Shown here: positions 1 through 64,000 of the stretch, piece by piece
Position numbering within the stretch: the stretch's first letter is position 1
How the letters are laid out: each line of letters begins with the position of its first letter
Origin: Opitutia bacterium
GTDB lineage: Bacteria; Verrucomicrobiota; Verrucomicrobiia; Opitutales; Opitutaceae
Length of the DNA: 64,000 nt
NCBI GenBank assembly: GCA_016217545.1
Contig: JACRHT010000011.1
Location: 124,001 to 188,000 of the forward strand
Direction: 5' to 3'
Made by a program: the position numbers and the translations under genes
Notes under the pieces: generated by a model
Told to the model about the DNA's origin: nothing
What the model saw: only the letters and a program-made list of their open reading frames with translations
Databases searched by the model: none

Positions 1-70
1 CACCCGCGAAAAGACCAAGGGCGCCTCCGCGCTCCAGCTCCTCGAGGGCACGTTCGCGAAGATGCGCTGA
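1..70 (+). CDS. C-terminal end of an unidentified protein (partial)
   Basis: An open frame enters from the left edge and ends in TGA at 68-70, giving a C-terminal tail of 22 residues that includes ASALQLLEGTFAKMR. The tail is too short for me to identify the family. A strong hairpin with a T-rich tail follows 24 bases later, which supports this being the real end of a transcribed gene. Confidence 0.55.
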   Translation, partial: TREKTKGASALQLLEGTFAKMR

Positions 71-93
71 AGATTTGCTCTAGTTACACCCGG

Positions 94-133
94 GAGCCGG
101 CGGCTGCTTGCGAGCACCGCCGGCTCTTTCTTT
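94..133 (+). terminator. Rho-independent terminator after the left-edge gene
   Basis: A perfect 10-bp stem, GAGCCGGCGG (94-103) with CCGCCGGCTC (117-126), closes a 13-base loop and is followed by TTTCTTT. It sits just downstream of the stop codon at 68-70 and upstream of adk. Confidence 0.85.
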
Positions 134-230
134 GGGCCCCCTGCAACCCGCGCCCAGCTTTGCGCAATCTGAGCCCAGCGAGCGCAGCGGCTCAGGCGCA
201 TAATTCGTCCGGCCTCACTGCTCGCCTTTC

Positions 231-983
231 ATGAACCTCCAGCACGATCGCTCGGCTTGGTTACACGGGCCACAGCATGCGTGTCAGACCACCCCTCCGC
301 ACGTGGTGCCACCGCGACGCCTTTTGCTTCTTGGCGCGCCCGGCGTTGGCAAGGGAACCCAAGCCTCACTCCTCTCGGCGGCACTCGGTGCGTGCCACCT
401 CTCGACGGGCGACATCTTCCGCCTCGCCCGCACCGCGCATCACGACCAACTCACACCCGCCATGCGCACCGCAGTGGAGCGCATGAGCCGCGGCGAACTG
501 GTGTCCGACGAAACCGTGCTGCAACTCGCGCGCGAACGCATGACCTGCCTCCGCTGCCGCGGCGGGTTCATCCTCGACGGCTTCCCGCGCACCGTGCCGC
601 AAGCCGCCGCGCTACAGGTGCTGCTCGACGGGGAACGCGTCACCGTCGACGCCGTCGTCAGCTACGAACTCAGCGAGCCCGAACTCGTCACGCGCATCGG
701 CGGCCGCCGCACCTGCCCCGTCTGCAAGGCGGTCTACCATGCCGAGCTGCGCCCGCCCAAATCCGAAGGCGTGTGCGACGTGTGCGGCACGCCGCTCATA
801 TTGCGCGAGGATGATCGCCCTGAAGCGGTGCACGTCCGCCAGCAAGCCTACCTTCAGGCGACGGCGCCGCTCTTCGACTTCTACTACGAACTCGGCCAGC
901 TCGTGCGCATCAGCGCCACCGGCTCGCCGGAGGAAGTCTTCGCACGGACCTCCGCCGCCTTGGCGGAACGCTGGCGCTCCTGA
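231..983 (+). CDS. adk: Adenylate kinase, zinc-LID type, standalone
   Basis: Reversible phosphotransfer ATP + AMP = 2 ADP in the cytoplasm. The 250-residue protein has the P-loop GAPGVGKGTQ (residues 35-44), STGD (58-61), the GFILDGFPRT AMP-site motif (112-121) and a LID with four zinc-ligand cysteines (CPVC at 162-165, CDVC at 182-185). It then has the DDRPEAVHVR arginine region. About 29 residues precede the core, so this start gives a longer N-terminus than usual; it is the only ATG in the region. The gene stands alone between a terminator and a convergent DoxX gene, far from the ribosomal operon where adk usually follows secY. A degenerate homologue occupies that slot at 58736-59203, so this copy is probably the working enzyme. 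Confidence 0.95.
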   Translation: MNLQHDRSAWLHGPQHACQTTPPHVVPPRRLLLLGAPGVGKGTQASLLSAALGACHLSTGDIFRLARTAHHDQLTPAMRTAVERMSRGELVSDETVLQLARERMTCLRCRGGFILDGFPRTVPQAAALQVLLDGERVTVDAVVSYELSEPELVTRIGGRRTCPVCKAVYHAELRPPKSEGVCDVCGTPLILREDDRPEAVHVRQQAYLQATAPLFDFYYELGQLVRISATGSPEEVFARTSAALAERWRS

Positions 984-995
984 GCGACGCCAGGG

Positions 996-1406
996 TTATT
1001 TCTTGTCGAAGCTGAACTTGCCCGCGCCTGCGATCAGCAACGCGAGATAGCCCGCGAGGTAGAGATAGGCGACTTCGCCGCTCATCGGTCCGCGCAGCGT
1101 CATGCCGTGAGCCATGAAGAAGGCCACCGCCATCGTCACCACCATGAAGAAGCTTGCCAGCCGCGTCCACAGGCCGATCGCCACCAGCAACGCGCAAACG
1201 AACTCCGCGAAGGTCACGAGCACGAACTCCGGCCACGCGCCCAAGCCCAGCATTGAGCGGTCGAACATGTTCTTTCCTGCCGCCAGCGCCGCGACCTTCC
1301 CCCAGCCGTGGAGAAACGCCATCGAGAGACCGAGCCACAGCCGGAGCACGAGCAGCGCGAGGTCCGCGCTGCGGGGAATGAATTCGAGGTGGAGGATTTT
1401 TTGCAT
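996..1406 (-). CDS. DoxX family membrane protein
   Basis: A 136-residue protein with four predicted membrane helices. It has the DoxX layout: a first helix around LALLVLRLWLGLSMAFLHG, the KVAALAAGKNMF segment, and GEVAYLYLAGYLALLIAGAGKFS at the C-terminus. The ATG at 1406 is preferred over a TTG 33 bases upstream because homologues begin just before the first helix. DoxX proteins are linked to thiosulfate or redox metabolism in some organisms, but the function here is not evident. It is convergent with adk (12 bases apart) and divergent from the VOC gene at 1517. Confidence 0.8.
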   Translation of the reverse strand: MQKILHLEFIPRSADLALLVLRLWLGLSMAFLHGWGKVAALAAGKNMFDRSMLGLGAWPEFVLVTFAEFVCALLVAIGLWTRLASFFMVVTMAVAFFMAHGMTLRGPMSGEVAYLYLAGYLALLIAGAGKFSFDKK

Positions 1407-1516
1407 GGAAAGGGACGACGCGCCCACACCGTGACGCAATCCGGGCCGGGCGCAAGCAGCTTAGTTGCGCACACAATTATTTTGCCTTCTCCGCGCTCCG
1501 GCCTTTTTTGGATCTG

Positions 1517-2008
1517 ATGAAATCCGCTCCCGCCATCGACGCCGGCGTCCGCATCGGCCACGTGCACCTGAAGGTCGCAAATCTGGAACGCGCCCTCGAG
1601 TTCTACTGCGGCGTGCTCGGTTTCCAATTGATGCAGCGCTACGGCGCGCAGGCAGCCTTCATCTCGGCGGGCGGCTACCATCACCACCTCGGTCTCAATA
1701 CCTGGGAAAGCCTCGGCGGATCGCCGCCGCCACCCGGCTCCACCGGCCTCTATCACACCGCCATCCTCTACCCCACCCGCCGCGCGCTGGCGGACGCGTT
1801 GCGTCGGCTTGCCGAGGCGGACTGGCCGCTCGACGGCGCTTCCGATCATGGGGTCAGCGAGGCGCTCTACCTGCGTGACCCCGACCAGAACGGCGTGGAA
1901 CTCTATCGCGATCGGCCGGAAGCCGAATGGCCGCGCACGCCCGCAGGCGAACTCGCGATGGTCACGCGTCCGCTGGATCTGCGCGGGCTCCTCGCCGAAC
2001 TCAAGTAA
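1517..2008 (+). CDS. VOC family (glyoxalase/dioxygenase-like) protein
   Basis: A 163-residue vicinal-oxygen-chelate protein. The first module starts IGHVHLKVANLERALEFYCGVLGFQ (metal-ligand His in the first strand). It contains YHHHLGLNTW, and LYHTAIL and DPDQNGVELYRDRP supply the second half-site (His and Glu). The pattern resembles catechol-2,3-dioxygenase-like proteins of the CatE type, but the substrate cannot be read from sequence. The ATG at 1517 is chosen over a TTG at 1508. It faces the minus-strand VOC/SRPBCC group, 3 bases from the SRPBCC stop. Confidence 0.85.
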   Translation: MKSAPAIDAGVRIGHVHLKVANLERALEFYCGVLGFQLMQRYGAQAAFISAGGYHHHLGLNTWESLGGSPPPPGSTGLYHTAILYPTRRALADALRRLAEADWPLDGASDHGVSEALYLRDPDQNGVELYRDRPEAEWPRTPAGELAMVTRPLDLRGLLAELK

Positions 2009-2011
2009 CGC

Positions 2012-2455
2012 TCACGCGCACAGGCGTCGCGCCGCATCCGGCCAACGCTCAGCCAACCCGGCCAGCCCGGACGCCAGCGCATCGCGCTGACGCTCGAAGG
2101 TGACGACGTCCTGTCCCGGCGCCTGCACGAGGTGGCAGCTCACGAGCGTCGCGCCATCCGGCCGGGCCCAAATCCGCAGCGGAATCGCCGCCAGCGGCTC
2201 AGCCTCATCGCCCACCCGGATATCAACCACCCCGGTGTGCGCGTCGGACTCCAGCTCGAGGAACAGATCACCACACGCGGTGAACGCCCGCCAGCCGCGA
2301 CGTGAAATCTCCAGCCGCTCGCAAAATCCCTTGGCCCAGCGCGGCAGGTTTTCCACGTCGGCGAGGAACCCGAACACTTGATCGCGACCGGCGGCGACCG
2401 TCACGTGCAGCGGCGCGACGAGCGCCGCATTGGCAGGAGAATGATGTCGGTTCAT
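2012..2455 (-). CDS. SRPBCC (START-like) family protein
   Basis: A 147-residue protein of the SRPBCC/polyketide-cyclase fold. An N-terminal strand, PLHVTVAAGRDQVFGFLADVENLPRWAKGF, is the typical start of these hydrophobic-ligand-binding proteins, and the C-terminal helix is Ala/Arg-rich (DALASGLAGLAERW). The ATG at 2455 overlaps the TGA of the upstream VOC gene in an ATGA arrangement, so translation is probably coupled. It is the last gene of the WYL-associated run. Ligand unknown. Confidence 0.8.
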   Translation of the reverse strand: MNRHHSPANAALVAPLHVTVAAGRDQVFGFLADVENLPRWAKGFCERLEISRRGWRAFTACGDLFLELESDAHTGVVDIRVGDEAEPLAAIPLRIWARPDGATLVSCHLVQAPGQDVVTFERQRDALASGLAGLAERWPDAARRLCA

Positions 2456-2826
2456 GGGACGTGGCGGTGATGGACGCACAGCGAATTGCCATCGGGATCG
2501 CTGACAATCGCCATGCGACAAACCCCGCTATCCATCGGATCAACGACGAATTTGACCTTGGCAGCACGCAGTGCCGCGACCGCCGCATCGAACTCCGCCA
2601 CCTCGAGCGCCACGGAGGGCCCATCCGGCGACGGCTTCCATTTCTCCGAGGCCATGTTGCTGATCGCGAGCGTGCCGGCACCGATATCGTATTCGATCCA
2701 GTGCCTGCCCTCGTGCTCGAAGACGGCGGTAGATCGCAACCCGAGCACCTGCTCGTAGAATGCGCGGGCGCGCGGGATGTCGGTGACCGGATAACCGGTG
2801 AAGGCGATGGCGGTGACTTGGAGCAT
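2452..2826 (-). CDS. VOC family protein
   Basis: A 124-residue single-module VOC protein: FTGYPVTDIPRARAFYEQVLGL at the N-terminus, HWIEYDIGAGTLAIS in the middle, and VSDPDGNSLCVHHR near the end. It is clearly paralogous to the next gene upstream (2832-3209), sharing the IAFT, RAFYEQVLGL, WIEYD, GPSVALEV and DPDGN positions. The start at 2826 lies 5 bases after that gene's stop, so the two are co-transcribed. Substrate unknown; lyase, resistance or non-enzymatic roles are all possible in this superfamily. Confidence 0.85.
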   Translation of the reverse strand: MLQVTAIAFTGYPVTDIPRARAFYEQVLGLRSTAVFEHEGRHWIEYDIGAGTLAISNMASEKWKPSPDGPSVALEVAEFDAAVAALRAAKVKFVVDPMDSGVCRMAIVSDPDGNSLCVHHRHVP

Positions 2827-2831
2827 GCGCT

Positions 2832-3209
2832 TCAGGAGTTGGTCTTGCGTTGATGGAGATAGATCGCGTTCCCGTCGGGATCCTGGATCGCGAAGCTGCG
2901 GCACGGCGGAAAATCGTTCGGGCCCCACACGAGCGGCACGCCCGCCGCGCGCAGGTTTGCCAGCGCTTCGTCGAAGTTCGTGATCTCCAGCGCCACGCCG
3001 GGGCTCGGCCCGCCGCTCAAGCCCGGCATCGGATACGTCGTCAACGCGAGCGCGCTTTCGCCGGTGTCGTATTCGATCCACCACATGCCCGGAGCGAATT
3101 CCATTTCCGAGCAAAGGGAGAGGCCGAGCGTCCGGCCGTAGAACTCGCGCGAGCGCGCAGGGTCCTTGATGTTGAAGATCGTGAAGGCGATTCCAGTGAC
3201 TTTGAGCAT
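2832..3209 (-). CDS. VOC family protein
   Basis: A 125-residue VOC protein with the motifs IAFTIFNIKDPARSREFYGRT, MWWIEYDTGESALAL, PGVALEITNFDEAL and QDPDGNAIYLHQR. It is the closest paralogue of the downstream gene at 2452-2826, indicating a local tandem duplication. It lies 31 bases downstream of the third VOC gene (3241-3612) and belongs to the same minus-strand run under the WYL regulator. No substrate can be assigned. Confidence 0.85.
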   Translation of the reverse strand: MLKVTGIAFTIFNIKDPARSREFYGRTLGLSLCSEMEFAPGMWWIEYDTGESALALTTYPMPGLSGGPSPGVALEITNFDEALANLRAAGVPLVWGPNDFPPCRSFAIQDPDGNAIYLHQRKTNS

Positions 3210-3240
3210 GGGGAGGGAGGGTTGCGGTTTGATCCTGCCG

Positions 3241-3612
3241 CTATCGGACCGCGGCGGGATCGAAATGAGGATTGTGGATCAATCCGAGGAGGTTGCCGAA
3301 CGGATCGCGCACGACCGCGCACACGATGCCGCCACCGACATCGGTCGGCGGATAGTGCGGCGTGGCTCCGCGCTCCAGCAGCGCGGCGTAGCTCGCGGCG
3401 ATATCGTCGACGCCCCACAGGGTGTGCGGCTCACCGGGAACCGCGGCTTTCCCCTCGGCCGGAAGAAGGCCGAGTTCAAAACCGCCCACGTTGAAACCCA
3501 CGTAGAACGGCTGGTCGAAATACGGCGTCAGTCCGGTGACAGCGGAATACCAGTTTTTCGCCGCGGCGAGATCCGCGACGGGATAGCCAATGCTGCGAAG
3601 TCCTTTGAGCAT
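3241..3612 (-). CDS. VOC family protein
   Basis: A 123-residue VOC protein beginning MLKGLRSIGYPVADLAAAKNWYSAVTGL, with YVGFNVGGFELGLLP and VRDPFGNLLGLIHNPHF. It is more distant from the other two minus-strand VOC genes than they are from each other. It starts 11 bases after the stop of the SnoaL-like gene, consistent with an operon. Function beyond family membership is not visible. Confidence 0.85.
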   Translation of the reverse strand: MLKGLRSIGYPVADLAAAKNWYSAVTGLTPYFDQPFYVGFNVGGFELGLLPAEGKAAVPGEPHTLWGVDDIAASYAALLERGATPHYPPTDVGGGIVCAVVRDPFGNLLGLIHNPHFDPAAVR

Positions 3613-3623
3613 GGGAGTGGAGG

Positions 3624-4118
3624 TCAGGCGCTGGGCTTCGGCTCCGGCGGCAACGGCAGCGACGCCTGGCCGAAGACGTATTTCCACCCGGCCGGAGTCC
3701 GCACGTAGGTGTCGCTGAACCAGACTTTGAAATCGAAAGCTTGGCCCTTCGCCGTGCCCTTGCACCACAACAGCGCGGTCACCACGGCGGTGTTGCCCCA
3801 GACGCGCACCTTCTGGGTGCCCGGCTCCTCGTCCTGCTTTTCGTAGACGCGTTCCTTGGTCCGCGCCGCCACGATGTGGTCTTCGCGGGTGAAGACGCGA
3901 CCGCGACCGGTGATCAGCACCATGTCGTCGGCAAGCATGTGAGCGATCGTGTCGGCGTCGTTGTTCTTCACCGCGAGTTGAAATGCCGTGTCGAGCGCCG
4001 CGACGGCGGCCGCATCTTCGTCGACCGACGCGGAGACGGCGGGCACGACGGCGAGAAACGCACCGGCGGCAAGGAGGCTGAGCAAGGGGGACGAACGGAG
4101 GACGTGGCGAGGAATCAT
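3624..4118 (-). CDS. Secreted SnoaL-like / DUF4440 (NTF2 fold) protein
   Basis: A 164-residue protein with an N-terminal signal peptide (hydrophobic stretch LLSLLAAGAFLAVVPAVSA, about residues 12-30), then an NTF2-like domain. The domain shows FQLAVKNNDADTIAHMLADDMVLITGRGRVFTRED followed by VRVWGNTAVVTALLW and TYVRTPAGWKYVFGQ. This is the usual layout of DUF4440/SnoaL-like proteins, several of which are isomerases or have no known activity. It is the first gene after the inverted repeat at 4140-4157 and probably heads the VOC/SRPBCC operon. Confidence 0.8.
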   Translation of the reverse strand: MIPRHVLRSSPLLSLLAAGAFLAVVPAVSASVDEDAAAVAALDTAFQLAVKNNDADTIAHMLADDMVLITGRGRVFTREDHIVAARTKERVYEKQDEEPGTQKVRVWGNTAVVTALLWCKGTAKGQAFDFKVWFSDTYVRTPAGWKYVFGQASLPLPPEPKPSA

Positions 4119-4139
4119 GCCTCACTCTACCAAGACCCA

Positions 4140-4157
4140 CTGACAACCCTATGTCAG
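4140..4157. promoter_or_regulatory. Candidate operator: CTGACA-N6-TGTCAG inverted repeat
   Basis: A perfect 6-bp inverted repeat with a 6-base spacer lies in the 85-base gap between the WYL regulator (ends 4204) and the SnoaL-like gene (starts 4118), 22 bases before the latter's ATG. Position and symmetry suit binding by a dimeric regulator such as the adjacent WYL protein. Binding is inferred. Confidence 0.5.
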
Positions 4158-4203
4158 GAACGTCGACCTGCGCTCCTACCGGACGAGTCCCCGTCCGGCG
4201 GGA

Positions 4204-5154
4204 TCAACGGTGCCGCTGCACGATGCGCTCCGCCTCGGCGCGCACCAGCTCGCGCAACTGCGGCGGCTCCAGCGCCTCCGCACTCGTGCCGAACGACAAC
4301 AGCCAGCGCGCCATCCATTCGAGCGAGACCGTGAACATCGAAAATTCCGCACCACCATCGCGCTGCTTTTCCTCCACGAGCGTCGCGTAGCTCTCGCGGC
4401 GCGCCTTCTCCTGCGCGAACTTCGCGAACCACACCCGCGCGGGAATCATGTCCGCCGTCGCCCCGCCGTAGGTGCGCATGTGTTCCGCAAGATTGAAGTC
4501 CGGCCGCGGCTCGAAACGGTCGCTCCGCAACTCGAGGCGCTTGATGCGATCGATGCGGAAATGCCGGAGGTCCGTCCGCAACCGGCACCACGCCACGAGA
4601 TACCACGAGCCGCCGTAGAACACGACGCCGAGCGGCTCGACGTCCCGTTGCGTCTCGTCGCGAGCGTTGCCGCGATACGTCATGCGCAGCACGCGCCGTT
4701 GCACGACGCCCTGTTGCACGGGCAGCAGCATCGGCTGCGTCGCCGGATCCTGGTTCGGCCCGAAGCCGCGTCCCACCACCAGCGTGCCGCGCACGAGTTT
4801 GTCCACGTGGTCCTGCGACTCGCGCGGCAACACGGCCCGCAGTTTGTCGAGCGCCGTCGTCATCGGCACATGCAACGAGGGATCGGTGAACTGTTTCACG
4901 AGCTCGCCGCCGACGAAAAGCGACGAGGCCTCCTCCCCCGTGAACATCACCGGCGGCAAGTGGTAGCCCTTCATCAGCGTGTAGCCGACGCCCGCCTCAC
5001 CAGCGATCGGCACGCCCGCCTCGCTCAACGCGGAGATGTCGCGGTAAACCGTTCGCTCCGTGACCTCGAAATGCTCCGCCAGTTCGCACGCGCGCACGAC
5101 GCGCCGCCCTTGCAGGTAGAGCACCATGGCGACGAGGCGATCGGTCCGGTTCAT
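4204..5154 (-). CDS. WYL-domain HTH transcriptional regulator (YafY type)
   Basis: A 316-residue DNA-binding regulator. An N-terminal winged HTH (about residues 1-58: [46 protein letters not shown]) is followed by a WYL domain ([21 protein letters not shown], about 180-200) and a C-terminal WCX-like part. The ATG at 5154 matches the usual family N-terminus; an upstream alternative would add a poorly conserved tail. YafY-type regulators often sit beside VOC and SRPBCC genes, and here the gene lies upstream of exactly such a run. The inverted repeat at 4140-4157 is a candidate binding site. Inducer unknown. Confidence 0.88.
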
Positions 5155-5247
5155 GTCCGGGTCAACTTGCCGCGACCGATGCGCCCCGGCCAGAACTTTC
5201 CCGCGCGCCCTGCCGCTGCCCCGGCGGCGCCAGCCGACGAACTCCAT

Positions 5248-5266
5248 TTTTGCGTAATACGCAAAA
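5248..5266. repeat. Odd-length palindrome with TAATA centre
   Basis: TTTTGCGTA, a single central A at 5257, then TACGCAAAA: a perfect 9+1+9 palindrome. It lies between the divergent WYL and tdk genes, 19 bases from a second, longer palindrome with the same TAATA centre. Confidence 0.7.
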
Positions 5267-5284
5267 TCGCGCGCCTGGCATCCT

Positions 5285-5321
5285 CCGAGCCAATTTGCCG
5301 TAATACGGCAAATTGGCTCGG
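5285..5321. repeat. 37-bp perfect palindrome with TAATA centre
   Basis: Two 18-base arms flank a central A at 5303. The left arm ends in AATTTGCCGTA and the right arm starts TACGGCAAATT. The 23-bp core recurs at 42178-42200 inside the nnr coding sequence, so this is a dispersed element and not only a local operator. It could also shape transcription of the divergent WYL and tdk genes. Confidence 0.8.
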
Positions 5322-5406
5322 GACGACTGGAGGGAAACGTGGCGCTGCGCGGAGCGCCGCTTTACGCAATTGCGCGCGGGCGGCGTCGCGCGTTGGATCG
5401 CCGCGC

Positions 5407-5988
5407 ATGTCGAAGGTCTATTTCTACTATTCGGCGATGAACGCCGGCAAATCCACCGTCCTGCTCCAGTCGAGCTACAACTACCGCGAGCGCGGCATGC
5501 ACACGCTGCTCTTTATCCCCGCGATCGACACGCGCGCGGGCGCGGGCCGCATCCAGTCGCGCATCGGCCTTTCCGCCGACGCGATGGCGCTGCAGCCGGA
5601 TGAAAACATCTTCACCCACGTCAAGGGCGCGCACGCCGCGCAACCCGTTGCCTGCGTGCTGATCGACGAGGCGCAATTCCTGACGCGCCCGCAGGTCGAA
5701 CAGCTCACCGACGTTTCCGATCGGCTCGGCATTCCCGTGCTCTGCTACGGCCTGCGCACGGATTTCCAGGGGCAACTGTTTCCCGGCAGCGCCGCGCTGC
5801 TCGCGCTGGCCGACAATCTCAGCGAGCTGAAAACCATCTGCCACTGCGGCCGCAAAGCCACGATGAACCTCCGCGTCGGCCCCGACGGCCGCGCCGTGAG
5901 GGAAGGCGCGCAGGTCGAGATCGGCGGCAACGAGCGCTACGTCGCGATGTGCCGGCGCCATTACAAGGACGCGCTGGCGCAGGCCTGA
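5407..5988 (+). CDS. tdk: Thymidine kinase (type II)
   Basis: Phosphorylates thymidine to dTMP in the salvage pathway. The 193-residue protein has an N-terminal P-loop, SAMNAGKST, the Walker B-like [10 protein letters not shown] with the catalytic Glu, and [15 protein letters not shown] (lasso/substrate region). The zinc-binding cysteines are in CHCGRKA and MCRRHY near the C-terminus. This layout matches E. coli-type Tdk (about 205 residues). The ATG at 5407 gives the canonical N-terminus, [14 protein letters not shown]. It is divergent from the WYL regulator across a region with two palindromes. Confidence 0.95.
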
Positions 5989-6264
5989 TTCCCGGCTTAG
6001 CCCCGGGCCGTTCGGCCTCAACCGGCGCTTGGCGGACCGAGATTCGCCGGCTGCGGAAAACGAAAATGCGCGCCGATCAGGCGGGTGTCGCCCCGCGGGC
6101 GCGACGCGCATCGTGTTGACCCTGTTCGGCTCCGGCAATTTTCCCGGCCGGAATCGCCGGCTCGCCGCCTCTGGCGGGACCGACGACCTGAGGATCGCCG
6201 CCTTCAATCAAGCCCTTTCCGAACCGATACGGGAAGAGGTCCCTCACCTTTCCTTATTCTTCCC

Positions 6265-7797
6265 ATGAGAAAACTCACCATCCCGCAGCGAATTCTAGCC
6301 GGCTTCGCCATTCTGCTGGTCGCCGCGGCCGGTGGCGGCGTGTTCGCTTACCTGCGTCTGCTCGAAGTCCGCGACGTCACCACCGTCGTCACGCGCGACG
6401 CCTTGCCGACGATCGACCTGCTCCGCCAGATCCAGAACAACGTCCAATCCAACGTCACCAACACCTACCAGCACGCCATCACGGACAATAGCGACCAAAA
6501 GCGCTTCACAGAAATCGAAGCCGAGATGAAGCGCGGCAGCGCCGCGATCACCGAGTGTTACCAGAAACTCGAAACGCTCCTCACCAGCCCCGAGGACAAG
6601 GCGTCCCTGCAGAAGATTCTCGCCGCCCGCGGCCGCTACACCTCCACCCGCGGTGAGCTCCTCAAGAAGAGCCGCGAACTCAACGGCGACCAAATGGGCC
6701 GCCTGCTCGATGAGCAACTCGTGCCGCGCCGCGACGAGTATCTCGACGCCATCGACGAACTCATGCTGCGCAAATCCGCCCTCGGTCAGGAGGCCAGCGT
6801 CACCGTCGACAACACCGTCCGCAGCTCGACCCGCCTCATCGCCATCGGCGTCTTCACCGCCATCATCGCGGGCGGATTGATCTCGTGGTGGATCATCCGC
6901 CTGACCTCCCGTGCACTGCGCGAAATCGCCGCGCAACTCGCCAGCGGTTCCGCCCAAGTCGCCACCGCTGCCACCCAGGTCAGCAGCTCCGCCCAGAACC
7001 TCGCCTCCGGCTCCAGCGAACAGGCCGCCTCTATCGAAGAGACCAGCGCCTCGCTCGAGGAGATTTCCTCGATGACCAAGCGCAACGCCGAGTCCGCCGC
7101 CCAAGCCAAGCAGCTCGCCAACGGCACGCGCCACGCCGCCGAGACCGGCGCCACCGACGTCACCGCCATGACCGACGCCATGGGCGCGATCAAGGTCTCC
7201 TCGGACAACATCGCCAAGATCATCAAGACGATCGACGAGATCGCTTTCCAGACCAACATCCTCGCGCTGAACGCCGCGGTCGAAGCCGCGCGCGCGGGCG
7301 AGGCCGGTGCCGGCTTCGCCGTCGTCGCCGAGGAGGTCCGCAACCTCGCGCAGCGCTCCGCCACCGCCGCCAAGGAGACCGCCGAGAAGATCGAAGACGC
7401 CATCTCCAAGAGCGCGCACGGCGCCGGCATCTCCGAGCGCTTGGCCAAGTCGCTCGATGAGATCGTCGGCAAGGCGCGCAAGGTCGACGACCTCGTCGCC
7501 GAGATCGCGCAGGCCTCGCAGGAGCAGTCCCAAGGCATCGGTCAGGTGCTGAACGCCGTCACCGAGATGGACAAGGTCACCCAGTCGAACGCCGCCAGCG
7601 CCGAGGAGTCCGCCGCCGCCGCCGAGGAACTCAACGCCCAGGCGCAACTGCTCGACGAGGCCGTGGCCCAGCTCGAAATCCTCGTCGAAGGCGAACGCCA
7701 CACCGCCGCCGCCGCGCACGAATCCGCGGCCGCCTCCGTCGCCGCCACCCGTCGCTCCGTCGCAAAGCCGGCGCGCGAACTGGCCGCGACGCACTGA
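6265..7797 (+). CDS. Methyl-accepting chemotaxis protein
   Basis: A 510-residue chemoreceptor signalling to CheA/CheW. TM1 spans about residues 8-30 ([19 protein letters not shown]) and TM2 about 190-212. Between them is a helical periplasmic four-helix-bundle-like domain of about 160 residues. The conserved hairpin tip, [42 protein letters not shown], is intact at about 325-365. A full HAMP domain with its GDL-type second half is not evident after TM2, and there is no C-terminal NWETF-type pentapeptide. The 276 bases upstream (5989-6264) are GC-rich with no clear promoter. No other chemotaxis genes are in the window. Confidence 0.92.
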
Positions 7798-7843
7798 GCA
7801 TCTCTTCCCTGCCGCTCGCCGCCGTCGGCTCGGCGCGGGCCAT

Positions 7844-7875
7844 AAAAAGCGCGAGCGCCGTCGCCGGTCGCTCGC
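7844..7875 (-). terminator. Rho-independent terminator of the CoA-transferase gene
   Basis: On the minus strand, GCGAGCG (7875-7869) pairs with CGCTCGC (7857-7851), followed by GC and a run of five T (7848-7844). It lies 26 bases after the stop of the gene ending at 7902. Confidence 0.8.
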
Positions 7876-7901
7876 GTTGCATTGGAAAAGTCAGCGGCGC
7901 G

Positions 7902-9395
7902 TCAGTTCGTCCACTTCACCTGCCGCATGTCGCCTTGCTCGAGATAGGCGAGGTGCATCTTGAACGCGTTCTGCAGCGTCTGCGGCACGTGGCCCTTGGC
8001 CGAGATGCGCAGATACTCGCGCAGCGAGTCGCGATACTCGGGATGCACGCACTTCTCGATCATGAGCGAGGCGCGTTCGCCGGGCGACTTGCCGCGCAGG
8101 TCGGCGACGCCGTGCTCGGTCACCACGATCTGCACCGAGTGCTCGCTGTGGTCGAGGTGGGTGACGAGCGGCACGATCGTGCTGATCGAACCCTTCTTCG
8201 CCACCGACGGACAGGTGTAGATCGAGATTTGCGCGTTGCGCGTGAAGTCGCCCGAGCCACCGATGCCGTTCATCAGGTCGCGGCCCATCACGTGCGTGCT
8301 GTTCACGTTGCCGAAGAGGTCGACCTCGATCGCGGTGTTGATCGTGATCAAGCCGAGGCGGCGGACGATTTCCGGGCTGTTGGTGATTTCCTGCGGACGC
8401 AGCACAACACGCGACCGGAAGAACTCGAGGTCGCCGTAGAACTGCTGCAGCTGCTGCGGGCTCACCGTCAGCGAGCAACCGCTGGCGAAGGTGCACTTGC
8501 CGCTCTTGAGCAGGTTGATGACGGAGTCCTGGATGACTTCCGTATACATCATGAACGGCGGAATGCCGGGATTGGCACCGAGCGCGCCGATGACGGCGTT
8601 CGCGATGTTGCCCACGCCCGATTGCAGCGGGAGGAACGACGACGGCAGGCGGCCGACCTTGATCTCGCCCGCGAGGAATTGCGCGACGTTTTCGCCGATC
8701 TTGTTCGTCACCGCGTCCGGCGCATCGAAGCCGCCGGACTCGTCCGGCGTGTTCGTAAGCACGACGCCCGCGATCTTCTTCGGGTTGACCTTGATGAAGC
8801 TCGCGCCGACGCGATCGGTGGGCGCGTAGATCGGGATGGCGCGGCGGAACGGCGGATCGGCCGGCTCGAACAGATCGTGGAAGCCCATCAGGTCGCCAGG
8901 ATGATAGGCGTTCAGCTCGATGATGATTTTGTCCGCGAGACGCGCGAAGGTGTTCGCGCAACCGACTGACGTCGTCAGCACGATCTCGCCCTGCGCGGTG
9001 ACATGGCTCGCCTCGAGGATGGCCCAGTTCATCTTGCCGAACACGCCGCTGCGCACGGCCGGCTGCACCGCGGAAAGGTGCAGGTCGAAGAACTGCGTGC
9101 GACCTTCGTTGATCGATTTGCGAAGAATCGGGTCGGACTGATACGGCGTGCGCCACGCGATCGCCTCCGCCTCGGCGAGTGCGCCGTCGAGCGACTTGCC
9201 GGTCGAGGCGCCGGTGATGACGCCGAGCTTGAACGGCCGGCCGGCCGCGTGCTCAGCCTTCGCGCGCGCCGCGATGGCGAGAGGCACGACCTTGCATGCG
9301 CCGGCGGCCGTGAAGCCGCCGAAGCCGATCGTGTCCTTGTCCTGCACCAGAGCCGCAGCTTCCTGCGGCGAGAGCGTGGGGAACGGATAGTTCAT
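7902..9395 (-). CDS. Acetyl-CoA hydrolase/transferase family; succinyl-CoA:acetate CoA-transferase-like
   Basis: Moves CoA between acetate and another acyl-CoA. The length (497 residues) and motifs match the succinyl-CoA:acetate CoA-transferase group (AarC/Cat1): TIGFGGFTAAGACKVVP near the N-terminus, PLQSGVGNIANAVIGAL, and PFMMYTEVIQDSV. The Glu of MYTEV (about residue 286) is in the position of the family's catalytic glutamate. FGNVNSTHVMGRDLMNGIGGSGDF and TEHGVADLRGKSPGER follow. The ATG at 9395 is preferred over an upstream alternative start because MNYPFPTLSPQEAA fits the family N-terminus. It is divergent from a second CoA-transferase at 9635, and a terminator lies at 7844-7875. It could support acetate handling or a modified TCA cycle. 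Confidence 0.88.
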   Translation of the reverse strand: MNYPFPTLSPQEAAALVQDKDTIGFGGFTAAGACKVVPLAIAARAKAEHAAGRPFKLGVITGASTGKSLDGALAEAEAIAWRTPYQSDPILRKSINEGRTQFFDLHLSAVQPAVRSGVFGKMNWAILEASHVTAQGEIVLTTSVGCANTFARLADKIIIELNAYHPGDLMGFHDLFEPADPPFRRAIPIYAPTDRVGASFIKVNPKKIAGVVLTNTPDESGGFDAPDAVTNKIGENVAQFLAGEIKVGRLPSSFLPLQSGVGNIANAVIGALGANPGIPPFMMYTEVIQDSVINLLKSGKCTFASGCSLTVSPQQLQQFYGDLEFFRSRVVLRPQEITNSPEIVRRLGLITINTAIEVDLFGNVNSTHVMGRDLMNGIGGSGDFTRNAQISIYTCPSVAKKGSISTIVPLVTHLDHSEHSVQIVVTEHGVADLRGKSPGERASLMIEKCVHPEYRDSLREYLRISAKGHVPQTLQNAFKMHLAYLEQGDMRQVKWTN

Positions 9396-9634
9396 GAGAA
9401 ATCTTGTGAGTGAAAAATGCGCCAATACGGCGAGTTTTACCATGTCAGGTTTGCGCACCAGCCGCTGTGCAACACTTGGCGCGCCGCACGCGATTCTTGC
9501 GACTGACGCTGAATTTCCGCCCTTCCTTCAACCAGTCCCGAACGGACAGGACAAAATCCGGCAAAAGCTCCCCACGGGACGCGCAGGGTGTCCCGTTGCC
9601 GGGCCTATGACAAAACCGCTACGCTCGCCGGCAA

Positions 9635-10942
9635 ATGAAAAACCCCCGCCCCGACTACCGCACCCAGGCGATGTCCGCCGAAGACGTGGTTAAACTCATT
9701 CCCAGCGGCGCCCGCTGCTTCCTCCACGGCGGCGCCGCAACGCCCACCGCGCTCGTCGATGCGCTGGCCGCGCGCACCGATCTCGAAGGCGTGCGCGTCT
9801 ACCACGTGCACACGGAAGGCCGCCTCGCCATCGTGGACAAGGCCTGCGAAGGCCGCATCCGCTCCGTGTCGCTGTTCAGCGGCGCCGCGACGCGCCCCGT
9901 CATCGCCGAGGGCCGCGCGGATTTCATGCCGGTTTTTCTCTCGGACATTCCGTCGTTTTTCCGCAGCCGCCAGATCCCGCTCGACGTCGCCATCCTGCAA
10001 CTCTCCCCGCCCGACGCGCACGGCTGGTGCACGCTCGGCACCTCGGTCGACGTGGCGCTCGCCGCCTTCGAAAGCGCGAAGATCGTCATCGCCGAGATCA
10101 ACGAGCAGATGCCCCGCACCCGCGGCGAGTCGTTCGTGCCCTTCTCGCGCGTCAACGCCTTCATCGCCACCAACCGCTCGATGCACCAACATCCGCCCGA
10201 GCCGGAGAGCCCGATCGAAGGCCGCATCGGCGAGATCATCGCCGAACTCGTCGAGGACGGCTCGACGCTCCAAATGGGCATCGGCGCCATCCCCGATGCC
10301 GTGCTCACGCGCCTCCACCACAAGCGCGACCTCGGCATCCACACCGAGATGTTCTCCGACCGCCTCGTGCCGCTCGTCGAGTCCGGCGCGGTGACGAACA
10401 AGTTCAAAGCCGTTTTCCCCGGCCGCATCGTCACCGCCTTCTGCGTCGGCACGCAGAAGACCTTCGACTTCGTCCACGACAACCCGTTCGTGACGTTCTC
10501 CGGCTCCGATCGCACCAACGACACCGCCGCCATCCGCAAGAACCCCAAAGTCGTCGCGATCAACTCCGCCATCGAGATCGATCTCACCGGCCAAGTCTGC
10601 GCCGACTCGATGGGCCACGCGATCTACTCGGGCATCGGCGGCCAGATGGATTTCATTCGCGGCGCCGCGCTCTCGCCCGGCGGCAAGCCCATCATCGCGC
10701 TCCCCTCCACGGCGAAAAACGGCACCATCTCGCGCATCACGGCCGAACTGAAACCCGGCGCCGGCGTCGTCACCACCCGCGGCCACGTTCACTGGGTCGT
10801 CACCGAATACGGCGCGGTCAACCTCTGGGGCAAAACCCTCCGCGAGCGCGCCAACGCCCTGATTTCGATCGCGCACCCGGACTTCCGCACCGAACTCCGC
10901 CGCCGCGCGAACGGCCTGCGGCACTTCAACTTCTCCGAGTAA
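9635..10942 (+). CDS. CoA-transferase, 4-hydroxybutyrate/butyrate CoA-transferase (AbfT-like) type
   Basis: A 435-residue member of the acetyl-CoA hydrolase/transferase family. The motif LGIHTEMFSDRL places a glutamate at residue 238, the position of the catalytic Glu described for 4-hydroxybutyrate CoA-transferase. GIGAIPDAVL, IDLTGQVCADSMGHAIYSGIGGQMDFIRGA and TEYGAVNLWGKTLRERA are also typical. Its length matches the AbfT group and not the ~500-residue AarC group of the neighbour. The substrate is not determined by sequence. It shares the 239-base intergenic region with the divergent paralogue. Confidence 0.85.
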   Translation: MKNPRPDYRTQAMSAEDVVKLIPSGARCFLHGGAATPTALVDALAARTDLEGVRVYHVHTEGRLAIVDKACEGRIRSVSLFSGAATRPVIAEGRADFMPVFLSDIPSFFRSRQIPLDVAILQLSPPDAHGWCTLGTSVDVALAAFESAKIVIAEINEQMPRTRGESFVPFSRVNAFIATNRSMHQHPPEPESPIEGRIGEIIAELVEDGSTLQMGIGAIPDAVLTRLHHKRDLGIHTEMFSDRLVPLVESGAVTNKFKAVFPGRIVTAFCVGTQKTFDFVHDNPFVTFSGSDRTNDTAAIRKNPKVVAINSAIEIDLTGQVCADSMGHAIYSGIGGQMDFIRGAALSPGGKPIIALPSTAKNGTISRITAELKPGAGVVTTRGHVHWVVTEYGAVNLWGKTLRERANALISIAHPDFRTELRRRANGLRHFNFSE

Positions 10943-10958
10943 CCTCCCTTCCGAGGTG

Positions 10959-10981
10959 GTCGCCGCCGTCCCGGCGGTGAC
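10959..10981. repeat. Intergenic hairpin
   Basis: GTCGCCGCCG (10959-10968) pairs with CGGCGGTGAC (10972-10981) over a 3-base loop, with one G-T pair. It lies 16 bases after the stop at 10942 but has no T-run, so it is either a weak terminator or a REP-like unit. A second GC-rich hairpin follows around 10998-11030. Confidence 0.5.
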
Positions 10982-11112
10982 AATGGGCATTCCGCCACCG
11001 TGGCGCCGCCGAGGACAACGGCGCCCACCTGCGCAATGCGCCCCCGCAATGCGTGCGCGGTTGCACCCCGCAGCCGAATCGCTTCCCTCGTGCGCGCCTC
11101 CTCTTCCACGCC

Positions 11113-12117
11113 ATGCCTCTCACCGTCGCCTTCTTCGACACCAAATCCTACGATCGCGAGTATTTCGCCCAAGCGACTGACGCCGGCGAAATCGAGCTGC
11201 GTTTCCTCGAGCATCGGCTCACCGAAAGCACCGCCAGCACCGCGCAAGGCGCCAACGCCGTCTGCTGCTTCGTCAACGACCGCCTCGATCGCGCACTGCT
11301 CACGCACCTGAAGAATTTCGGCGTGCGCCACGTCGCGCTCCGCTGCGCCGGCTTCAATAACGTCGACCTCGCCGCCGCCAAGGAACTCGGCCTCGCCGTC
11401 ACGCGCGTGCCCGCCTACTCGCCTCACGCCGTTGCCGAACACACGATCGCGCTCCTGCTCACGCTGAACCGCAAAATCCACCGGGCCCACAATCGCGTGC
11501 GCGAACAGAATTTCTCCCTCGCCGGCCTCGTCGGCTTCGACCTTCACGGCAAGACCGCGGGCGTGGTCGGCACCGGCAAGATCGGCCGCATCGTCGCAGA
11601 AATCCTGCGCGGCTTCGGGATGCGCGTGCTCGCCTGCGATCCCTTCCCCGACGCCGTCTGGGCCGCGCAGCATCGCGTGAGTTACGTGTCGAAGGTCGAA
11701 CTCTTCGCCCAAAGCGACGTCATCTCGCTCCACTCGCCCCTCACGCCGGAGACGCATCACCTCGTCAACGAGCCCACGCTCGCCGCCATGAAGCGCGGCG
11801 CGTTCATCGTGAACACCAGCCGCGGCAAGCTCATCGACACCGCCGCGCTGATCGACGGTCTCAAATCCGGCCGCGTCGGCGGCGTGGCCCTCGACGTCTA
11901 CGAGGAAGAGGAAGGCGTCTTCTTCGAGGACCACTCCGACCGCGTGCTCGCCGACGACGAACTCGCGCGTCTGCTCACCTTCCCCAACGTCCTCATCACC
12001 GCGCACCAAGCCTTCCTCACCCGAGAAGCGTTGGGCGAAATCGCCCGCGTCACCGTGGAAAACCTCCGCCGCGGTGCGAGCCACGTTCCGTTTCTCGACG
12101 GCACGCAGCTCGCCTGA
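11113..12117 (+). CDS. ldhA: D-lactate dehydrogenase (D-2-hydroxyacid dehydrogenase family)
   Basis: NADH-dependent reduction of pyruvate to D-lactate. The 334-residue protein matches fermentative LdhA (about 330). It has a Rossmann motif, VVGTGKIGRIVAEIL, the catalytic Arg in NTSRGKLIDT (about residue 237), Glu in GGVALDVYEEEEGVFFED, and His in LITAHQAFLT (about residue 298). RCAGFNNVDLAAAKELGL and PAYSPHAVAEHTIALLL are characteristic of LdhA and not of phosphoglycerate dehydrogenase. The ATG at 11113 matches the family start (MPLTVAFFDTKSYD). The pgl gene follows after 69 bases. Confidence 0.92.
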   Translation: MPLTVAFFDTKSYDREYFAQATDAGEIELRFLEHRLTESTASTAQGANAVCCFVNDRLDRALLTHLKNFGVRHVALRCAGFNNVDLAAAKELGLAVTRVPAYSPHAVAEHTIALLLTLNRKIHRAHNRVREQNFSLAGLVGFDLHGKTAGVVGTGKIGRIVAEILRGFGMRVLACDPFPDAVWAAQHRVSYVSKVELFAQSDVISLHSPLTPETHHLVNEPTLAAMKRGAFIVNTSRGKLIDTAALIDGLKSGRVGGVALDVYEEEEGVFFEDHSDRVLADDELARLLTFPNVLITAHQAFLTREALGEIARVTVENLRRGASHVPFLDGTQLA

Positions 12118-12186
12118 ATTCCCGCGCGCGTCACCGACCCCTCGCGCGCTTGCCAGCCACCGCGCCGCCGGGTTCGCTCGGTCCGC

Positions 12187-13281
12187 ATGTCCACCACCGC
12201 GCCGCTCGCCGCCTTGCTCATCTTTGTCGGAACCTACACGCCCAAGGACGGTGCCAGTCGCGGCATCTACGCCGTGCGTCTCGACCAGGCGACCGGCGCG
12301 CTGTCGTCGCCCGAACTCGCGGCCGAGACGCCGAACCCGACCTTCCTCGCCTGGCATCCGTCGCACCGCGCGCTCTACGCACTCGGCGTCGGCCCCGACG
12401 CCACCGGCCAGACCACGGGCGGCGCCGCCGCTTTCACCTACGACGCGGCGACGCAAAAACTCGCACCGCTCAACGCCCGCGGCGCCGGCAGCTCGCTCAT
12501 GGCTCACGTCGCCGTAGACGCCACCGGCCGCCTGCTCGTTACGGCGAGCTACCACGGCGGCTTCCTCGCCACCTTCCCGATCGGTGACGACCTGAAACTC
12601 GCCGACCGCACCAGCCTGCTCCCGGCGACCGGCACGCTGGGGCCGAACCGCGCGCGGCAGGACAAGCCGCACCCGCACTCCGTCACCTTCTCGCCCGACA
12701 ACCGCTTCGCCTACGTCTGCGATCTGGGCCTCGACCGGATCTTCGCCTACGCCGTCGATCCCGCGCGCGCCACGCTCACACCCGCCGGCGAATTCGCGAC
12801 CGCTTCCGGCGCCGGGCCGCGCCACAGCAAAATCTCGAGCGACGGCCGATTCCTCTACGCGATCAACGAACTCGGCAGCAGCGTAAGCGTCTTCGCGCGC
12901 GACCTCGCCAACGGCGCACTGCGGCCCGTGCAATCGCTTTCCACGCTGCCCGCCGGCTGGAGCGGCGAGAGCATCTGCGCCGAGATCCGCCTGCACCCGA
13001 ACGGCCGCTTCGTCTACGGCTCGAACCGCGGCCACGACAGCCTCGCCGTCTTCGCGCGCGACCCGGAGCACGGCACGCTCACCCTGCTGCAAATCCTCCC
13101 CTGCGGCGGCAAGCACCCGCGCAATTTCAACCTCTCGCCCGACGGCCGCTGGCTCGTCTGCGCTAACCGCGACAGCGACAACCTCGTGAGCTTCGCCGTG
13201 GACGCCGACACCGGCCGCCTCACGCCGACCGGCCACACCGCCACCGTTCCGCAGGCCGTCTGCGTGCTCTTCGCACCCTGA
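12187..13281 (+). CDS. pgl: 6-phosphogluconolactonase, lactonase (beta-propeller) family
   Basis: Predicted to hydrolyse 6-phosphogluconolactone in the pentose phosphate pathway. The 364-residue seven-bladed propeller opens with LIFVGTYTPKDGASRGIYAVRLD. It carries repeating blades such as PHPHSVTFSPDNRFAYVCDLG, PRHSKISSDGRFLYAINELGSSVSVF, AEIRLHPNGRFVYGSNRGHDSLAVF and HPRNFNLSPDGRWLVCANRDSDNLVSF. These are the hallmarks of the YbhE/Pgl lactonase family. Family members with other lactone or sugar substrates exist. It ends just before a TAATA-centred palindrome. Confidence 0.88.
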   Translation: MSTTAPLAALLIFVGTYTPKDGASRGIYAVRLDQATGALSSPELAAETPNPTFLAWHPSHRALYALGVGPDATGQTTGGAAAFTYDAATQKLAPLNARGAGSSLMAHVAVDATGRLLVTASYHGGFLATFPIGDDLKLADRTSLLPATGTLGPNRARQDKPHPHSVTFSPDNRFAYVCDLGLDRIFAYAVDPARATLTPAGEFATASGAGPRHSKISSDGRFLYAINELGSSVSVFARDLANGALRPVQSLSTLPAGWSGESICAEIRLHPNGRFVYGSNRGHDSLAVFARDPEHGTLTLLQILPCGGKHPRNFNLSPDGRWLVCANRDSDNLVSFAVDADTGRLTPTGHTATVPQAVCVLFAP

Positions 13282-13307
13282 CCCAGTCTCGGCCGCCCCA
13301 CCGCCTC

Positions 13308-13326
13308 GGTCACCTAATAGGTTACC
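13308..13326. repeat. TAATA-centred palindrome, imperfect copy
   Basis: GGTCACCTA, a central A at 13317, then TAGGTTACC, with one mismatch in nine pairs. It lies 27 bases after the pgl stop and shares 15 of 17 bases with the perfect copy at 13370-13396. CATTTTCTCTC follows, so a terminator role is possible. Confidence 0.6.
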
Positions 13327-13369
13327 CATTTTCTCTCACTCCGAGGGAGAACAAGCGGCGCCCCACGAG

Positions 13370-13396
13370 TCCGAGTAACCTAATAGGTTACTCGGA
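13370..13396. repeat. 27-bp perfect palindrome with TAATA centre
   Basis: TCCGAGTAACCTA, a central A at 13383, then TAGGTTACTCGGA: 13+1+13 and perfect. It has the same odd-length TA-A-TA architecture as 5248-5266, 5285-5321 and 42178-42200. It lies between the convergent pgl and lnt genes. Confidence 0.75.
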
Positions 13397-13437
13397 TTGA
13401 TCGGTGGACGGTGCGGGAACTTACCGCCCCTGCGAAC

Positions 13438-15102
13438 TCAGAACACCGTCTCGCCGAGTTTCGGCGTGGGCGGGCGGAGCGTGAGCAGCAGGTAATACGC
13501 GACCGTAGCGAATACCGCGGCGACGACGAGAAACCAGTCGCCGTGCTCCGTGTAGAAGCTCGGGCGGCTCACCCAGCGCGGATCGCGCGTGACGCTCACC
13601 GTCTCCGCGCCGCGGAAATAGACGCTGCCGTTCTCGTCGCGGAGATTCGCGCGGATGTTGCCAAACTCGTCGATCCAACCCGACCAGCCGGCGTTGCCGA
13701 CGCGGATCAGCGGACGGCGATTTTCGACGGCGCGCAGCACCGAGTGCGTCGCGTGCTGGTAAGCCGCGCCGCCCTCGCCGAACCACCCGTTGTTCGTCAC
13801 CACCGCGAGCACCTCGGCGCCCTCGCGCACGCTCTGGCGCGCGAGACTCGGAAAAATATCCTCGTAGCAAATCAGCAGACCGAGCCGCGTGACGTTGCGA
13901 CCCGTCGCGAGCGCGAGCGGCCGCGCCTCCTCGCCGTGCGAGAAATCGCCCGGCCCGAGCGGCACGAACTTCGTCAGCCAGCCGAGCACGGAGCGGAACG
14001 GCACGAATTCCCCGAACGGCACGAGCTTCCGCTTCGCATAGCCCGGCTCCTGCAACCCCGTGATCGGATCGACCACGAACGCGCCATTGAACCATTCCTC
14101 GCTCTCGCCGCTGCCCTGCGTGTAGACGCTGCCGAGCACGATCGGTTTGCCGGTGCGCTTCGAGACATACTCGATCCATTGCTGCACGGATGGATCGCGA
14201 TGCACCGGCCACGGCACCACCGCCTCGGGCCAGAAGATCGCATCGGGCGCGCCACGCTCGTTGGCGTCGGTCGTCACCTTCTCGATCGTCTTCAACACCT
14301 CGCGCGCCTGCTGCGGGTCCCATTTCTCGCCCTGCGGGATGTTCGGCTGCACGAGCGCGACGCGCGCGAGCTTTTGCCGTTGCTGCCCCATCAACTCGGC
14401 GAGGAACGGGAACGACGAAAGCACCAGCAGCATGAGCGCCGCCATGAATTCCGGGCTGCGCTTCCGCAGGCCCGTCGCGCCCTCGAAAAAGATCCGGTGC
14501 GCATACGCTGCGACACCGCAGCTGAAGACCACGAGAATGAACGAAACGACCCACGCGCCGCCGTAGGAAGCGGCCTGCAGCACGAGCGGACGCTGCCATT
14601 GCGACGCCGCGAGCGGAAGCCACGGAAAACCGCCGAACAACCAGCCGCGCAGCGCCTCGTTCATCACCCACAAACTCGCGAGCCCGCCGACGCCGATCAG
14701 GCGGACCATCACGCGATGTCCGCGCAGTCTCGGCACGAACCACCACGCGGCGAGATACCACAGCGTCGCGAGCGCGCCGATGAACGGTCCGAGCAGGAAC
14801 GGAGCGAGCCAGTAGGCGTTGCCGAGCCACGACAGCAGCCACGTCCACGCGACGACGTTGGCCGCGAGCAGCGTGAGCGCGTAGGGCTTGAAGCGCGGCG
14901 TGCGATACGCCCAGAGCAGCGCCGGCGCGGCGAGCACGTAGCCCGCTTCGCCGACGCCCACGGGCGGAAACGCCACGTAGGTCAGCACGACCGTGAGCGC
15001 GAAAACCCACATCCCCCAGCCGAGGTGCGGGTGCTCCTGCCAGAAGGTAGGCTTCGGGTCGTAGGGATCGGCGAGGGCAGATGTCGCGGGCGATTGCGTC
15101 AT
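13438..15102 (-). CDS. lnt: Apolipoprotein N-acyltransferase
   Basis: Adds the third acyl chain to the N-terminal cysteine of lipoproteins at the inner membrane. The 554-residue protein has N-terminal membrane helices (about residues 25-250), a nitrilase-like domain, and a last membrane helix near the C-terminus. The catalytic triad is visible as Glu in IFWPEAVVPW, Lys in YAKRKLVPFGEFVPF and Cys in LLICYEDIFPS. GNAGWSGWID is also conserved. A REP unit abuts the start codon directly (15103-15125), leaving no Shine-Dalgarno sequence immediately upstream of ATG 15102. The next ATG is at residue 31, so 15102 remains the best start. Confidence 0.93.
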   Translation of the reverse strand: MTQSPATSALADPYDPKPTFWQEHPHLGWGMWVFALTVVLTYVAFPPVGVGEAGYVLAAPALLWAYRTPRFKPYALTLLAANVVAWTWLLSWLGNAYWLAPFLLGPFIGALATLWYLAAWWFVPRLRGHRVMVRLIGVGGLASLWVMNEALRGWLFGGFPWLPLAASQWQRPLVLQAASYGGAWVVSFILVVFSCGVAAYAHRIFFEGATGLRKRSPEFMAALMLLVLSSFPFLAELMGQQRQKLARVALVQPNIPQGEKWDPQQAREVLKTIEKVTTDANERGAPDAIFWPEAVVPWPVHRDPSVQQWIEYVSKRTGKPIVLGSVYTQGSGESEEWFNGAFVVDPITGLQEPGYAKRKLVPFGEFVPFRSVLGWLTKFVPLGPGDFSHGEEARPLALATGRNVTRLGLLICYEDIFPSLARQSVREGAEVLAVVTNNGWFGEGGAAYQHATHSVLRAVENRRPLIRVGNAGWSGWIDEFGNIRANLRDENGSVYFRGAETVSVTRDPRWVSRPSFYTEHGDWFLVVAAVFATVAYYLLLTLRPPTPKLGETVF

Positions 15103-15370
15103 GTAGGAGTCTGTTTACAGGCGACAAAACGGGGTCGCTTGCAAGCAAGCTCCTGCAGGGGAAACAGGTGACTGTCGCGTGACGCAGGAGCCCGTTTACA
15201 GACGACTGGAACACTGCACTGCACTTGCCGTGCTCGGGTCGCTTGCGAGCAAGCTCCTACAAGAAAAGGCATCGCTGCGAACATGTAGGAGCCTGCTGGC
15301 AGGCGACCGGTGCATTTCGCGCGTGGCAGGCGTCGCGCGGCCACGAGGTCGCCTGTAAACAGGCTCCTAC
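15103..15370. repeat. Array of six alternating REP units (family A) between lnt and the RAYT gene
   Basis: Six 23-base units alternate in orientation: 15103-15125 (+), 15134-15156 (-), 15184-15206 (+), 15238-15260 (-), 15285-15307 (+), 15348-15370 (-). Each has a GTAG foot (GCAG in two), GA, a 6-bp stem, a 2-base loop and GAC. Stems vary with compensation: GCCTGC/GCAGGC, GCTTGC/GCAAGC, GCCTGT/ACAGGC. The inverted pairs resemble BIMEs. The last unit contains the stop codon of the RAYT gene. Confidence 0.9.
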
Positions 15371-15882
15371 ATGAGCCACTCGGGGGCTGGTAGATTGCGG
15401 TCGAGTTCGTGCTGGAACCACATCCAGTCCTCCTCGCCGCAACGGAAATGCGGCCAAGTTTCCTCCGCGCGCGACAGGCCAGCACGATAGGGATTCAGGT
15501 AGATGTAGAGAAGGATCAGCAACCGCTCGTCATCGGGCCGCAGACGTCGGTCGAAAAATCCTCGCTGCCACTCGCAACCTGCCGCGCGCAGCGCAGCCGT
15601 GGTTTCCGCTTTCAAGCGCTGCACGGCGCGGGCAAGCGGCAAGCGTTCACCGAGCCGAATCAACAGGTGAACATGATCGGGCATAACGGTCGAACAACGG
15701 ACGTGCCAAGTGCCGTCAGCGGACATCGCACCCAACTCGGCGGCCAGCGCAGCGGTCGGCGGCGGCGCGAGCAGGCCGGTGCGGTGCCCAGTCGTCGTGA
15801 GCGTCAGGAAATACTCGCTTCCAGCCTGACTTACGCGACCGCGACGCAAGGCCGCGTGCCCTTTGCGAGGATTGAAGGTCAT
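15367..15882 (-). CDS. REP-associated tyrosine transposase (RAYT), Y1/HUH family
   Basis: Predicted single-strand DNA endonuclease/transposase that recognises REP hairpins. The 171-residue protein has the HUH metal-binding motif in STVMPDHVHLLIRLGE (His70, His72), preceded by the typical SEYFLTLTTTGHRTGLL strand. The late helix, LLILLYIYLNPYRAGL, carries the candidate nucleophile Tyr (126 or 128) before the NPxRAGL signature of RAYTs. Nine REP units with a GTAG foot surround it, and its TAG stop codon lies inside one of them. No terminal repeats of its own are seen, as expected for domesticated RAYTs. Confidence 0.92.
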   Translation of the reverse strand: MTFNPRKGHAALRRGRVSQAGSEYFLTLTTTGHRTGLLAPPPTAALAAELGAMSADGTWHVRCSTVMPDHVHLLIRLGERLPLARAVQRLKAETTAALRAAGCEWQRGFFDRRLRPDDERLLILLYIYLNPYRAGLSRAEETWPHFRCGEEDWMWFQHELDRNLPAPEWLM

Positions 15883-15913
15883 TCAAGCGGCCCGGCCGAA
15901 GCGAAGCTCTCAG

Positions 15914-16040
15914 GTCGCTTGCAAGCAAGCTCCTACATCGGTTTCCGGCGCCGCAGCGTGCATGTAGGAGCCTGCTCGCAGGCGACCCGAACGCAGCAAA
16001 CGCAGCACACCCGTTTGGTCGCCTGCGAGCAGGCTCCTAC
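15914..16040. repeat. Three REP units (family A) between the RAYT and secA
   Basis: Units at 15914-15936 (-), 15964-15986 (+) and 16018-16040 (-) have the GTAG foot, GA, 6-bp stem, 2-base loop and GAC. The first has stem GCTTGC/GCAAGC and the others GCCTGC/GCAGGC. The gap lies upstream of the RAYT start (15882) and downstream of the secA stop (16078), so the units could also stabilise or end the secA transcript. Confidence 0.9.
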
Positions 16041-16077
16041 ATTTTCCAAACAGCGCGGCGCGGAAGCCGCCACGGCG

Positions 16078-19071
16078 TCAGGCGCCGTGGCAGTTCTTGA
16101 ATTTCTTGCCGGAGCCGCAGGGGCACGGGTCGTTGCGGCCGACCTTCGGCGCCTCGCGGCGGATCGTGATCGCGGGGAGCTTGATCTCCTGCTCGGCCGC
16201 GGGCGCGGCGGGCGCTTCGGTCGCGCCGGACGTGGTCACGGTGGTCTGCGTGGCAGCGGCGAGCGCGGTGGGCGCGGCGGCCGGGCCCTGCATGCGCGCG
16301 GAGCGGGCGAGAATGGCGAAAAGGTTTTCGAACGCCTCGCGGTTCGTGGCCGAACGGAAGAGCGACGTGCAAATTTGCAGGCGCACGTTGTTCATCAGCT
16401 CCTCGAAGAAGCGGAACGCCTCGCTCTTGTATTCGGAGAGCGGGTCCTTCTGGCCGTAGCTGCGCAGGCCGATGGAACGGCGGAGTTCTTCCATCTCGGT
16501 CAGATGCTCCTGCCAGTGGTGATCGATGGCGTTGATGACCACGTAGCGCTCGAGGCCGCCGAGCGACTCGGGATCCTCGACGGATTCCTTCAGCGCGTAG
16601 GCCTGGCGGATGCGTTCGACGAGCTTCTTGAGCAGCACCTCGGCGTCGCGCTCGGGCTCGAGCTCGGCAACCTTGGCGCTGATCGGGAAATGCGAATTCA
16701 GCCAGCCGACGAGGCTCTCGATGTTCGCGGAAGTCGGGCCGCCCTTTTCGCCGAAGCCGGCGGTCTCGAGGCGCGAGGCCAACTCCTCCTCGATCATCTC
16801 GAAGATCACGTCCTTGGCGCGCTCGGCGTGGAGGGCGCCGTTGCGGATGCCGTAGATGACTTCGCGCTGCTTGTTGAGCACGTCGTCGTATTGGAGCAGG
16901 CGCTTGCGGATGGAGAAGTTTTGCTGCTCGACCTTCTTCTGCGCGGACTCGATGGAGCGGTTGAGCCACGGGTGCTCGAGCTCTTCGCCCTCCTGCATGG
17001 AGCCTTCCATGATCTTCGAGGCGAGATTGCCCTGAAGGAAGAGGCGCATCAGGTCGTCTTCGAGCGAGAGGAAGAACTTCGTCATGCCCGGATCGCCCTG
17101 ACGCGAGCAACGGCCGCGCAACTGACGGTCGATGCGGCGCGACTCATGGCGCTCAGTGCCGACGACGAAGAGGCCGCCGAGTTCGCGGACGCCTTCGCCG
17201 AGTTTGATGTCGGTGCCGCGGCCCGCCATGTTGGTGGCGATGGTGACGGAGCCGCGCTGGCCGGCGCGGGAGACGATTTCGGCTTCCTGTTGGTGGAACT
17301 TGGCGTTCAGCACCGTGTGGATGACGCCGGCGCGCTTGAGCATGCGCGAGAGGACTTCGGATTGCTCGACGGTGACGGTGCCGACAAGCACGGGCTGGCC
17401 GCGCGTGCTGGCTTCCTGGATCGTCTTCACGACCGCGTTGTATTTGTCGCGGCGGGTTTTGAAGATGGAGTCGTTCTTGTCGACGCGGATGCAGGGCTTG
17501 TTCGTCGGGATCTGCGTGACGGCGAGCTTGTAGATCTCGTGGAACTCGGTCGCCTCGGTCTCGGCGGTGCCGGTCATGCCCGCGAGCTTCTCATACATGC
17601 GGAAGTAGTTCTGGATCGTGACCGTCGCGTAGGTGCGCGTCTCGCGCTCGATGGTCACGCCTTCCTTCGCCTCGACGGCTTGGTGCAAGCCGTCCGACCA
17701 GCGGCGGCCCGGCATGACGCGGCCGGTGTTCTCGTCGACGATGAGGACCTTGCCGTCCTGGATGACGTATTCGACGTCGCGCTCGTAGAGCGAGTAGGCG
17801 CGGAGCAGTTGCGAGATCGCGTGGATGTCCTCGGAAACGACTTCGTAACGCGACTGGAGCTCGCGCTTGGCGGCCTCCTTTTCCTCGGGCGTCTTGGTGG
17901 CGTCCTTTTCGAAGTCGCTGAAATGCGTCGCGAGGTCAGGCAGCACGAACGCATCCGGATCGTCCGGACGGAGCTTCAGGCGGCCGAGTTCGGTGAGGTC
18001 GGCCTGGTGGTTCTTCTCGTCGATGACGTAGAGGAGCTCTTCCTTGAGCTTGTAGAGTTCCTCCTTCTGGAAGTCCGAGTGCATCTCGACGTCGGTTTTG
18101 TCGAGGAGCTTGCGCCACTCCGGGTTCTCCATGAGGCGCAGCAGCTGCTTGTTCTTCGGCATGCCGAGCTTCACCTGGAGCATCTTCATCGCCGCGGCCT
18201 GCTTGTCGTCAGGCGTGGCGTCCTTCTTCTCGAGCAGGTCGGTGGCTTCCTTGACGAAGCGGTTGACCATGCGGAGCTGGTCGTTGACGAGCGAGGCGAC
18301 CGGCGGCTTGAGGCGTGTGAAGGGTTGCTCGCGCTCAATGGGCGCCGGGCCGGAGATGATCAGCGGCGTGCGCGCCTCGTCGACGAGGATCGAGTCGATT
18401 TCGTCCACGATGCAATACCAGTGGTCGCGCTGGACCTGGTCCTCCTTGCGCGTGGCCATGCCGTTATCGCGGAGGTAATCGAAGCCGAACTCCGACGCCG
18501 TGCCGTAGGTGATGTCGCGCTGATACATCTCGCGCCGCAGGTCGGACGGCATCTGTTGCTGGATGCAGCCGACGGTGAGACCGAGGAACTGGTAGAGATG
18601 GCCCATCCACTCGGAGTCGCGGCGGGCGAGGTAGTCGTTGACCGTGACGAGCTGGGAGTTCTTGCCGACGAGGGCGTTGAGGTAGAGCGGGAGCGTGGCG
18701 ACGAGGGTTTTGCCTTCGCCGGTGGCCATTTCCGCGATGCGGCCTTCGTGCAGCGTGATGCCGCCGATGAGCTGGACGTCGAAATGCACCATGTCCCACG
18801 TCAACTCGTGGTCGCACACGATGACCTTCTGGCCGCAGAGGCGACGCGCGGCACTCTTCACGGCGGCGAAGGCCTCGGGCAGGATCTGGTCGAGCGTCTC
18901 GCCGTTCTTCAGGCGGTTGCGGAACTCGTCGGTCTTGGCGCGGAGCTGCTCGTCGCTCAGCGACTGGTAGCTCTTTTCAATCTCGTTGATGCGCGCGACG
19001 ATCGGGCGGCACTTCTCGACGTATTTGCGATGGTGACGGCCGGCGAAACTTTTGAAGAGGAAATCGAACAT
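16078..19071 (-). CDS. secA: Preprotein translocase ATPase SecA
   Basis: Motor ATPase driving post-translational export through SecYEG. The 997-residue protein has Walker A in MATGEGKT (about 115-122), the DEAD-like [36 protein letters not shown] and [13 protein letters not shown] motifs. A helical wing/scaffold follows, and the C-terminal zinc-binding SEC-C tail is [19 protein letters not shown]. It is about 100 residues longer than E. coli SecA. The extra length includes a charged insertion roughly 250-400 residues in (around [22 protein letters not shown]). secY is present at 59217-60716. Confidence 0.97.
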
Positions 19072-19168
19072 GAAAGGCGAAAACGATTAGTCCCGCCTCG
19101 CGGGTTGGCAAATGACAAATCATCGCCCCGCCGCGCGCAACTTGTTGCGCCTCAGGGCAAGTCCACGC

Positions 19169-20056
19169 TCACCCGCCCGCCGGCTCCGGCTCGACCGTCA
19201 CGCCCACGCGCGGCGGCGGCGGAGCGGCGCCGGTGAACACGCCGCGCGTCGGACTCACGTCGCCGTAATCGCGGCCGCGCGCCACGACGATATGGCCCGC
19301 GCCGACGAAGCACGAATTCGTCGGATCGTAGTCGACCCACCCGAAGTCCGGCACGAACACCGAAACCCACGCGTGCATCGCGTCCGCCCCGCGCAGGCGT
19401 GGTTTGCCCGGCGGCGGATTCGTCAGCAAGTAGCCGCTCACGTAGGCCGCTGGCACGCCGTGCTGGCGCACGCAGCTGAGGAACAGGTGCGTGAAGTCCT
19501 GGCAAACGCCGCGCTTCGTCGCGAGCACGTCGGCGAGCGGCGTGCTCACGTCGGTCGCGGTCGCATCAAACGTGAACGTCTCCGCGAAACGCCGGCCGAG
19601 CCGCTCGATCCACTCCATCAACGGCAGTTCCGGCGGGCCGAGATCGGCCGCGAGTTCCGCCGCCGCCGGCAAAAACGGCACGTGCGCCGTCGCGTGCCGG
19701 TATTGCTCGAGCGCGAAACCCGCGCCGGCCACCAGCGCGTCGGTGCGCGCCCGCGCCTGTGCGATCGGCGGCGTCAGGCCTGCGAGCGGGAGCGCTGGCT
19801 CGTCGCGCCGCACGACGCTGCGGCACGTGATCGCGAGCGCGAGATGCGGCTCGCGCACGGAGAAAAAATGCCGGCGATTGCCGAAAAAATCGTCGCGGTG
19901 CGTCAGGTCCGGCGCGCCGGGCTCGATTTGCAGCTGGAAGTCGAGGCACTCCTGCGCGGGCTCGGCGCGCGGGTGCAGTTGCAGCATCTGCCACGCGGCG
20001 CCAGCGGTTGCGGCGTGCGTGTAAACGGTTTCGTGCGTGACGCGGTAGGTGGGCAT
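19169..20056 (-). CDS. Transglutaminase-like protein with N-terminal beta domain
   Basis: A 295-residue protein with an N-terminal bacterial transglutaminase-like beta domain (MPTYRVTHETVYTHAATAG) and a papain-like transglutaminase core. The catalytic triad is Cys185 in RGVCQDFTHLF, His228 in AMHAWVSVFVP and Asp244 in WVDYDPTNS. The VARGRDYGDVSPTRGVFTG tail is typical of the COG1305 proteins encoded beside alpha-E/ATP-grasp genes. It starts 3 bases after the fusion gene upstream, so the two are one transcript. Such proteins may act as peptidases or amide-bond-forming enzymes; the substrate is unknown. Confidence 0.88.
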   Translation of the reverse strand: MPTYRVTHETVYTHAATAGAAWQMLQLHPRAEPAQECLDFQLQIEPGAPDLTHRDDFFGNRRHFFSVREPHLALAITCRSVVRRDEPALPLAGLTPPIAQARARTDALVAGAGFALEQYRHATAHVPFLPAAAELAADLGPPELPLMEWIERLGRRFAETFTFDATATDVSTPLADVLATKRGVCQDFTHLFLSCVRQHGVPAAYVSGYLLTNPPPGKPRLRGADAMHAWVSVFVPDFGWVDYDPTNSCFVGAGHIVVARGRDYGDVSPTRGVFTGAAPPPPRVGVTVEPEPAGG

Positions 20057-20059
20057 CGT

Positions 20060-22522
20060 TCAACGCAGCGCGGTGTGCGCGAAATAGATTTCGGCGAGCC
20101 GCTCGCTGAGCGTCCCGAGGCTGGATTGCAGCTCCGCGGCAACGGCGGACGCGCGCGCGGGATCGGCCGCAAGGCCGTTCGCCTCGGCGAGCCGCACCGC
20201 GCTCTGCAGGCGGAACGCGAGCGCGCGCAACGCATCGACCGCGCGCGGTGCGAAGTCCGCGGGCAGCTCGCGCAGGTGCTCGTAGATGCGCTCGGCTTGG
20301 AAGCGGAAGCTGCGCGGGTTCGCCTCGGAGAGCAGCAGCCAGTCGAGCGCGCCGCTGGTGTCGAGCTGGCCGTGGTAGGCGCTGCGGTAGGTGAAAAGCG
20401 AGTCGGCGAGGTGGAGCGCGCTCTGCAGGCGAAACTCGGTCGTGGGCGCGCCGACCGACGGGAAGAGCAGCACGCGGACGAGTTGCAGCGTTTGCTGGCC
20501 GCGTTCGACGCGCCGGCCGAGATCGAGGAAGCGCCACGCGGTGTCACGCGGCATCGCCTCGTTCGAGAGACTCTCGGCGGCGGAAAGTTGCTGGCGCAAC
20601 GCGGCGCACGCGGCGGCGTCGGTCGAGACGCGGCGCTGCCGGAGCTGACGGAGCAGCTGCCAGCCTTCGTGCGGCAGGTGCGCCTTCAGTTGTTCGAGCA
20701 AGCGCACGAGATTGCCGAGATTCGCCGCGAGGCCGCCGAGGTGCGCGGAATTGGCGCCGGCCTCCTTCAGCTGCGCGGCTTGGGCCGCGAGCGGGACGTC
20801 GTCCGTCCACGGCACATCCAGCGCCCACGCGAGCAGGCGCAGGGCGTCGGCCGGCACGGAGGAATCGAGGTGCGCGATCTCGTCGTGCAGCAGCGCGTCG
20901 ATTTTCTCGAACTTGCGCGCGAGCTGGCTGCAGCGCTCGAGGTAGCGGCCAAGCCAGAAGAGATCGTTCGCGCGGCGGCTGGGCGTCGCGGCGGGATTGC
21001 GCAGGCTGTCGGCCGGCCGCGATGTGACGAAGGCCGGCAGCGGCGTCGGCGCGCCGTCGTGCAGCACCCAGGTGTCCTTGCTCACGCTGCCTTGCTGGAG
21101 CGAGACGATCATGTCCTCGCCGCGCGGGTTGCAGCGGGTGAGTCCGCCGGGCAACACGACGTAGTCGCCGTCGTGCCACGTGACGAACAGACGGAGCAAA
21201 AACGGCATCGGGCGCAGGCGGCCTTCGTGCCAGCCGGGGGTCGTGCCGTGAAAGACGCGTTCCTGCGCGCACCAAGCGGTGGGCTCAGCGCGGATATGCT
21301 CCGCGAGCGCGGCGCGGCCGGCCTTGCCCATCCACGCGCCGTAGCGCGGCGGCGCAGAGTCGCGCGTGCGAAACGTGGGCTTCACGACGAGATCGTCGAG
21401 GTGCTCCAACACGTAGTCGCGCGCGCCGGGTTGCCCGCACCACCACGTCGCGACGTTGGGCAACAGCATTTCCTCGCCGAGAATCTGCCGGCAAAGCGGA
21501 CGCAGGAACGCGAGCACGCCCGGCGACTCCAGCGCGCGCGCGCCGGGGAGATTCGCGAGTCCGACGCCACCGGCGTGCGCCGCCTGCAACAAGCCGGGCA
21601 CGCCGAGCAGCGAGTGCGCGTCGAGTTCGAGCGGATCACAGAACTCGGAGTCGAGGCGGCGCAGCACGACATCGGCGCGCTTCAAGCCGCCGACCGTGCG
21701 CAGAAAAACGCGACCGTCGCGCGTGGTGAGGTCTTCGCCTTCGACGAGCGTGTAGCCGAGGTAGCGCGCGAGATAGGCTTGCTCGTGGTAGGTTTCGTTC
21801 GCCGGGCCGGGCGAGAGCAGGACGACGCGCGGCTCCGCCTGCTTTTCGGGCGCGAGCGACTCGAGCGAGGCGCGGTAGTCCTTGAAGAACTGAAACAGGC
21901 GGTGCACCGGCGCGCGGTGGAAAACCTCGGGCAAACCCTGGCGCGTGATGATGCGATTCTGCAGCGAGTAGCCGAGGCCGGATGGCGCATCGAGGCGGTC
22001 ATCGATCACCCACCAGCGTCCGTCGGGCGAGCGCGCGAGGTCGACGGCGTAAGAGTGGAGAAACACGCCGCCGCGCGCGCCGAGTCCCGCGCACGCGCGG
22101 AGGAAATGCGGGTTGGCCATCGCGAGCGCCGCCGGCAGCCGGCCTTCGCGCAACACGCGCTGTTCGCCGTAGAGATCAAGCAGCAGCTCGTTGAACAGAT
22201 GCGCGCGCTGCCGCAGTCCGCGCGTGAGCGCCGCCCAATCACCCGGTTCGAGGATGAGCGGCATGGCGTCGAGCGGCCACGTCTGCGCGCCGGCGCGCTC
22301 GCCGCGATAGACGTTCATGCTCACGTCCTGTTCGATGATGGCGCGGTGACACGCAGCGTCGGCCGCCGCGAGCGCCTTGGCCGGGTCCGGTCCGAGCAGG
22401 TCGAAAAACTGCGCCCAACCGGGACGCAAATTGCCGGCGGCGTCCACGCACTCGTCGTAGCGTTGCCCCTTGGCGGCGTAGCCAAGCGGAGCGGGACGGG
22501 CGGACTTGGCGGACGTGGGCAT
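20060..22522 (-). CDS. Fusion of circularly permuted ATP-grasp and alpha-E (DUF403) domains
   Basis: An 820-residue two-domain protein. Residues about 1-475 form a circularly permuted ATP-grasp ligase domain (VSMNVYRGERAGAQTWPLDAMPLIL, WWVIDDRLDAPSGLGYSLQNR, RVVLLSPGPANETYHEQAYLARYLG, LDDLVVKPTFR, YVVLPGGLTRCNPRG). Residues about 485-820 form an alpha-E helical domain (NDLFWLGRYLERCSQLARKFEKIDALL, RFLDLGRRVERGQQTLQLVRVLL). The cassette at 26234-28873 encodes the same two domains as separate genes. ATP-grasp ligases form amide bonds, so a peptide-ligase role is predicted but unproven. The ATG at 22522 is chosen over an upstream TTG. Confidence 0.88.
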   Translation of the reverse strand: MPTSAKSARPAPLGYAAKGQRYDECVDAAGNLRPGWAQFFDLLGPDPAKALAAADAACHRAIIEQDVSMNVYRGERAGAQTWPLDAMPLILEPGDWAALTRGLRQRAHLFNELLLDLYGEQRVLREGRLPAALAMANPHFLRACAGLGARGGVFLHSYAVDLARSPDGRWWVIDDRLDAPSGLGYSLQNRIITRQGLPEVFHRAPVHRLFQFFKDYRASLESLAPEKQAEPRVVLLSPGPANETYHEQAYLARYLGYTLVEGEDLTTRDGRVFLRTVGGLKRADVVLRRLDSEFCDPLELDAHSLLGVPGLLQAAHAGGVGLANLPGARALESPGVLAFLRPLCRQILGEEMLLPNVATWWCGQPGARDYVLEHLDDLVVKPTFRTRDSAPPRYGAWMGKAGRAALAEHIRAEPTAWCAQERVFHGTTPGWHEGRLRPMPFLLRLFVTWHDGDYVVLPGGLTRCNPRGEDMIVSLQQGSVSKDTWVLHDGAPTPLPAFVTSRPADSLRNPAATPSRRANDLFWLGRYLERCSQLARKFEKIDALLHDEIAHLDSSVPADALRLLAWALDVPWTDDVPLAAQAAQLKEAGANSAHLGGLAANLGNLVRLLEQLKAHLPHEGWQLLRQLRQRRVSTDAAACAALRQQLSAAESLSNEAMPRDTAWRFLDLGRRVERGQQTLQLVRVLLFPSVGAPTTEFRLQSALHLADSLFTYRSAYHGQLDTSGALDWLLLSEANPRSFRFQAERIYEHLRELPADFAPRAVDALRALAFRLQSAVRLAEANGLAADPARASAVAAELQSSLGTLSERLAEIYFAHTALR

Positions 22523-22578
22523 CGAGGCGGGAAGAATCCCGTTGGAGTGCGGCCGGCGCAAGCGGCGAGTGGTGCGTG

Positions 22579-22650
22579 GTAGGGCGCGACCGCCGGGCGC
22601 GCCGCGTGAGCGGCATCACGTTCTCGGCGGGCCCAGCGGTCCCGCCCTAC
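22579..22650. repeat. Inverted pair of GTAG-footed palindromes (family C)
   Basis: Two 25-base units in opposite orientation, 22579-22603 (+) and 22626-22650 (-), separated by 22 bases. Each has GTAG, a 6-bp stem and a 9-base loop starting ACCGC. The stems are GGCGCG/CGCGCC in one and GGCGGG/CCCGCC in the other, a compensated change. The pair fills the gap between the DUF2126 gene (ends 22652) and the fusion gene (starts 22522). Confidence 0.8.
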
Positions 22651-22651
22651 C

Positions 22652-25600
22652 TCACGGATCGCGCAGGTCGAGTGTGTGGGGCGATTCGGGTTTGCCGGTA
22701 GGCGGGAGCTTCGCTCGGACGCCACCGGGCGTGTGGCCGTGCGCGAAGAAGCGCGCGAGGCGGCGGCTCTCGGCTTCGTAGGAGTTGACGGGGAAGGTCA
22801 CGTAATTGCGTCCGCCCGGATGCGCCACGTGATACGTGCAACCGCCGAGCGCGCGCGCGTTCCAGGTGTCGACGACGTCGAAGACGAGCGGCGTATGCAC
22901 GCCGATGGTGGGCTGCAGGCATTGCGGCGGCTGCCACGCGCGATAGCGCACGCCGCCGACGCCCTCGCCGTTCGTGCCGGTCGGATGCAGCGGCACGCGG
23001 TGGCCGTTGGCGATGACGACGAAGCGGTCGCCGGCGAGGCCGCGGACCTTGACCTGCAGGCGCTCGAGCGAGCTGTCGACGTAGCGCACCGTGCCGCCGC
23101 CACCTGGCTCCTCGCCGAGCACGTGCCACGGTTCGAGCGCGGTGCGGAGTTCGACGTGGAGGTCGCGCACCGCAAAGTCGCCGATGCGCGGGAAACGAAA
23201 CTCAAAGTGCGGCGCGAACCATTCCGTCTCGAACCCGTAGCCGCTCGCCTGCAAATCGCGCACGACGTCGGCGAAGTCCGTCTGGCAATGGTGCGGCAGC
23301 ATCCAGCGGTCGTGGATGTCAGTGCCCCAGCGCACGAGGCCGTTGCGGTAGGGCTCGCGCCAGAATTTCGCGACGAGGCCGCGCAAGAGGAGGTGTTGCG
23401 CGAGACTCATGCGCGCGTGCGGCGGCATTTCGAAGGCGCGGAGCTCGACGAGGCCGAGGCGGCCGGCCGAGCCGTCGGGCGAGAAGAGTTTGTCGATGCT
23501 GAACTCCGCGCGGTGCGTGTTGCCGGTCGCGTCGATCAGGAGATTGCGGAAAAGGCGATCGACGAGCCACGGCGGGCAATGGCCCTGCGCGAGCTGGCGG
23601 TCCATTTCGCGGAAGGCGACATCGAGTTCGCGGAGCGAGTCGTGCCGCGCTTCGTCGATGCGCGGAGCCTGCGAGGTCGGACCAATGAAGAGGCTCGAGA
23701 ACAGCCAGCTGAGCGACGGGTGATTTTGCCAGTAGCTGACGAGCGAGCGCAGCAAATCGGGGCGGCGCAGGATCGGCGAATCGCCGGGCGTCTCGCCGCC
23801 AAGGATGATGTGATTGCCGCCGCCCGTGCCGGTGTGCCGGCCGTCGAGCATGAACTTCTCGGTGCCGAGCCGCGTCTGGCGCGCTTCATCGTAGAGCACA
23901 GTGGTGCGCTCGACGAGTTCGTCCCACGTTTTGCTCGGGTGAAGGTTCACCTCGATCACGCCGGGGTCGGGCGTGACGGCGAGCTTGTTGAGGCGCGGGT
24001 CCTTCGGCGGCGGCTCGCCCTCGATGATCACGGGCACGCCCATCGCGGAAACGGTGGACTCGATGCCGGCGACGAGATCGAGGTAATCCTCGGTCGTGTT
24101 CACCGGCGGCATGAAGACGTGGAGCCGGCCGTCGCGCGGCTGCACGCAGAGCGCGGTGCGGATGATCCACGGCGCGCTCTCGCCCGCGGAAGGACGGCGA
24201 GTGGGATCGAGGTCCAGCGCGGGCGCGGGCGGTTCGAGACGTTGCGCGCGCTGACCCGAACCTTGGCCGGCGAGCGACGGGGCGTTGCCGCCGAGGAGAA
24301 AGCGCTGGCGTGCGAGTTCGCCGGCGGTGACGGACGACGCCGTGGCGTGAGAGCGATAGGGAAATTCCTTCGGCAGCGCGCCCAGCGGGCCGGACGGGTC
24401 TTGTTGCCACGACCACGGAAAATCCTTTTCCGCGACCCACGGAATCGAGTCGAGCGGCAGCCGCAGGCCCATCGGCGAATCGCCGGGGAGCAACCACAGC
24501 GTGTCGTCGTCGCGCAGGAACCACGCGCCGGACATCCAGCCGGCGCGGCCGTCGACGAGCGTGCGTTTCAGCGGCAGCGCGTAGCCGACGATCGAACCGA
24601 GGCCTTCCTGGAAAATGCGCGCGATGCGCTCGCGCTCCTGCTTGTCCTTCAGGTTGGTTTGCTCGGGCGTGACGTTCGACGGCAGGCGGCGCTCTTTCCA
24701 AGTGTAGTAAAACGCGTCCTCGTAGCCGGGGATGAGGTGGTCGGGATTGACGCCGAGCGTGCGCGCGAGGCGCGACGCGAGCTCCTTGGCCTCGGGCGCG
24801 CCGTGGCCGTAGTTTTTCGATTCGTCGGCGATCAGCGAGTCGTCGCGCCAGATCGGGACGCCGTCCTTGCGCCAATACGCCGCCAGCGCCCAACGCGGCA
24901 GCGGCTCGCCGGGATACCATTTGCCCTGGCCGTAGTGGAGCAGCGCGCCGGGCGCGAATTGGCGGCGCAGGCGCTTGATCAGCTCGCCGGAGAGCAGGCG
25001 CTTCTTCGGCGAGACGGCAGTGAAGTTCCACTCCGGCCCGTCCGGGTCGTCGAGCGAGATGAACGTCGGCTCGCCGCCCATGGTGAGACGGACGTCTTGC
25101 GCGGCGAGGTCGGCGTCGATGGCGTGGCCGAGCGTTTCGATGCGCGACCATTGTGCATCGGTGTAAGGCAGCGTGACGCGCGGCGACTCGTAGATGCGCT
25201 GCACGGACATCGCGAAATCGAACTCCGTCTCGCACTCGTCCACGCCGCCGCTGATGGCCGCGGCGCTCGACGGCTCGGGCGAGCATGCGAGCGGAATGTG
25301 GCCTTCGCCCGCGAGCAGACCGGAAGTCGGATCGAGGCCGATCCAGCCCGCGCCCGGCAGGTAGACTTCGCACCACGCGTGCAGATCGGTGAAGTCGCGC
25401 TCGGTGCCGGACGGGCCGTCGAGGGACTTTTGGTCGGCTTTGAGCTGAATGAGGTAGCCCGACACGAAACGCGCCGCGAGACCGCAGTGCCGGAGCGCAT
25501 TCACCAGCAGCCAACCGGAATCGCGGCACGAGCCGGAGGCCTTTTCGAGGGTTTCCTCGGGCGTCTGGACGCCCGGCTCGAGACGGATGACGTATTTGAG

Positions 25601-26068
25601 GTCGCGCCAGAGTCGTTGGTTGAGACTGACGAGAAAATCGATCGTGCGTTGCGAGCTGAGGTCGAGCGAGGCGACCAACGCGGCAAGGCGTGGCGTGAGT
25701 TCGCTTTTCCGCAAGTAAGGCGCGAGGTCGGCAGCGACGGCGGGTTCGTAGGCAAAGGGGAATTTCTCGGCCGCGGGCTCGAGGAAAAAATCGAACGGGT
25801 TGTAGACCGACATCTCAGCCACGAGGTCGACCTCGACGGCGAACTCCGTGACCTTTTCCGGATAGACGACACGCGCGAGGTAGTTGCTGAAGGCATCCTG
25901 CTGCCAATTGAGGAAGTGCCCGGTGGGCGGCGTGAGCTTGAGCGAGTAGCTGAGCACGCGCGTGCGGCAATGCGGCGCGGGGCGCAGGCGGATGACTTGC
26001 GGGCCGAGCCCAACGGGGCGGTCGTAACGGTAACTCGTGCGGTGATGGAGGGCGACGTGTATGGCCAT
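22652..26068 (-). CDS. Large transglutaminase/DUF2126 protein
   Basis: A 1138-residue protein. Residues about 1-280 are a transglutaminase module with N-terminal beta domain (MAIHVALHHRTSYRYDRPVGLGPQVIRLRP). The triad is Cys181 in SGSCRDSGW, His230 in DLHAWCEVYLP and Asp246 in GLDPTSG. The rest is the long DUF2126 region (DVRLTMGGEPTFISLDD, YGQGKWYPGEPLPRWAL, HIILGGETPGDSPILRRPDLL, SIDKLFSPDG). This architecture is the known large partner of ATP-grasp/alpha-E cassettes. It is the first gene of the minus-strand cassette; the next gene follows after the palindrome pair at 22579-22650. Biochemical role unknown. Confidence 0.88.
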   Translation of the reverse strand: MAIHVALHHRTSYRYDRPVGLGPQVIRLRPAPHCRTRVLSYSLKLTPPTGHFLNWQQDAFSNYLARVVYPEKVTEFAVEVDLVAEMSVYNPFDFFLEPAAEKFPFAYEPAVAADLAPYLRKSELTPRLAALVASLDLSSQRTIDFLVSLNQRLWRDLKYVIRLEPGVQTPEETLEKASGSCRDSGWLLVNALRHCGLAARFVSGYLIQLKADQKSLDGPSGTERDFTDLHAWCEVYLPGAGWIGLDPTSGLLAGEGHIPLACSPEPSSAAAISGGVDECETEFDFAMSVQRIYESPRVTLPYTDAQWSRIETLGHAIDADLAAQDVRLTMGGEPTFISLDDPDGPEWNFTAVSPKKRLLSGELIKRLRRQFAPGALLHYGQGKWYPGEPLPRWALAAYWRKDGVPIWRDDSLIADESKNYGHGAPEAKELASRLARTLGVNPDHLIPGYEDAFYYTWKERRLPSNVTPEQTNLKDKQERERIARIFQEGLGSIVGYALPLKRTLVDGRAGWMSGAWFLRDDDTLWLLPGDSPMGLRLPLDSIPWVAEKDFPWSWQQDPSGPLGALPKEFPYRSHATASSVTAGELARQRFLLGGNAPSLAGQGSGQRAQRLEPPAPALDLDPTRRPSAGESAPWIIRTALCVQPRDGRLHVFMPPVNTTEDYLDLVAGIESTVSAMGVPVIIEGEPPPKDPRLNKLAVTPDPGVIEVNLHPSKTWDELVERTTVLYDEARQTRLGTEKFMLDGRHTGTGGGNHIILGGETPGDSPILRRPDLLRSLVSYWQNHPSLSWLFSSLFIGPTSQAPRIDEARHDSLRELDVAFREMDRQLAQGHCPPWLVDRLFRNLLIDATGNTHRAEFSIDKLFSPDGSAGRLGLVELRAFEMPPHARMSLAQHLLLRGLVAKFWREPYRNGLVRWGTDIHDRWMLPHHCQTDFADVVRDLQASGYGFETEWFAPHFEFRFPRIGDFAVRDLHVELRTALEPWHVLGEEPGGGGTVRYVDSSLERLQVKVRGLAGDRFVVIANGHRVPLHPTGTNGEGVGGVRYRAWQPPQCLQPTIGVHTPLVFDVVDTWNARALGGCTYHVAHPGGRNYVTFPVNSYEAESRRLARFFAHGHTPGGVRAKLPPTGKPESPHTLDLRDP

Positions 26069-26213
26069 GGGGCGGAGCTGGGGCAGACGGCCCCCTCGCC
26101 TAGCAACTGCCGGACCAGCGCCGCCGCTGTTTTACCCCGCTTTGCCGAATCCGTCGGGGCCGAAACCGGGCCCTTTTGCCGGCCGGCGAAAAATTTTTCC
26201 TCAGTTAGCACGA

Positions 26214-26225
26214 CCTATGCATAGG
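26214..26225. promoter_or_regulatory. 12-bp perfect palindrome before the plus-strand cassette
   Basis: CCTATGCATAGG lies 8 bases before the ATG at 26234. Its last bases run into AGGGG, the likely Shine-Dalgarno sequence, so a bound protein or RNA fold here could control translation or transcription of the cassette. It is a chance-prone length; the role is inferred. Confidence 0.4.
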
Positions 26226-26233
26226 GGAATTCC

Positions 26234-27718
26234 ATGGTCCACCCCAGTTCGACCGAAAATCCCCCTGTGCCTGCTACCTTGTTCGACGGCTACGACCCCG
26301 GCGCTTTCTTCGATGAGATGATCGCGAGCGACGGCCAAGTGCGGCCGCACTACCAGCGTTTCGCGCGGCGCTTCCAAGGCATCGACGCCGACACGTTCAA
26401 CGCCAAGCGCCGCTCCGTCGACCTCGCGTTCCTGCGGCAGGGCATCACGTTCAACGTCTACGGCGACGCGCAGGGCGCGGAGCGCGTTTTCCCCTTCGAC
26501 CTCGTGCCGCGCGTCATCCCGGCCGACGAGTGGAAACACCTCGAAGCCGGCCTCGTCCAGCGCATCACCGCGCTGAACCTCTTCCTGCACGATATCTATC
26601 ACGAGCAACGCATCCTGCGCGACGGCACGATCCCCGCGCACTACGTGCTCTCCGCGAAACATTTTCGCCGCGAGTTCGTGAACACGAAGGTCCCGCGCGA
26701 CATCTACATCCACATTTGCGGCACCGACCTCATCCGCGACGACAAGGGCCAATACCTCGTCCTCGAGGACAACGCGCGCTGCCCCTCCGGCGTCAGCTAC
26801 GTCCTCGAAAACCGCCGCGCGCTGAAACGCACTTTCCCCGACATCTACGAGACCTGCGGCGTGCGACCGGTCGACCACTACCCCGCCGAGCTGCTGAAGC
26901 TCCTGCGCCACGTCGCACCCGGCGGCGTCGCCGAGCCGACCGTCGTGCTGCTCACGCCCGGCGCCTACAACTCCGCCTACTTCGAGCACACCTACCTCGC
27001 GCGCCAGATGGGCATCGAGATCGTCGAAGGCCGCGACCTCATCGTGCGCGACCAACACGTGTTCATGCGCACGACGAAAGGCCTGCGCCCCGTGCACGTG
27101 ATTTACCGGCGCATCGACGACGACTTCCTCGATCCCACCGTCTTCCGCCGCGACTCCGCCCTCGGCGTGCCAGGCCTCGTCAACGCCTACCGTGCCGGCT
27201 CCGTCTCGCTCGCCAACTCCATCGGCACCGGCGTCGCGGACGACAAGGTCATGTATTATTTCGTCCCGCGGATCATCAAATACTACCTCGATCAGGAGCC
27301 GCTGCTGCCGAACGTCCCGACCTACCTCGCGAGCGAAGAGTCCGACCGCAAATACATCGTCGAAAACCTCGACAAACTCGTCGTCAAAGCCGCCAACGAA
27401 GCCGGCGGCTACGGCATGCTCATGGGCCCGAAAGCCACGCAGGCCGAGCGTGACGAGTTCCGCCAGAAGATCCTCGCCGACCCGCGCAACTACATCGCGC
27501 AGCCCATGATTTCCCTCTCGCGCCATCCCACGTGGATCGACGACGAAGGCTTCGGCGGCCGCCACATCGACCTACGGCCGTTCATCCTCTACGGCGAAAA
27601 ACCCGTCGTCATACCCGGTGGGCTCACCCGCGTCGCGCTGCGCAAAGGCTCGCTCGTCGTCAACTCCTCCCAAGGCGGCGGCTCCAAGGAAACGTGGGTG
27701 CTCTACGGTAACGAATGA
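26234..27718 (+). CDS. Circularly permuted ATP-grasp type 2 protein
   Basis: A 494-residue standalone ATP-grasp protein of the COG2308 type. Features in order: [119 protein letters not shown], and [33 protein letters not shown]. It is homologous to the N-terminal half of the fusion at 20060-22522 but clearly diverged. AGGGG 8 bases before the ATG is a good ribosome binding site. The alpha-E and transglutaminase genes follow on the same strand. Confidence 0.9.
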
Positions 27719-27844
27719 CCGAAGTCCCAAGGACCAAGTAACAAGCTCCAAGACTCCGCTGATGCCCACTACGCCCCTCTCCACCGGCCCCATGACACTT
27801 GGCCCATGCCACTTGTCCCTTCACGCGCGCCGCGCGTGCTTCCG

Positions 27845-28873
27845 ATGCTAAGCCGCGTTGCCAATTCCCTCTACTGGATGAGTCGCTACATCGAGCGCGC
27901 CGACAACACCGCGCGTCTCGTCGACGTCAACCTCCAGCTCCTCCTCGACATCCGCCGCCTCGACGATCAGACGCTCACCGGCCTCTGGATGCCCATCGTC
28001 CAAAGCACGGGCGACGACCAACTCTTCCACCAGCTCCACAGCCGGGCCACCGGCGAAGACGTCACCGAGTTCCTCGTCTTCGAGACCGCGAATCCGAATT
28101 CGATCGTCTCCTCGATCAACCAGGCCCGCGAAAACGCCCGCATGGTGCGCGACCAGCTCACCGTCGAGTTCTGGGAGGAGCTGAACCGCCTCTACCTTTT
28201 CGTCCACTCGCCCGCCGCGCGCCGGCTCTGGCGCAGCGGCCCGCACGAGTTCTTTCTCGAGGTGAAGAACAGCTCGCTCCTGCTCGCCGGCCTCGCCAAC
28301 GCCACCGTCGTCCGCAACGAAGGCTGGAATTTCATGCAAGCCGGCTGCTTCCTCGAGCGCGCCGACAAGACGTCCCGCATCCTCGACGTCCGCCACGCCT
28401 CCGTGCCCGAGCGCGGCAAGCCCGGCAGCGTCAGCCAGGAAGACGCGCTCGGCTGGTCCGCCGTGCTCCGCTCCTGCAGCGCGTGGGACGCCTACAAGGC
28501 GCTCCACGGCGCCGAAGTGCAGCCCGCCTACATCGCCGAGTTCTTGCTCCTCTCCGACAACTTCCCACGCTCCGTCCGCTTCTGCGTCCGCGCGCTCGAC
28601 GCCGCGCTCCGCCGCATCTCCGGCGTCGCCGGCGACCGCTTCAGCAACGACGCCGAGAAACTCGCCGGCCGCCTCCTCGCCGAACTCAGCTTCAGCTCCG
28701 CCGACGACATCTTCGCCGTCGGCCTCCACACCTACATCGATCAACTCCAGACCCGCCTCAACGACGTCGGCGCGGCCCTCTTCCAGACCTACATCTTCCA
28801 AGCCTTCCACACCCTCGAGGACTACGAACTCCGCCAGCAGGAAGAGCAGCAGCAACAACAGCGCCGCGCATGA
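27845..28873 (+). CDS. Alpha-E domain (DUF403) protein
   Basis: A 342-residue all-helical protein beginning MLSRVANSLYWMSRYIERADNTARLVDVNL, the signature N-terminus of alpha-E proteins, with WNFMQAGCFLERADKTSRILDVRH in the middle. An ATG at 27806 would add 13 residues, but the family starts at MLSRVANSLYW, so 27845 is preferred. The C-terminus is Gln-rich (EEQQQQQ). Its stop overlaps the ATG of the transglutaminase (ATGA), so the two are translationally coupled. Alpha-E is predicted to assist the ATP-grasp partner; no activity is established. The 126 bases upstream hold short CCAAG/CTTGG-type repeats. Confidence 0.9.
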   Translation: MLSRVANSLYWMSRYIERADNTARLVDVNLQLLLDIRRLDDQTLTGLWMPIVQSTGDDQLFHQLHSRATGEDVTEFLVFETANPNSIVSSINQARENARMVRDQLTVEFWEELNRLYLFVHSPAARRLWRSGPHEFFLEVKNSSLLLAGLANATVVRNEGWNFMQAGCFLERADKTSRILDVRHASVPERGKPGSVSQEDALGWSAVLRSCSAWDAYKALHGAEVQPAYIAEFLLLSDNFPRSVRFCVRALDAALRRISGVAGDRFSNDAEKLAGRLLAELSFSSADDIFAVGLHTYIDQLQTRLNDVGAALFQTYIFQAFHTLEDYELRQQEEQQQQQRRA

Positions 28874-29748
28874 AGCTCCACACGCTGCACCGCACGAGCT
28901 ACGCCTACGCCACGCCCGTGCGCGAGAGCTTCAACGAGGCCCGCCTCCGCCCCGCCTCAAGCGACGGCCAGGAATGCCGGCACTTCGAGCTGCGCGTCTC
29001 GCCCGACGCCCGCTCGTCCCACTACTTCGACTTCTACTCGAACTGCGTTCACCTCTTCGAAATCGACGCCCCGCACACCGAACTCGTCGTCGAAGCCACG
29101 GCGCTGGTCTTCACCCGCGACGAGCCCGTGCTGCCGTCCGGCGCCGAGCCCGCGCCGCTCGCCCGCGTCGGCGAGTGCCTCCTGCAGGACCGCTGCTACG
29201 ACTTCCTGCCCGATTCGACCTACGTCGAAATCACCCGCGACACCACCGCGCTCGCGCAAGAAGCCGCCGCCGGCGCCACCGACGCCTGGCAAGCCGCGCA
29301 GGCGATCATGCGCCACATCCACACCGAGTTTCGCTACCTGCCCGCATCGACGACGGTCCACACGCACATGCGCGAAGTGCTCAAGGCCCGCCACGGCGTC
29401 TGCCAGGATTTCGCGCACGTGATGATCGGCTTTTGCCGCGCCCTGAAAATCCCCGCGCGCTACGTCTGCGGCTATATCTACAACGGCCCGCGCGATCAGC
29501 TCAAAGGCGCCCAAGCCAGTCACGCGTGGGTCGAAGTCTTCATCAACGGTGTCGGTTGGTGCGGCCTCGATCCGACCAACGGGCAACTTGCCGCCAGCCG
29601 ACACGTGCGCGTCGCCGTCGGCCGCGACCACGCCGACGTGTCGCCGTTGAAAGGCACCTACCGCGGCACCGACCGGCACACGATGAAGGTCGACGTCCTC
29701 GTCACCGAAACCGACGACGCGCTCCAGCCCGAGCCCGCCGCGAGATAA
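28870..29748 (+). CDS. Transglutaminase-like protein
   Basis: A 292-residue COG1305 protein with an N-terminal beta domain (MKLHTLHRTSYAYATPVRESFNEARLRP) and transglutaminase core. The triad is Cys178 in HGVCQDFAHVM, His219 in ASHAWVEVFINGVGW and Asp234 in GLDPTNGQ. The tail VAVGRDHADVSPLKGTYRG matches that of the gene at 19169-20056, its paralogue in the other cassette. It overlaps the alpha-E stop by 4 bases and is the last gene of the plus-strand cassette. Confidence 0.9.
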   Translation: MKLHTLHRTSYAYATPVRESFNEARLRPASSDGQECRHFELRVSPDARSSHYFDFYSNCVHLFEIDAPHTELVVEATALVFTRDEPVLPSGAEPAPLARVGECLLQDRCYDFLPDSTYVEITRDTTALAQEAAAGATDAWQAAQAIMRHIHTEFRYLPASTTVHTHMREVLKARHGVCQDFAHVMIGFCRALKIPARYVCGYIYNGPRDQLKGAQASHAWVEVFINGVGWCGLDPTNGQLAASRHVRVAVGRDHADVSPLKGTYRGTDRHTMKVDVLVTETDDALQPEPAAR

Positions 29749-29842
29749 CGCGGCGCCCCCATCGTCGCTCGCCAGGCAGGGCGAGTTCTCTTAACGCCCC
29801 GCCCCGCTTATCTAGCCACGCCGCATTCGCGCGTGTTGTTTC

Positions 29843-29951
29843 CCACAGATAAAACGGATGGGCCCGGATTCAACGGATGACGCCGCGATGCTCATTTTCG
29901 ATTTTCGCGAGCATCATCCGTCCCATCCGTCTGCATCCGGGCAATCCGTGG
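29843..29951. repeat. Long imperfect inverted repeat of CGGAT motifs
   Basis: The left arm starts CCACAGATAAAACGGATGG and carries three CGGAT motifs; the right arm mirrors it, ending CCGGGCAATCCGTGG. The centre has a 7-bp stem, GATGCTC (29887-29893) with GAGCATC (29909-29915). The composition (AT-richer CGGAT/ATCCG blocks) differs from the neighbouring genes. It lies between the convergent transglutaminase and UDP-xylose synthase genes. Confidence 0.75.
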
Positions 29952-29952
29952 C

Positions 29953-29991
29953 AAAAAAAGAGCGAGAGCACGCGGCGCCGCGCGCTCTCGC
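29953..29991 (-). terminator. Rho-independent terminator of the UDP-xylose synthase gene
   Basis: On the minus strand a long stem, GCGAGAGC plus CGCGGC folding on GCCGCG plus GCTCTCGC (29991-29962, one A/C mismatch), is followed by CT and seven T (29959-29953). It lies 43 bases after the stop at 30035. Confidence 0.85.
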
Positions 29992-30034
29992 CTTGAGATT
30001 GTCGGGCGCCGCGCACGGCGCGGCATTTACGCGC

Positions 30035-30961
<927 letters not shown>

Positions 30962-31035
30962 GGAGAAAGGAAAAGTGGCGGGAGCTAAAAGGGCGAGCGG
31001 GCCGTGTTCAATCCGCATTCCGCACCGGGCGGCGC

Positions 31036-32175
31036 CTAGCGAGACGGCGTCTGGTGCGCGCCGCCTGCGCCGACGAGGCGGGCGACCTCTGTCCCGATCT
31101 CCTCGTAAAGGTCGCGGACGTTGCCCTTGCCGTCGGGATGCAGCCGCGAGGACAAGAAAACGTAGAACGTGTCGCTCGACGGATCGATCCACAGCGCCGT
31201 GCCCGTGAATCCCGTGTGCCCGAACGAGCCGATCGGGAAAATCCGCCCGCGCGGGCGACTGTATTTCGTGTCGATGTCCCAACCGAGCCCGCGCCGCTCG
31301 GGCACCGTCGCCGGGCTCTGCGTGGCCTGCATCAGGCGCAGTGTCTCAGGTTTCAGCAATCGCACGCCGTCCACCTCGCCGCGCAACATGACGCGTGCGT
31401 AGCGCGCCAAATCCGCCGCCGTCGTGAACAAACCCGCGTGTCCGGCCACGCCGCCCATGCGACGCGACGTCGGATCGTGGACCACGCCGCGCAACATCGT
31501 GCCCTCCGCATCGCGCTCCGTCGGCGCGATCCGAGCGCGCTGCTCCAGCGCGGGCCGGAAACCGGTGTCCTTCATGCCGAGCGGAACAAAAATCTCGGCC
31601 CGCGCAAACTCGTCCAGCGTGCGCCCGCTCACGCGCCGGACGATCTCGCCGAGCAGGATGAAGTTCACGTCACTGTAGCGGAACACCGTGCCCGGCGCCG
31701 GATCAGGCGTGCACGCGCAGGCGCGGCGAATGCCCTCCTCGTAACCGCGCCAGTTGGGCGCAGCGAGATCGCGCGGGATTTCCGCCGGCAAACCCGACGT
31801 ATGCGTGAGCAGATGCCGCACGGTCACGTCCGCGGCCGCGAACTCCGGCAGGTATTCGCGCACCGGCGCGTCGAGTTTCACGCGCCCGCGTTCGATCAGG
31901 AGCATCATCGATGGCGCCGTGGCCACGACCTTGGTCAGCGAGGCGGCGTCGAAAATTGTGTCCTCCGTCATCGCCTCCTGCTGCGGAACGAGCGCGCGAT
32001 CTCCCAGCGCCCAGTGTCGGCTCTGCGCGCCCTGCTCGACCCACACGACGGCGCCCGGCAATTTTCCCGCCGCCATGGCGCGTGCAATCGCCTCCGTCAC
32101 GGGAGCCACGCTCGTTGTCTCCATCGCCAGCGCCGACGAGACGAACGCAAACATCAGAACCACGGCGAGACGCAT
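31036..32175 (-). CDS. Secreted serine hydrolase, beta-lactamase/class C family
   Basis: A 379-residue protein with a signal peptide (about residues 1-18) and a beta-lactamase-like fold. The SxxK motif is AASLTKVV (Ser79, Lys82) and the Tyr motif is [27 protein letters not shown] and [15 protein letters not shown] (the HTG box) complete it. The family includes esterases, DD-peptidases and D-aminopeptidases; a true beta-lactamase role is not implied. It lies 69 bases after tgt and 74 bases before uxs on the same strand. Confidence 0.88.
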
Positions 32176-32244
32176 GCGACGAGTTTCGCGAACGCCGTCG
32201 GGTTGCCAAGCCGCTTGTCGCGACCGACGGTCCGCGCCGCCGCA

Positions 32245-33390
32245 TCAACCGCGCTGCGCCGCCTCGCCCGCCTCGTAACGCTCGATCCACGCCTTGCTCC
32301 AGCCGGCGAAGTCGCCGGCCTCGATGTGCGCCCGCGCCTGCGCGACGAGATCGAGGTAGAAATGCAGGTTGTGCAACGAGAGCAGCGTGCTCGCGAGAAT
32401 CTCGTTCGCCATCACGAGATGCCGCAGATACGCTCGCGAGAAATGGCGGCAGGTGTAGTTGTCGAGGCCCTCGACCAGCGGCGCCTTGTCGGTGCGGTAG
32501 CGCTCGTTGCGGACGTTGATCAAGCCGTCGGGCGTGAAGGCCGCACCGTTGCGCGCCACGCGCGTCGGGTGCACGCAATCGAACATGTCCACGCCGAGCG
32601 CGATCATCTTCAAAATCTGCGGCGGCGTGCCGAGACCCATCGTATAGCGCGGCTTGTCGGCGGGGAGAAACGGCGTCGTCGCGCCGACCTGTTTCAACAT
32701 CTCCGGCTCGGGCTCGCCCACGCTGACGCCACCCACAGCGTAGCCGGGCAAGTCGAGCGCCGCGAGCGACTCGGCGGCCTCGCGGCGGAGGTCGTCGTAG
32801 GTCGAGCCTTGCGCGATGGCGAAGACGTGGTGCCCGGCGGCGAGGAAGCCGTTGTCGGTGGCGACCTGCTGGCACTCGCGCGCCCAGCGCAGGCTGCGGT
32901 CCACCGCGCGCTGGCACTCGTCGCGCGTGCACGGCCACGGCGGGCACTCGTCGATCACCATCGCGATGTCGGAGCCGAGGTTGGCCTGGATCGTCATCAC
33001 CTCGCGCGGACCGAGGAAGACCTTCGCGCCGTCGATGTGCGAAGCGAACGCGATGCCGTCCTCGCGGATATCGCGGAGTTTCGCGAGGGAGAACGCCTGG
33101 AACCCACCGCTGTCGGTAAGGATCGGGCCGTTCCAACCCATGAAACCGTGCAGCCCGCCGAGTTCGCGCACGAGTTCGGAACCGGGCCGCAGGTTGAGAT
33201 GGTAGGTGTTGCCGAGAATGATCTGCGCGCCGATCTCGTGGAGCTGCGCCGGCGTGAGCGCCTTCACCGTGCCCTGCGTGCCGACGGGCATAAAAATCGG
33301 CGTTTCGATCACGCCGTGGCGCGTCCGCAGACGCCCGCGCCGCGCCGCCGTGGCGGTGTCGGTCTTCAGAAGGTCGAAATGAGCGGGCAT
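32245..33390 (-). CDS. tgt: tRNA-guanine transglycosylase lacking two zinc-ligand cysteines
   Basis: Exchanges guanine 34 for preQ1 in tRNAs with GUN anticodons. The 381-residue protein has TRHGVIETPIFMPVGTQGTVKAL, LGNTYHLNLRPG, the catalytic Asp in LTDSGGFQAFSL, the second Asp in MFDCVHPTRVARNG, and YAVGGVSVGEPEPEM. Known bacterial TGTs bind zinc through C-x-C-x-x-C plus a His. Here the segment reads LDNYTCRHFSRAYL, so the first two Cys are Leu and Asn, while the third Cys and a later His (SLHNLHFY) remain. No queuosine synthesis gene is nearby. Confidence 0.92.
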   Translation of the reverse strand: MPAHFDLLKTDTATAARRGRLRTRHGVIETPIFMPVGTQGTVKALTPAQLHEIGAQIILGNTYHLNLRPGSELVRELGGLHGFMGWNGPILTDSGGFQAFSLAKLRDIREDGIAFASHIDGAKVFLGPREVMTIQANLGSDIAMVIDECPPWPCTRDECQRAVDRSLRWARECQQVATDNGFLAAGHHVFAIAQGSTYDDLRREAAESLAALDLPGYAVGGVSVGEPEPEMLKQVGATTPFLPADKPRYTMGLGTPPQILKMIALGVDMFDCVHPTRVARNGAAFTPDGLINVRNERYRTDKAPLVEGLDNYTCRHFSRAYLRHLVMANEILASTLLSLHNLHFYLDLVAQARAHIEAGDFAGWSKAWIERYEAGEAAQRG

Positions 33391-33453
33391 ATGGCGGAAA
33401 AGACCCTACCCGCGCGCTTGACCCCCCTGTCAAATCCCGAGTAATCGGCTGCC

Positions 33454-34020
33454 GTGCTGCTCGTCATCGACAATTACGACTCGTTCACCTTCAACCTGGT
33501 CCAATATTTCGGCCAACTGGGCGTGAACATGCGCGTGTTCCGCAACGACGAGATCACCCCCGAGCAGGCCGCCGCGCTGAATCCCGACCGCGTCCTCATC
33601 TCGCCCGGCCCGTGCACCCCCACCGAGGCCGGCATCAGCCTCGACATGTTTCGTGTCTTCGGCGGCAAGAAGCCCATTTTCGGCGTGTGCCTCGGCCATC
33701 AGGCCATGGGCCAATACTTCGGCGGCAAAGTGATCCGCGCCGGCCGCCTCATGCACGGCAAGATGTCGCCCATCCTGCATCGCAACACCGACATCTTCGG
33801 CGGACTCCCCTCGCCTTTCCAAGCCACCCGCTACCACTCGCTGCTCGTCGAACGCTCATCCCTGCCCGACTGTCTCGAGATCACCGCCGAGACCGCCGAG
33901 GGCGAAATCATGGGCCTGCGCCACAAACAAATGCCGATCTGGGGTGTCCAATTTCACCCCGAGTCCATCGCGACCCAACACGGCATGAAGATGCTCCAGA
34001 ACTTTCTCTCCCTGAACTGA
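33454..34020 (+). CDS. trpG: Anthranilate/aminodeoxychorismate synthase component II (glutamine amidotransferase)
   Basis: Supplies ammonia from glutamine to anthranilate or 4-amino-4-deoxychorismate synthase. The 188-residue class I amidotransferase begins [19 protein letters not shown], with [13 protein letters not shown], the nucleophile Cys in [21 protein letters not shown], and the His/Glu pair in [14 protein letters not shown]. TrpG and PabA cannot be separated by sequence, and one protein may serve both pathways. The start is GTG at 33454, which gives the exact family N-terminus. The stop overlaps the nrdR start (TGATG). Confidence 0.9.
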
Positions 34021-34502
34021 TGCGCTGCCCGAAGTGCACTTCCATCGAGGATAAGGTCATCGACTCCCGCATCGCGCGCGACGGAAACACCATCCGCCGC
34101 CGCCGCGAATGCCTCGAGTGCGGCCACCGTTTCACGACCAACGAGTCGCTCGTCCGCGACAGCCTCATCGTCGTCAAGCGCGACGGCCGCACCGAGCCGT
34201 TCATGCGCGACAAGCTCGTCGCCGCCGTCCGCGCCGCCTGCCACAAGCGCCCGATCGACGGCGAGCAGATCTACATGCTCGTCGAGGACGTGATCGACGC
34301 CGTCGAAGCCGGTTTCGAGAGCCAGGTGCCGACCAAGGCCATCGGCGAGCAGGTGATGTTGCGCCTGCGCAAGCTCGACCAAGTCGCCTACGTCCGCTTC
34401 GCCAGCGTCTACAAGGAATTCCGCGACGTCGGCGAGTTCGTCGACGAAATCACGAGCCTTGCGCCGTTTCCCGAAGGCACTACACCGAAGCCGAAGAAAT
34501 GA
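34020..34502 (+). CDS. nrdR: Transcriptional repressor NrdR
   Basis: Nucleotide-sensing repressor of ribonucleotide reductase genes. The 160-residue protein has an N-terminal zinc ribbon ([17 protein letters not shown], then RRRRECLECGHRFTTNE) and an ATP-cone (VVKRDGRTEPFMRDKLVAAVRAAC, about residues 50-140). The length is typical. The ATG shares one base with the trpG stop, and its own stop overlaps the next ATG (ATGA), so three genes are translationally linked. No nrd genes are in the window. Confidence 0.95.
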   Translation: MRCPKCTSIEDKVIDSRIARDGNTIRRRRECLECGHRFTTNESLVRDSLIVVKRDGRTEPFMRDKLVAAVRAACHKRPIDGEQIYMLVEDVIDAVEAGFESQVPTKAIGEQVMLRLRKLDQVAYVRFASVYKEFRDVGEFVDEITSLAPFPEGTTPKPKK

Positions 34503-34996
34503 CGCGCCCCGCTCAACTGCGCCGCCTGCACTTCCTCAACGCACTCTTCGCGCCGCTCACCGGGCACGACCTCTATCTCGCGCAGCAAATCGACGCGGCC
34601 ATCGTCACCAGCCTCGAGGCCGAACGCGCGTTCGCCGGCCAGCCCTCCGAAGTCACGCCCGCCGACCCAGCCTTCGTGCAAGCCGCCGCGCAACTTTTCG
34701 CCCGACTCTGCGAGAGCCGCGGCTCGCACGGATTTTTTCACTGGGACGCCGCCGCCGAGGCCAACGCCGCCACGCCGCTCTTCGCCCGCGCCAACCTGAT
34801 GGAAGGCCTCAAGCGCCTCTCCACGTGCCGCGAAGCCACCGTGCTCGTCACCAATCTCCGTCCCGCGCTCTGCCCCGCCACCAAACGCGGCGCCGCCAAG
34901 CGGGCCCGCGAATACGACGAGACCCTCGATCTGCTCCGCAACCTCACCGCCGCCCGCACCCGCCGCGGCGCGAACGTGAACCTGCTGTTCCTTTAA
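34499..34996 (+). CDS. Hypothetical protein translationally coupled to nrdR
   Basis: A 165-residue soluble, Ala/Leu/Arg-rich protein I do not recognise. It has no signal peptide or membrane segment. Visible stretches are LRRLHFLNALFAPLTGHDLYLAQQIDAAIV and GSHGFFHWDAAAEANA, with a basic C-terminal third (TKRGAAKRAREYDETLDLLRNL). The ATG overlaps the nrdR stop in an ATGA pattern, which argues that it is a real gene of this operon. A GGAG-footed palindrome pair begins 2 bases after its stop. Confidence 0.7.
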   Translation: MTRPAQLRRLHFLNALFAPLTGHDLYLAQQIDAAIVTSLEAERAFAGQPSEVTPADPAFVQAAAQLFARLCESRGSHGFFHWDAAAEANAATPLFARANLMEGLKRLSTCREATVLVTNLRPALCPATKRGAAKRAREYDETLDLLRNLTAARTRRGANVNLLFL

Positions 34997-34997
34997 T

Positions 34998-35047
34998 GGA
35001 GGGCGCGCGTCCTCGCGCGCCGCGGCCCGCGAGGACGCGGGCCCTCC
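34998..35047. repeat. Inverted pair of GGAG-footed palindromes (family D)
   Basis: Two 24-base units, 34998-35021 (+) and 35024-35047 (-), lie 2 bases apart. Each is GGAG, an 8-bp stem and loop TCCT. The stems differ in a compensated way: GGCGCGCG/CGCGCGCC against GGCCCGCG/CGCGGGCC. The pair fills the gap between the unknown gene and the HIT gene. Confidence 0.8.
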
Positions 35048-35063
35048 GAACCCCGCTTCTCCG

Positions 35064-35405
35064 ATGAAAACCATCTTTCAGAAAATCATCGACCGCGAGA
35101 TCCCCGCCAAGATCGCGCACGAGGACGACCATTGCATCGCGATCCACGACATCAACCCGCAGGCGCCGGTGCACGTGCTCGTGATTCCGAAGCAGCACAT
35201 CGCCCGGGTGGCCGAGGCGAAGGAATCGGATCAAAGCGTCCTCGGTCACCTCTTGCTCAGCGCCGCGGCGATCGCCAAGAAACTCGGCCTCGAGCAATCC
35301 GGCTTCCGCATCGTGATCAACAACGGCCGTGACGGCGGCGAGACGGTCCCGCATCTCCACGTCCACGTCCTGGGCGGCCGCCCGCTCGCCTGGCCGCCGG
35401 GCTGA
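35064..35405 (+). CDS. HIT family (HinT-like) nucleotide hydrolase
   Basis: A 113-residue histidine-triad protein with FQKIIDREIPAKIAHEDDHCIAIHDINPQAPVHVLVIPKQHI and the catalytic HLHVHVLGGRPL near the C-terminus. Length and motif match HinT, a purine nucleoside phosphoramidase conserved across bacteria. A clean ATG at 35064 gives the canonical start MKTIFQKII. It is flanked by two palindrome pairs, family D upstream and family A downstream. Confidence 0.93.
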   Translation: MKTIFQKIIDREIPAKIAHEDDHCIAIHDINPQAPVHVLVIPKQHIARVAEAKESDQSVLGHLLLSAAAIAKKLGLEQSGFRIVINNGRDGGETVPHLHVHVLGGRPLAWPPG

Positions 35406-35467
35406 AGTGATTTTGGGATTTCGGATCGCGGAACGCGGATGGCCGCCGCCCGAATTGCACTCGATCT

Positions 35468-35526
35468 GTAGGAGCCTGCTTGCAGGCGACCTGCCGCACT
35501 CGCATCGCCTGCAAGCAGGCTCCTAC
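35468..35526. repeat. Inverted pair of REP units (family A), far from the RAYT
   Basis: Units at 35468-35490 (+) and 35504-35526 (-) have the GTAG foot and the stem GCCTGC/GCAGGC with a TT loop, identical in design to the array around the RAYT 20 kb away. They lie between the convergent HIT and S9 peptidase genes. Short CGGAT/GGACTCCGAAGTCC-type repeats flank them within 35406-35599. Confidence 0.9.
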
Positions 35527-35599
35527 AAAAGGAAAGGCGCGCCTCCCGGCGCGCCTGACATCCGTCATCCGGACTCCGAAGTCCGGCGTCCGCATCAGC

Positions 35600-37696
35600 T
35601 CACTTCAGGTATTTCGCCAGCCAGCCGCGGACCTCGTTGTAGAAATAGCGGCTGTCCTCACCCCGCAGGATCCAGTGGCCGGCCTCGGGGAACACGATGA
35701 GCTTGCTCTGCACGCCGAGGCGCTGGTTCAGCGCGAACCACATCAGCGCATTGTTAACCGGCACGCGGTAGTCGAGTTCGCCGACCGTGATGAGGATCGG
35801 CGTCTTGAAACCGGTGCCCTTCGCGTGATTGCCCGCCTGCAAGACCGGACTCTGCTCGCGCCACACCGCGCTGTCGCCCCAGACCGGGCCGCCGCTGTTC
35901 ACCTCGCGGCCCCAGATGCTGTCGCTCGTGCCCCACTGCATGATGAGGTCGGCCTCGCCGGCGTGGGAGATGATGCACTTGTAGCGCGTGGTCGTCGCCT
36001 GCAGCCAGTTGGCGAGGTGACCGCCGTAGCTGGCGCCCGCTGCGGCCATGCGCGTGCCGTCGATGAACGAAAAACGCTTCACCGCTTCGTCCGCGGCCTC
36101 GTTCACGTGGTTGCCTGGTCCGCGCAGCGGATCGAGCTGGATCGAACGGGCGAACTCCTCGCCGTAACCGGTCGAGCCCTTGTAGTCGGTGAGGAGGATG
36201 ACGTATTCCGTGCCGGCGAGCAGGTGGTAATTCCAACGCAGCACGAAGGTGTCGTGCCACATGTTCGCCGCGCCGCCGTGGATGACGACGAAGAGCGGAT
36301 ACTTCTTCGCCGCGTCGAAGCCGGCCGGACGCACGATCATGTTGTGAACGGTCATGCCATCGCTGGCCTTGAAATCGAAGTGCTCCACGCCGGGCAGATC
36401 GAGCGTGGCGGCCTTGTCGGCATTGAAGGACGTCAGTCGCTTCGGCGCGCCGTTGAAGGCGTAGATCTCCACCGGATTCGAGACGCTGTCCCAAGTGCCG
36501 ACGAGCGCCTTGCCGCCGGCGGCGAGCCCGCCGGTGGTGCCGTAAGTCATCGACGGCTCGTCGCGCACGTCGCCCCCGGCGTAGCTGACTGAGTGGATCT
36601 GCTCGATGCCGGCGTGCTCGAAGGTGAAATAGACGCGATCGCCGCCCTCGGGCAGCGCGTAGCGGCCCACCGCGCGATCCAGTTTGGCGGTGAGAACATT
36701 TTTCTTCGCCGCATCGAACGGCCACGGGAAACTCGCGAGGCGGCTGAGGTCGTAGACCTTGTCGATCGTGTTCGGGTCGGTGATGCAGAAGAGCGTCTTG
36801 CCGTCCGGTGAAAACCGGAGGTTGCCGTAGCTGCTCATGTCGTTCGTCAGGCGCGTCGGTTCGCCGCCGGCGGCCGTGACGAAATAAAGCTGCGTGTAAA
36901 CCGGCTCGCGCGCGGCGGCGTCGCGGTTGGTCGAGACGCTGAACACCACGCCGCTGCTATCGGGCGCCCATTCGGCCTCGAGGTTCTGGCCGTCGTCGCC
37001 CTGCCCGCCACCGAAGCCGGGCAGCTCCGCCAGCTTGCTGCCGGCGAGGAGATCGCGCGCTTTCGCACCGGCCTTTGCGTCCATCACGAAGAGGTGAGCC
37101 TTCTTGTCGTCGAGCCAGCTCATCCAGAAACGCGGCGGGAACTGCTCGTAGGCGCGCGCGTTGTATTTGCGGTCCTTGCGCTCCTTCGCGGCCTTCTTGA
37201 TCGCGTCCTCGTCGTTCGCGCCGGGGAACACGTCGCTCACGAAGAGCAGCTGTTTGCCGTCGGGGCTGAACTTCGGCGAACGCGCGCCCAGCGTGAGGCT
37301 CGTCAGCCGCTCGGCTTCGCCGGGCTGTTTGAGATTCAGCAGATAAATCTGCGAGGCCTCGTCGCCCTCGCGGCGGGTCGTGAAGACGATGCTTGCGGAA
37401 TCGGGCGACCAGCTCACACCGCCCTCCGGCGCCTTCGTGGAGGTGATGCGGCGTGCGGGCGTGTCGTCGGCCAGGGACTTCAGCCAGAGGTCCACCGACT
37501 GGTCCTTGGCGTCGTAGGCGGGCTCCGCCACCGAGAACACCACCCATTGTCCGTCGGGGCTCGGCACGGGGGCGCCGACCCGCTTCATCAGCCACAACTC
37601 CTCGTGCGTGATCGGATGTTTTTTCGCCGCCGCTTCGGCGCCAAACACCACCGCCACGGACACGATCCAACCGACCAACAGAGCGCGAATTTTCAT
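35600..37696 (-). CDS. Secreted S9 family (prolyl oligopeptidase-type) peptidase
   Basis: A 698-residue serine peptidase. A signal peptide (about 1-22) precedes a WD40-like propeller with repeats such as GVSWSPDSASIVFTTRR, KFSPDGKQLLFVSD and LRFSPDGKTLFC. The C-terminal alpha/beta-hydrolase domain has YPLFVVIHGGAANMW and the nucleophile Ser (about 555) in AAGASYGGHLANW. The Asp is in TVGELDYRVP and the His in FPEAGHW. The layout matches dipeptidyl-peptidase/acylaminoacyl-peptidase relatives. It is 77 bases downstream of the M16 peptidase gene on the same strand, suggesting a peptide-degrading pair. Confidence 0.92.
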   Translation of the reverse strand: MKIRALLVGWIVSVAVVFGAEAAAKKHPITHEELWLMKRVGAPVPSPDGQWVVFSVAEPAYDAKDQSVDLWLKSLADDTPARRITSTKAPEGGVSWSPDSASIVFTTRREGDEASQIYLLNLKQPGEAERLTSLTLGARSPKFSPDGKQLLFVSDVFPGANDEDAIKKAAKERKDRKYNARAYEQFPPRFWMSWLDDKKAHLFVMDAKAGAKARDLLAGSKLAELPGFGGGQGDDGQNLEAEWAPDSSGVVFSVSTNRDAAAREPVYTQLYFVTAAGGEPTRLTNDMSSYGNLRFSPDGKTLFCITDPNTIDKVYDLSRLASFPWPFDAAKKNVLTAKLDRAVGRYALPEGGDRVYFTFEHAGIEQIHSVSYAGGDVRDEPSMTYGTTGGLAAGGKALVGTWDSVSNPVEIYAFNGAPKRLTSFNADKAATLDLPGVEHFDFKASDGMTVHNMIVRPAGFDAAKKYPLFVVIHGGAANMWHDTFVLRWNYHLLAGTEYVILLTDYKGSTGYGEEFARSIQLDPLRGPGNHVNEAADEAVKRFSFIDGTRMAAAGASYGGHLANWLQATTTRYKCIISHAGEADLIMQWGTSDSIWGREVNSGGPVWGDSAVWREQSPVLQAGNHAKGTGFKTPILITVGELDYRVPVNNALMWFALNQRLGVQSKLIVFPEAGHWILRGEDSRYFYNEVRGWLAKYLK

Positions 37697-37773
37697 CGCG
37701 CGAGTGTCCCGGCCGAGGGGCCTGAGTCAAACGCGTTGCGGCGAACGAGGCCGCGCGCGCGACGTCCCGGCCG

Positions 37774-40599
37774 CTACTTCGCAGTCTTCGGTTCGATGAA
37801 GAAGCGGAAGAGATTTTTCGGGCCGAGATACCGCTTGGCCAGCGCGCCGAGGTCCGCGGGCGTCGCGGCGGCGTAGTCGCGCTCCAAGCTGCGCACCTCG
37901 TCGAGGCGGCCGGGATGCGTCTGCGAGTCGTCGAGGCAATCGAGCCAGTATTCGTTGCGCGAGAGCTGCTGCCGCGCGCCGGCGACGGCTTGGGCTTGGG
38001 CGCGGCCGAGCTCCTCGGCGGTCACGCCTTTCTTCGCGAGTTCGCTCCCGATGTCGGAGACTTGCTCGGCGATCTTCTTCGCCGACTTCGTCGCCACATC
38101 GAGCCGGCAGCGCAGCGACGCCAATCCGGGGAAGGTCTCGGAGTAGGCCAGTGAGGCATCGAGCACGTAGGTCGCGCCTTTTTCCTCGCGGATTTGCACG
38201 CGCAAACGGTCGCCGAGGATTCCCGCCAGCAAGCGCAAGTGTCGCTGCTCGGTTATCGTCAGCGCATCGCGCACCGGCCAGTCGAGCAGGATCGTCGTCG
38301 GGCGGCCCGCGACCGCGGGATAGCTGAAGCGGCGCGTCTCCGGCGGAGCCGGGAATTTCAATTTCCGCGCGGCGGCTGAAGCGGGCGCGACCTCACCGCG
38401 CACCGGCAGCGCGCCGAAGGTTTTCGCCACCTCGGCGATGGTGGCGTCGACATCGAAATCGCCCACGAGCGTCGCTTCGATGGGCGACGACTCGAGCATC
38501 GGTTTCAACCACGCGGCGAGTGTCGCGAACGAGTGTTTCTCGGCCATTTGGCGCGCCGGCAAACCGATCCGAGTGTCTCCGCCCGCGAGAAACGAAAAGA
38601 CGGAAGTCTGAATGACGCCATCCGGCTGCGAGCGACTCCTGGCGTAGATGTCACCGATTAACCGACGCACGCGCGACTCCTCCTCCACGCGCCACGCGGG
38701 ATCCACGAGATACGCCGTCGCCACCTGCAAAAACCGCCGCAAGTCGTCGCCCGTGGTGGCGCCCGTGATCTCGCACGCATCGTCGGCGGCATGCATGTTG
38801 AGCGTCACCGCATGTCCGCGCATCGCCTGGCGCATTTCTTCGTTGGAGTGTTTGGCCAGTCCGCCGCCTACGAGGCCCCCGGCCCACAGCCCGAGACCGG
38901 GATGTTCGAGGGGCTCCGCCGCGCGCCCTTCGCCGAAACGCAGGCGGAAATGCACGCGGCCGTGTTCGAGCGCGGTGCGTTTCAAATTCAGCCGCACGCC
39001 GTTCGCGAAACGCACCTGCCAGACGTCGAGGTCCGCGACGTGCTCGCGTTGGGCAACCGTTCCGGGTGGGCCGAAGTCTTCGTAAGCGAACTTCGCCTCC
39101 GCCAAGGCAGCCGCGGCGGTCACAGGCACGGCGCGGCTTTGCTGGTAGGCGGCGAGAATCTTCTCCGGCGTGACCTTGAGCCACTGCGGTGAAGCCGTGA
39201 CGAAGATCCGGCGCACGCCGCGCTCCCACTCGGTGCGCCATGCGGCCTGGCAATCCTGCGCAGTGATCTCCTCGATCCGGGCGAGGCGCGCGGCCAGACG
39301 TTCATCCGGCAGCACGAAGACCGTTTCCTCCTCGACCGCAGTCGCGATCGCTTGCGCGAGCGCCGGGGTCGGAGCTGAGGTGGCACGCGTGGCCTCCTCG
39401 CGGATGACGGTGCGCAGATTGTCCTTCGCCGCCGCCAGCTCGGTCGGATCGAAACCCGCCTCGGCCGCCGAGCGCTGTTCGTTTTCGGCAATGCCCACCA
39501 GTGCGGACCATTCCTTGGCGTTGCCCGCCACCGAAAACGTCTCGACGGCAAACCTCCCGCCGACCGTCGCGTGGTTCAGTCGGTAACCGCCAATGACCTG
39601 TCCTCGCGTCTCGGTCAGCCGCTGTAGCCGCCGGCGAATCATCGCGCGCGCCAGTTCCAAGCGCAGGTTCCGCGTGCGTCGCTCCTCGTCGTCCGGCCCG
39701 TCATCCCGCAGCCGCGCGGCCATCAGGTCCACCTGCACGCCATCGCGCATCTCGGGATGCAGCGCCGCGCGCACGTCCTTGCTCGCGGGCAGATCGCCGG
39801 GCGAGACGTGCGGCCGTTCCGCGCTGCGCGCGACGAGCGTCCCGAATTGCGCGCGCAACGCAGCCTCGATGTCACCGACCGCACCATCGCCGGCGACGAT
39901 CACCACCATGCGTTCCGGACGATAGCCGGCGTCGTAGAATCCGCGCAACGCCGCCGGCGTCGCCTTCTTGATCGCCGACTCTGTGCCGCTCGGCAGGCGA
40001 TCCGACATGAGCGTGCCCGGAAACTGAAACTGTCGCAGCGCGACCATGCGCTCCAAATCCAACGAACGCCGCGCCTGCATCTCGCTCAAAAGCACGCCGC
40101 GCTCGCGCTCGACCTCGGCCTTTTCAAAGAGGATCCCGTCGGCAAACTCCCGGAGCACGCGCAGACCGTCGGCAATCGTGGCCGGCGTGGCGTCGGGCAG
40201 GTCGACCTTGTAGAGGGTGTGCGTTTCGAAGGTCCTGGCGTTCACGTGCGGCCCGAAAGCGACGCCCTCGCGCTGGAGGAACTTTACGAGTTCCCCCGCC
40301 GCAAAATGGCGCGTGCCGTTGAACGCCATGTGCTCGACGAAGTGCGCGTAACCGCGCTCGTCGTCGCGCTCGTGCAGCGAGCCGGTGAGCACGAGCAAAC
40401 GCAGGCTCACGAGCTTCTCCGGCGTGCGATTCGGGGCGATGGCGTAGCGGACACCGTTCTCCAGCTTGCCCCACGTCACACGCGGACTCGGGGCGATGTC
40501 GCTGTGCTCGTGCGGCCAAGCGGGCGCCGTCTGCGCCGCCGCCGGCAAAGCCCACAGGATGGACAACGCGACCCACCGGAAAACACGGAGCCTGTTCAT
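37774..40599 (-). CDS. M16 family zinc metallopeptidase (pitrilysin-type)
   Basis: A 941-residue secreted protein with a signal peptide (about 1-22, ending near AAAQTAP) and two M16 halves. The inverted zinc motif HxxEH is HFVEH at residues 86-90, followed by MAFNGTRHFAAGELVKFLQ, HVNARTFETHTLY, the downstream Glu region, and RPERMVVIVAGD. The C-terminal half is inactive, as usual. It starts 12 bases after dprA and precedes the S9 peptidase. Confidence 0.92.
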   Translation of the reverse strand: MNRLRVFRWVALSILWALPAAAQTAPAWPHEHSDIAPSPRVTWGKLENGVRYAIAPNRTPEKLVSLRLLVLTGSLHERDDERGYAHFVEHMAFNGTRHFAAGELVKFLQREGVAFGPHVNARTFETHTLYKVDLPDATPATIADGLRVLREFADGILFEKAEVERERGVLLSEMQARRSLDLERMVALRQFQFPGTLMSDRLPSGTESAIKKATPAALRGFYDAGYRPERMVVIVAGDGAVGDIEAALRAQFGTLVARSAERPHVSPGDLPASKDVRAALHPEMRDGVQVDLMAARLRDDGPDDEERRTRNLRLELARAMIRRRLQRLTETRGQVIGGYRLNHATVGGRFAVETFSVAGNAKEWSALVGIAENEQRSAAEAGFDPTELAAAKDNLRTVIREEATRATSAPTPALAQAIATAVEEETVFVLPDERLAARLARIEEITAQDCQAAWRTEWERGVRRIFVTASPQWLKVTPEKILAAYQQSRAVPVTAAAALAEAKFAYEDFGPPGTVAQREHVADLDVWQVRFANGVRLNLKRTALEHGRVHFRLRFGEGRAAEPLEHPGLGLWAGGLVGGGLAKHSNEEMRQAMRGHAVTLNMHAADDACEITGATTGDDLRRFLQVATAYLVDPAWRVEEESRVRRLIGDIYARSRSQPDGVIQTSVFSFLAGGDTRIGLPARQMAEKHSFATLAAWLKPMLESSPIEATLVGDFDVDATIAEVAKTFGALPVRGEVAPASAAARKLKFPAPPETRRFSYPAVAGRPTTILLDWPVRDALTITEQRHLRLLAGILGDRLRVQIREEKGATYVLDASLAYSETFPGLASLRCRLDVATKSAKKIAEQVSDIGSELAKKGVTAEELGRAQAQAVAGARQQLSRNEYWLDCLDDSQTHPGRLDEVRSLERDYAAATPADLGALAKRYLGPKNLFRFFIEPKTAK

Positions 40600-40611
40600 C
40601 GAAAATCCTCC

Positions 40612-41760
40612 TCAACCATTCCGGCTTTCGAAAGTGCCGTCGGCACGTTTCACCACGAGCTTTTTCAACTCGAGCATCATCAGCGCCGCGGAGACGAGCG
40701 GTGCGGACAGTCCAGTCTGCGCCGTGAGCGCATCGATGCCGAGCAGCGCGCCGCCGCGGAAGCACTCGGCGATTTTGCGTTCGTCCTCGCTCAACGCCGC
40801 CGCGGTGAGCTGCTCGAGCACGCTGGGCTGATCGGGCGCAGCGGGAATCTTGCCCGGCGCGAAGCCCTGCAGGTAGTTCAACTCGCTGAGGAGGTCGTCG
40901 ACACTCGTGAGCAACGTCGCGCCGTCGCGGATCAGTTGATGGCAGCCGGCGCTGCTCGGCTGGTCGATGCGGCCGGGCACGGCGAACAACAGCCGGCCTT
41001 GCTCACCGGCGAAGCGCGCGGTGATCATCGCGCCACCATCGACATCGCTCTCCACCACGATCACCGCCTCGCTCATGCCGGCAACAATGCGATTGCGCAT
41101 GGCGAAGGACTGGCGATCGGCTTTGCGGCCGAACGGAAACTCCGAGAGCACCGCGCCGCTCTCGGCGATGCGTCGATACAGGTCGAGATTCTCCGAGGGA
41201 TAGATGATATCGATGCCGGTGCCGATCACGGCGGCGGTCTTGCCGCCCACGGACAGCGCGCCTTCGTGCGCGGCGGTGTCGATGCCGCGCGCGAGTCCGC
41301 TCGCGACGCAGAAGCCGAGCCGCGCGAGTTCGGCACCGAGTTTTTTCGCGGTGGCCTGGCCGTAGAGCGTCGTGCGCCGGCTGCCGACGATCGCGATGCA
41401 CGGCGCGTCGAACTCGTAGTCGCCCTTGCGATAGAGGCCGATGGGAGGATCGGTGATTTCCTTGAGGAGGCGCGGATAACCCGCATCGCGCGCGGTGATG
41501 AAGGTCGCGCCGGCCTGCGCGAGCCGTTCCTCCTCGCGTGCGAGATCGAAGTGCGCCGTCCAGCCCACGACCGCCGCGCTCGTCTCCGGGCCGACGCCGC
41601 GCACGCGTTCGAGGCTCCGGCGATCGGCGCGCAGGATCGCGACCGGGTCGCCGCCGAATTCGGCAAGCAGGCGATTGAGCGAGATGGGGCCGATGTTCGG
41701 CAGGTCGTTCAAAATCATGAACGCCTGTCGGGGCGTGAGGTCAGGGGCAGGTGTCGTCAT
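40612..41760 (-). CDS. dprA: DNA-processing protein DprA (Smf)
   Basis: Loads RecA on incoming single-stranded DNA during transformation. The 382-residue protein has an N-terminal helix-hairpin-helix-like region (LNDLPNIGPISLNRLLAEFG, LERVRGVGPETSAAVVG) and the Rossmann-like DprA core: AIVGSRRTTLYGQATAKKLGAELARLG, ASGLARGIDTAAHEGAL, GTGIDIIYPSENLDLY and FPFGRKADRQSFAMRNRIVAGMSEAVIVVE. A C-terminal winged-helix domain follows (IDALTAQTGLSAPLVSAALMMLELKKLV). The ATG at 41760 overlaps the end of nnr by 20 bases. No other competence gene is in the window. Confidence 0.95.
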   Translation of the reverse strand: MTTPAPDLTPRQAFMILNDLPNIGPISLNRLLAEFGGDPVAILRADRRSLERVRGVGPETSAAVVGWTAHFDLAREEERLAQAGATFITARDAGYPRLLKEITDPPIGLYRKGDYEFDAPCIAIVGSRRTTLYGQATAKKLGAELARLGFCVASGLARGIDTAAHEGALSVGGKTAAVIGTGIDIIYPSENLDLYRRIAESGAVLSEFPFGRKADRQSFAMRNRIVAGMSEAVIVVESDVDGGAMITARFAGEQGRLLFAVPGRIDQPSSAGCHQLIRDGATLLTSVDDLLSELNYLQGFAPGKIPAAPDQPSVLEQLTAAALSEDERKIAECFRGGALLGIDALTAQTGLSAPLVSAALMMLELKKLVVKRADGTFESRNG

Positions 41761-43306
41761 GGTCCGCGCAGTGGAGAGCTGGCTGGAGATAATCCAGCAG
41801 CTGCGTCGTCTGCACGGCCACCTGGCCCTTGTCGCGGGCGAGCAAATCCGCAGCGAGCCCATGCCACAGGACGCCTCGCGCGGCGGCGAGCAACAAATCG
41901 TCCGGCGCCTGCGCCATCAGCCCGCCGATGAGCCCCGCAAGGATATCGCCGCTGCCACCGCGCGCGAGCACCGGGCCGCCGAAAAAACTGAAATAGCTCA
42001 CGCCGCCCGCGACCACCCGAGTGGGCGAACCTTTCGCGACCAACACGGCGGCATTCGCCCAAGCGTCAGCGATGCGCGCCCACTCTCCCGCGTGCGGCGT
42101 GGCAACGAAACGCTTGCCGGGAGTCGATGCGATGATCTCCGGTCGGAGCGCGTCGGCATCGAGGAGTAGCGGAAGGGAATTTGCCGTATTACGGCAAATT
42201 GCCTCAGCAGCACGGAGAGTCTCGGGCGAGGCGCCGAGGCCCGGGCCGAGGACGAGCGCGGTGGCGCGGGCGGCTTTTTCGCAAATGAGATCGACGGCGT
42301 CGGCGGTGAGGCCGCCGTGGCTGCCTTCCGGACAACCGACCCACATGGCTTCGGGCAGCCTCGCAGCGTATTCAGGCACGAGCGGCACCGGCACGCAGGC
42401 GGTGAGCAAGCCGACGCCGCTGCGGAGCGCGGCCTGCACGGTCATCAACACCGCGCCGGGATAACTCAGCGAGCCGCCCACGACGAGCAGGTGGCCGTAA
42501 GTGCGTTTGTCGGAGTGCGCGGGGCGGAGGGCGGCGAGCGGGCGAAGGAGCGTGGGGAGCACGACGCAGGCTGTAGCCGGGGTCGGTGACCCCGGCCCGG
42601 GCTCACCGAGCCCGGCTACAGGTGCGGAGTGCGAAAAGAAACCCAAGTCGAGGTAACGCGCCCGCCCGACGAAGGCGGCGTTGGCCGGCGCGACGACGGG
42701 AGCTTTCACGATGCCGGTGCAGTAGGTGAAGTCGGCGCGGAAGACGGTGCCGCCGTTGACGTCCTCCCCCAGCCCGCTCGGTAAATCGACGGCGGCGCGC
42801 AGACGGATGCGCGGGTGCGTGTTCACCCAAGCAAGAAGCTCCGCCGTGGCGGCGTCCACTGGCGGGCGGAACTGGAAACCGAACACACCATCGAGACAGG
42901 CGTCGTAGGAAGAGAACTCACGCTTCACGGCGGCGGCATCGAGTTCGCGCGCGCGCGCGCCAGCGGTGGCGCGGAGCGTGTCGAGCGCGCGACGCGCGAG
43001 CGGACGCAGCGCCTCGACGCCGAACGCGAGCACGACGTCCGCGGTCGCGCCGGGGATGTCGGCGAGCAGCATCGCGGCGGCGAGCAAGGCGTCGCCGCCA
43101 TTGTGGCCCTTGCCGGCGAGAACAAGGAGGCGCACGCCGTTGCTGAGGCCGCCGATCTCGCGCGCGTCGTCGCGCAGGGCCGTCGCGATCGCGCGACCGG
43201 CGCGTTGCATGGCGTCCCACTCCGCGGCCTCGTCGCGCAGCAAGTCCGCCTCCCGTTTCCTCGCCTCGGCGCAGGACAGGATGGGGTGCGACTGGGCGGC
43301 CGTCAT
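41741..43306 (-). CDS. nnr: Bifunctional NAD(P)H-hydrate epimerase / ADP-dependent dehydratase carrying two in-frame palindromes
   Basis: Repairs damaged NADHX/NADPHX. The 521-residue protein joins an N-terminal YjeF_N epimerase (LAGKGHNGGDALLAA at about 63-77, DLPSGLGEDVNGG at about 174-186) to a C-terminal kinase-fold dehydratase (TYGHLLVVGGSLSYPGAV, LVLGPGLG, LLLDADALRP, ATPHAGEWARI, LARGGSGDILAGLIGGLMAQ with the catalytic Asp). Two dispersed palindromes are translated in frame: one encodes residues about 229-246, a Gly/Pro-rich linker between domains, and one encodes about 369-377 in the dehydratase. Both domains otherwise look intact. The ATG at 43306 is preferred over an upstream start. 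Confidence 0.93.
   Translation of the reverse strand: MTAAQSHPILSCAEARKREADLLRDEAAEWDAMQRAGRAIATALRDDAREIGGLSNGVRLLVLAGKGHNGGDALLAAAMLLADIPGATADVVLAFGVEALRPLARRALDTLRATAGARARELDAAAVKREFSSYDACLDGVFGFQFRPPVDAATAELLAWVNTHPRIRLRAAVDLPSGLGEDVNGGTVFRADFTYCTGIVKAPVVAPANAAFVGRARYLDLGFFSHSAPVAGLGEPGPGSPTPATACVVLPTLLRPLAALRPAHSDKRTYGHLLVVGGSLSYPGAVLMTVQAALRSGVGLLTACVPVPLVPEYAARLPEAMWVGCPEGSHGGLTADAVDLICEKAARATALVLGPGLGASPETLRAAEAICRNTANSLPLLLDADALRPEIIASTPGKRFVATPHAGEWARIADAWANAAVLVAKGSPTRVVAGGVSYFSFFGGPVLARGGSGDILAGLIGGLMAQAPDDLLLAAARGVLWHGLAADLLARDKGQVAVQTTQLLDYLQPALHCADHDDTCP
42178..42200. repeat. TAATA-centred palindrome inside the nnr coding sequence
   Basis: AATTTGCCGTA, a central T at 42189, then TACGGCAAATT: 11+1+11 and perfect. 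It is the same 23-bp core as the palindrome at 5285-5321, in opposite orientation. Read in the nnr frame it encodes AICRNTANS (about 369-377), just before the LLLDADAL strand. No stop codon results. Confidence 0.85.
42573..42619. repeat. Inverted pair of GTAG-footed palindromes (family B) inside nnr
   Basis: Two 23-base units, 42573-42595 (+) and 42597-42619 (-), one base apart, form an almost perfect 51-base inverted repeat at 42571-42621. Each is GTAG, an 8-bp stem and loop GGT. The stems are CCGGGGTC/GACCCCGG and CCGGGCTC/GAGCCCGG, again compensated. The 51 bases equal 17 codons, and the nnr frame crosses them without a stop. Confidence 0.88.
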
Positions 43307-43337
43307 GAGGGGAACGATACGCGTGGGGCGCGAAAGC

Positions 43338-43937
43338 TCAACCACCGGCACCGTTCGTCAAGAGCGTCCGTCCGCCGCCAGTAGTCGCGCCCGGTGTGCC
43401 GGTCCCATGCGGCTTCGTTGGAGTCATGTCTCCTTGAGCAGCCTCGTCCGCGAATCGCTCCGGCGGACGAGGTGGAAGATCGACCCGCGGGGCCGTCGCG
43501 GGATCGTAATCCGGGTGGTCGCGGTAGAACTGATCTCGGCTCCATTGCGGCTCGGTGAACGCGAGCGGGAGCGCGGCATTGACGCCGTGGTCGAGGATCG
43601 GGCGCGTGAGCGCAGGCAGGGAGCGGAAGTAGAATCTCCCTCCGTGGCGCCGCACCTCGTAGAAATCGCCGTGGCGCTTGCGACGTTGGTCCCATACGGC
43701 GACCTCGGTAACGTCGTCTTCCCAGACGGCGTAGCCGCCCCAGCGCGCGAAGATCCGCTCGGCCGCGCGCAGCGTGCCAGCGTCAATCGGGATTTCGGCG
43801 CGGTCCGGCGCCGGCGCGATTGAGGGGGCCTTTGCGGGCGGAGTGCGGGGCGTCTCGCTGCGAAAGGCCAGCCAGCCGAAAGCGAGTCCCGCGGAGAAGC
43901 CGAGCGTGAGCCAGAGCGAGAAGAGGGAGCTTTTCAT
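43338..43937 (-). CDS. Hypothetical membrane-anchored protein, paralogue of the adjacent gene
   Basis: A 199-residue protein with one N-terminal membrane anchor or signal (LFSLWLTLGFSAGLAFGWLAF, about 4-24). A Pro-rich linker follows, then a domain containing RWGGYAVWEDDVTEVAVWDQRRKRHGDFYEVRRHGGRFYFRSLPALTRP. I do not recognise the family. It is similar to the gene at 43947-44498 (see its WADRAYWKNDRTRFAYWN...YFFEARRTAKGYRFREIPEP), so the two are tandem duplicates. It lies 9 bases after that gene and 31 bases before nnr. Confidence 0.75.
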   Translation of the reverse strand: MKSSLFSLWLTLGFSAGLAFGWLAFRSETPRTPPAKAPSIAPAPDRAEIPIDAGTLRAAERIFARWGGYAVWEDDVTEVAVWDQRRKRHGDFYEVRRHGGRFYFRSLPALTRPILDHGVNAALPLAFTEPQWSRDQFYRDHPDYDPATAPRVDLPPRPPERFADEAAQGDMTPTKPHGTGTPGATTGGGRTLLTNGAGG

Positions 43938-43946
43938 CGCAGTCGT

Positions 43947-44498
43947 TCAAGGGCGCCGCGGCGCGTCGGAGTCCCGTCGCGCGGGGGCACCGTCCTTGGG
44001 CGCGCGTTCCAGTTTGGGCAACGACGACGGCTCGTGCGGAGGCTTCACCGGGTCCTCGAGTCGGGCCCGAATCGGGAGGTAGAGGCGCAGCGGCGTGTCG
44101 TCGGTGGCGTCGGGGTCCCATTGGAAGCCGGCGTCGCGGGGCTCCGGAATCTCGCGGAAGCGATAGCCTTTCGCCGTGCGGCGGGCTTCGAAAAAGTAGC
44201 TGTAGGTGCTGGTGCCGGGGTTCCAGTAGGCGAAGCGTGTGCGGTCGTTCTTCCAATACGCGCGGTCGGCCCAGATGGCGAAGATTTCCGGCAGGCCGTC
44301 CCAGTCGCGGTAGTCGCGCAGGCCGACGGCCTCGAGTTTCGTGGGCGGACGCTTTTCGCGGAGCGCTTCGGGCGGGACTTCGCGCTCTTTGGGTGTGGTG
44401 AGGTAGAAGAACGCCAGCGGCGCGCCGACGACGAGCAGGAGCACGATCCAACCGAGCCGCACTTTCCAGACGCGCGTGCTTTCGGCGGAGGAGTCCAT
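43947..44498 (-). CDS. Hypothetical membrane-anchored protein, paralogue of the adjacent gene
   Basis: A 183-residue protein with a single N-terminal membrane helix (WIVLLLVVGAPLAFFYLTT, about 17-36). The C-terminal domain includes LRDYRDWDGLPEIFAIWADRAYWKNDRTRFAYWN and a charged, Pro-rich tail. It is paralogous to the gene at 43338-43937. It starts 4 bases after acpS, so it belongs to the pdxJ-acpS-nnr transcript. The N-in anchor suggests a domain outside the inner membrane. Function unknown. Confidence 0.75.
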   Translation of the reverse strand: MDSSAESTRVWKVRLGWIVLLLVVGAPLAFFYLTTPKEREVPPEALREKRPPTKLEAVGLRDYRDWDGLPEIFAIWADRAYWKNDRTRFAYWNPGTSTYSYFFEARRTAKGYRFREIPEPRDAGFQWDPDATDDTPLRLYLPIRARLEDPVKPPHEPSSLPKLERAPKDGAPARRDSDAPRRP

Positions 44499-44502
44499 GG
44501 GG

Positions 44503-44910
44503 TCAGCTGTGTTTGACGAGGGCGGCGACGGCCATCGCGTGGGTGTCGATGTGCGAGAGCGAGAGCCAGACGTGCGTGGCGCCGACTTCAGCGAGGAGCT
44601 TCGTGGCCTTTTCATCGAGGCGGACGAGCGGCTCCTTGCGCGAGCCGTGGTAGACCGAAATGGAGGTCCAGTCGAGGTGCGGGCCGATGCCGGTGGTGAA
44701 GCATTTCGAGACCGCTTCCTTCGCGGCCCAGCGGGCGGCGTAGTGCTTGTGCGGGTGGCCGAGGCCGCTGCAGTAGGCGCGCTCCTCCTCGGTGAACACA
44801 CGCTGGAGGAAGCGGTCGCCGTGTTTCTCGAGCACCTTGCGGATGCGCTCGGTTTCGATGATGTCGCAACCGAGACCGATGAGAGTGCCGCCGGGAGGGA
44901 GAGTGATCAT
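44503..44910 (-). CDS. acpS: Holo-[acyl-carrier-protein] synthase
   Basis: Transfers 4'-phosphopantetheine from CoA to acyl carrier protein. The 135-residue protein has GLGCDIIETERIRKVLEKHGDRFLQRVFTEEE (magnesium-ligand Asp in GCDI) and ARWAAKEAVSKCFTTGIG with the conserved Glu. It ends with the typical WLSLSHIDTHAMAVA. The pdxJ-acpS-nnr order recurs in other bacteria. An imperfect inverted repeat separates it from pdxJ. Confidence 0.93.
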   Translation of the reverse strand: MITLPPGGTLIGLGCDIIETERIRKVLEKHGDRFLQRVFTEEERAYCSGLGHPHKHYAARWAAKEAVSKCFTTGIGPHLDWTSISVYHGSRKEPLVRLDEKATKLLAEVGATHVWLSLSHIDTHAMAVAALVKHS

Positions 44911-44920
44911 GGGCGGAAAG

Positions 44921-45019
44921 AGTAGCGAGTAGTGAGTAGCGGGTAGCGAGTAGAAAGGCAGCTGAGAAATGCGCGAACGCCCGATGCTCGCTGCTCACTA
45001 CCCGCTACTCGCTACTACT
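44921..45019. repeat. Inverted repeat of GTAGCGAGTAG-type motifs between pdxJ and acpS
   Basis: The left side (44921-44953) holds AGTAGCGAGTAG, TGAGTAGCGGGTAG and CGAGTAG in tandem; the right side (about 44986-45019) holds the reverse complements (CTCACTACCCGCTACTCGC, TACTACTT). The arms are about 33 bases each around a 32-base centre. The sequence is lower in GC than the genes beside it. It sits in the intercistronic gap of an operon. Confidence 0.75.
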
Positions 45020-45763
45020 TCAGGCATTCATCCGCGTTTTCATTTCGCGGACGGCTTCCTCGATGCCGGTGAACAGCGCGCGGCTGACGATGCTGTGGCC
45101 GATGTTCAGCTCGTGGAGGTGCGGGATGGTGCGGACCTCGGCGATGTTGACGTAATTGATGCCGTGGCCGGCGTTGACGACGAGGCCGAGCGCGTGGCCT
45201 TGCGTGGCGCCGACGCAGAGGCGCTTGAACTCATCCGCGCGCGCGGGGCCGTGGTAGGCGTTGGCGTAGGCGCCGGTGTGCAGCTCGATCCACGGCGCGT
45301 TGAGCTTCTTCGCCATGTCGATCTGATGCTCGTCGGCATCGATGAAGAGGCTGGTCTTGATGCCGGCGGCATTCATGGCATCGGTGACGCGCGCGACCTT
45401 GTCGCGGAACTTCACGACGTCGAGGCCGCCCTCGGTGGTGACTTCCTCACGGCTTTCGGGGACGAGGCAGACGGAGTGCGGCTTCAGGCGGAGCGCGAGG
45501 GCGGTCATCTCGGGCGTGCACGCCATCTCGAGGTTCACGCGCGTGGCGGCGGTTTCGCACAGGCGCTCGACGTCGCGATCCTGGATGTGGCGGCGGTCTT
45601 CGCGAAGGTGGATGGTGATGCCGTCGGCGCCGGCGCGTTCGCAGAGGGCGGCGAGCGTGACGGGATCGGGCTCGACGTTGCCGCCGACGGTCGCGCCGGC
45701 CTGGCGGTAGCGCGCTTGGCGGAGCGTGGCGCAGTGGTCGATGTTGACGCCGAGGAGGATCAT
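45020..45763 (-). CDS. pdxJ: Pyridoxine 5'-phosphate synthase
   Basis: Condenses 1-deoxyxylulose 5-phosphate with 3-amino-2-oxopropyl phosphate to form pyridoxine 5'-phosphate. The 247-residue TIM barrel has LGVNIDHCATLRQAR, GADGITIHLREDRRHIQD, NLEMACTPEM, CLVPESREEVTTEGGLDV, ELHTGAYANAY and VNAGHGINYVN. The length and motifs are canonical. It is the first gene of the pdxJ-acpS-unknown-unknown-nnr-dprA-M16 run and is divergent from the VC0807-like gene. Confidence 0.96.
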   Translation of the reverse strand: MILLGVNIDHCATLRQARYRQAGATVGGNVEPDPVTLAALCERAGADGITIHLREDRRHIQDRDVERLCETAATRVNLEMACTPEMTALALRLKPHSVCLVPESREEVTTEGGLDVVKFRDKVARVTDAMNAAGIKTSLFIDADEHQIDMAKKLNAPWIELHTGAYANAYHGPARADEFKRLCVGATQGHALGLVVNAGHGINYVNIAEVRTIPHLHELNIGHSIVSRALFTGIEEAVREMKTRMNA

Positions 45764-45862
45764 GGCGGCGCGGAGACAAGCAGGATTGGCCGCGCCGGCA
45801 AATCAGGAAAAAGCTGTGCTTGCCGGTTAGGGCCGGGCCTGAGTTCCTCGGTTCTCCATCCG

Positions 45863-46639
45863 ATGTCCACTGCTCCTGCCCCGAAGCGCGAAAACCTGCT
45901 GCTGAACCTGGTGTTCAACATCGCCGTGCCGATGCTGATCCTCTCGAAGCTGAGCGAGCGGCTCGGATCGATGAATGCGCTGCTGCTGGCGCTGGCGTTC
46001 CCGCTGGCCTACGGCGCCTACGATTTCTGGCAGCGCCGGAGCGTGAATTTCATCTCGGGGCTCGGGTTTTTCAGCACGCTGGCGACGGGCGGACTCGGAT
46101 TGCTGCACCTGCAACCGTTCTGGTTCGCGGTGAAGGAGGCGGCGGTGCCCGCGATCATCGGCGTGGCAGTGTTCGCGTCGCAATGGAGCAAGCGTCCGCT
46201 GGTGCGCCAGTTTCTCCTGAACGACCAGGTGATCAACCTGCCGCGTGTGAACGCGGCGCTCGACGAGCACGGCATGCAGCCGGCGTTCGAGGCGTTGTTG
46301 CGGGCATCGAGCGTGTTGCTGGCGGGATCATTTTTTCTGAGCGCGTTTTTGAACTTCGCGCTCGCGCGCTACCTCATTACGGCCGCGCCGAGCACGCCGG
46401 AGTTCAATGCGCAATACGGCCGCATGCTCGGCTGGAGCTGGCCGGTGATCGTGGTGCCGAGCATGGCGATGATGATGTTCGCGCTGTGGCGGCTCGTGAA
46501 GGGCGTCGAGCGCATGACCGGGCTGACGCTCGAACAGATTCTGCATTCACCGGAGGAGAAGAAGGCGGCGGACGCGACGCCGGCTCCGGCGGCGAAATCG
46601 GACGAGACCGTCGCCGTCGAGTCGCCGCGCGAAGGCTGA
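45863..46639 (+). CDS. VC0807 family integral membrane protein
   Basis: A 258-residue protein with about five or six membrane segments: NLVFNIAVPMLILSKL, ALLLALAFPLAYGAYDFW, SGLGFFSTLATGGLGLL, SVLLAGSFFLSAFLNFALARYLI and WPVIVVPSMAMMMFALW. The start, ENLLLNLVFNIAVPMLIL, and YDFWQRRSVNFISGLGF are typical of the VC0807 family of uncharacterised proteins. The C-terminal 35 residues are a charged, Ala-rich tail. The ATG at 45863 follows 99 bases of intergenic DNA shared with pdxJ. Confidence 0.8.
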   Translation: MSTAPAPKRENLLLNLVFNIAVPMLILSKLSERLGSMNALLLALAFPLAYGAYDFWQRRSVNFISGLGFFSTLATGGLGLLHLQPFWFAVKEAAVPAIIGVAVFASQWSKRPLVRQFLLNDQVINLPRVNAALDEHGMQPAFEALLRASSVLLAGSFFLSAFLNFALARYLITAAPSTPEFNAQYGRMLGWSWPVIVVPSMAMMMFALWRLVKGVERMTGLTLEQILHSPEEKKAADATPAPAAKSDETVAVESPREG

Positions 46640-46646
46640 CGGGCCC

Positions 46647-46675
46647 AAAAGAAAAGCCCGCCGGTGGGGCGGGCT
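46647..46675 (-). terminator. Rho-independent terminator of gltA
   Basis: On the minus strand AGCCCGCC (46675-46668) pairs with GGCGGGCT (46662-46655) over a 5-base loop, followed by TTTTCTTTT. It lies 25 bases after the gltA stop and may also serve the convergent VC0807-like gene. Confidence 0.85.
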
Positions 46676-46699
46676 CGTTGGCGAGGGGAACGCGGCGCC

Positions 46700-47998
46700 T
46701 CAGGCGCGCTGGTCCATCGACATGTAGTCGCGCTTGGGCGTGCCGATGTAAACTTGGCGCGGGCGATAGATGCGGCCCTTGGTGTTGGAAGCGACTTCCT
46801 TCCAGTTGGCGATCCAGCCCGGCGCGCGACCGATGGCGAACATGACGGTGAACATGTCCGTCGGGATGCCGAGAGCGCGCATGATGATGCCGGAGTAGAA
46901 GTCGACGTTCGGGTAGAGTTTGCGCGAGACGAAGTAGTCGTCCTTGAGCGCGGCCTGCTCGAGGTTTTTGGCAATGTCGAGGAGCGGGTCGGACTTGCCG
47001 AGGCGCGTGAGGACTTCATCGCAAGCCTTGCCGATGATGCGGGCGCGCGGGTCGAAGTTGCGGTAGACGGCGTGGCCGAAGCCCATGAGGCGGTTGCTCT
47101 TCGAGCCGCCCTTGGCGGCCTCGATGAAGCGAGTGCCGTCGTCGCCCTCGTCGTGGATCGCCTGCAGCATCTGCATGACGGCGACGTTGGCGCCACCGTG
47201 CAACGGACCGGAGAGCGCGCAAACGCCGGCGGCGATCGAGGTGAAGAGGTTGGCGCCGCTCGAGGCGACCATGCGCACAGTCGAAGTGGAGCAGTTTTGC
47301 TCGTGGTCGGCGTGGAGGAGAAGGAGGAGGTTCAGCGCACGGGTGACCTCGGGGATGGGCTGGTAGGCCACATACGGATCCGAGAACATCATGTGCAGGA
47401 AATTGTCGGCGAACGGCAGGTCGCGCGGATGGATGAACGGCAGGCCGTGGCGGTAGCGGTAGATCATCGCCACGATCGAGCGGATCTTCGAGATGGCCAT
47501 CGCGGCGGCCAGGTCGAAGTTCTGCAGGTCCTTCTCGAAATTGTTCGTCGCGAGTTCGGGATAGTAGGCGGCGAGCGAGCTCACGATCGACGTGAGCATG
47601 CCCATCGGGGGCGCGGATTCGGGGAAGCCTTCGAAGATGCGCTGCATCTGCGTGCCGATGGCGGCGTTGTCGCGCAGGCGGCGGCTGAATTGCTGACGTT
47701 GCTTGGCGTTCGGGAGTTGGCCGTAGATGATGAGGTAGGCGGTCTCGACGTAGTCGGAGTAGGTCGCGAGCTGCTCGATCGGATAGCCGCGGTGGCGAAG
47801 GATGCCGTTGTCGCCGTCGAGATACGTGATCGCGCTCTCGCAGGAGCCGGTGTTGCCGTAGCCTTGGTCGTAGAAAATGTAGCCGGAGTCCTTGCGGAGG
47901 TTGCGGGCGTCGATGGCCTTCTCACCTTCGGAGCCGATCATCACCGGAAGCGTGAGTTCTTTGCCGTCGACCTTGATCTGGGCGGTGGGTGCTTGCAT
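46700..47998 (-). CDS. gltA: Citrate synthase (type I hexameric class)
   Basis: Condenses acetyl-CoA and oxaloacetate at the entry to the TCA cycle. The 432-residue protein has the E. coli GltA layout: an N-terminal beta domain ([29 protein letters not shown]), [33 protein letters not shown] with the first active His, [13 protein letters not shown]-like [12 protein letters not shown] with the second, [16 protein letters not shown], and [32 protein letters not shown]. The ATG at 47998 is used because [10 protein letters not shown] matches the family start. A terminator follows at 46647-46675. Confidence 0.96.
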
Positions 47999-48100
47999 AG
48001 GGCAATCAGCACCGTGGCGAAATCGCGAAGGGACGCAAAGCAAAGCCTCGGCGGTGACACGCATCGCCGAATGAATAAGGCGCATCGCACCTCGCGTTAG

Positions 48101-48132
48101 AAAAAGTGAAACGCCGGCGCGAGGGCCGGCGT
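48101..48132 (-). terminator. Rho-independent terminator after the secreted unknown gene
   Basis: On the minus strand ACGCCGGC (48132-48125) pairs with GCCGGCGT (48118-48111), followed by TTCACTTTTT. It lies 29 bases after the stop at 48162 and just upstream of gltA. Confidence 0.8.
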
Positions 48133-48161
48133 GGCGAGGGCGCGAGCGGTGGGCGCGCGGG

Positions 48162-48932
48162 TTACTGCGGCAGCAGCGCGGGCACCGCGAAGGCGTCGGT
48201 CGGGAACGGCTCGTTCACCTTCACGCTGTCGAAGGTGATGGTGGCGGTCTGGCCGTTGGGGCTCTTGTTGATCAAGGTGCGCGGGAAGCGGAGGCCGCCG
48301 GCGCGGAGTTCGCCGTCTTCGCGGATTTCGCCGCCGTTCTCGGTCTCGGTCTTCACGAGTCGGCCGGTGGCTTTGTCGAAGTAGCGGGTGAAAACGATGT
48401 TCTCGGCGTGGGCGAAGACGAGTTTCACGCAGTCCTTGCCGTCGACGGTCGCTTCGCCGAGGAAATCAACCTTGCCGCCGCGCTTGTCGATGCCGCGGTA
48501 GAAAAAGAGGTTTTCCCACGTGTTGGCGCGCAGGCGTTTGACCTGCTGGGAGTCGAGGAGGGAGATCTGCCACTTCTTGCTGTCGGTGGCGTCGGCGCGG
48601 CGGACCCAAGCGTCGTAACCATCGAGCGCGGTGGTTTCCACGATGGTGTTCGAGCGACGGATGATGCGCTGCTGGTAGGGCTTCTGGAAGACGATATCGA
48701 TCGCGAGGACGAGGGTCTCGTCCTTGGTCTTCGTCGCGTCCTTCGGGTCGGCGACCTTCTCGGTCGTCGTGAAAGTGCCGGTGAAGTGGACGCTCTGGAC
48801 CGCTTCGATCGCGGACTCCGGACCGATGGCGGAACGGGCCTTGGCGATCCATTGGTCGATGCGCGCGTCGGCGAAGGTGGATTGGGCCGCGAACAGGAGG
48901 GCGCTCAGGGCGACGAGGCAGCGGAATTTCAT
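48162..48932 (-). CDS. Secreted protein of unknown function (outer-membrane lipoprotein carrier-like fold possible)
   Basis: A 256-residue protein with a clear signal peptide ([21 protein letters not shown]) and a beta-rich body. The body includes [70 protein letters not shown] and [36 protein letters not shown]. The strand pattern and PxGxxxxxTF-type end recall LolA/LppX-like folds, but I cannot confirm this. It follows guaA by 88 bases and has its own terminator. Confidence 0.7.
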
Positions 48933-49020
48933 GGGGCTAATTGACCGGAAAGGTGGGCAACGGTGCCATGCTGCGCAAGGGGATTTCCCTCTGCGCAGCC
49001 GGAGTTCACCTGGCCGTCCC

Positions 49021-50562
<1,542 letters not shown>

Positions 50563-50621
50563 GCGGGAAGCTGGGAAAGTTTCCCCGCGAAAGAAACGAA
50601 AAAATCAGGGCGCGCGTGTCA

Positions 50622-50677
50622 CGACGGGGCGCTGTGCCGGTCGCGCGGGAGCGCTTGGATCATTCCTCGCCCCGTCG
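50622..50677. repeat. Inverted repeat between the zinc-ribbon gene and guaA
   Basis: CGACGGGGCG (50622-50631) and CGCCCCGTCG (50668-50677) are perfect 10-base arms around a 36-base centre. On the minus strand a run of T follows about 14 bases later. It may be a weak terminator of the zinc-ribbon gene or another dispersed palindrome. Confidence 0.45.
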
Positions 50678-50718
50678 CAGGCAGGAAGGCGATTGCGGGC
50701 ACTTCTCGAACAACCGCG

Positions 50719-50952
50719 TCAAAATTTCAGGCGGACGTTCTCGTGTCCGCATTTCGGGCACGGCGCGGTGTCCGTTCCCGCGGGCTGCGTGTAGAGGTGA
50801 TTGCAGCGGACGCAGTGGAACGAGATCTTGCGCCGGCCGGCGTCGTAGAGCGCGCGGTCACGCCGATCGTAGTAGAACCAGAGCGCGAGGAAGAGTCCGA
50901 TGACGCACAGTCCGTAGAGCAGGATGTCGAGGGTGAAGCTGGGAGGCGTCAT
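50719..50952 (-). CDS. Small membrane protein with zinc ribbon
   Basis: A 77-residue protein with one membrane helix (LDILLYGLCVIGLFLALWFYY, about 6-27). A cytoplasmic-type zinc ribbon follows, with CVRCNHLY and CPKCGHENVRLKF supplying four cysteines. The ATG at 50952 is chosen over an upstream TTG. Such hydrogenase-nickel-type ribbon proteins are often uncharacterised; no function can be assigned. It is 156 bases upstream of guaA on the same strand. Confidence 0.7.
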   Translation of the reverse strand: MTPPSFTLDILLYGLCVIGLFLALWFYYDRRDRALYDAGRRKISFHCVRCNHLYTQPAGTDTAPCPKCGHENVRLKF

Positions 50953-51095
50953 CGCGAACACCAATGAAACGGAACGCGTCTCTCGCCAAGGTCAAAGCCG
51001 GCCGATCGAGCGCGTCGAGTCACCCGCGCTCCGCAGCTGACGCAGTGTTTCCGCGAGCGCAAAGCACCGCGCATCGCAGCGACGACGGCCGGCGA

Positions 51096-54000
51096 TCAAT
51101 AGCCGAACTCCACCTTTGCCGGCAGCGTCGGCAGCTTGATCCGCGTCGCGGGCGCGACGGACGCGCCGTTGACGGTGACGGATTTGGGCTGCGCGCTCCG
51201 AGCCGCCACCAGCCAGATGCCGCCCGGGGCGTGCACGTTGCCGGTGACTTGGTAGACATCGGCCGCGCCGACGGTCGAGGCTTTCAAGCTGATGCGGCCG
51301 TAGGCGGTGGGCAGGTCCTGCACTTCGATGCCGCGGCCGTGCAGCCATTCCGCCGGCACGCCGGAGCAGAACACCAGCGATTTGTCCAAGTCCTCCTCGT
51401 AGGTGAAGTAGTCGCGAATCTCGCGCACGAACTCGGCGGCGCACCAGGTGTGCGGCATGTCGCCGATGTAGACGGGCGCGCGAAGGTCGTTGAAGACGAC
51501 TTCGGCCCAGTGATTCCAACCCGGTGGACGCGTGTCCTTGGCGAACCAACGCATCAGCCACATCGCGCGCTCCTTGTCGCCGTAGCGGGCGAACACGCCG
51601 ATATTGCGGAATTCGTAGGGCGTGTAGCCGCTCCACTTCGTCGTGCCGTCCGCGCGCGCCTGGCAACGGGCGTAGTAGGCATCGAACGTGTTCTTCAAGA
51701 GTTCGCGCGGCATGAAGGACATCTCGTTGCACGGATTCACGAGGATCGACACGCCGCTCGGGTCGCCCTCGCCGTAGTCGGGGCAACTGGCGATTTCGTC
51801 GATCTGGTAGAACTTGGCGGTGGCCACGATCGAGTTCACGACGTCGCGGCGGAGATCGGTCGCGACCGCCCGATAACGCGCCGCCTCGTCGGGTTGCCCG
51901 ACCGCCACGGCCAGCTCGGCGGCTTCCTTCAGGCCGAGAATCGCGAAGTAATTGTCCCAATAGGAATGGACGGGCGAGCCGTAGCCTTCGTGGCTGATCG
52001 ACGGTGGCAACAGGCCGTAATACAGCGCTTCCTTGCCGGTCGCGCCGCGATACGCCTCCTGCCCTTCGCGGTGCAATTTCTCGATGTAGTCGGCGACGCG
52101 CTTGACGACCGGGAAGTAGCGCGCGGCGAACGCCTCGTCGCGGCTGAATTTCCAGTATTCCGCGACGAGATAGATGTATTGGCCGAACGAGTCGCACTCC
52201 AAAATGGGCAACGGTTGGTCGTTTTCGATGATCGCCGGCACGTAGCCGTCCGCGCGGACAAACGGCGTATACCACTCGATGAATTCGCGCGCGGGCTCCA
52301 TCACGCCGAAGTGCATCATCGCCGCACTCATCAACGCGCCGTCGCGGATCCAGGAGCGGTTGTAGTTCCGGCTGCCGGGCTGAAGACGCACGCCGTCCCG
52401 GTTGATCATGATGTAGGCGATGTTCGAGCGGATGAGATTCACCAGCCGCTGCTCGCTCTCGGGGAGTTGGATTTTCACCGACGCCAAAGCGCTGCGCCAC
52501 TCGTCGGCGACTTTGCGCTCGAGGGCGACGGCTTCGGCGACGGTCTTCGCGCCCGCGTCGGACGGGCCGCTCACACTGTAGCGCCACCAAAAGCTCTTGG
52601 ATTCACCGGGCGCGAGGGTGACGTCGTATGCGGCAAAACCGGACGCGAGGCCTGCGGAGTCCTCCGCGGCGGCGCTGGTCGGCAAATCGCCGAATTGCAG
52701 CCGCCGTCCCATTTCGCCGTCCGCAAAGGTCGTCGCGCCGACTTGATCGGCGGGAGTGAGCAGAGAAATCTTCTGATCCGCGCCGAAGGACAGAGCGTTC
52801 GGCGTCACGGTCAGGTTTCTGATTTCGGACTGGATGCCGCTGTGCTGCCACTCCGGGTTGACCTGAATGGGCCGGAGGGCGAGGACCAGCTTGGCCTGCT
52901 TCGCGGTCGGCTCGCGATTCGTGAGCGTGTAGCAGGCATACACCGTGCCTCCGGCGTCCTTGGTGGCGAAACTGGAGACACGCAGGCCGACCGGGCCGGA
53001 GCGCTCGACCCACGGCAGCGGCAGGTAGTCGTCCAACAGGCCCTGCGTCTCCTCGGTGTTCGCCCAGTGGTAGACTTTGCCATCCACCACGACGAACGGA
53101 TCGATGCTCGGCTTGCCCTTGGCCAATTCGATTTGGCCGTCCTCGCAGATCAGCGCCTTTTCTTTGCCGCCGCTGTAGCCGACCAACGTCCAATACGCCT
53201 GCTGCTTCAGCAGATGGCGGTGGTAGTATCCCGGAGGTGAGGATTGCGCGGAAGCCTTCAGCAAACCTGCCCCGGTGTTGGCCAATTCGGGAGGAAGTAG
53301 CTTCGCTCGCTTGAGTCCGATCGCCGCCGCGTGGGCCCTCGCGCGGAGACGAATCACGCGTGCTTCCGCGTCGGGAGTGAACACGAGATCGATTTTGCGG
53401 CTCGGCTGCTCGACGGTCCGCGCGAGCTTCCAATCAGCGCCGTCGAGCGAGGTGAGGACGTCGTAGGAGGCCGGCGCCGAGGACGGCTGCCACTCGATCT
53501 CGAGGCCGCCAAACTCGACGGGCTTGGCGAAGTGGAGATCCACGTCGGCCTCGGAGACGGGGCCGGCCGTCCGCCAGTCATCGCGACCGGTCGAGGGAAC
53601 GTTGCTCGTTACCTCGGTGATCGGATCGCTGAATTTGCCGTAGTCGCCCAGCGGAGTGATCGCGAGGCCCGCGAGCTGAATGACGCCTTTCTTGCCGGCG
53701 CCACTCGCGGAGACGACGAACTCGATCGACTTGAGCTGGGTGAGTTCGGCCGAGGATTTCGGCCCCCATGCGAAAGCGATGAGCCGTTTGCGCAGGACGA
53801 CGTGCGTCCACTCCTTCGGCCAACGATACGAATCCCGGCGATACCAATAGGTGTTGCCGGTGACGTCCTCCAACTTGATCTCGATGTTGTTGTCCGGCGA
53901 ATCCGCCTTGAGCCAGAAGCTGAGCTCGAAATTGCCCGGCACCGGCACGTCGCAATCCTGGTGCACGAGGGCAAAATTGCCGGAGATCTGGAAGTCGTAA

Positions 54001-54185
54001 TCGAAGCGCATCGCCGCGCCGTGAGGCGTGTCGACGCGGGACAACTTCAGGTCCATGCCCGGCGCTTTCGCGATCCAGGCGTCGAGCGTGGAAAAATCCC
54101 GGAGCGACTGGGCGGAAAGTTCGCCGCCGAAAACCACGGCAGCGACGATCAACGAGGCAAGAAGGAGAAGAGGACGTCGGCTCAT
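51096..54185 (-). CDS. Large secreted (alpha/alpha)6-barrel glycosidase-like protein with N-terminal carbohydrate-binding-like domains
   Basis: A 1029-residue protein with a signal peptide (about 1-26). An N-terminal beta-sandwich region includes a discoidin-like segment (VEFGGLEIEWQPSSAPASYDVLTSLDGADWKLARTV). The C-terminal part has helical-barrel features: SRNYNRSWIRDGALMSAAMMHFG, YVPAIIENDQPLPILECDSFGQYIYLVAEYWKF, NEMSFMPRELLKNTFDAYYARCQ and WNHWAEVVFNDLRAPVYIGDMPHTW. NRSWIRDG resembles the acid-containing motif of barrel glucosidases/debranching enzymes. A substrate or GH family cannot be fixed from sequence alone. No transporter or regulator is adjacent. Confidence 0.78.
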   Translation of the reverse strand: MSRRPLLLLASLIVAAVVFGGELSAQSLRDFSTLDAWIAKAPGMDLKLSRVDTPHGAAMRFDYDFQISGNFALVHQDCDVPVPGNFELSFWLKADSPDNNIEIKLEDVTGNTYWYRRDSYRWPKEWTHVVLRKRLIAFAWGPKSSAELTQLKSIEFVVSASGAGKKGVIQLAGLAITPLGDYGKFSDPITEVTSNVPSTGRDDWRTAGPVSEADVDLHFAKPVEFGGLEIEWQPSSAPASYDVLTSLDGADWKLARTVEQPSRKIDLVFTPDAEARVIRLRARAHAAAIGLKRAKLLPPELANTGAGLLKASAQSSPPGYYHRHLLKQQAYWTLVGYSGGKEKALICEDGQIELAKGKPSIDPFVVVDGKVYHWANTEETQGLLDDYLPLPWVERSGPVGLRVSSFATKDAGGTVYACYTLTNREPTAKQAKLVLALRPIQVNPEWQHSGIQSEIRNLTVTPNALSFGADQKISLLTPADQVGATTFADGEMGRRLQFGDLPTSAAAEDSAGLASGFAAYDVTLAPGESKSFWWRYSVSGPSDAGAKTVAEAVALERKVADEWRSALASVKIQLPESEQRLVNLIRSNIAYIMINRDGVRLQPGSRNYNRSWIRDGALMSAAMMHFGVMEPAREFIEWYTPFVRADGYVPAIIENDQPLPILECDSFGQYIYLVAEYWKFSRDEAFAARYFPVVKRVADYIEKLHREGQEAYRGATGKEALYYGLLPPSISHEGYGSPVHSYWDNYFAILGLKEAAELAVAVGQPDEAARYRAVATDLRRDVVNSIVATAKFYQIDEIASCPDYGEGDPSGVSILVNPCNEMSFMPRELLKNTFDAYYARCQARADGTTKWSGYTPYEFRNIGVFARYGDKERAMWLMRWFAKDTRPPGWNHWAEVVFNDLRAPVYIGDMPHTWCAAEFVREIRDYFTYEEDLDKSLVFCSGVPAEWLHGRGIEVQDLPTAYGRISLKASTVGAADVYQVTGNVHAPGGIWLVAARSAQPKSVTVNGASVAPATRIKLPTLPAKVEFGY

Positions 54186-54387
54186 GACAACGAAGATGGA
54201 CCCGTCGCTATTACGCGACCGCTTGCCACGTGACGAGAGAGATTGTTGCGCGCGCCAGCGCGGACACGCGGCGGAACAGCAATCGCCACACTGCGCCGCA
54301 AGCGCACTTCGGAAACGACGGCCGCGGCAAGCGCGATGACGGGGCTTCAGCGCGGCCGTCGATGGCCGCCACCGGAAATGCCTCGCC

Positions 54388-54425
54388 AAAGAAAAACGCG
54401 CCGGCTCGGGAGAGCGCGGCGCGTT
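54388..54425 (-). terminator. Rho-independent terminator of the ribosomal operon
   Basis: On the minus strand AACGCGCCG (54425-54417) pairs with CGGCGCGTT (54403-54395), followed by TTTCTTT. It lies 25 bases after the rplQ stop and ends the spc/alpha transcript. Confidence 0.88.
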
Positions 54426-54450
54426 GAGAGTATTTTAGCTTTTCGCGAGC

Positions 54451-54954
54451 TTAGGCCTTGGCGGCTTCGGCGGCGGGAGCGGTCTCGGCAGCCGGAGCGG
54501 CGGCCTTGGTCTTCTTCGCCTTCTTGGCGCCCTTGGACTTCTTGTAGCCTTGGTCGTCGGCACCGACGAACTCGATCAGCGCCATTTCGGCGGCGTCGCT
54601 GATGCGGCGGGGAGCGAGCTTGTAGATGCGGGTGTAACCGCCGGTGCGCTTCTCGAACTGGGCGACCTTCTCGTTGAAGAGCACCGTGATGGCGCCTTCA
54701 TCGCGAATGTCCTTCAGCGCGAGGCGGCGCAGGTGGATGGCGGAAGCGGAGAGCTTGCCGTTTTCCTTCGGGAGCGCGGCGGCCTTCTTGGCCTTCGTGA
54801 TCACCTTCTCGATGAAGGGGCGCAGGGCCTTGGCCTTCGTGAGGGTGGTCTCGATGCGACCATGCTTGATGAGCGAGGCGCCCATGTTGGAAAGCATGGC
54901 GGCGCGGTGCTCGCGGGTGACGCCGAGGGAGGCGTGGTGTTTATTGTGACGCAT
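54451..54954 (-). CDS. rplQ: 50S ribosomal protein L17
   Basis: A 167-residue large-subunit protein. The L17 core is MRHNKHHASLGVTREHRAAMLSNMGASLIKHGRIETTLTKAKALRPFIEKVITKAKK and FEKRTGGYTRIYKLAPRRISDAAEMALIEFVG. A 40-residue Lys/Ala-rich tail (KKSKGAKKAKKTKAAAPAAETAPAAEAAKA) extends beyond the E. coli length of 127. It is the last gene of the operon, 151 bases after rpoA with a hairpin between. Confidence 0.97.
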   Translation of the reverse strand: MRHNKHHASLGVTREHRAAMLSNMGASLIKHGRIETTLTKAKALRPFIEKVITKAKKAAALPKENGKLSASAIHLRRLALKDIRDEGAITVLFNEKVAQFEKRTGGYTRIYKLAPRRISDAAEMALIEFVGADDQGYKKSKGAKKAKKTKAAAPAAETAPAAEAAKA

Positions 54955-55058
54955 TGTCTGGTTTGGTTATCGGCTCCCGATCGGCAATCCGGTCGCAGCG
55001 TTGGGCGGCAGCGGACGGCGCGAGAGCCGGGATTAAGTTTTAGGCGCCTTCGACACAA

Positions 55059-55085
55059 AGACTCGCGGCGGTGGGCCGCGAGTCT
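55059..55085 (-). promoter_or_regulatory. Intercistronic hairpin between rpoA and rplQ
   Basis: AGACTCGCGGC and GCCGCGAGTCT form an 11-bp perfect stem with a 5-base loop. On the minus strand it is followed by TTGTGTCG, a weak T-rich tail, so it could be an attenuator or an mRNA-stability element. It lies 21 bases after the rpoA stop. Confidence 0.65.
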
Positions 55086-55105
55086 TCGGCGGAAAGCGGA
55101 TCGGC

Positions 55106-56107
55106 TTAGAGTTCCTTCTTGGTCTCGAGGAGGCGCTCGTCGAACTTCATGCCGAGCGAAAGGCCGAGGGCTTCGAGCTTCTCCTTGATTTCGTTGAGCG
55201 ACTTCTTGCCGAAGTTGCGATACTTGAGCATCTCCTGCTCGGTCTTCATGGCGAGTTCGCCGACCGTGGTGATGTTCGCGTTGTTCAAGCAGTTCGCCGC
55301 ACGGACCGAGAGCTCGATCTCGTTGACGGACATGTTGAGCAGCTTGCGGAGCTTGTTCTGCTCTTCGGAGACCTCGGCGGCCTGCGACTCGAACTCGTAG
55401 CTCTCCTGCGAGACGCGATCAAACACGTCGAGGTGGTGCTTGAGGATCGAGGCGGACTGCTTGAGGGAGTCGTCCGGCGTGATGCGGCCGTCCGTCCAGA
55501 CTTCGAGGACGAGCTTGTCGTAATCGGTGATCTGGCCGACGCGGGTGTTTTCGACCGCGTAACGGACGAGGCGAACAGGCGAGAAGAGCGAGTCGATCGG
55601 GATGACGCCGATGGCTTGGTCTTCCTTCTTGTTCTCTTCGCCGGGGCAGTAGCCACGACCGGTCTTGATCTCGATCTCGGCTTCGAAGGCGCGCTTCGTG
55701 TCGAGGGTGCAGATGACCTGGTCGGGGTTGATGATCTTGACGCCGGCGTCGAGCTGGATGTCGGCGGCGGCGACGGGGCCTTCCTTGTTGACCTTGAGGA
55801 GCAGCTTCATCGCCTCGCGCTTTTCGGAGACGATGAGGATTTTCTTCAGGTTAAGGACGATGTCGGTGACGTCCTCGACGACGCCGTCGATGGACTGGAA
55901 CTCATGATTCACGCCGTCGATCTTGATCGAGCTGATGGCGCTGCCCTCGATGGACGAGAGGAGCACGCGGCGCAGCGAGTTGCCGACGGTGTGGCCGTAG
56001 CCGGCTTCGAAGGGCTCGGCGATGAACTTGGCGTAAGTGTTGGTGGCGCCCTCCTCGACTTTCGTGAGCTTGGAGGGGAGTTCGAATTTTCCGAGACGCT
56101 TGGGCAT
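55106..56107 (-). CDS. rpoA: DNA-directed RNA polymerase subunit alpha
   Basis: A 333-residue protein with the N-terminal dimerisation domain (AKFIAEPFEAGYGHTVGNSLRRVLLSSIEGSAISSIKIDGVNHEFQSIDGV, DIVLNLKKI) and the C-terminal UP-element/activator domain (IELSVRAANCLNNANITTVGELAMKTEQEMLKYRNFGKKSLNEIKEKLEALGLSLGM). The length is typical. It lies between rpsD and rplQ, with a dispersed repeat in the upstream gap. Confidence 0.98.
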   Translation of the reverse strand: MPKRLGKFELPSKLTKVEEGATNTYAKFIAEPFEAGYGHTVGNSLRRVLLSSIEGSAISSIKIDGVNHEFQSIDGVVEDVTDIVLNLKKILIVSEKREAMKLLLKVNKEGPVAAADIQLDAGVKIINPDQVICTLDTKRAFEAEIEIKTGRGYCPGEENKKEDQAIGVIPIDSLFSPVRLVRYAVENTRVGQITDYDKLVLEVWTDGRITPDDSLKQSASILKHHLDVFDRVSQESYEFESQAAEVSEEQNKLRKLLNMSVNEIELSVRAANCLNNANITTVGELAMKTEQEMLKYRNFGKKSLNEIKEKLEALGLSLGMKFDERLLETKKEL

Positions 56108-56172
56108 GTGATTTATCTCTGGTTGGAGATGGAGAAGTTGGAGTGCTTTCGGAAGTGGAGGCTGGGCTCGAT

Positions 56173-56200
56173 CCGCCTTCGCCCGGATGGGCTAAGGCGA
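56173..56200. repeat. CGCC..GCGAAGGCGG-type repeat in the rpsD-rpoA gap (family E)
   Basis: On the minus strand: TCGCC, TTAGCCC, ATCC, GGGCGAAGGCGG, with an inner GCCC/GGGC stem. The same pattern with a GCTC/GAGC stem is at 57901-57930, and a related copy is at 61287-61318; all are in intercistronic gaps of this operon. A small GAGCCC-TGC-GGGCTC hairpin follows at 56205-56219 over the rpsD stop. Confidence 0.65.
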
Positions 56201-56216
56201 GATGAGCCCTGCGGGC

Positions 56217-56828
56217 TCAGAAGCGCGAGTAGAACTCGACGATGAGCTGCTCGTTGATGGACGGATCCATCTCATCGCGCGTCGGGAGGCGATTGACAAC
56301 CGCGGAAAGCGCCTCGTCGTTGCGCGTCAGCCAGCCGGGAACCACGCGCGCGCGGCTCTCTTCGACGGAGCGGGTGACGATCTGGCGGGAGTTGTTCGAG
56401 GCCTTGATCTCGATGGTGTCGCCGGCGTTGAGCGTGTAGCTGGCGATGTCGACCTTGCGGCCGTTGACCTTCACGTGGCCGTGGTTGACGAGCTGGCGCG
56501 CCTGGGCGCGGCTCTTGGCGAAGCCGAGGAGGTAGACGACGCTGTCGAGGCGGGTCTCGAGGAGCTGCAGGAAGCGCTCGCCGGTGACGCCGCGCTCTTT
56601 CTTCGCGACCGCGAAGACGCGGCGGAATTGGCGCTCGAGGAGACCGTAGATGAAGCGGAGCTTCTGCTTCTCGGCGAGGCCGACGGCGTATTCGGAGAGC
56701 TTGCGGCGGGACTTCGGGCCGTGCTGGCCGGGCGGGAAGTTGCGGCGCTCGAGAACCTTGGCGGAACCGAGGACGTAGGTGCCGAAGCGGCGGCTGACGC
56801 GGGTGGTGGGTCCGGTATAACGGGCCAT
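56217..56828 (-). CDS. rpsD: 30S ribosomal protein S4
   Basis: A 203-residue small-subunit primary-binding protein: MARYTGPTTRVSRRFG, KLSEYAVGLAEKQKLRFIYGLLERQFRRVF, and the S4 domain RLDSVVYLLGFAKSRAQARQLVNHGHVKVNGRKVDIASYTLNAGD. It lacks the N-terminal zinc-finger cysteines of the C+ form. It sits between rpsK and rpoA, 25 bases after rpsK. Confidence 0.98.
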   Translation of the reverse strand: MARYTGPTTRVSRRFGTYVLGSAKVLERRNFPPGQHGPKSRRKLSEYAVGLAEKQKLRFIYGLLERQFRRVFAVAKKERGVTGERFLQLLETRLDSVVYLLGFAKSRAQARQLVNHGHVKVNGRKVDIASYTLNAGDTIEIKASNNSRQIVTRSVEESRARVVPGWLTRNDEALSAVVNRLPTRDEMDPSINEQLIVEFYSRF

Positions 56829-56853
56829 GGTAGGAGTTCCTTAGAAGTTGAGG

Positions 56854-57471
56854 TTAGACGCGACGGCGCTTGCGCGGGCGGCAGCCATTGTGCGGCACCG
56901 GGGTGACGTCGATGATGGAGGAGATTTCCAGGCCGATGGCTTGGAGACCGCGGATGGCGGAGTCGCGACCGAGGCCGGGACCGCTGACGCGGATCTGAAC
57001 TTCCTTGAGGCCGTGCGCCATGGCGTTGCGGGCGGCGTCTTGGGCGACGACCTGCGCGGCGTAGGCGGTGGACTTGCGGGAGCCGCGGAAATTGCACTTA
57101 CCGGCGGACGACCAGGAGATCACGTTGCCCTTGGCGTCGGTGATCGAGACGATCGTGTTGTTGAACGTCGCGGTGACGTTGGCGATGCCGGAGGTGACGT
57201 TCTTGGAGCCCTTGGCCTTGCGGACCTTGACGGCGCCAAGCTCTTCCTTGAGGAGGTCTTCGGCGGACGGGGCCTTCGGAACGCCGCCGACGAGTTCGAC
57301 GGGCTTCGCGGGCTCGACCGGAGCGGCGGGCGCAGCGCCTTCGGCGGCAGCGTCGGCCTTCGGGGCCTTGGGGGCCTTCGCGGGCTTTTCAGCGGCGGGC
57401 GCAGCGGCGCCAGCAGCGGCGTCCTTCTTGGGCGCCTTTTCCTTCTTCGGAGCGGATTTCTCTTCGGACAT
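56854..57471 (-). CDS. rpsK: 30S ribosomal protein S11 with long N-terminal extension
   Basis: A 205-residue protein; the usual S11 is about 129. The canonical S11 part starts near residue 80 ([31 protein letters not shown]) and ends [17 protein letters not shown]. The first ~75 residues are a low-complexity Lys/Ala/Pro extension. The single ATG at 57471, 18 bases after rpsM, requires the extension unless an internal start is used, and no internal Met precedes the core. The tail is probably disordered and RNA-facing. Confidence 0.96.
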
Positions 57472-57489
57472 GGAGATGGGTTTTTAAGA

Positions 57490-57870
57490 TTAAGCTTCCT
57501 TGGCCTTCGTGACGCCAACGGTCTTGCGCGGGCCCTTGCGGGTGCGGGCGTTGGTGCTGGTGCGCTGGCCGCGGACCGGGAGGCCGCGACGGTGGCGGAT
57601 GCCACGGTAGCAATTGATCGCCTGGAGGCGCTTGAGATTACCCGCGATTTCGCGGCGGAGATCGCCCTCCACCACCCACTTGTTGTCGGTGATGATGTGG
57701 AGGATCTTGTTCAGCTGCTCCTCGGTGAGATCCGAGGCGCGCATGTTGGCGTCGAGACCGGCGGTCTCGATGATCAGGTCGGCACGGGCAGGGCCAATGC
57801 CGTAGATGTATCGGAGGGAGAATCCGATCTTCTTTTTGGCGGGGAGTTCAACGCCGAGGAGACGAGGCAT
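57490..57870 (-). CDS. rpsM: 30S ribosomal protein S13
   Basis: A 126-residue protein: [73 protein letters not shown]. The length and motifs are standard. The 92-base gap to map upstream contains no rpmJ or infA, which commonly occupy this position, and instead holds a dispersed repeat. Confidence 0.98.
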
Positions 57871-57900
57871 GTTTGGTTTAGTTGAGAGTTGGTTGTTGAC

Positions 57901-57930
57901 CCGCCTTCGCTCTGGCGAGCTACGGCGAGG
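57901..57930. repeat. CGCC..GCGAAGGCGG-type repeat in the map-rpsM gap (family E)
   Basis: On the minus strand: CCTCGCCGTAGCTCGCCAGA then GCGAAGGCGG, with an inner GCTC/GAGC stem. It matches 56173-56200 in frame and spacing, with a compensated inner stem. It occupies the gap where rpmJ often lies. Confidence 0.7.
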
Positions 57931-57962
57931 CAGGGAGTTGCGGTTTGAGAAAAGTGGCTTGT

Positions 57963-58736
57963 TTAGGTGGCCTTCGGGATCGTGAGGATCTCGGGGCCGG
58001 AATCGGTCGTGAGCACGGTGTGTTCGAAGTGTGCGGAGGGTTGGCCGTCGGCGGTGACGACCGTCCAGTGATCGCTCAGCGTGCGGACCGCGTAACGGCC
58101 CATGTTCACCATGGGTTCGATCGCGAGGGTCATGCCGGGCTTGATCTTCTCGCCGGAGTTTTTCCGGCCGAAGTTCGGGATCTGCGGCTCTTCGTGCATC
58201 GACTGCCCCACCCCATGACCGACCATTTCGCGGACGACGCTGAAGCCGGCGGCTTCGACGTAGGTCTGCACGGCGTGCGAGATGTCGCCGATGCGATTGC
58301 CGACCTGGGCCTGCGCGATGCCGATGGCGAGGGCTTCCTCGGTGATTTTGAGGAGCTCCGCGACACGCGGGGCGATCGGGCCGACGGGAACGGTGGTGGC
58401 GTTGTCGCCGATGTAGCCGTTGTATTCGACCACGACGTCGAGCGAGATGATGTCGCCTTGGCGCAGGATGCGCTTGAGCGAGCCGATGCCGTGGACGACC
58501 TCTTCGTTGACCGAAAGGCAGGTGTAGGCGGGATAGCGGCTCGCGTGCAGCTGGTAGCCGTAACAGGCGCTGCGAGCGCCGAACGACGCGATGATTTCGC
58601 GACCGATCTGATCCAAGTCGTATGTGGTGATACCGGGCCGGACCTGCTCTTTCATCTTCGCCAAAACGGTGGCGGCGATGCTGCAGGCTTCGCGCATCCG
58701 ACGGATGCCCTCCGCGTTTTTAATGGGAATGGACAT
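57963..58736 (-). CDS. map: Methionine aminopeptidase type I
   Basis: Removes the N-terminal methionine of nascent proteins. The 257-residue pita-bread enzyme has the five metal ligands: Asp in [10 protein letters not shown], Asp in [12 protein letters not shown], His in [14 protein letters not shown], Glu in AIEPMVNMG and Glu in [24 protein letters not shown] and [22 protein letters not shown] are canonical. The ATG shares one base with the stop of the adk-like gene (TGATG), so translation is coupled. Confidence 0.97.
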
Positions 58737-59203
58737 CAGGCGGCGATGCGAGCGGCTCCCGTGAGGAGCCCTTGCGTGCGGTAGTGTGTTGCGACCTCCG
58801 CAGACGCGGAGTCGGAGTCGAGGACGGCGGTGAGCGTTTCACCGCGGGCTTCGACCCACTCGTCGAACACTTTTGCTTGGAGCAGCGTAGCCGGGAAGCC
58901 TTCGAGGAGGAATCCCGCATCGGGTTTGCGCGCCCAAAACCACTTGCGGAGGACCGCGAGGGTGAGGTCGTCGCTCAGGCCGGAGCCGGAGCGGGCGAGC
59001 GAGGCTGCGGCTTTTTGGCCGAGCGCCGTGCGTCGCGAAATCTCCTGTTGCACGAGAGAAGCAGGAGAGACGTGCTCAATTGAGAAAGAACGGGCCTGGT
59101 TCAGGAAATCCGCGGGAAGCGAATCGATTGGACCGAGGAGAACTACCTTCGCCTTCGCGGACGCGAGGGCGGAAAAGGCGCTGGAGTGTTCAGCCCTTTT
59201 CAC
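58736..59203 (-). CDS. Degenerate adenylate-kinase-like protein in the secY-map slot
   Basis: A 155-residue protein recognisable as an adenylate kinase relative: KVVLLGP (19-25) as strand 1, LGQKAAASLARSGSGLSDDLTLAVLRKWF (61-89), and DAGFLLEGFPATLLQAKVFDEW (95-116) for the FLLDGFPRT..QA motif. The catalytic parts are lost: the P-loop after GP reads IDSLPAD with no GxGK, the STGD position reads SPAS, the GFPR Arg is Ala, and the whole LID is missing. The proposed start is GTG 59203, 13 bases after secY. The stop is coupled to map. The intact coding frame and coupling argue against a simple pseudogene. Confidence 0.8.
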   Translation of the reverse strand: MKRAEHSSAFSALASAKAKVVLLGPIDSLPADFLNQARSFSIEHVSPASLVQQEISRRTALGQKAAASLARSGSGLSDDLTLAVLRKWFWARKPDAGFLLEGFPATLLQAKVFDEWVEARGETLTAVLDSDSASAEVATHYRTQGLLTGAARIAA

Positions 59204-59216
59204 CGAAGTAAAGAGA

Positions 59217-60716
59217 TTAAAGAGCGAAGCGGCGGATCGCCCACGCGCCGAGACCGACGAGCAGGATGACCACCATGACCGCGACGAGCTGCATGACCGT
59301 CTTGTCCGAGGCGGCCTCGCCCAGCGCCATTTGCGCCGAGGTGCTGCGACCACGGATGCGACCCTTCTTGAGGAAGCCGTCGTAGTGGCGTTGCAGGAGG
59401 AACGTCTCGATCTGGCGCATCGTGTCGAGGATGACGCCGACGGTGATGAGCATGCCGGTGCCGCCGAAGAAGTAGGCGACGCGGGGCGGAACCTTGAAGA
59501 AGTTCAGCAGGCCGTCCGGGATGATCGCGATGATCGTGAGGAAGATCGCGCCCGCGAGCGTGAGGCGGGTCATCACGAAATCGAGGAAGCTCGCGGTCGG
59601 TTCGCCGGGGCGGACGCCGGGGATGTAGCCGCCGTATTTCTTCAGATCATCGGCGACCTGGATCGGCTTGAACATCACGGACACCCAGAAATAGCTGAAG
59701 AAGAGGATCAGGAGCGCGTCGAAGACGTAGTAGCTCCAGTGGCCGCGGGTGAGCGCGTTGGCCATCTCGATGAGGATCTTGATGTCGAACGCGGCGCCGA
59801 GCTGGGAGAAAATCTGCGTCGGGAACAGCAGGATGGCGCTCGCGAAGATGACGGGCATGACGCCCGAGTAGTTCACCTTGAGCGGGAGGAACGAGCTCTG
59901 GCCGCCGTAGACCTTCTGGCCGACGACGCGCTTCGCGTATTGGACCGGAATCTTACGCTGGCCCTGCGTGACGGCGATGATGCCCATCGTGACGATGAGG
60001 AACAAAGCGATCATCATGACCGCCTGCGGCAGACCGAGGCTGGCGGTGCCAACCGGGGCGAAGAACAGCTGGTAGGTGGACATCGCCGCGCCCGGGATGT
60101 CGGCGAGAATGCCGACCGTGATCAGGAGCGAGACGCCGTTGCCGATGCCGCGCTGGGTGATCTGCTCACCGAGCCACATCATGAGGAGCGTGCCGGCGGT
60201 CATGAAGACCGTCGACGTGACGAGGAACCAGCCCTTGTTCACGAGGACGATCGAACCGTAGTGGTTGATGTCGTAGCCTTGGAACAGGCGGGCTGGATTC
60301 TCGAGCGCGAGGATGAGCAGCACACCTTGGATCACGCAGATCGCCACGGTGAGGTAGCGGGTGTATTGCGTGAGCTTCTGGCGGCCGACGTCGCCTTCCT
60401 GTTGGAGGCGGCTGAGCTGCGGGACCACCGCGGTCATCAGCTGGAAGATGATGGACGCGCTGATGTAGGGCATGATGCCGAGCGCGCAGACGGCGCCCTT
60501 GAGGAGCGCGCCGCCCGTGAACATGTTGTAGAGCCCCACGAGGGCGCCGCCACCGTTGGCGGTCTGCTCCTCGAAGAACTTCAGGAGCGGCTGCGGGTCG
60601 AGACCCGGCAGCGGGATGTGGGCGCCGACGCGCGCCACGAAGAGCAGCGACAGCGTGTAGAGGATTCGCGAGCGGAGCTCGGGAATCTTCATCGAGTTCG
60701 TGAAGGCGGAAAACAT
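59217..60716 (-). CDS. secY: Preprotein translocase subunit SecY
   Basis: Central channel of the Sec translocon. The 499-residue protein has ten membrane helices, with MKIPELRSRILYTLSLLFVARVGAHIPLPG at the N-terminus. GIMPYISASIIFQLM, the cytosolic loop VTQGQRKIPVQYAKRVVG, NYSGVMPVIFASAILLFP, and DLKKYGGYIPGVRPGEPT are all present. It is somewhat longer than E. coli SecY (443), mainly in periplasmic loops. It is preceded by rplO and a strong hairpin, and followed by the adk-like gene. Confidence 0.97.
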   Translation of the reverse strand: MFSAFTNSMKIPELRSRILYTLSLLFVARVGAHIPLPGLDPQPLLKFFEEQTANGGGALVGLYNMFTGGALLKGAVCALGIMPYISASIIFQLMTAVVPQLSRLQQEGDVGRQKLTQYTRYLTVAICVIQGVLLILALENPARLFQGYDINHYGSIVLVNKGWFLVTSTVFMTAGTLLMMWLGEQITQRGIGNGVSLLITVGILADIPGAAMSTYQLFFAPVGTASLGLPQAVMMIALFLIVTMGIIAVTQGQRKIPVQYAKRVVGQKVYGGQSSFLPLKVNYSGVMPVIFASAILLFPTQIFSQLGAAFDIKILIEMANALTRGHWSYYVFDALLILFFSYFWVSVMFKPIQVADDLKKYGGYIPGVRPGEPTASFLDFVMTRLTLAGAIFLTIIAIIPDGLLNFFKVPPRVAYFFGGTGMLITVGVILDTMRQIETFLLQRHYDGFLKKGRIRGRSTSAQMALGEAASDKTVMQLVAVMVVILLVGLGAWAIRRFAL

Positions 60717-60757
60717 GTCTGTTGGGAAAAACTGGGGCTACAAACTAGACGCAGAAA

Positions 60758-60792
60758 GCGGACCGGGTAACTCGGGGAGTTCCACGGTCCGC
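60758..60792 (-). promoter_or_regulatory. Hairpin between rplO and secY
   Basis: GCGGACCG (60758-60765) pairs with CGGTCCGC (60785-60792), and an inner AACTC/GAGTT stem extends it into one long hairpin. On the minus strand TTTCTGC follows. It lies 23 bases after the rplO stop and about 40 before the secY start, so it may attenuate or protect the transcript. Confidence 0.65.
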
Positions 60793-60815
60793 CATCTTGA
60801 GATGCGATGCAGCGC

Positions 60816-61262
60816 TCAGGCGACGATCGCCTGGCCGCCGGCTTTCTCGATCTTTTCCTTGGCGGAGCCGGTGAACTTCGTCGCGGTGACCTTCAGCGCG
60901 CGGGTGATTTCACCGTCGCCGAGGACCTTGAGCAGCGCGCCGTCGGCGCGGATCAAGCCGGCCTTCACGAGCGCTTCAACGTTCACCTCGGTGACCGAGG
61001 CGTCGAGCTTCGCGAGATCGCCGACGTTCACGACGGCGTAGCTCGTGCGGAAGTTGTAGTTGTTGAAGCCGCGGTGCGGGAGCTTGCGGTAAAGGGGCAT
61101 CTGGCCGCCTTCGAAGCCGGGACGGATCGAGCCGCCGGAGCGCGCGGTCTGGCCCTTGCCGCCCTTGCCGGACGTTTTGCCGTGGCCGCCGCCTTCGCCG
61201 CAACCGACGCGCTTGCGACGGTGGGTGGCACCTTTGACGTTCTTGAGAGTGTGGAGACGCAT
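60816..61262 (-). CDS. rplO: 50S ribosomal protein L15
   Basis: A 148-residue protein: MRLHTLKNVKGATHRRKRVGCGEGGGHGKTSGKGGKGQTARSG, RPGFEGGQMPLYRKLPHRGFNN and VEALVKAGLIRADGALLKVLGDGEITRALKVTATKFTGSAKEKIEKAGG. It is canonical. The 74 bases separating it from rpsE contain no rpmD (L30), which often sits there. Confidence 0.97.
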   Translation of the reverse strand: MRLHTLKNVKGATHRRKRVGCGEGGGHGKTSGKGGKGQTARSGGSIRPGFEGGQMPLYRKLPHRGFNNYNFRTSYAVVNVGDLAKLDASVTEVNVEALVKAGLIRADGALLKVLGDGEITRALKVTATKFTGSAKEKIEKAGGQAIVA

Positions 61263-61286
61263 TTTCTTGGATTCCTAAGTTTGGGT

Positions 61287-61318
61287 CGCCGCCCCTCGCC
61301 TACTCCGGCGAAGGGCGA
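61287..61318. repeat. CGCC..GCGAAGG-type repeat in the rpsE-rplO gap (family E)
   Basis: On the plus strand CGCCCCTCGCCTACTCCGGC then GAAGGGCGAC. It shares the CGCC-TA-CTC..G-GCGAAGG plan with 56173-56200 and 57901-57930 in the same operon but in opposite orientation, and is a more diverged copy. Confidence 0.5.
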
Positions 61319-61336
61319 CTCGGATTAATTTTTCAA

Positions 61337-61840
61337 TCAGGCGCGCGCGGCCTTGAAGTCTTCCGCCATGCGGAGCTTGCGGAGGCCGTTGAACGTGGCG
61401 TGCACGACGGCGATGTGGTTCTTGGAACCCATCGACTTCGTGAGGACGTTCTTGACGCCCGCGGCTTCGAGGACGGCGCGGACGCCGCCGCCGGCGATGA
61501 GGCCGGTGCCGGGGGTCGCGGGGCGGAGGAACACCTTGCCGCCGTCATATTGGCCGAGGACTTCGTGCGGGATGGTATCACCGCGGAGCTTGACCGGGTA
61601 GAGGCGCTTCTTGGCGGCTTCGGTCGACTTCTTGATGGCGTCGGGAACTTCGTTCGCCTTGCCGTAGCCGATGCCGACGTTGCCCTTGCCGTCGCCGACG
61701 ACGGCGAGAGCGGAGAAGCTGAAGCGACGACCACCCTTCACCACCTTGGCGCAGCGGTTGATGTAGACGACCTTCTCAATCATGCCGGAGTCGTTCTCGG
61801 CATTCTGATTGGCGGAATAGGACCTGTTGTTGTTAGCCAT
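61337..61840 (-). CDS. rpsE: 30S ribosomal protein S5
   Basis: A 167-residue protein: [59 protein letters not shown] (double-stranded RNA-binding domain) and [47 protein letters not shown] 17-residue polar N-terminal extension is unremarkable. It lies 9 bases after rplR. Confidence 0.98.
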
Positions 61841-61849
61841 GGGCGGTGT

Positions 61850-62215
61850 TTAGAATTGGAGGCCACCTTCGCGCGCGGCGTCGGCGAAGGTTTTGACGCG
61901 GCCGTGGTAGCGGCGACCGTTGCGGTCGAACACCACGGCGTTGATGCCGGCGGCCTTGGCCTTGGCGGCGAAGGCGGTGCCGACGAGCTTGGCGCCGGAG
62001 ACGTTGCCCTTGGCGTTCTGCTTCTTCACGTCGGCGTCGAGCGTGGAGAGGAACACGAGGGTCTTGCCGGCGGCGTCGTCGATGGCCTGCGCGTAGATGT
62101 GCTTGCCGGAGAATTTGACGGAGAGGCGCGGACGGGCGGCGGTGCCGGTGACCGTCTTGCGGATGCGCCACTTGCGCTTCTGAAGGAGCGCGGCTTTCTG
62201 AATCGTATTGGACAT
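61850..62215 (-). CDS. rplR: 50S ribosomal protein L18
   Basis: A 121-residue 5S rRNA-binding protein: KRKWRIRKTVTGTAARPRLSVKFSGKHIYAQAIDDAAGKTLVFLSTLD and AVVFDRNGRRYHGRVKTFADAAREGGLQF. It is standard in length and sits between rplF and rpsE. Confidence 0.97.
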   Translation of the reverse strand: MSNTIQKAALLQKRKWRIRKTVTGTAARPRLSVKFSGKHIYAQAIDDAAGKTLVFLSTLDADVKKQNAKGNVSGAKLVGTAFAAKAKAAGINAVVFDRNGRRYHGRVKTFADAAREGGLQF

Positions 62216-62242
62216 GGTTATGCTGCCTTTCGGGTGGTGGCG

Positions 62243-62788
62243 TTAGGCGACGGTCTTGCCTTCCTTGCGGCGGACGCGCTCGGCGAACTCGCCGACGAGG
62301 CGGACACCCTTGCCCTTGTAAGGCTCGGGCGGGTAGTAGGCGCGGATCTCGGAAGTGACTTGGCCGACGAGCTGTTTGTCAGCGCCTTCGACCTTGAGCT
62401 TCGTGCCGTCGGTGACGGTGACCTTGATGCCCTCGGGGATGTCGTGGAGGATCTGGTGCGAGTAGCCGAGCGAGAGGTCGAGCTGCTTGCCCTTGAGCGC
62501 GGCCTTGAAGCCGACGCCTTGGATCTCGAGTTCCTTCGCGTAGCCGACGGCGGCGCCCTTCACCATACCGGCGATGACCGAGCGGGCGGTGCCATACATG
62601 GCGCGGGAGAAACGGGTTTCCTCGGTGGGCGAGACAACGATGGTGTTGTCCTTCTTCTCGATCTTCACGACGGGCGCGAAGGTTTTCGAGACTTTGCCCT
62701 TGGGGCCGTCGACGGACACCGTGGTGCCTTTGATGTCGACCTTGACCTTGTCGAGGATCTGAACGGGTTGTTTGCCAATTCTGCTCAT
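62243..62788 (-). CDS. rplF: 50S ribosomal protein L6
   Basis: A 181-residue protein: MSRIGKQPVQILDKVKVDIKGTTVSVDGPKGKVSKTF, RSVIAGMVKGAAVGYAKELEIQGVGFKAALKGKQLDLSLGYSH, and the C-terminal YYPPEPYKGKGVRLVGEFAERVRRKEGKT. It is canonical. It lies between rpsH and rplR. Confidence 0.98.
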   Translation of the reverse strand: MSRIGKQPVQILDKVKVDIKGTTVSVDGPKGKVSKTFAPVVKIEKKDNTIVVSPTEETRFSRAMYGTARSVIAGMVKGAAVGYAKELEIQGVGFKAALKGKQLDLSLGYSHQILHDIPEGIKVTVTDGTKLKVEGADKQLVGQVTSEIRAYYPPEPYKGKGVRLVGEFAERVRRKEGKTVA

Positions 62789-62802
62789 GGTGCGGGTGCT
62801 CC

Positions 62803-63195
62803 TTACCAGACGGTGCAGACGAGCTCGCCACCGAGCTTGTTGCGGCGGGCGTCCTGGTCCTTCATGAGGCCCTTGGACGTCGAGACGATGGCCATGCCGA
62901 GGCCGTTGAGGACGCGCGGGAGGTCGGTGTAGCTGAAGTAGACGCGACGGCCCGGGGTCGACTCACGCTTGATGCCGGTGATGACCGGGGTGTTGTCGAC
63001 GTATTTGAGGGCGACGACGAGGGTCTTGTGGCCACGGTCGTCGGTGCCGGTGGTGACTTCGCGGACGAAGCCTTCGGCTTTGAGGATCGTCGCGAGACTC
63101 TCCTTCATCTTGGAGTGCGGGGCGACGCACTGGGACTGGCCGGCCTTCGACGCATTGCGGAGGCGGGTCAGGAAATCACTGATCGGATCGGTCAT
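62803..63195 (-). CDS. rpsH: 30S ribosomal protein S8
   Basis: A 130-residue protein: MTDPISDFLTRLRNASKAGQSQCVAPHSKMKESLATILKAEGFV and SYTDLPRVLNGLGMAIVSTSKGLMKDQDARRNKLGGELVCTVW, the conserved C-terminus. In many bacteria S8 is an autoregulator of this operon; no such site was identified here. It lies between rpsN and rplF. Confidence 0.98.
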   Translation of the reverse strand: MTDPISDFLTRLRNASKAGQSQCVAPHSKMKESLATILKAEGFVREVTTGTDDRGHKTLVVALKYVDNTPVITGIKRESTPGRRVYFSYTDLPRVLNGLGMAIVSTSKGLMKDQDARRNKLGGELVCTVW

Positions 63196-63255
63196 GGTTG
63201 GATGTTGTTGGACTGGGCCGCGCGGGTCATATCCGACCCCCGTGGGCCAAAGGGT

Positions 63256-63561
63256 TTACCAGGAGGACTTGGTGACGCCGGGGATCTTGCCGGCGAGGGC
63301 GAGCTCGCGGAAGGTCAGGCGGGACACGCCGAACTTGCGGTTGAAGCCGCGCGGACGGCCGCTCATGGAGCAGCGGTTGCGGATGCGCTCCTTGGCGGAG
63401 TTGCGGGGAAGCTTCTGGAGCTTCTTCTGGGCGGCGTAGAATTCCTCGTCGGTGGTGGCGGGATTCGAGAGGATCGCCTTCAGCTCGGCGCGCTTGGCGG
63501 CGAACTTGTCGGCGAGCTTGATGCGCTTCTTGTTGCGCTCGATGGAGGAGGTCTTCGGCAT
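63256..63561 (-). CDS. rpsN: 30S ribosomal protein S14, long zinc-free form
   Basis: A 101-residue S14: [31 protein letters not shown] and [41 protein letters not shown]. It is the long C-minus form. The paired CxxC motifs of the short zinc-binding S14 are absent; only one cysteine remains. It lies 60 bases before rpsH and 12 bases after rplE. Confidence 0.98.
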
Positions 63562-63573
63562 GGTGCGGGAAGG

Positions 63574-64000
63574 TTAGGCGGGTTTGGCGGCGGCAGCCTG
63601 CTCGGTGCGGCGGAACGGCATGCCGAGAAGCTTGAGGAGCTCGCGAGCTTCCTCGTCGGTGTGGGCCGAGGTCACGAGGGTGATGTCGAGACCCATGTGG
63701 CGCTTGGCGCTTTCGACGGTGATCTCGGGGAAGATGGTGAAATCGGTGATGCCGATGTTGTAGTTGCCCTGGCCGTCGAGCTTGTTGGGCACGCCGCGGA
63801 AGTCGCGGATGGTGGGCAGCGCGACCGCGAGGAGGCGCATGAGGAAGTGCCACATGCTGTCGCCGCGGAGGGTGACGCTGCAGCCGACGACCTGGCCCTG
63901 CTTCAGCTTGAAGTTGGCGATGGCCTTGCGTGATTTGTTGAGGATCGGCTTCTGACCGGCGATGAGGCCCATGTCGCGCGCGGTGTCGGCGATCTGGTTC
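63574..64000 (-). CDS. rplE: 50S ribosomal protein L5 (partial, N-terminus beyond window)
   Basis: The last ~141 residues of L5, read from the right edge: NQIADTARDMGLIAGQKPI, LNKSRKAIANFKLKQGQVVGCSVTLRG, MWHFLMRLLAVALPTIRDFRGV, NYNIGITDFTIFPEI and GLDITLVTSAHTDEEARELLKLLGMPFRR. An Ala-rich 7-residue tail ends it. The frame stays open to base 64000, so the start lies outside. L5 binds 5S rRNA. Confidence 0.96.
   Translation of the reverse strand, partial: NQIADTARDMGLIAGQKPILNKSRKAIANFKLKQGQVVGCSVTLRGDSMWHFLMRLLAVALPTIRDFRGVPNKLDGQGNYNIGITDFTIFPEITVESAKRHMGLDITLVTSAHTDEEARELLKLLGMPFRRTEQAAAAKPA

Follow-up and report, generated by a model that had tools for sequence, protein, structure and literature searches.

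The window analysed here is a stretch of 64,000 nucleotides of an Opitutaceae genome (G000:C11:124001-188000; this genome, G000, is 5.09 Mb in 17 contigs). It carries nnr, whose open reading frame matches the Pfam domains YjeF_N (1.3e-24) and Carb_kinase (5.3e-37). The best-matching named records for the protein are from Candidatus Didemnitutus and Opitutus. Within the gene, the earlier note had described a palindrome made of two GTAG-footed units with 8-bp stems, read in frame and without a stop in the linker at about residues 229-246. This observation is confirmed. The palindrome resolves into two 23-bp units and its translation agrees with the claimed reading. The features are as follows.

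41741-43306, minus strand: nnr, bifunctional NAD(P)H-hydrate epimerase / dehydratase, 521 aa from Met at 43306 (open frame, Pfam and homologous chain 2ax3)
42571-42621: compact head-to-head GTAG-REP dimer, a 51-bp near-perfect palindrome (sequence, fold and dispersed copies)
42573-42595, plus strand: REP unit 1, GTAG CCGGGGTC GGT GACCCCGG (exact match to the unit pattern)
42596: spacer between the units, 1 bp
42597-42619, minus strand: REP unit 2, GTAG CCGGGCTC GGT GAGCCCGG (exact match to the unit pattern)
42572-42619, minus strand: 16 nnr codons supplied by the REP dimer, giving the peptide VAGLGEPGPGSPTPAT (translation)

Each unit is composed of GTAG, an 8-bp stem, a 3-bp loop and an 8-bp stem, and the two units face in opposite orientations, 1 bp apart. 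On the nnr sense strand the region reads CTGTAG CCGGGCTC GGT GAGCCCGG G CCGGGGTC ACC GACCCCGG CTACAG. Both units show the architecture of the GTAG REP superfamily, an unpaired GTAG beside a short stem-loop (stem 5-13 bp, loop 2-20). Folded as single-stranded DNA, the 51 bases form one long hairpin of -26.9 kcal/mol, as inverted doublets of the REPIN type do (shuffle mean -10.5, z -7.4, none of 200 shuffles as good). The frame crosses the dimer without a stop, and P-VAGLGEPGPGSPTPAT-A corresponds to residues 229-246 counted from Met at 43306. These residues belong to the linker that joins the two domains of Nnr, epimerase and dehydratase. In an AlphaFold model built from 31 sequences, mean pLDDT is 90.2 and values below 50 are found solely at residues 230-241 and in the last four residues (segments of at least 3 residues were counted; numbering is that of a 520-aa query, with the REP peptide at 229-244). 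The REP-derived segment of Nnr is predicted by this model to be disordered.

The earlier note had raised the matter of further copies, and the palindrome is indeed dispersed. A blastn search with the region gave 70 matches in the own genome (E<=1e-3) at about 40 places, many matches being the two strands of one place; this count scored 40 of 83 first-look candidates. The unit pattern, with at most one mismatch, has 109 matches in the own genome versus 2 for a backward-pattern control; places are known for part of the 109, and single units are not counted as dimers. Many dispersed copies in forward-reverse pairs are characteristic of the GTAG REP superfamily. Genus-wide, blastn found matches in 8 of 13 genomes, the own genome included: 69 in the own genome, 57 in G002, 4 each in G003, G005 and G009, and 1 each in G006, G007 and G012.

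The own genome holds ten Y1_Tnp matches. One of the corresponding frames, a RAYT ORF of 153 aa (G000:C4:115659-116120), scores 113.9 bits with the NCBIfam model REP_Tyr_transpos (NF047646; cut-off 80). Units of the nnr type lie on both sides of it, at 115555, 115592, 116122 and 116126. The protein has F-F at what we take to be the position of the catalytic Tyr, and its activity is uncertain because of this.

Dimers of the own genome were classed by spacer length, and genes were called using Pfam, NCBIfam and orthologues. The initial set of copies was seeded from the in-gene compact copy, and the unit pattern was run as a correction. Twenty-seven dimers with a spacer of at most 7 bp were found (1 bp in 18, 4 bp in five, 2 bp in two, 5 bp in one and 7 bp in one). 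All of them are intragenic, in 23 genes, mostly housekeeping. Thus, the earlier note's view of nnr as an exception to the rule that REPs avoid coding DNA has to be abandoned for the compact type: every own-genome copy found lies in a gene and is read in a single frame. The hosts are nnr, a carboxyltransferase, Lpd, two dihydrolipoamide acyltransferases (E2a and E2b), an E1-E2 fusion (two dimers), PurK, NuoC (in the C-terminal tail), an ABC-F-like protein, an AcrB-family protein, NuoG, a CobW-family protein (two dimers), RecD2 (two dimers), monomeric isocitrate dehydrogenase (IDH), a SpoU methylase, a class I tRNA synthetase, a MurF-like ligase, NuoM, PurL (two dimers), a sodium:solute symporter, an alpha-galacturonidase-like protein, HrpA and a UvrA-like protein. 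The reading frame is supported by Pfam for 26 of the 27 dimers. The galacturonidase-like ORF has no Pfam match; it scores 999 bits with an NCBIfam model (model cut-off 1300) and has orthologues in G005 and G007.

Five dimers have a spacer of 13-20 bp. Three are intragenic, in a rhomboid protein (13), an MFS protein (17) and a second ABC-F protein (19), and two are not, one beside the RAYT and one at C3:231843. By the same tests, none of the 13 dimers with a spacer of 31-38 bp is intragenic, although genes without a Pfam family would escape these tests. ORFs over 12 of these spaced dimers have no Pfam family in a scan that left out three ORFs of 100-120 aa (L153, L154, L268), with the exception of one ppnP-like frame (C12:779002). 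The latter shares a stop-to-stop frame with its dimer, and the REP lies upstream of every possible start codon. No ORF of 100 aa crosses the thirteenth spaced dimer (C2:311196). The split, 27/0 versus 0/13, gives a Fisher p of 8e-11, to be taken as a guide only since the copies are not fully independent. About 30 dimer copies of the own genome appear to be translated as extra loops or linkers of everyday proteins. A second large family, of the TGTAGGAGCCTGCTTGCAGGCGA type, is present in the same genome, and the split is not shown to extend to it. Among 15 of its own-genome places taken from the listed matches (14 fetched and one in the window), one is in a Pfam-supported gene (GH115), five are without a Pfam family and nine are outside the Pfam scan.

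In all 27 compact dimers, the GTA of GTAG is a codon. The frame that meets TAG is closed in 27/27, and the third frame, which is Cys/Arg-rich, is open in 12/27 and used in none. An in-frame palindrome occurring in 23 unrelated genes with a single frame is a property shared with the Rickettsia palindromic elements. The in-gene stems are fully paired in 48/54 cases despite varied stem sequences (CCGGGGTC, CCGGGCTC, CCGGCCTC, CCGGTCTC), and the in-gene loops vary, altering the amino acid. In the spaced units, stems are fully paired in 22/26 and the loop is GCT in 24/26; the unit search itself favours paired stems. Such pairing amid variation can be accounted for by a diverse source population selected by the transposase or by selection acting on the hairpin; it bears little resemblance to peptide conservation.

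Empty sites were sought for 28 dimers, the 27 compact ones and that of the second ABC-F protein, by searching the joined flanks in four relatives and then aligning the stretches. The nearest relative, G007, whose Nnr is 86% identical, lacks the nnr-type dimer at 28/28 sites. Its Nnr reads FFSTSSTDSPARVLLP where the own protein reads FFSHSAPVAGLGEPGPGSPTPATACVVLP, with 13 residues fewer and no palindrome. The net gain relative to G007 is 39 nt in nnr, 39 nt in PurK (13 residues), 42 nt in IDH (14) and 45 nt in SpoU (15). An element of 49-51 bp with a smaller net gain means that target bases were lost or replaced, so that the footprint is not that of a clean insertion. Of the 17-codon insertion proposed by the earlier note, the 51-bp palindrome stands; the gap in Nnr comprises 13 residues and not a clean 17. 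For nnr, loss of the insert in G007 is a possible alternative to gain in the own lineage.

In IDH, the dimer peptide (net 14 residues) is found at the place where chain 1itw reads DESG, which we judge from the sequence to be a turn. The same enzyme also holds a single REP unit in another stretch, with a net gain of 7 residues. The two E2 proteins carry the dimer between their lipoyl and E3-binding domains. The segment between these domains is a mobile Ala/Pro-rich linker.

Other genomes of the genus were then compared. From the 57 matches of G002, 13 stretches were fetched. Of the compact dimers examined there, 8/8 are intragenic: E2b, Lpd, SpoU, NuoC and E2a (decayed) are hosts in common with G000, and a WD40 protein, glycine decarboxylase and an RNA methyltransferase are further hosts. 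None of the five spaced dimers of G002 (27-32 bp) was found in a gene; two lie in ORFs without a Pfam family and three under ORFs of at most 173 aa. Both compact dimers fetched from G005 are intragenic (NuoG, NuoC). G003 has one compact dimer in RecD2 and another immediately ahead of the SUI1 domain in a frame of 216 aa. There are two counterexamples, a compact dimer of G009 (L189) and a dimer of G006 whose spacer is 9 bp (L190); neither is covered by an ORF of 90 aa. At 9 of the 28 sites the dimer is also present in a relative (E2b, Lpd, NuoC, SpoU, AcrB in decayed form, NuoG, RecD2 site 2, the second ABC-F protein and E2a in decayed form).

The Nnr linker carries other palindromes in sister species. 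That of G002 contains a palindrome with perfect 25-bp arms, which belongs to a different GTAG family (106 matches in G002, 101 in G000). That of G009 contains a third family (69 matches) and a GGTAGGGCGGGTTATCCC unit (23 matches, degenerate pattern), and that of G004 contains GGTAGGGCGAGTCGTCCC (9 matches of the degenerate pattern used for GGTAGGGCGGGTTATCCC). By eye, G006 and G003 each show an apparent decayed pair. The G006 linker sequence, mainly one half of it, has 28 matches in G009 and 10 in G003 (none of them its linker), and in G006 it matches itself alone. Two short palindromes occur in each of L084 and L085, with 29 and 17 pattern matches in the respective genomes, perfect palindromes being counted on both strands. 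The exact pattern of the L076 linker palindrome has no match in L076's own genome. The other Nnr linkers compared have no units of the own-nnr family, though GVAGVSEPAKPAREPTTGAA in the G005 linker might be a decayed unit.

Across 83 nnr genes, 14 of 75 inverted repeats (arm >=10, loop <=30) touch the linker, which accounts for 6.6% of the bases (binomial p 3.6e-4). The 61 others lie outside the linker and many are weak, as are several of the 14, and the genes are related. A second spot about 590 nt downstream in nnr holds three different palindromes (L039, L068, L072). The idea that the Nnr linker is a uniquely hot site is weakened by the kinship of the genes, by the weak repeats and by this second spot. 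Several of the 28 dimer sites also carry other extra peptides in relatives. By coordinates, a GTAG-footed repeat of the GGTAGGGCGAGT type is located at the carboxyltransferase site in G004 (C27:228973) and at the galacturonidase-like site in G005 (C2:14749). RecD2 site 1 in G005 (VGRVVPDEP) is judged, from its peptide, to be of the GGTAGGGCGAGT type as well.

Taken as a whole, these data are best explained, in our view with good confidence, by a RAYT-moved dimer that inserted in the nnr linker and was tolerated. The element is a REP dimer of the compact GTAG class, and a RAYT (Y1/HUH tyrosine transposase) most likely mobilised it in trans. It would have entered the flexible segment between epimerase and dehydratase, most simply after the split from the nearest sampled relative. 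Landing may be wide, with survival in genes limited to cases where read-through in a neutral frame coincides with a loop or linker target. Survival would depend on the one stop-free frame, on the 1-bp spacer and on a Gly/Pro/Ala/Ser-rich peptide, probably near-neutral when translated, being acceptable within a disordered linker. With a spacer of 1 or 4 bp, both arms would stay in the neutral frame. Besides the nnr copy, this filter would have let through at least 29 dimers of the family, into further proteins of the own genome. The interpretation of the earlier note, that a mobile palindrome became a protein linker, is thus supported by the dispersal, by the RAYT flanked by the same family and by the G007 linker devoid of the palindrome; dispersal, presence/absence and RAYT association are what argue for mobility. 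The two outcomes that it had held against this interpretation, the lack of other copies and relatives with a similar linker but no palindromic DNA, were not encountered, as other copies exist and the G007 linker is 13 residues shorter.

Random insertion followed by a frame filter is not enough, because no compact intergenic copy was found in the own genome and, as we infer, some would be expected under random insertion. The split may reflect a separate gene-dwelling lineage, faster intergenic loss or trimming of spaced dimers within genes. Tentatively, the compact dimers with 1- or 4-bp spacers might form a gene-dwelling lineage that copies from gene to gene and persists as a benign translated linker, the spaced sisters being intergenic only. 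Together with other families that repeatedly fill permissive loops, it might be a steady source of linkers. A collapse in situ is a somewhat doubtful alternative. Dimers with a 31-bp spacer would insert anywhere and those in genes would be trimmed, a shorter neutral peptide being less harmful, so that the split would arise by selection after insertion. The intermediate spacers found in genes (rhomboid 13, MFS 17, ABC-F 19) speak for such a collapse, as does the greater diversity of the in-gene copies (mean pairwise arm identity 0.893, versus 0.967 for spaced copies), which is expected of older copies. By eye, the spacer-4 forms also retain bases like the ends of long spacers. However, exactly 1 bp is left in 18/27 dimers, which is hard to obtain via independent deletions, and arms of the CCGGCCTC type, found in 8/27 in-gene dimers versus 0/13 spaced ones (p 0.037), look like a separate lineage. 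Moreover, no in-gene spaced dimer is available as a starting point (0/13), though several spaced copies are stop-free in the used frame. Still less probable is a hairpin that is useful inside genes, for instance in slowing the ribosome between domains or as a DNA site, and is kept for its DNA or RNA shape. The maintenance of pairing in 48/54 stems amid stem variation, with varying loops, would suit such a role. So would the agreement of third codon positions in shared REPs (161/189, 85%, 11 pairs), compared with 39-83% in the flanks of those pairs. Against it, spaced copies are equally paired in a search that favours paired stems, and a source population recognised by the transposase would give the same stem and loop pattern before insertion. 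In addition, G007 does without the element at every site and the host genes are mutually unrelated.

The shared copies raise the question of their spread. Homologous recombination of REP-bearing segments, instead of transposition in each species, is conceivable, and we would not favour it beyond a tentative reading. In NuoG, SpoU, NuoC, E2b and Lpd, the dimer occupies the identical codon in G000 and in G002 or G005, and is absent from G007, whose flanking DNA is nearer G000 than that of G005 at 23/28 sites. In NuoG, the empty site reads PSQQLTSL in both G007 and G002 and is empty in G004 too, whereas at the occupied site G000 and G005 have the REP followed by xRLGGL. The NuoG flanks give d(G000,G005)=0.087, smaller than d(G000,G007)=0.097. 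From the residues at the empty and occupied sites, descent with loss in G007 does not explain the shared copy. Short-tract recombination or repeated insertion at one codon would explain it. On the other side, flanks beyond 24 nt show no wholesale transfer, so that tracts would need to be short. For E2b, d(G000,G002)=0.226 is close to d(G007,G002)=0.229, and in general the flank distances argue against transfer of whole genes. The nnr copy itself would be left unexplained, given the lack of own-family units in the other Nnr linkers compared. As for a chance GC-rich palindrome in an Ala/Pro/Gly linker with no mobile origin, the GC-rich genome and the 61 inverted repeats outside the linker in the nnr genes are what could be said for it. 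We give it practically no credence: the 109 units versus 2 in the backward control refute it, and it is at odds with the absence in G007 and with the failure of all 200 shuffles to fold as well.

Parts of this picture have precedents. According to text portions of Di Nocera et al. (2013, PMC3733652), most REPs are intergenic, and GTAG REPs also occur within ORFs, in the highest number in Opitutus terrae. There, GTAG-17 forms head-to-head dimers with 1-2 bp between partners, and hosts of intragenic REPs include UvrA and RNA helicases. The same portions propose that flexible linkers and loops tolerate REP insertions, and describe two Xanthomonas recB genes with different REPs at about one site. 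Likened by these descriptions, the O. terrae repeats and those studied here agree in the GTAG foot, short stems, dimers with 1-2 bp and location in ORFs. No gene-confined dimer type, spacer-based split or constant frame is stated in those portions. REPINs, as described by Bertels & Rainey (2011, PMC3116915), are RAYT-linked, hairpin-forming inverted REP doublets that are extragenic and often spaced by 71 or 110 bp. This picture suits the spaced dimers of the nnr-type family, unlike the compact ones, which are intragenic in 27/27 cases. The nnr dimer behaves like a REPIN, and we assign it to the GTAG REP dimers only. Rickettsia palindromic elements are described in part of PMC10969869 as in-frame repeats of about 150 bp, in ten families, found in many unrelated genes. 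They belong to another phylum, with no RAYT link stated in that part, whereas the present element has a GTAG foot and a RAYT-flanking family; at 51 bp it is also too short for this class, a comparison of size alone. The enterobacterial RU repeat units (Delihas 2007, PMC2759123, in part) are small mobile repeats with open frames in annotated genes. They differ from those studied here in being MITE-like elements of 103-168 bp and not GTAG REPs. Intragenic GTAG REPs are already known in a related bacterium. Among titles and abstract openings, with the subscription literature mostly outside this scope, we found no publication on a gene-confined dimer type or on different families reusing one site in Opitutaceae, and the spacer split and the reuse of loops were not found in print.

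Small bacterial palindromic repeats are named for their avoidance of genes. The compact type is nearly confined to genes, and its hosts are core enzymes that serve central metabolism, respiration, DNA repair and translation. In sister species, unrelated repeats occupy some of these protein loops. Comparative genomics could use these sites to ask how linkers and loops originate, what amount of foreign peptide conserved enzymes tolerate, and what sets the gene-dwelling form of a repeat apart from the intergenic one. Such insertions can also mislead gene calling and alignment. Codon-usage scoring was rejected as a means of assigning the coding strand here: in this GC-rich genome, the coding median is 0.24 versus 0.26 for the best wrong frame.

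The GTAG-footed dimer is not the only palindromic DNA in nnr. In the inverted-repeat survey of nnr genes, a second perfect palindrome was found outside the linker.

Window 42178-42200: second perfect palindrome in nnr, AATTTGCCGTATTACGGCAAATT

The nnr genes L010 and L026 also have this palindrome, at roughly the corresponding point; in the L026 version both arms are changed and pairing is retained. In three relatives (nnr genes L039, L068 and L072) the dehydratase part of nnr contains a long palindrome, different in each, at a roughly shared position some 590 nt downstream of where the linker starts. The linker itself contains short palindromes in the nnr genes L084, L085, L076 and L097, mostly of the form TTGTCACC...GGTGACAA. 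Those of L084 and L085 are repeated in their own genomes (29 and 17 pattern matches, respectively), and the pattern used for these two had no match in the L076 genome. In the nearest relative G007, in G005 and in others, several of the permissive sites aligned across relatives are filled by peptides of another kind, for example LKLQPSTST, NSQLS and ILNPKSEIQN. Judged by eye, these peptides resemble what translated copies of a different, AT-richer dispersed repeat might give.

Elsewhere in the window, two features relate to REP elements. The dimer at 35467-35528 belongs to the family that occupies the nnr linker of the relative G002.

Window 35467-35528: REP dimer, other family (TGTAGGAGCCTGCTTGCAGGCGA)
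Window 15574-15723, minus strand: Y1_Tnp (RAYT-type) match, 28.5 bits, in a 171-aa open frame

Single REP units also lie inside genes of the source genome.

G000:C16:134237-134259: L136, single unit in the isocitrate dehydrogenase gene, additional to the dimer
G000:C16:136650: L283, single unit in a DUF3516 helicase-like gene
G000:C2:440014: L284, single unit in an SMC-like gene

L283 and L284, which are left out of the dimer counts, are possibly decayed dimers. In the isocitrate dehydrogenase stretch that bears L136, 1itw is 7 residues shorter.
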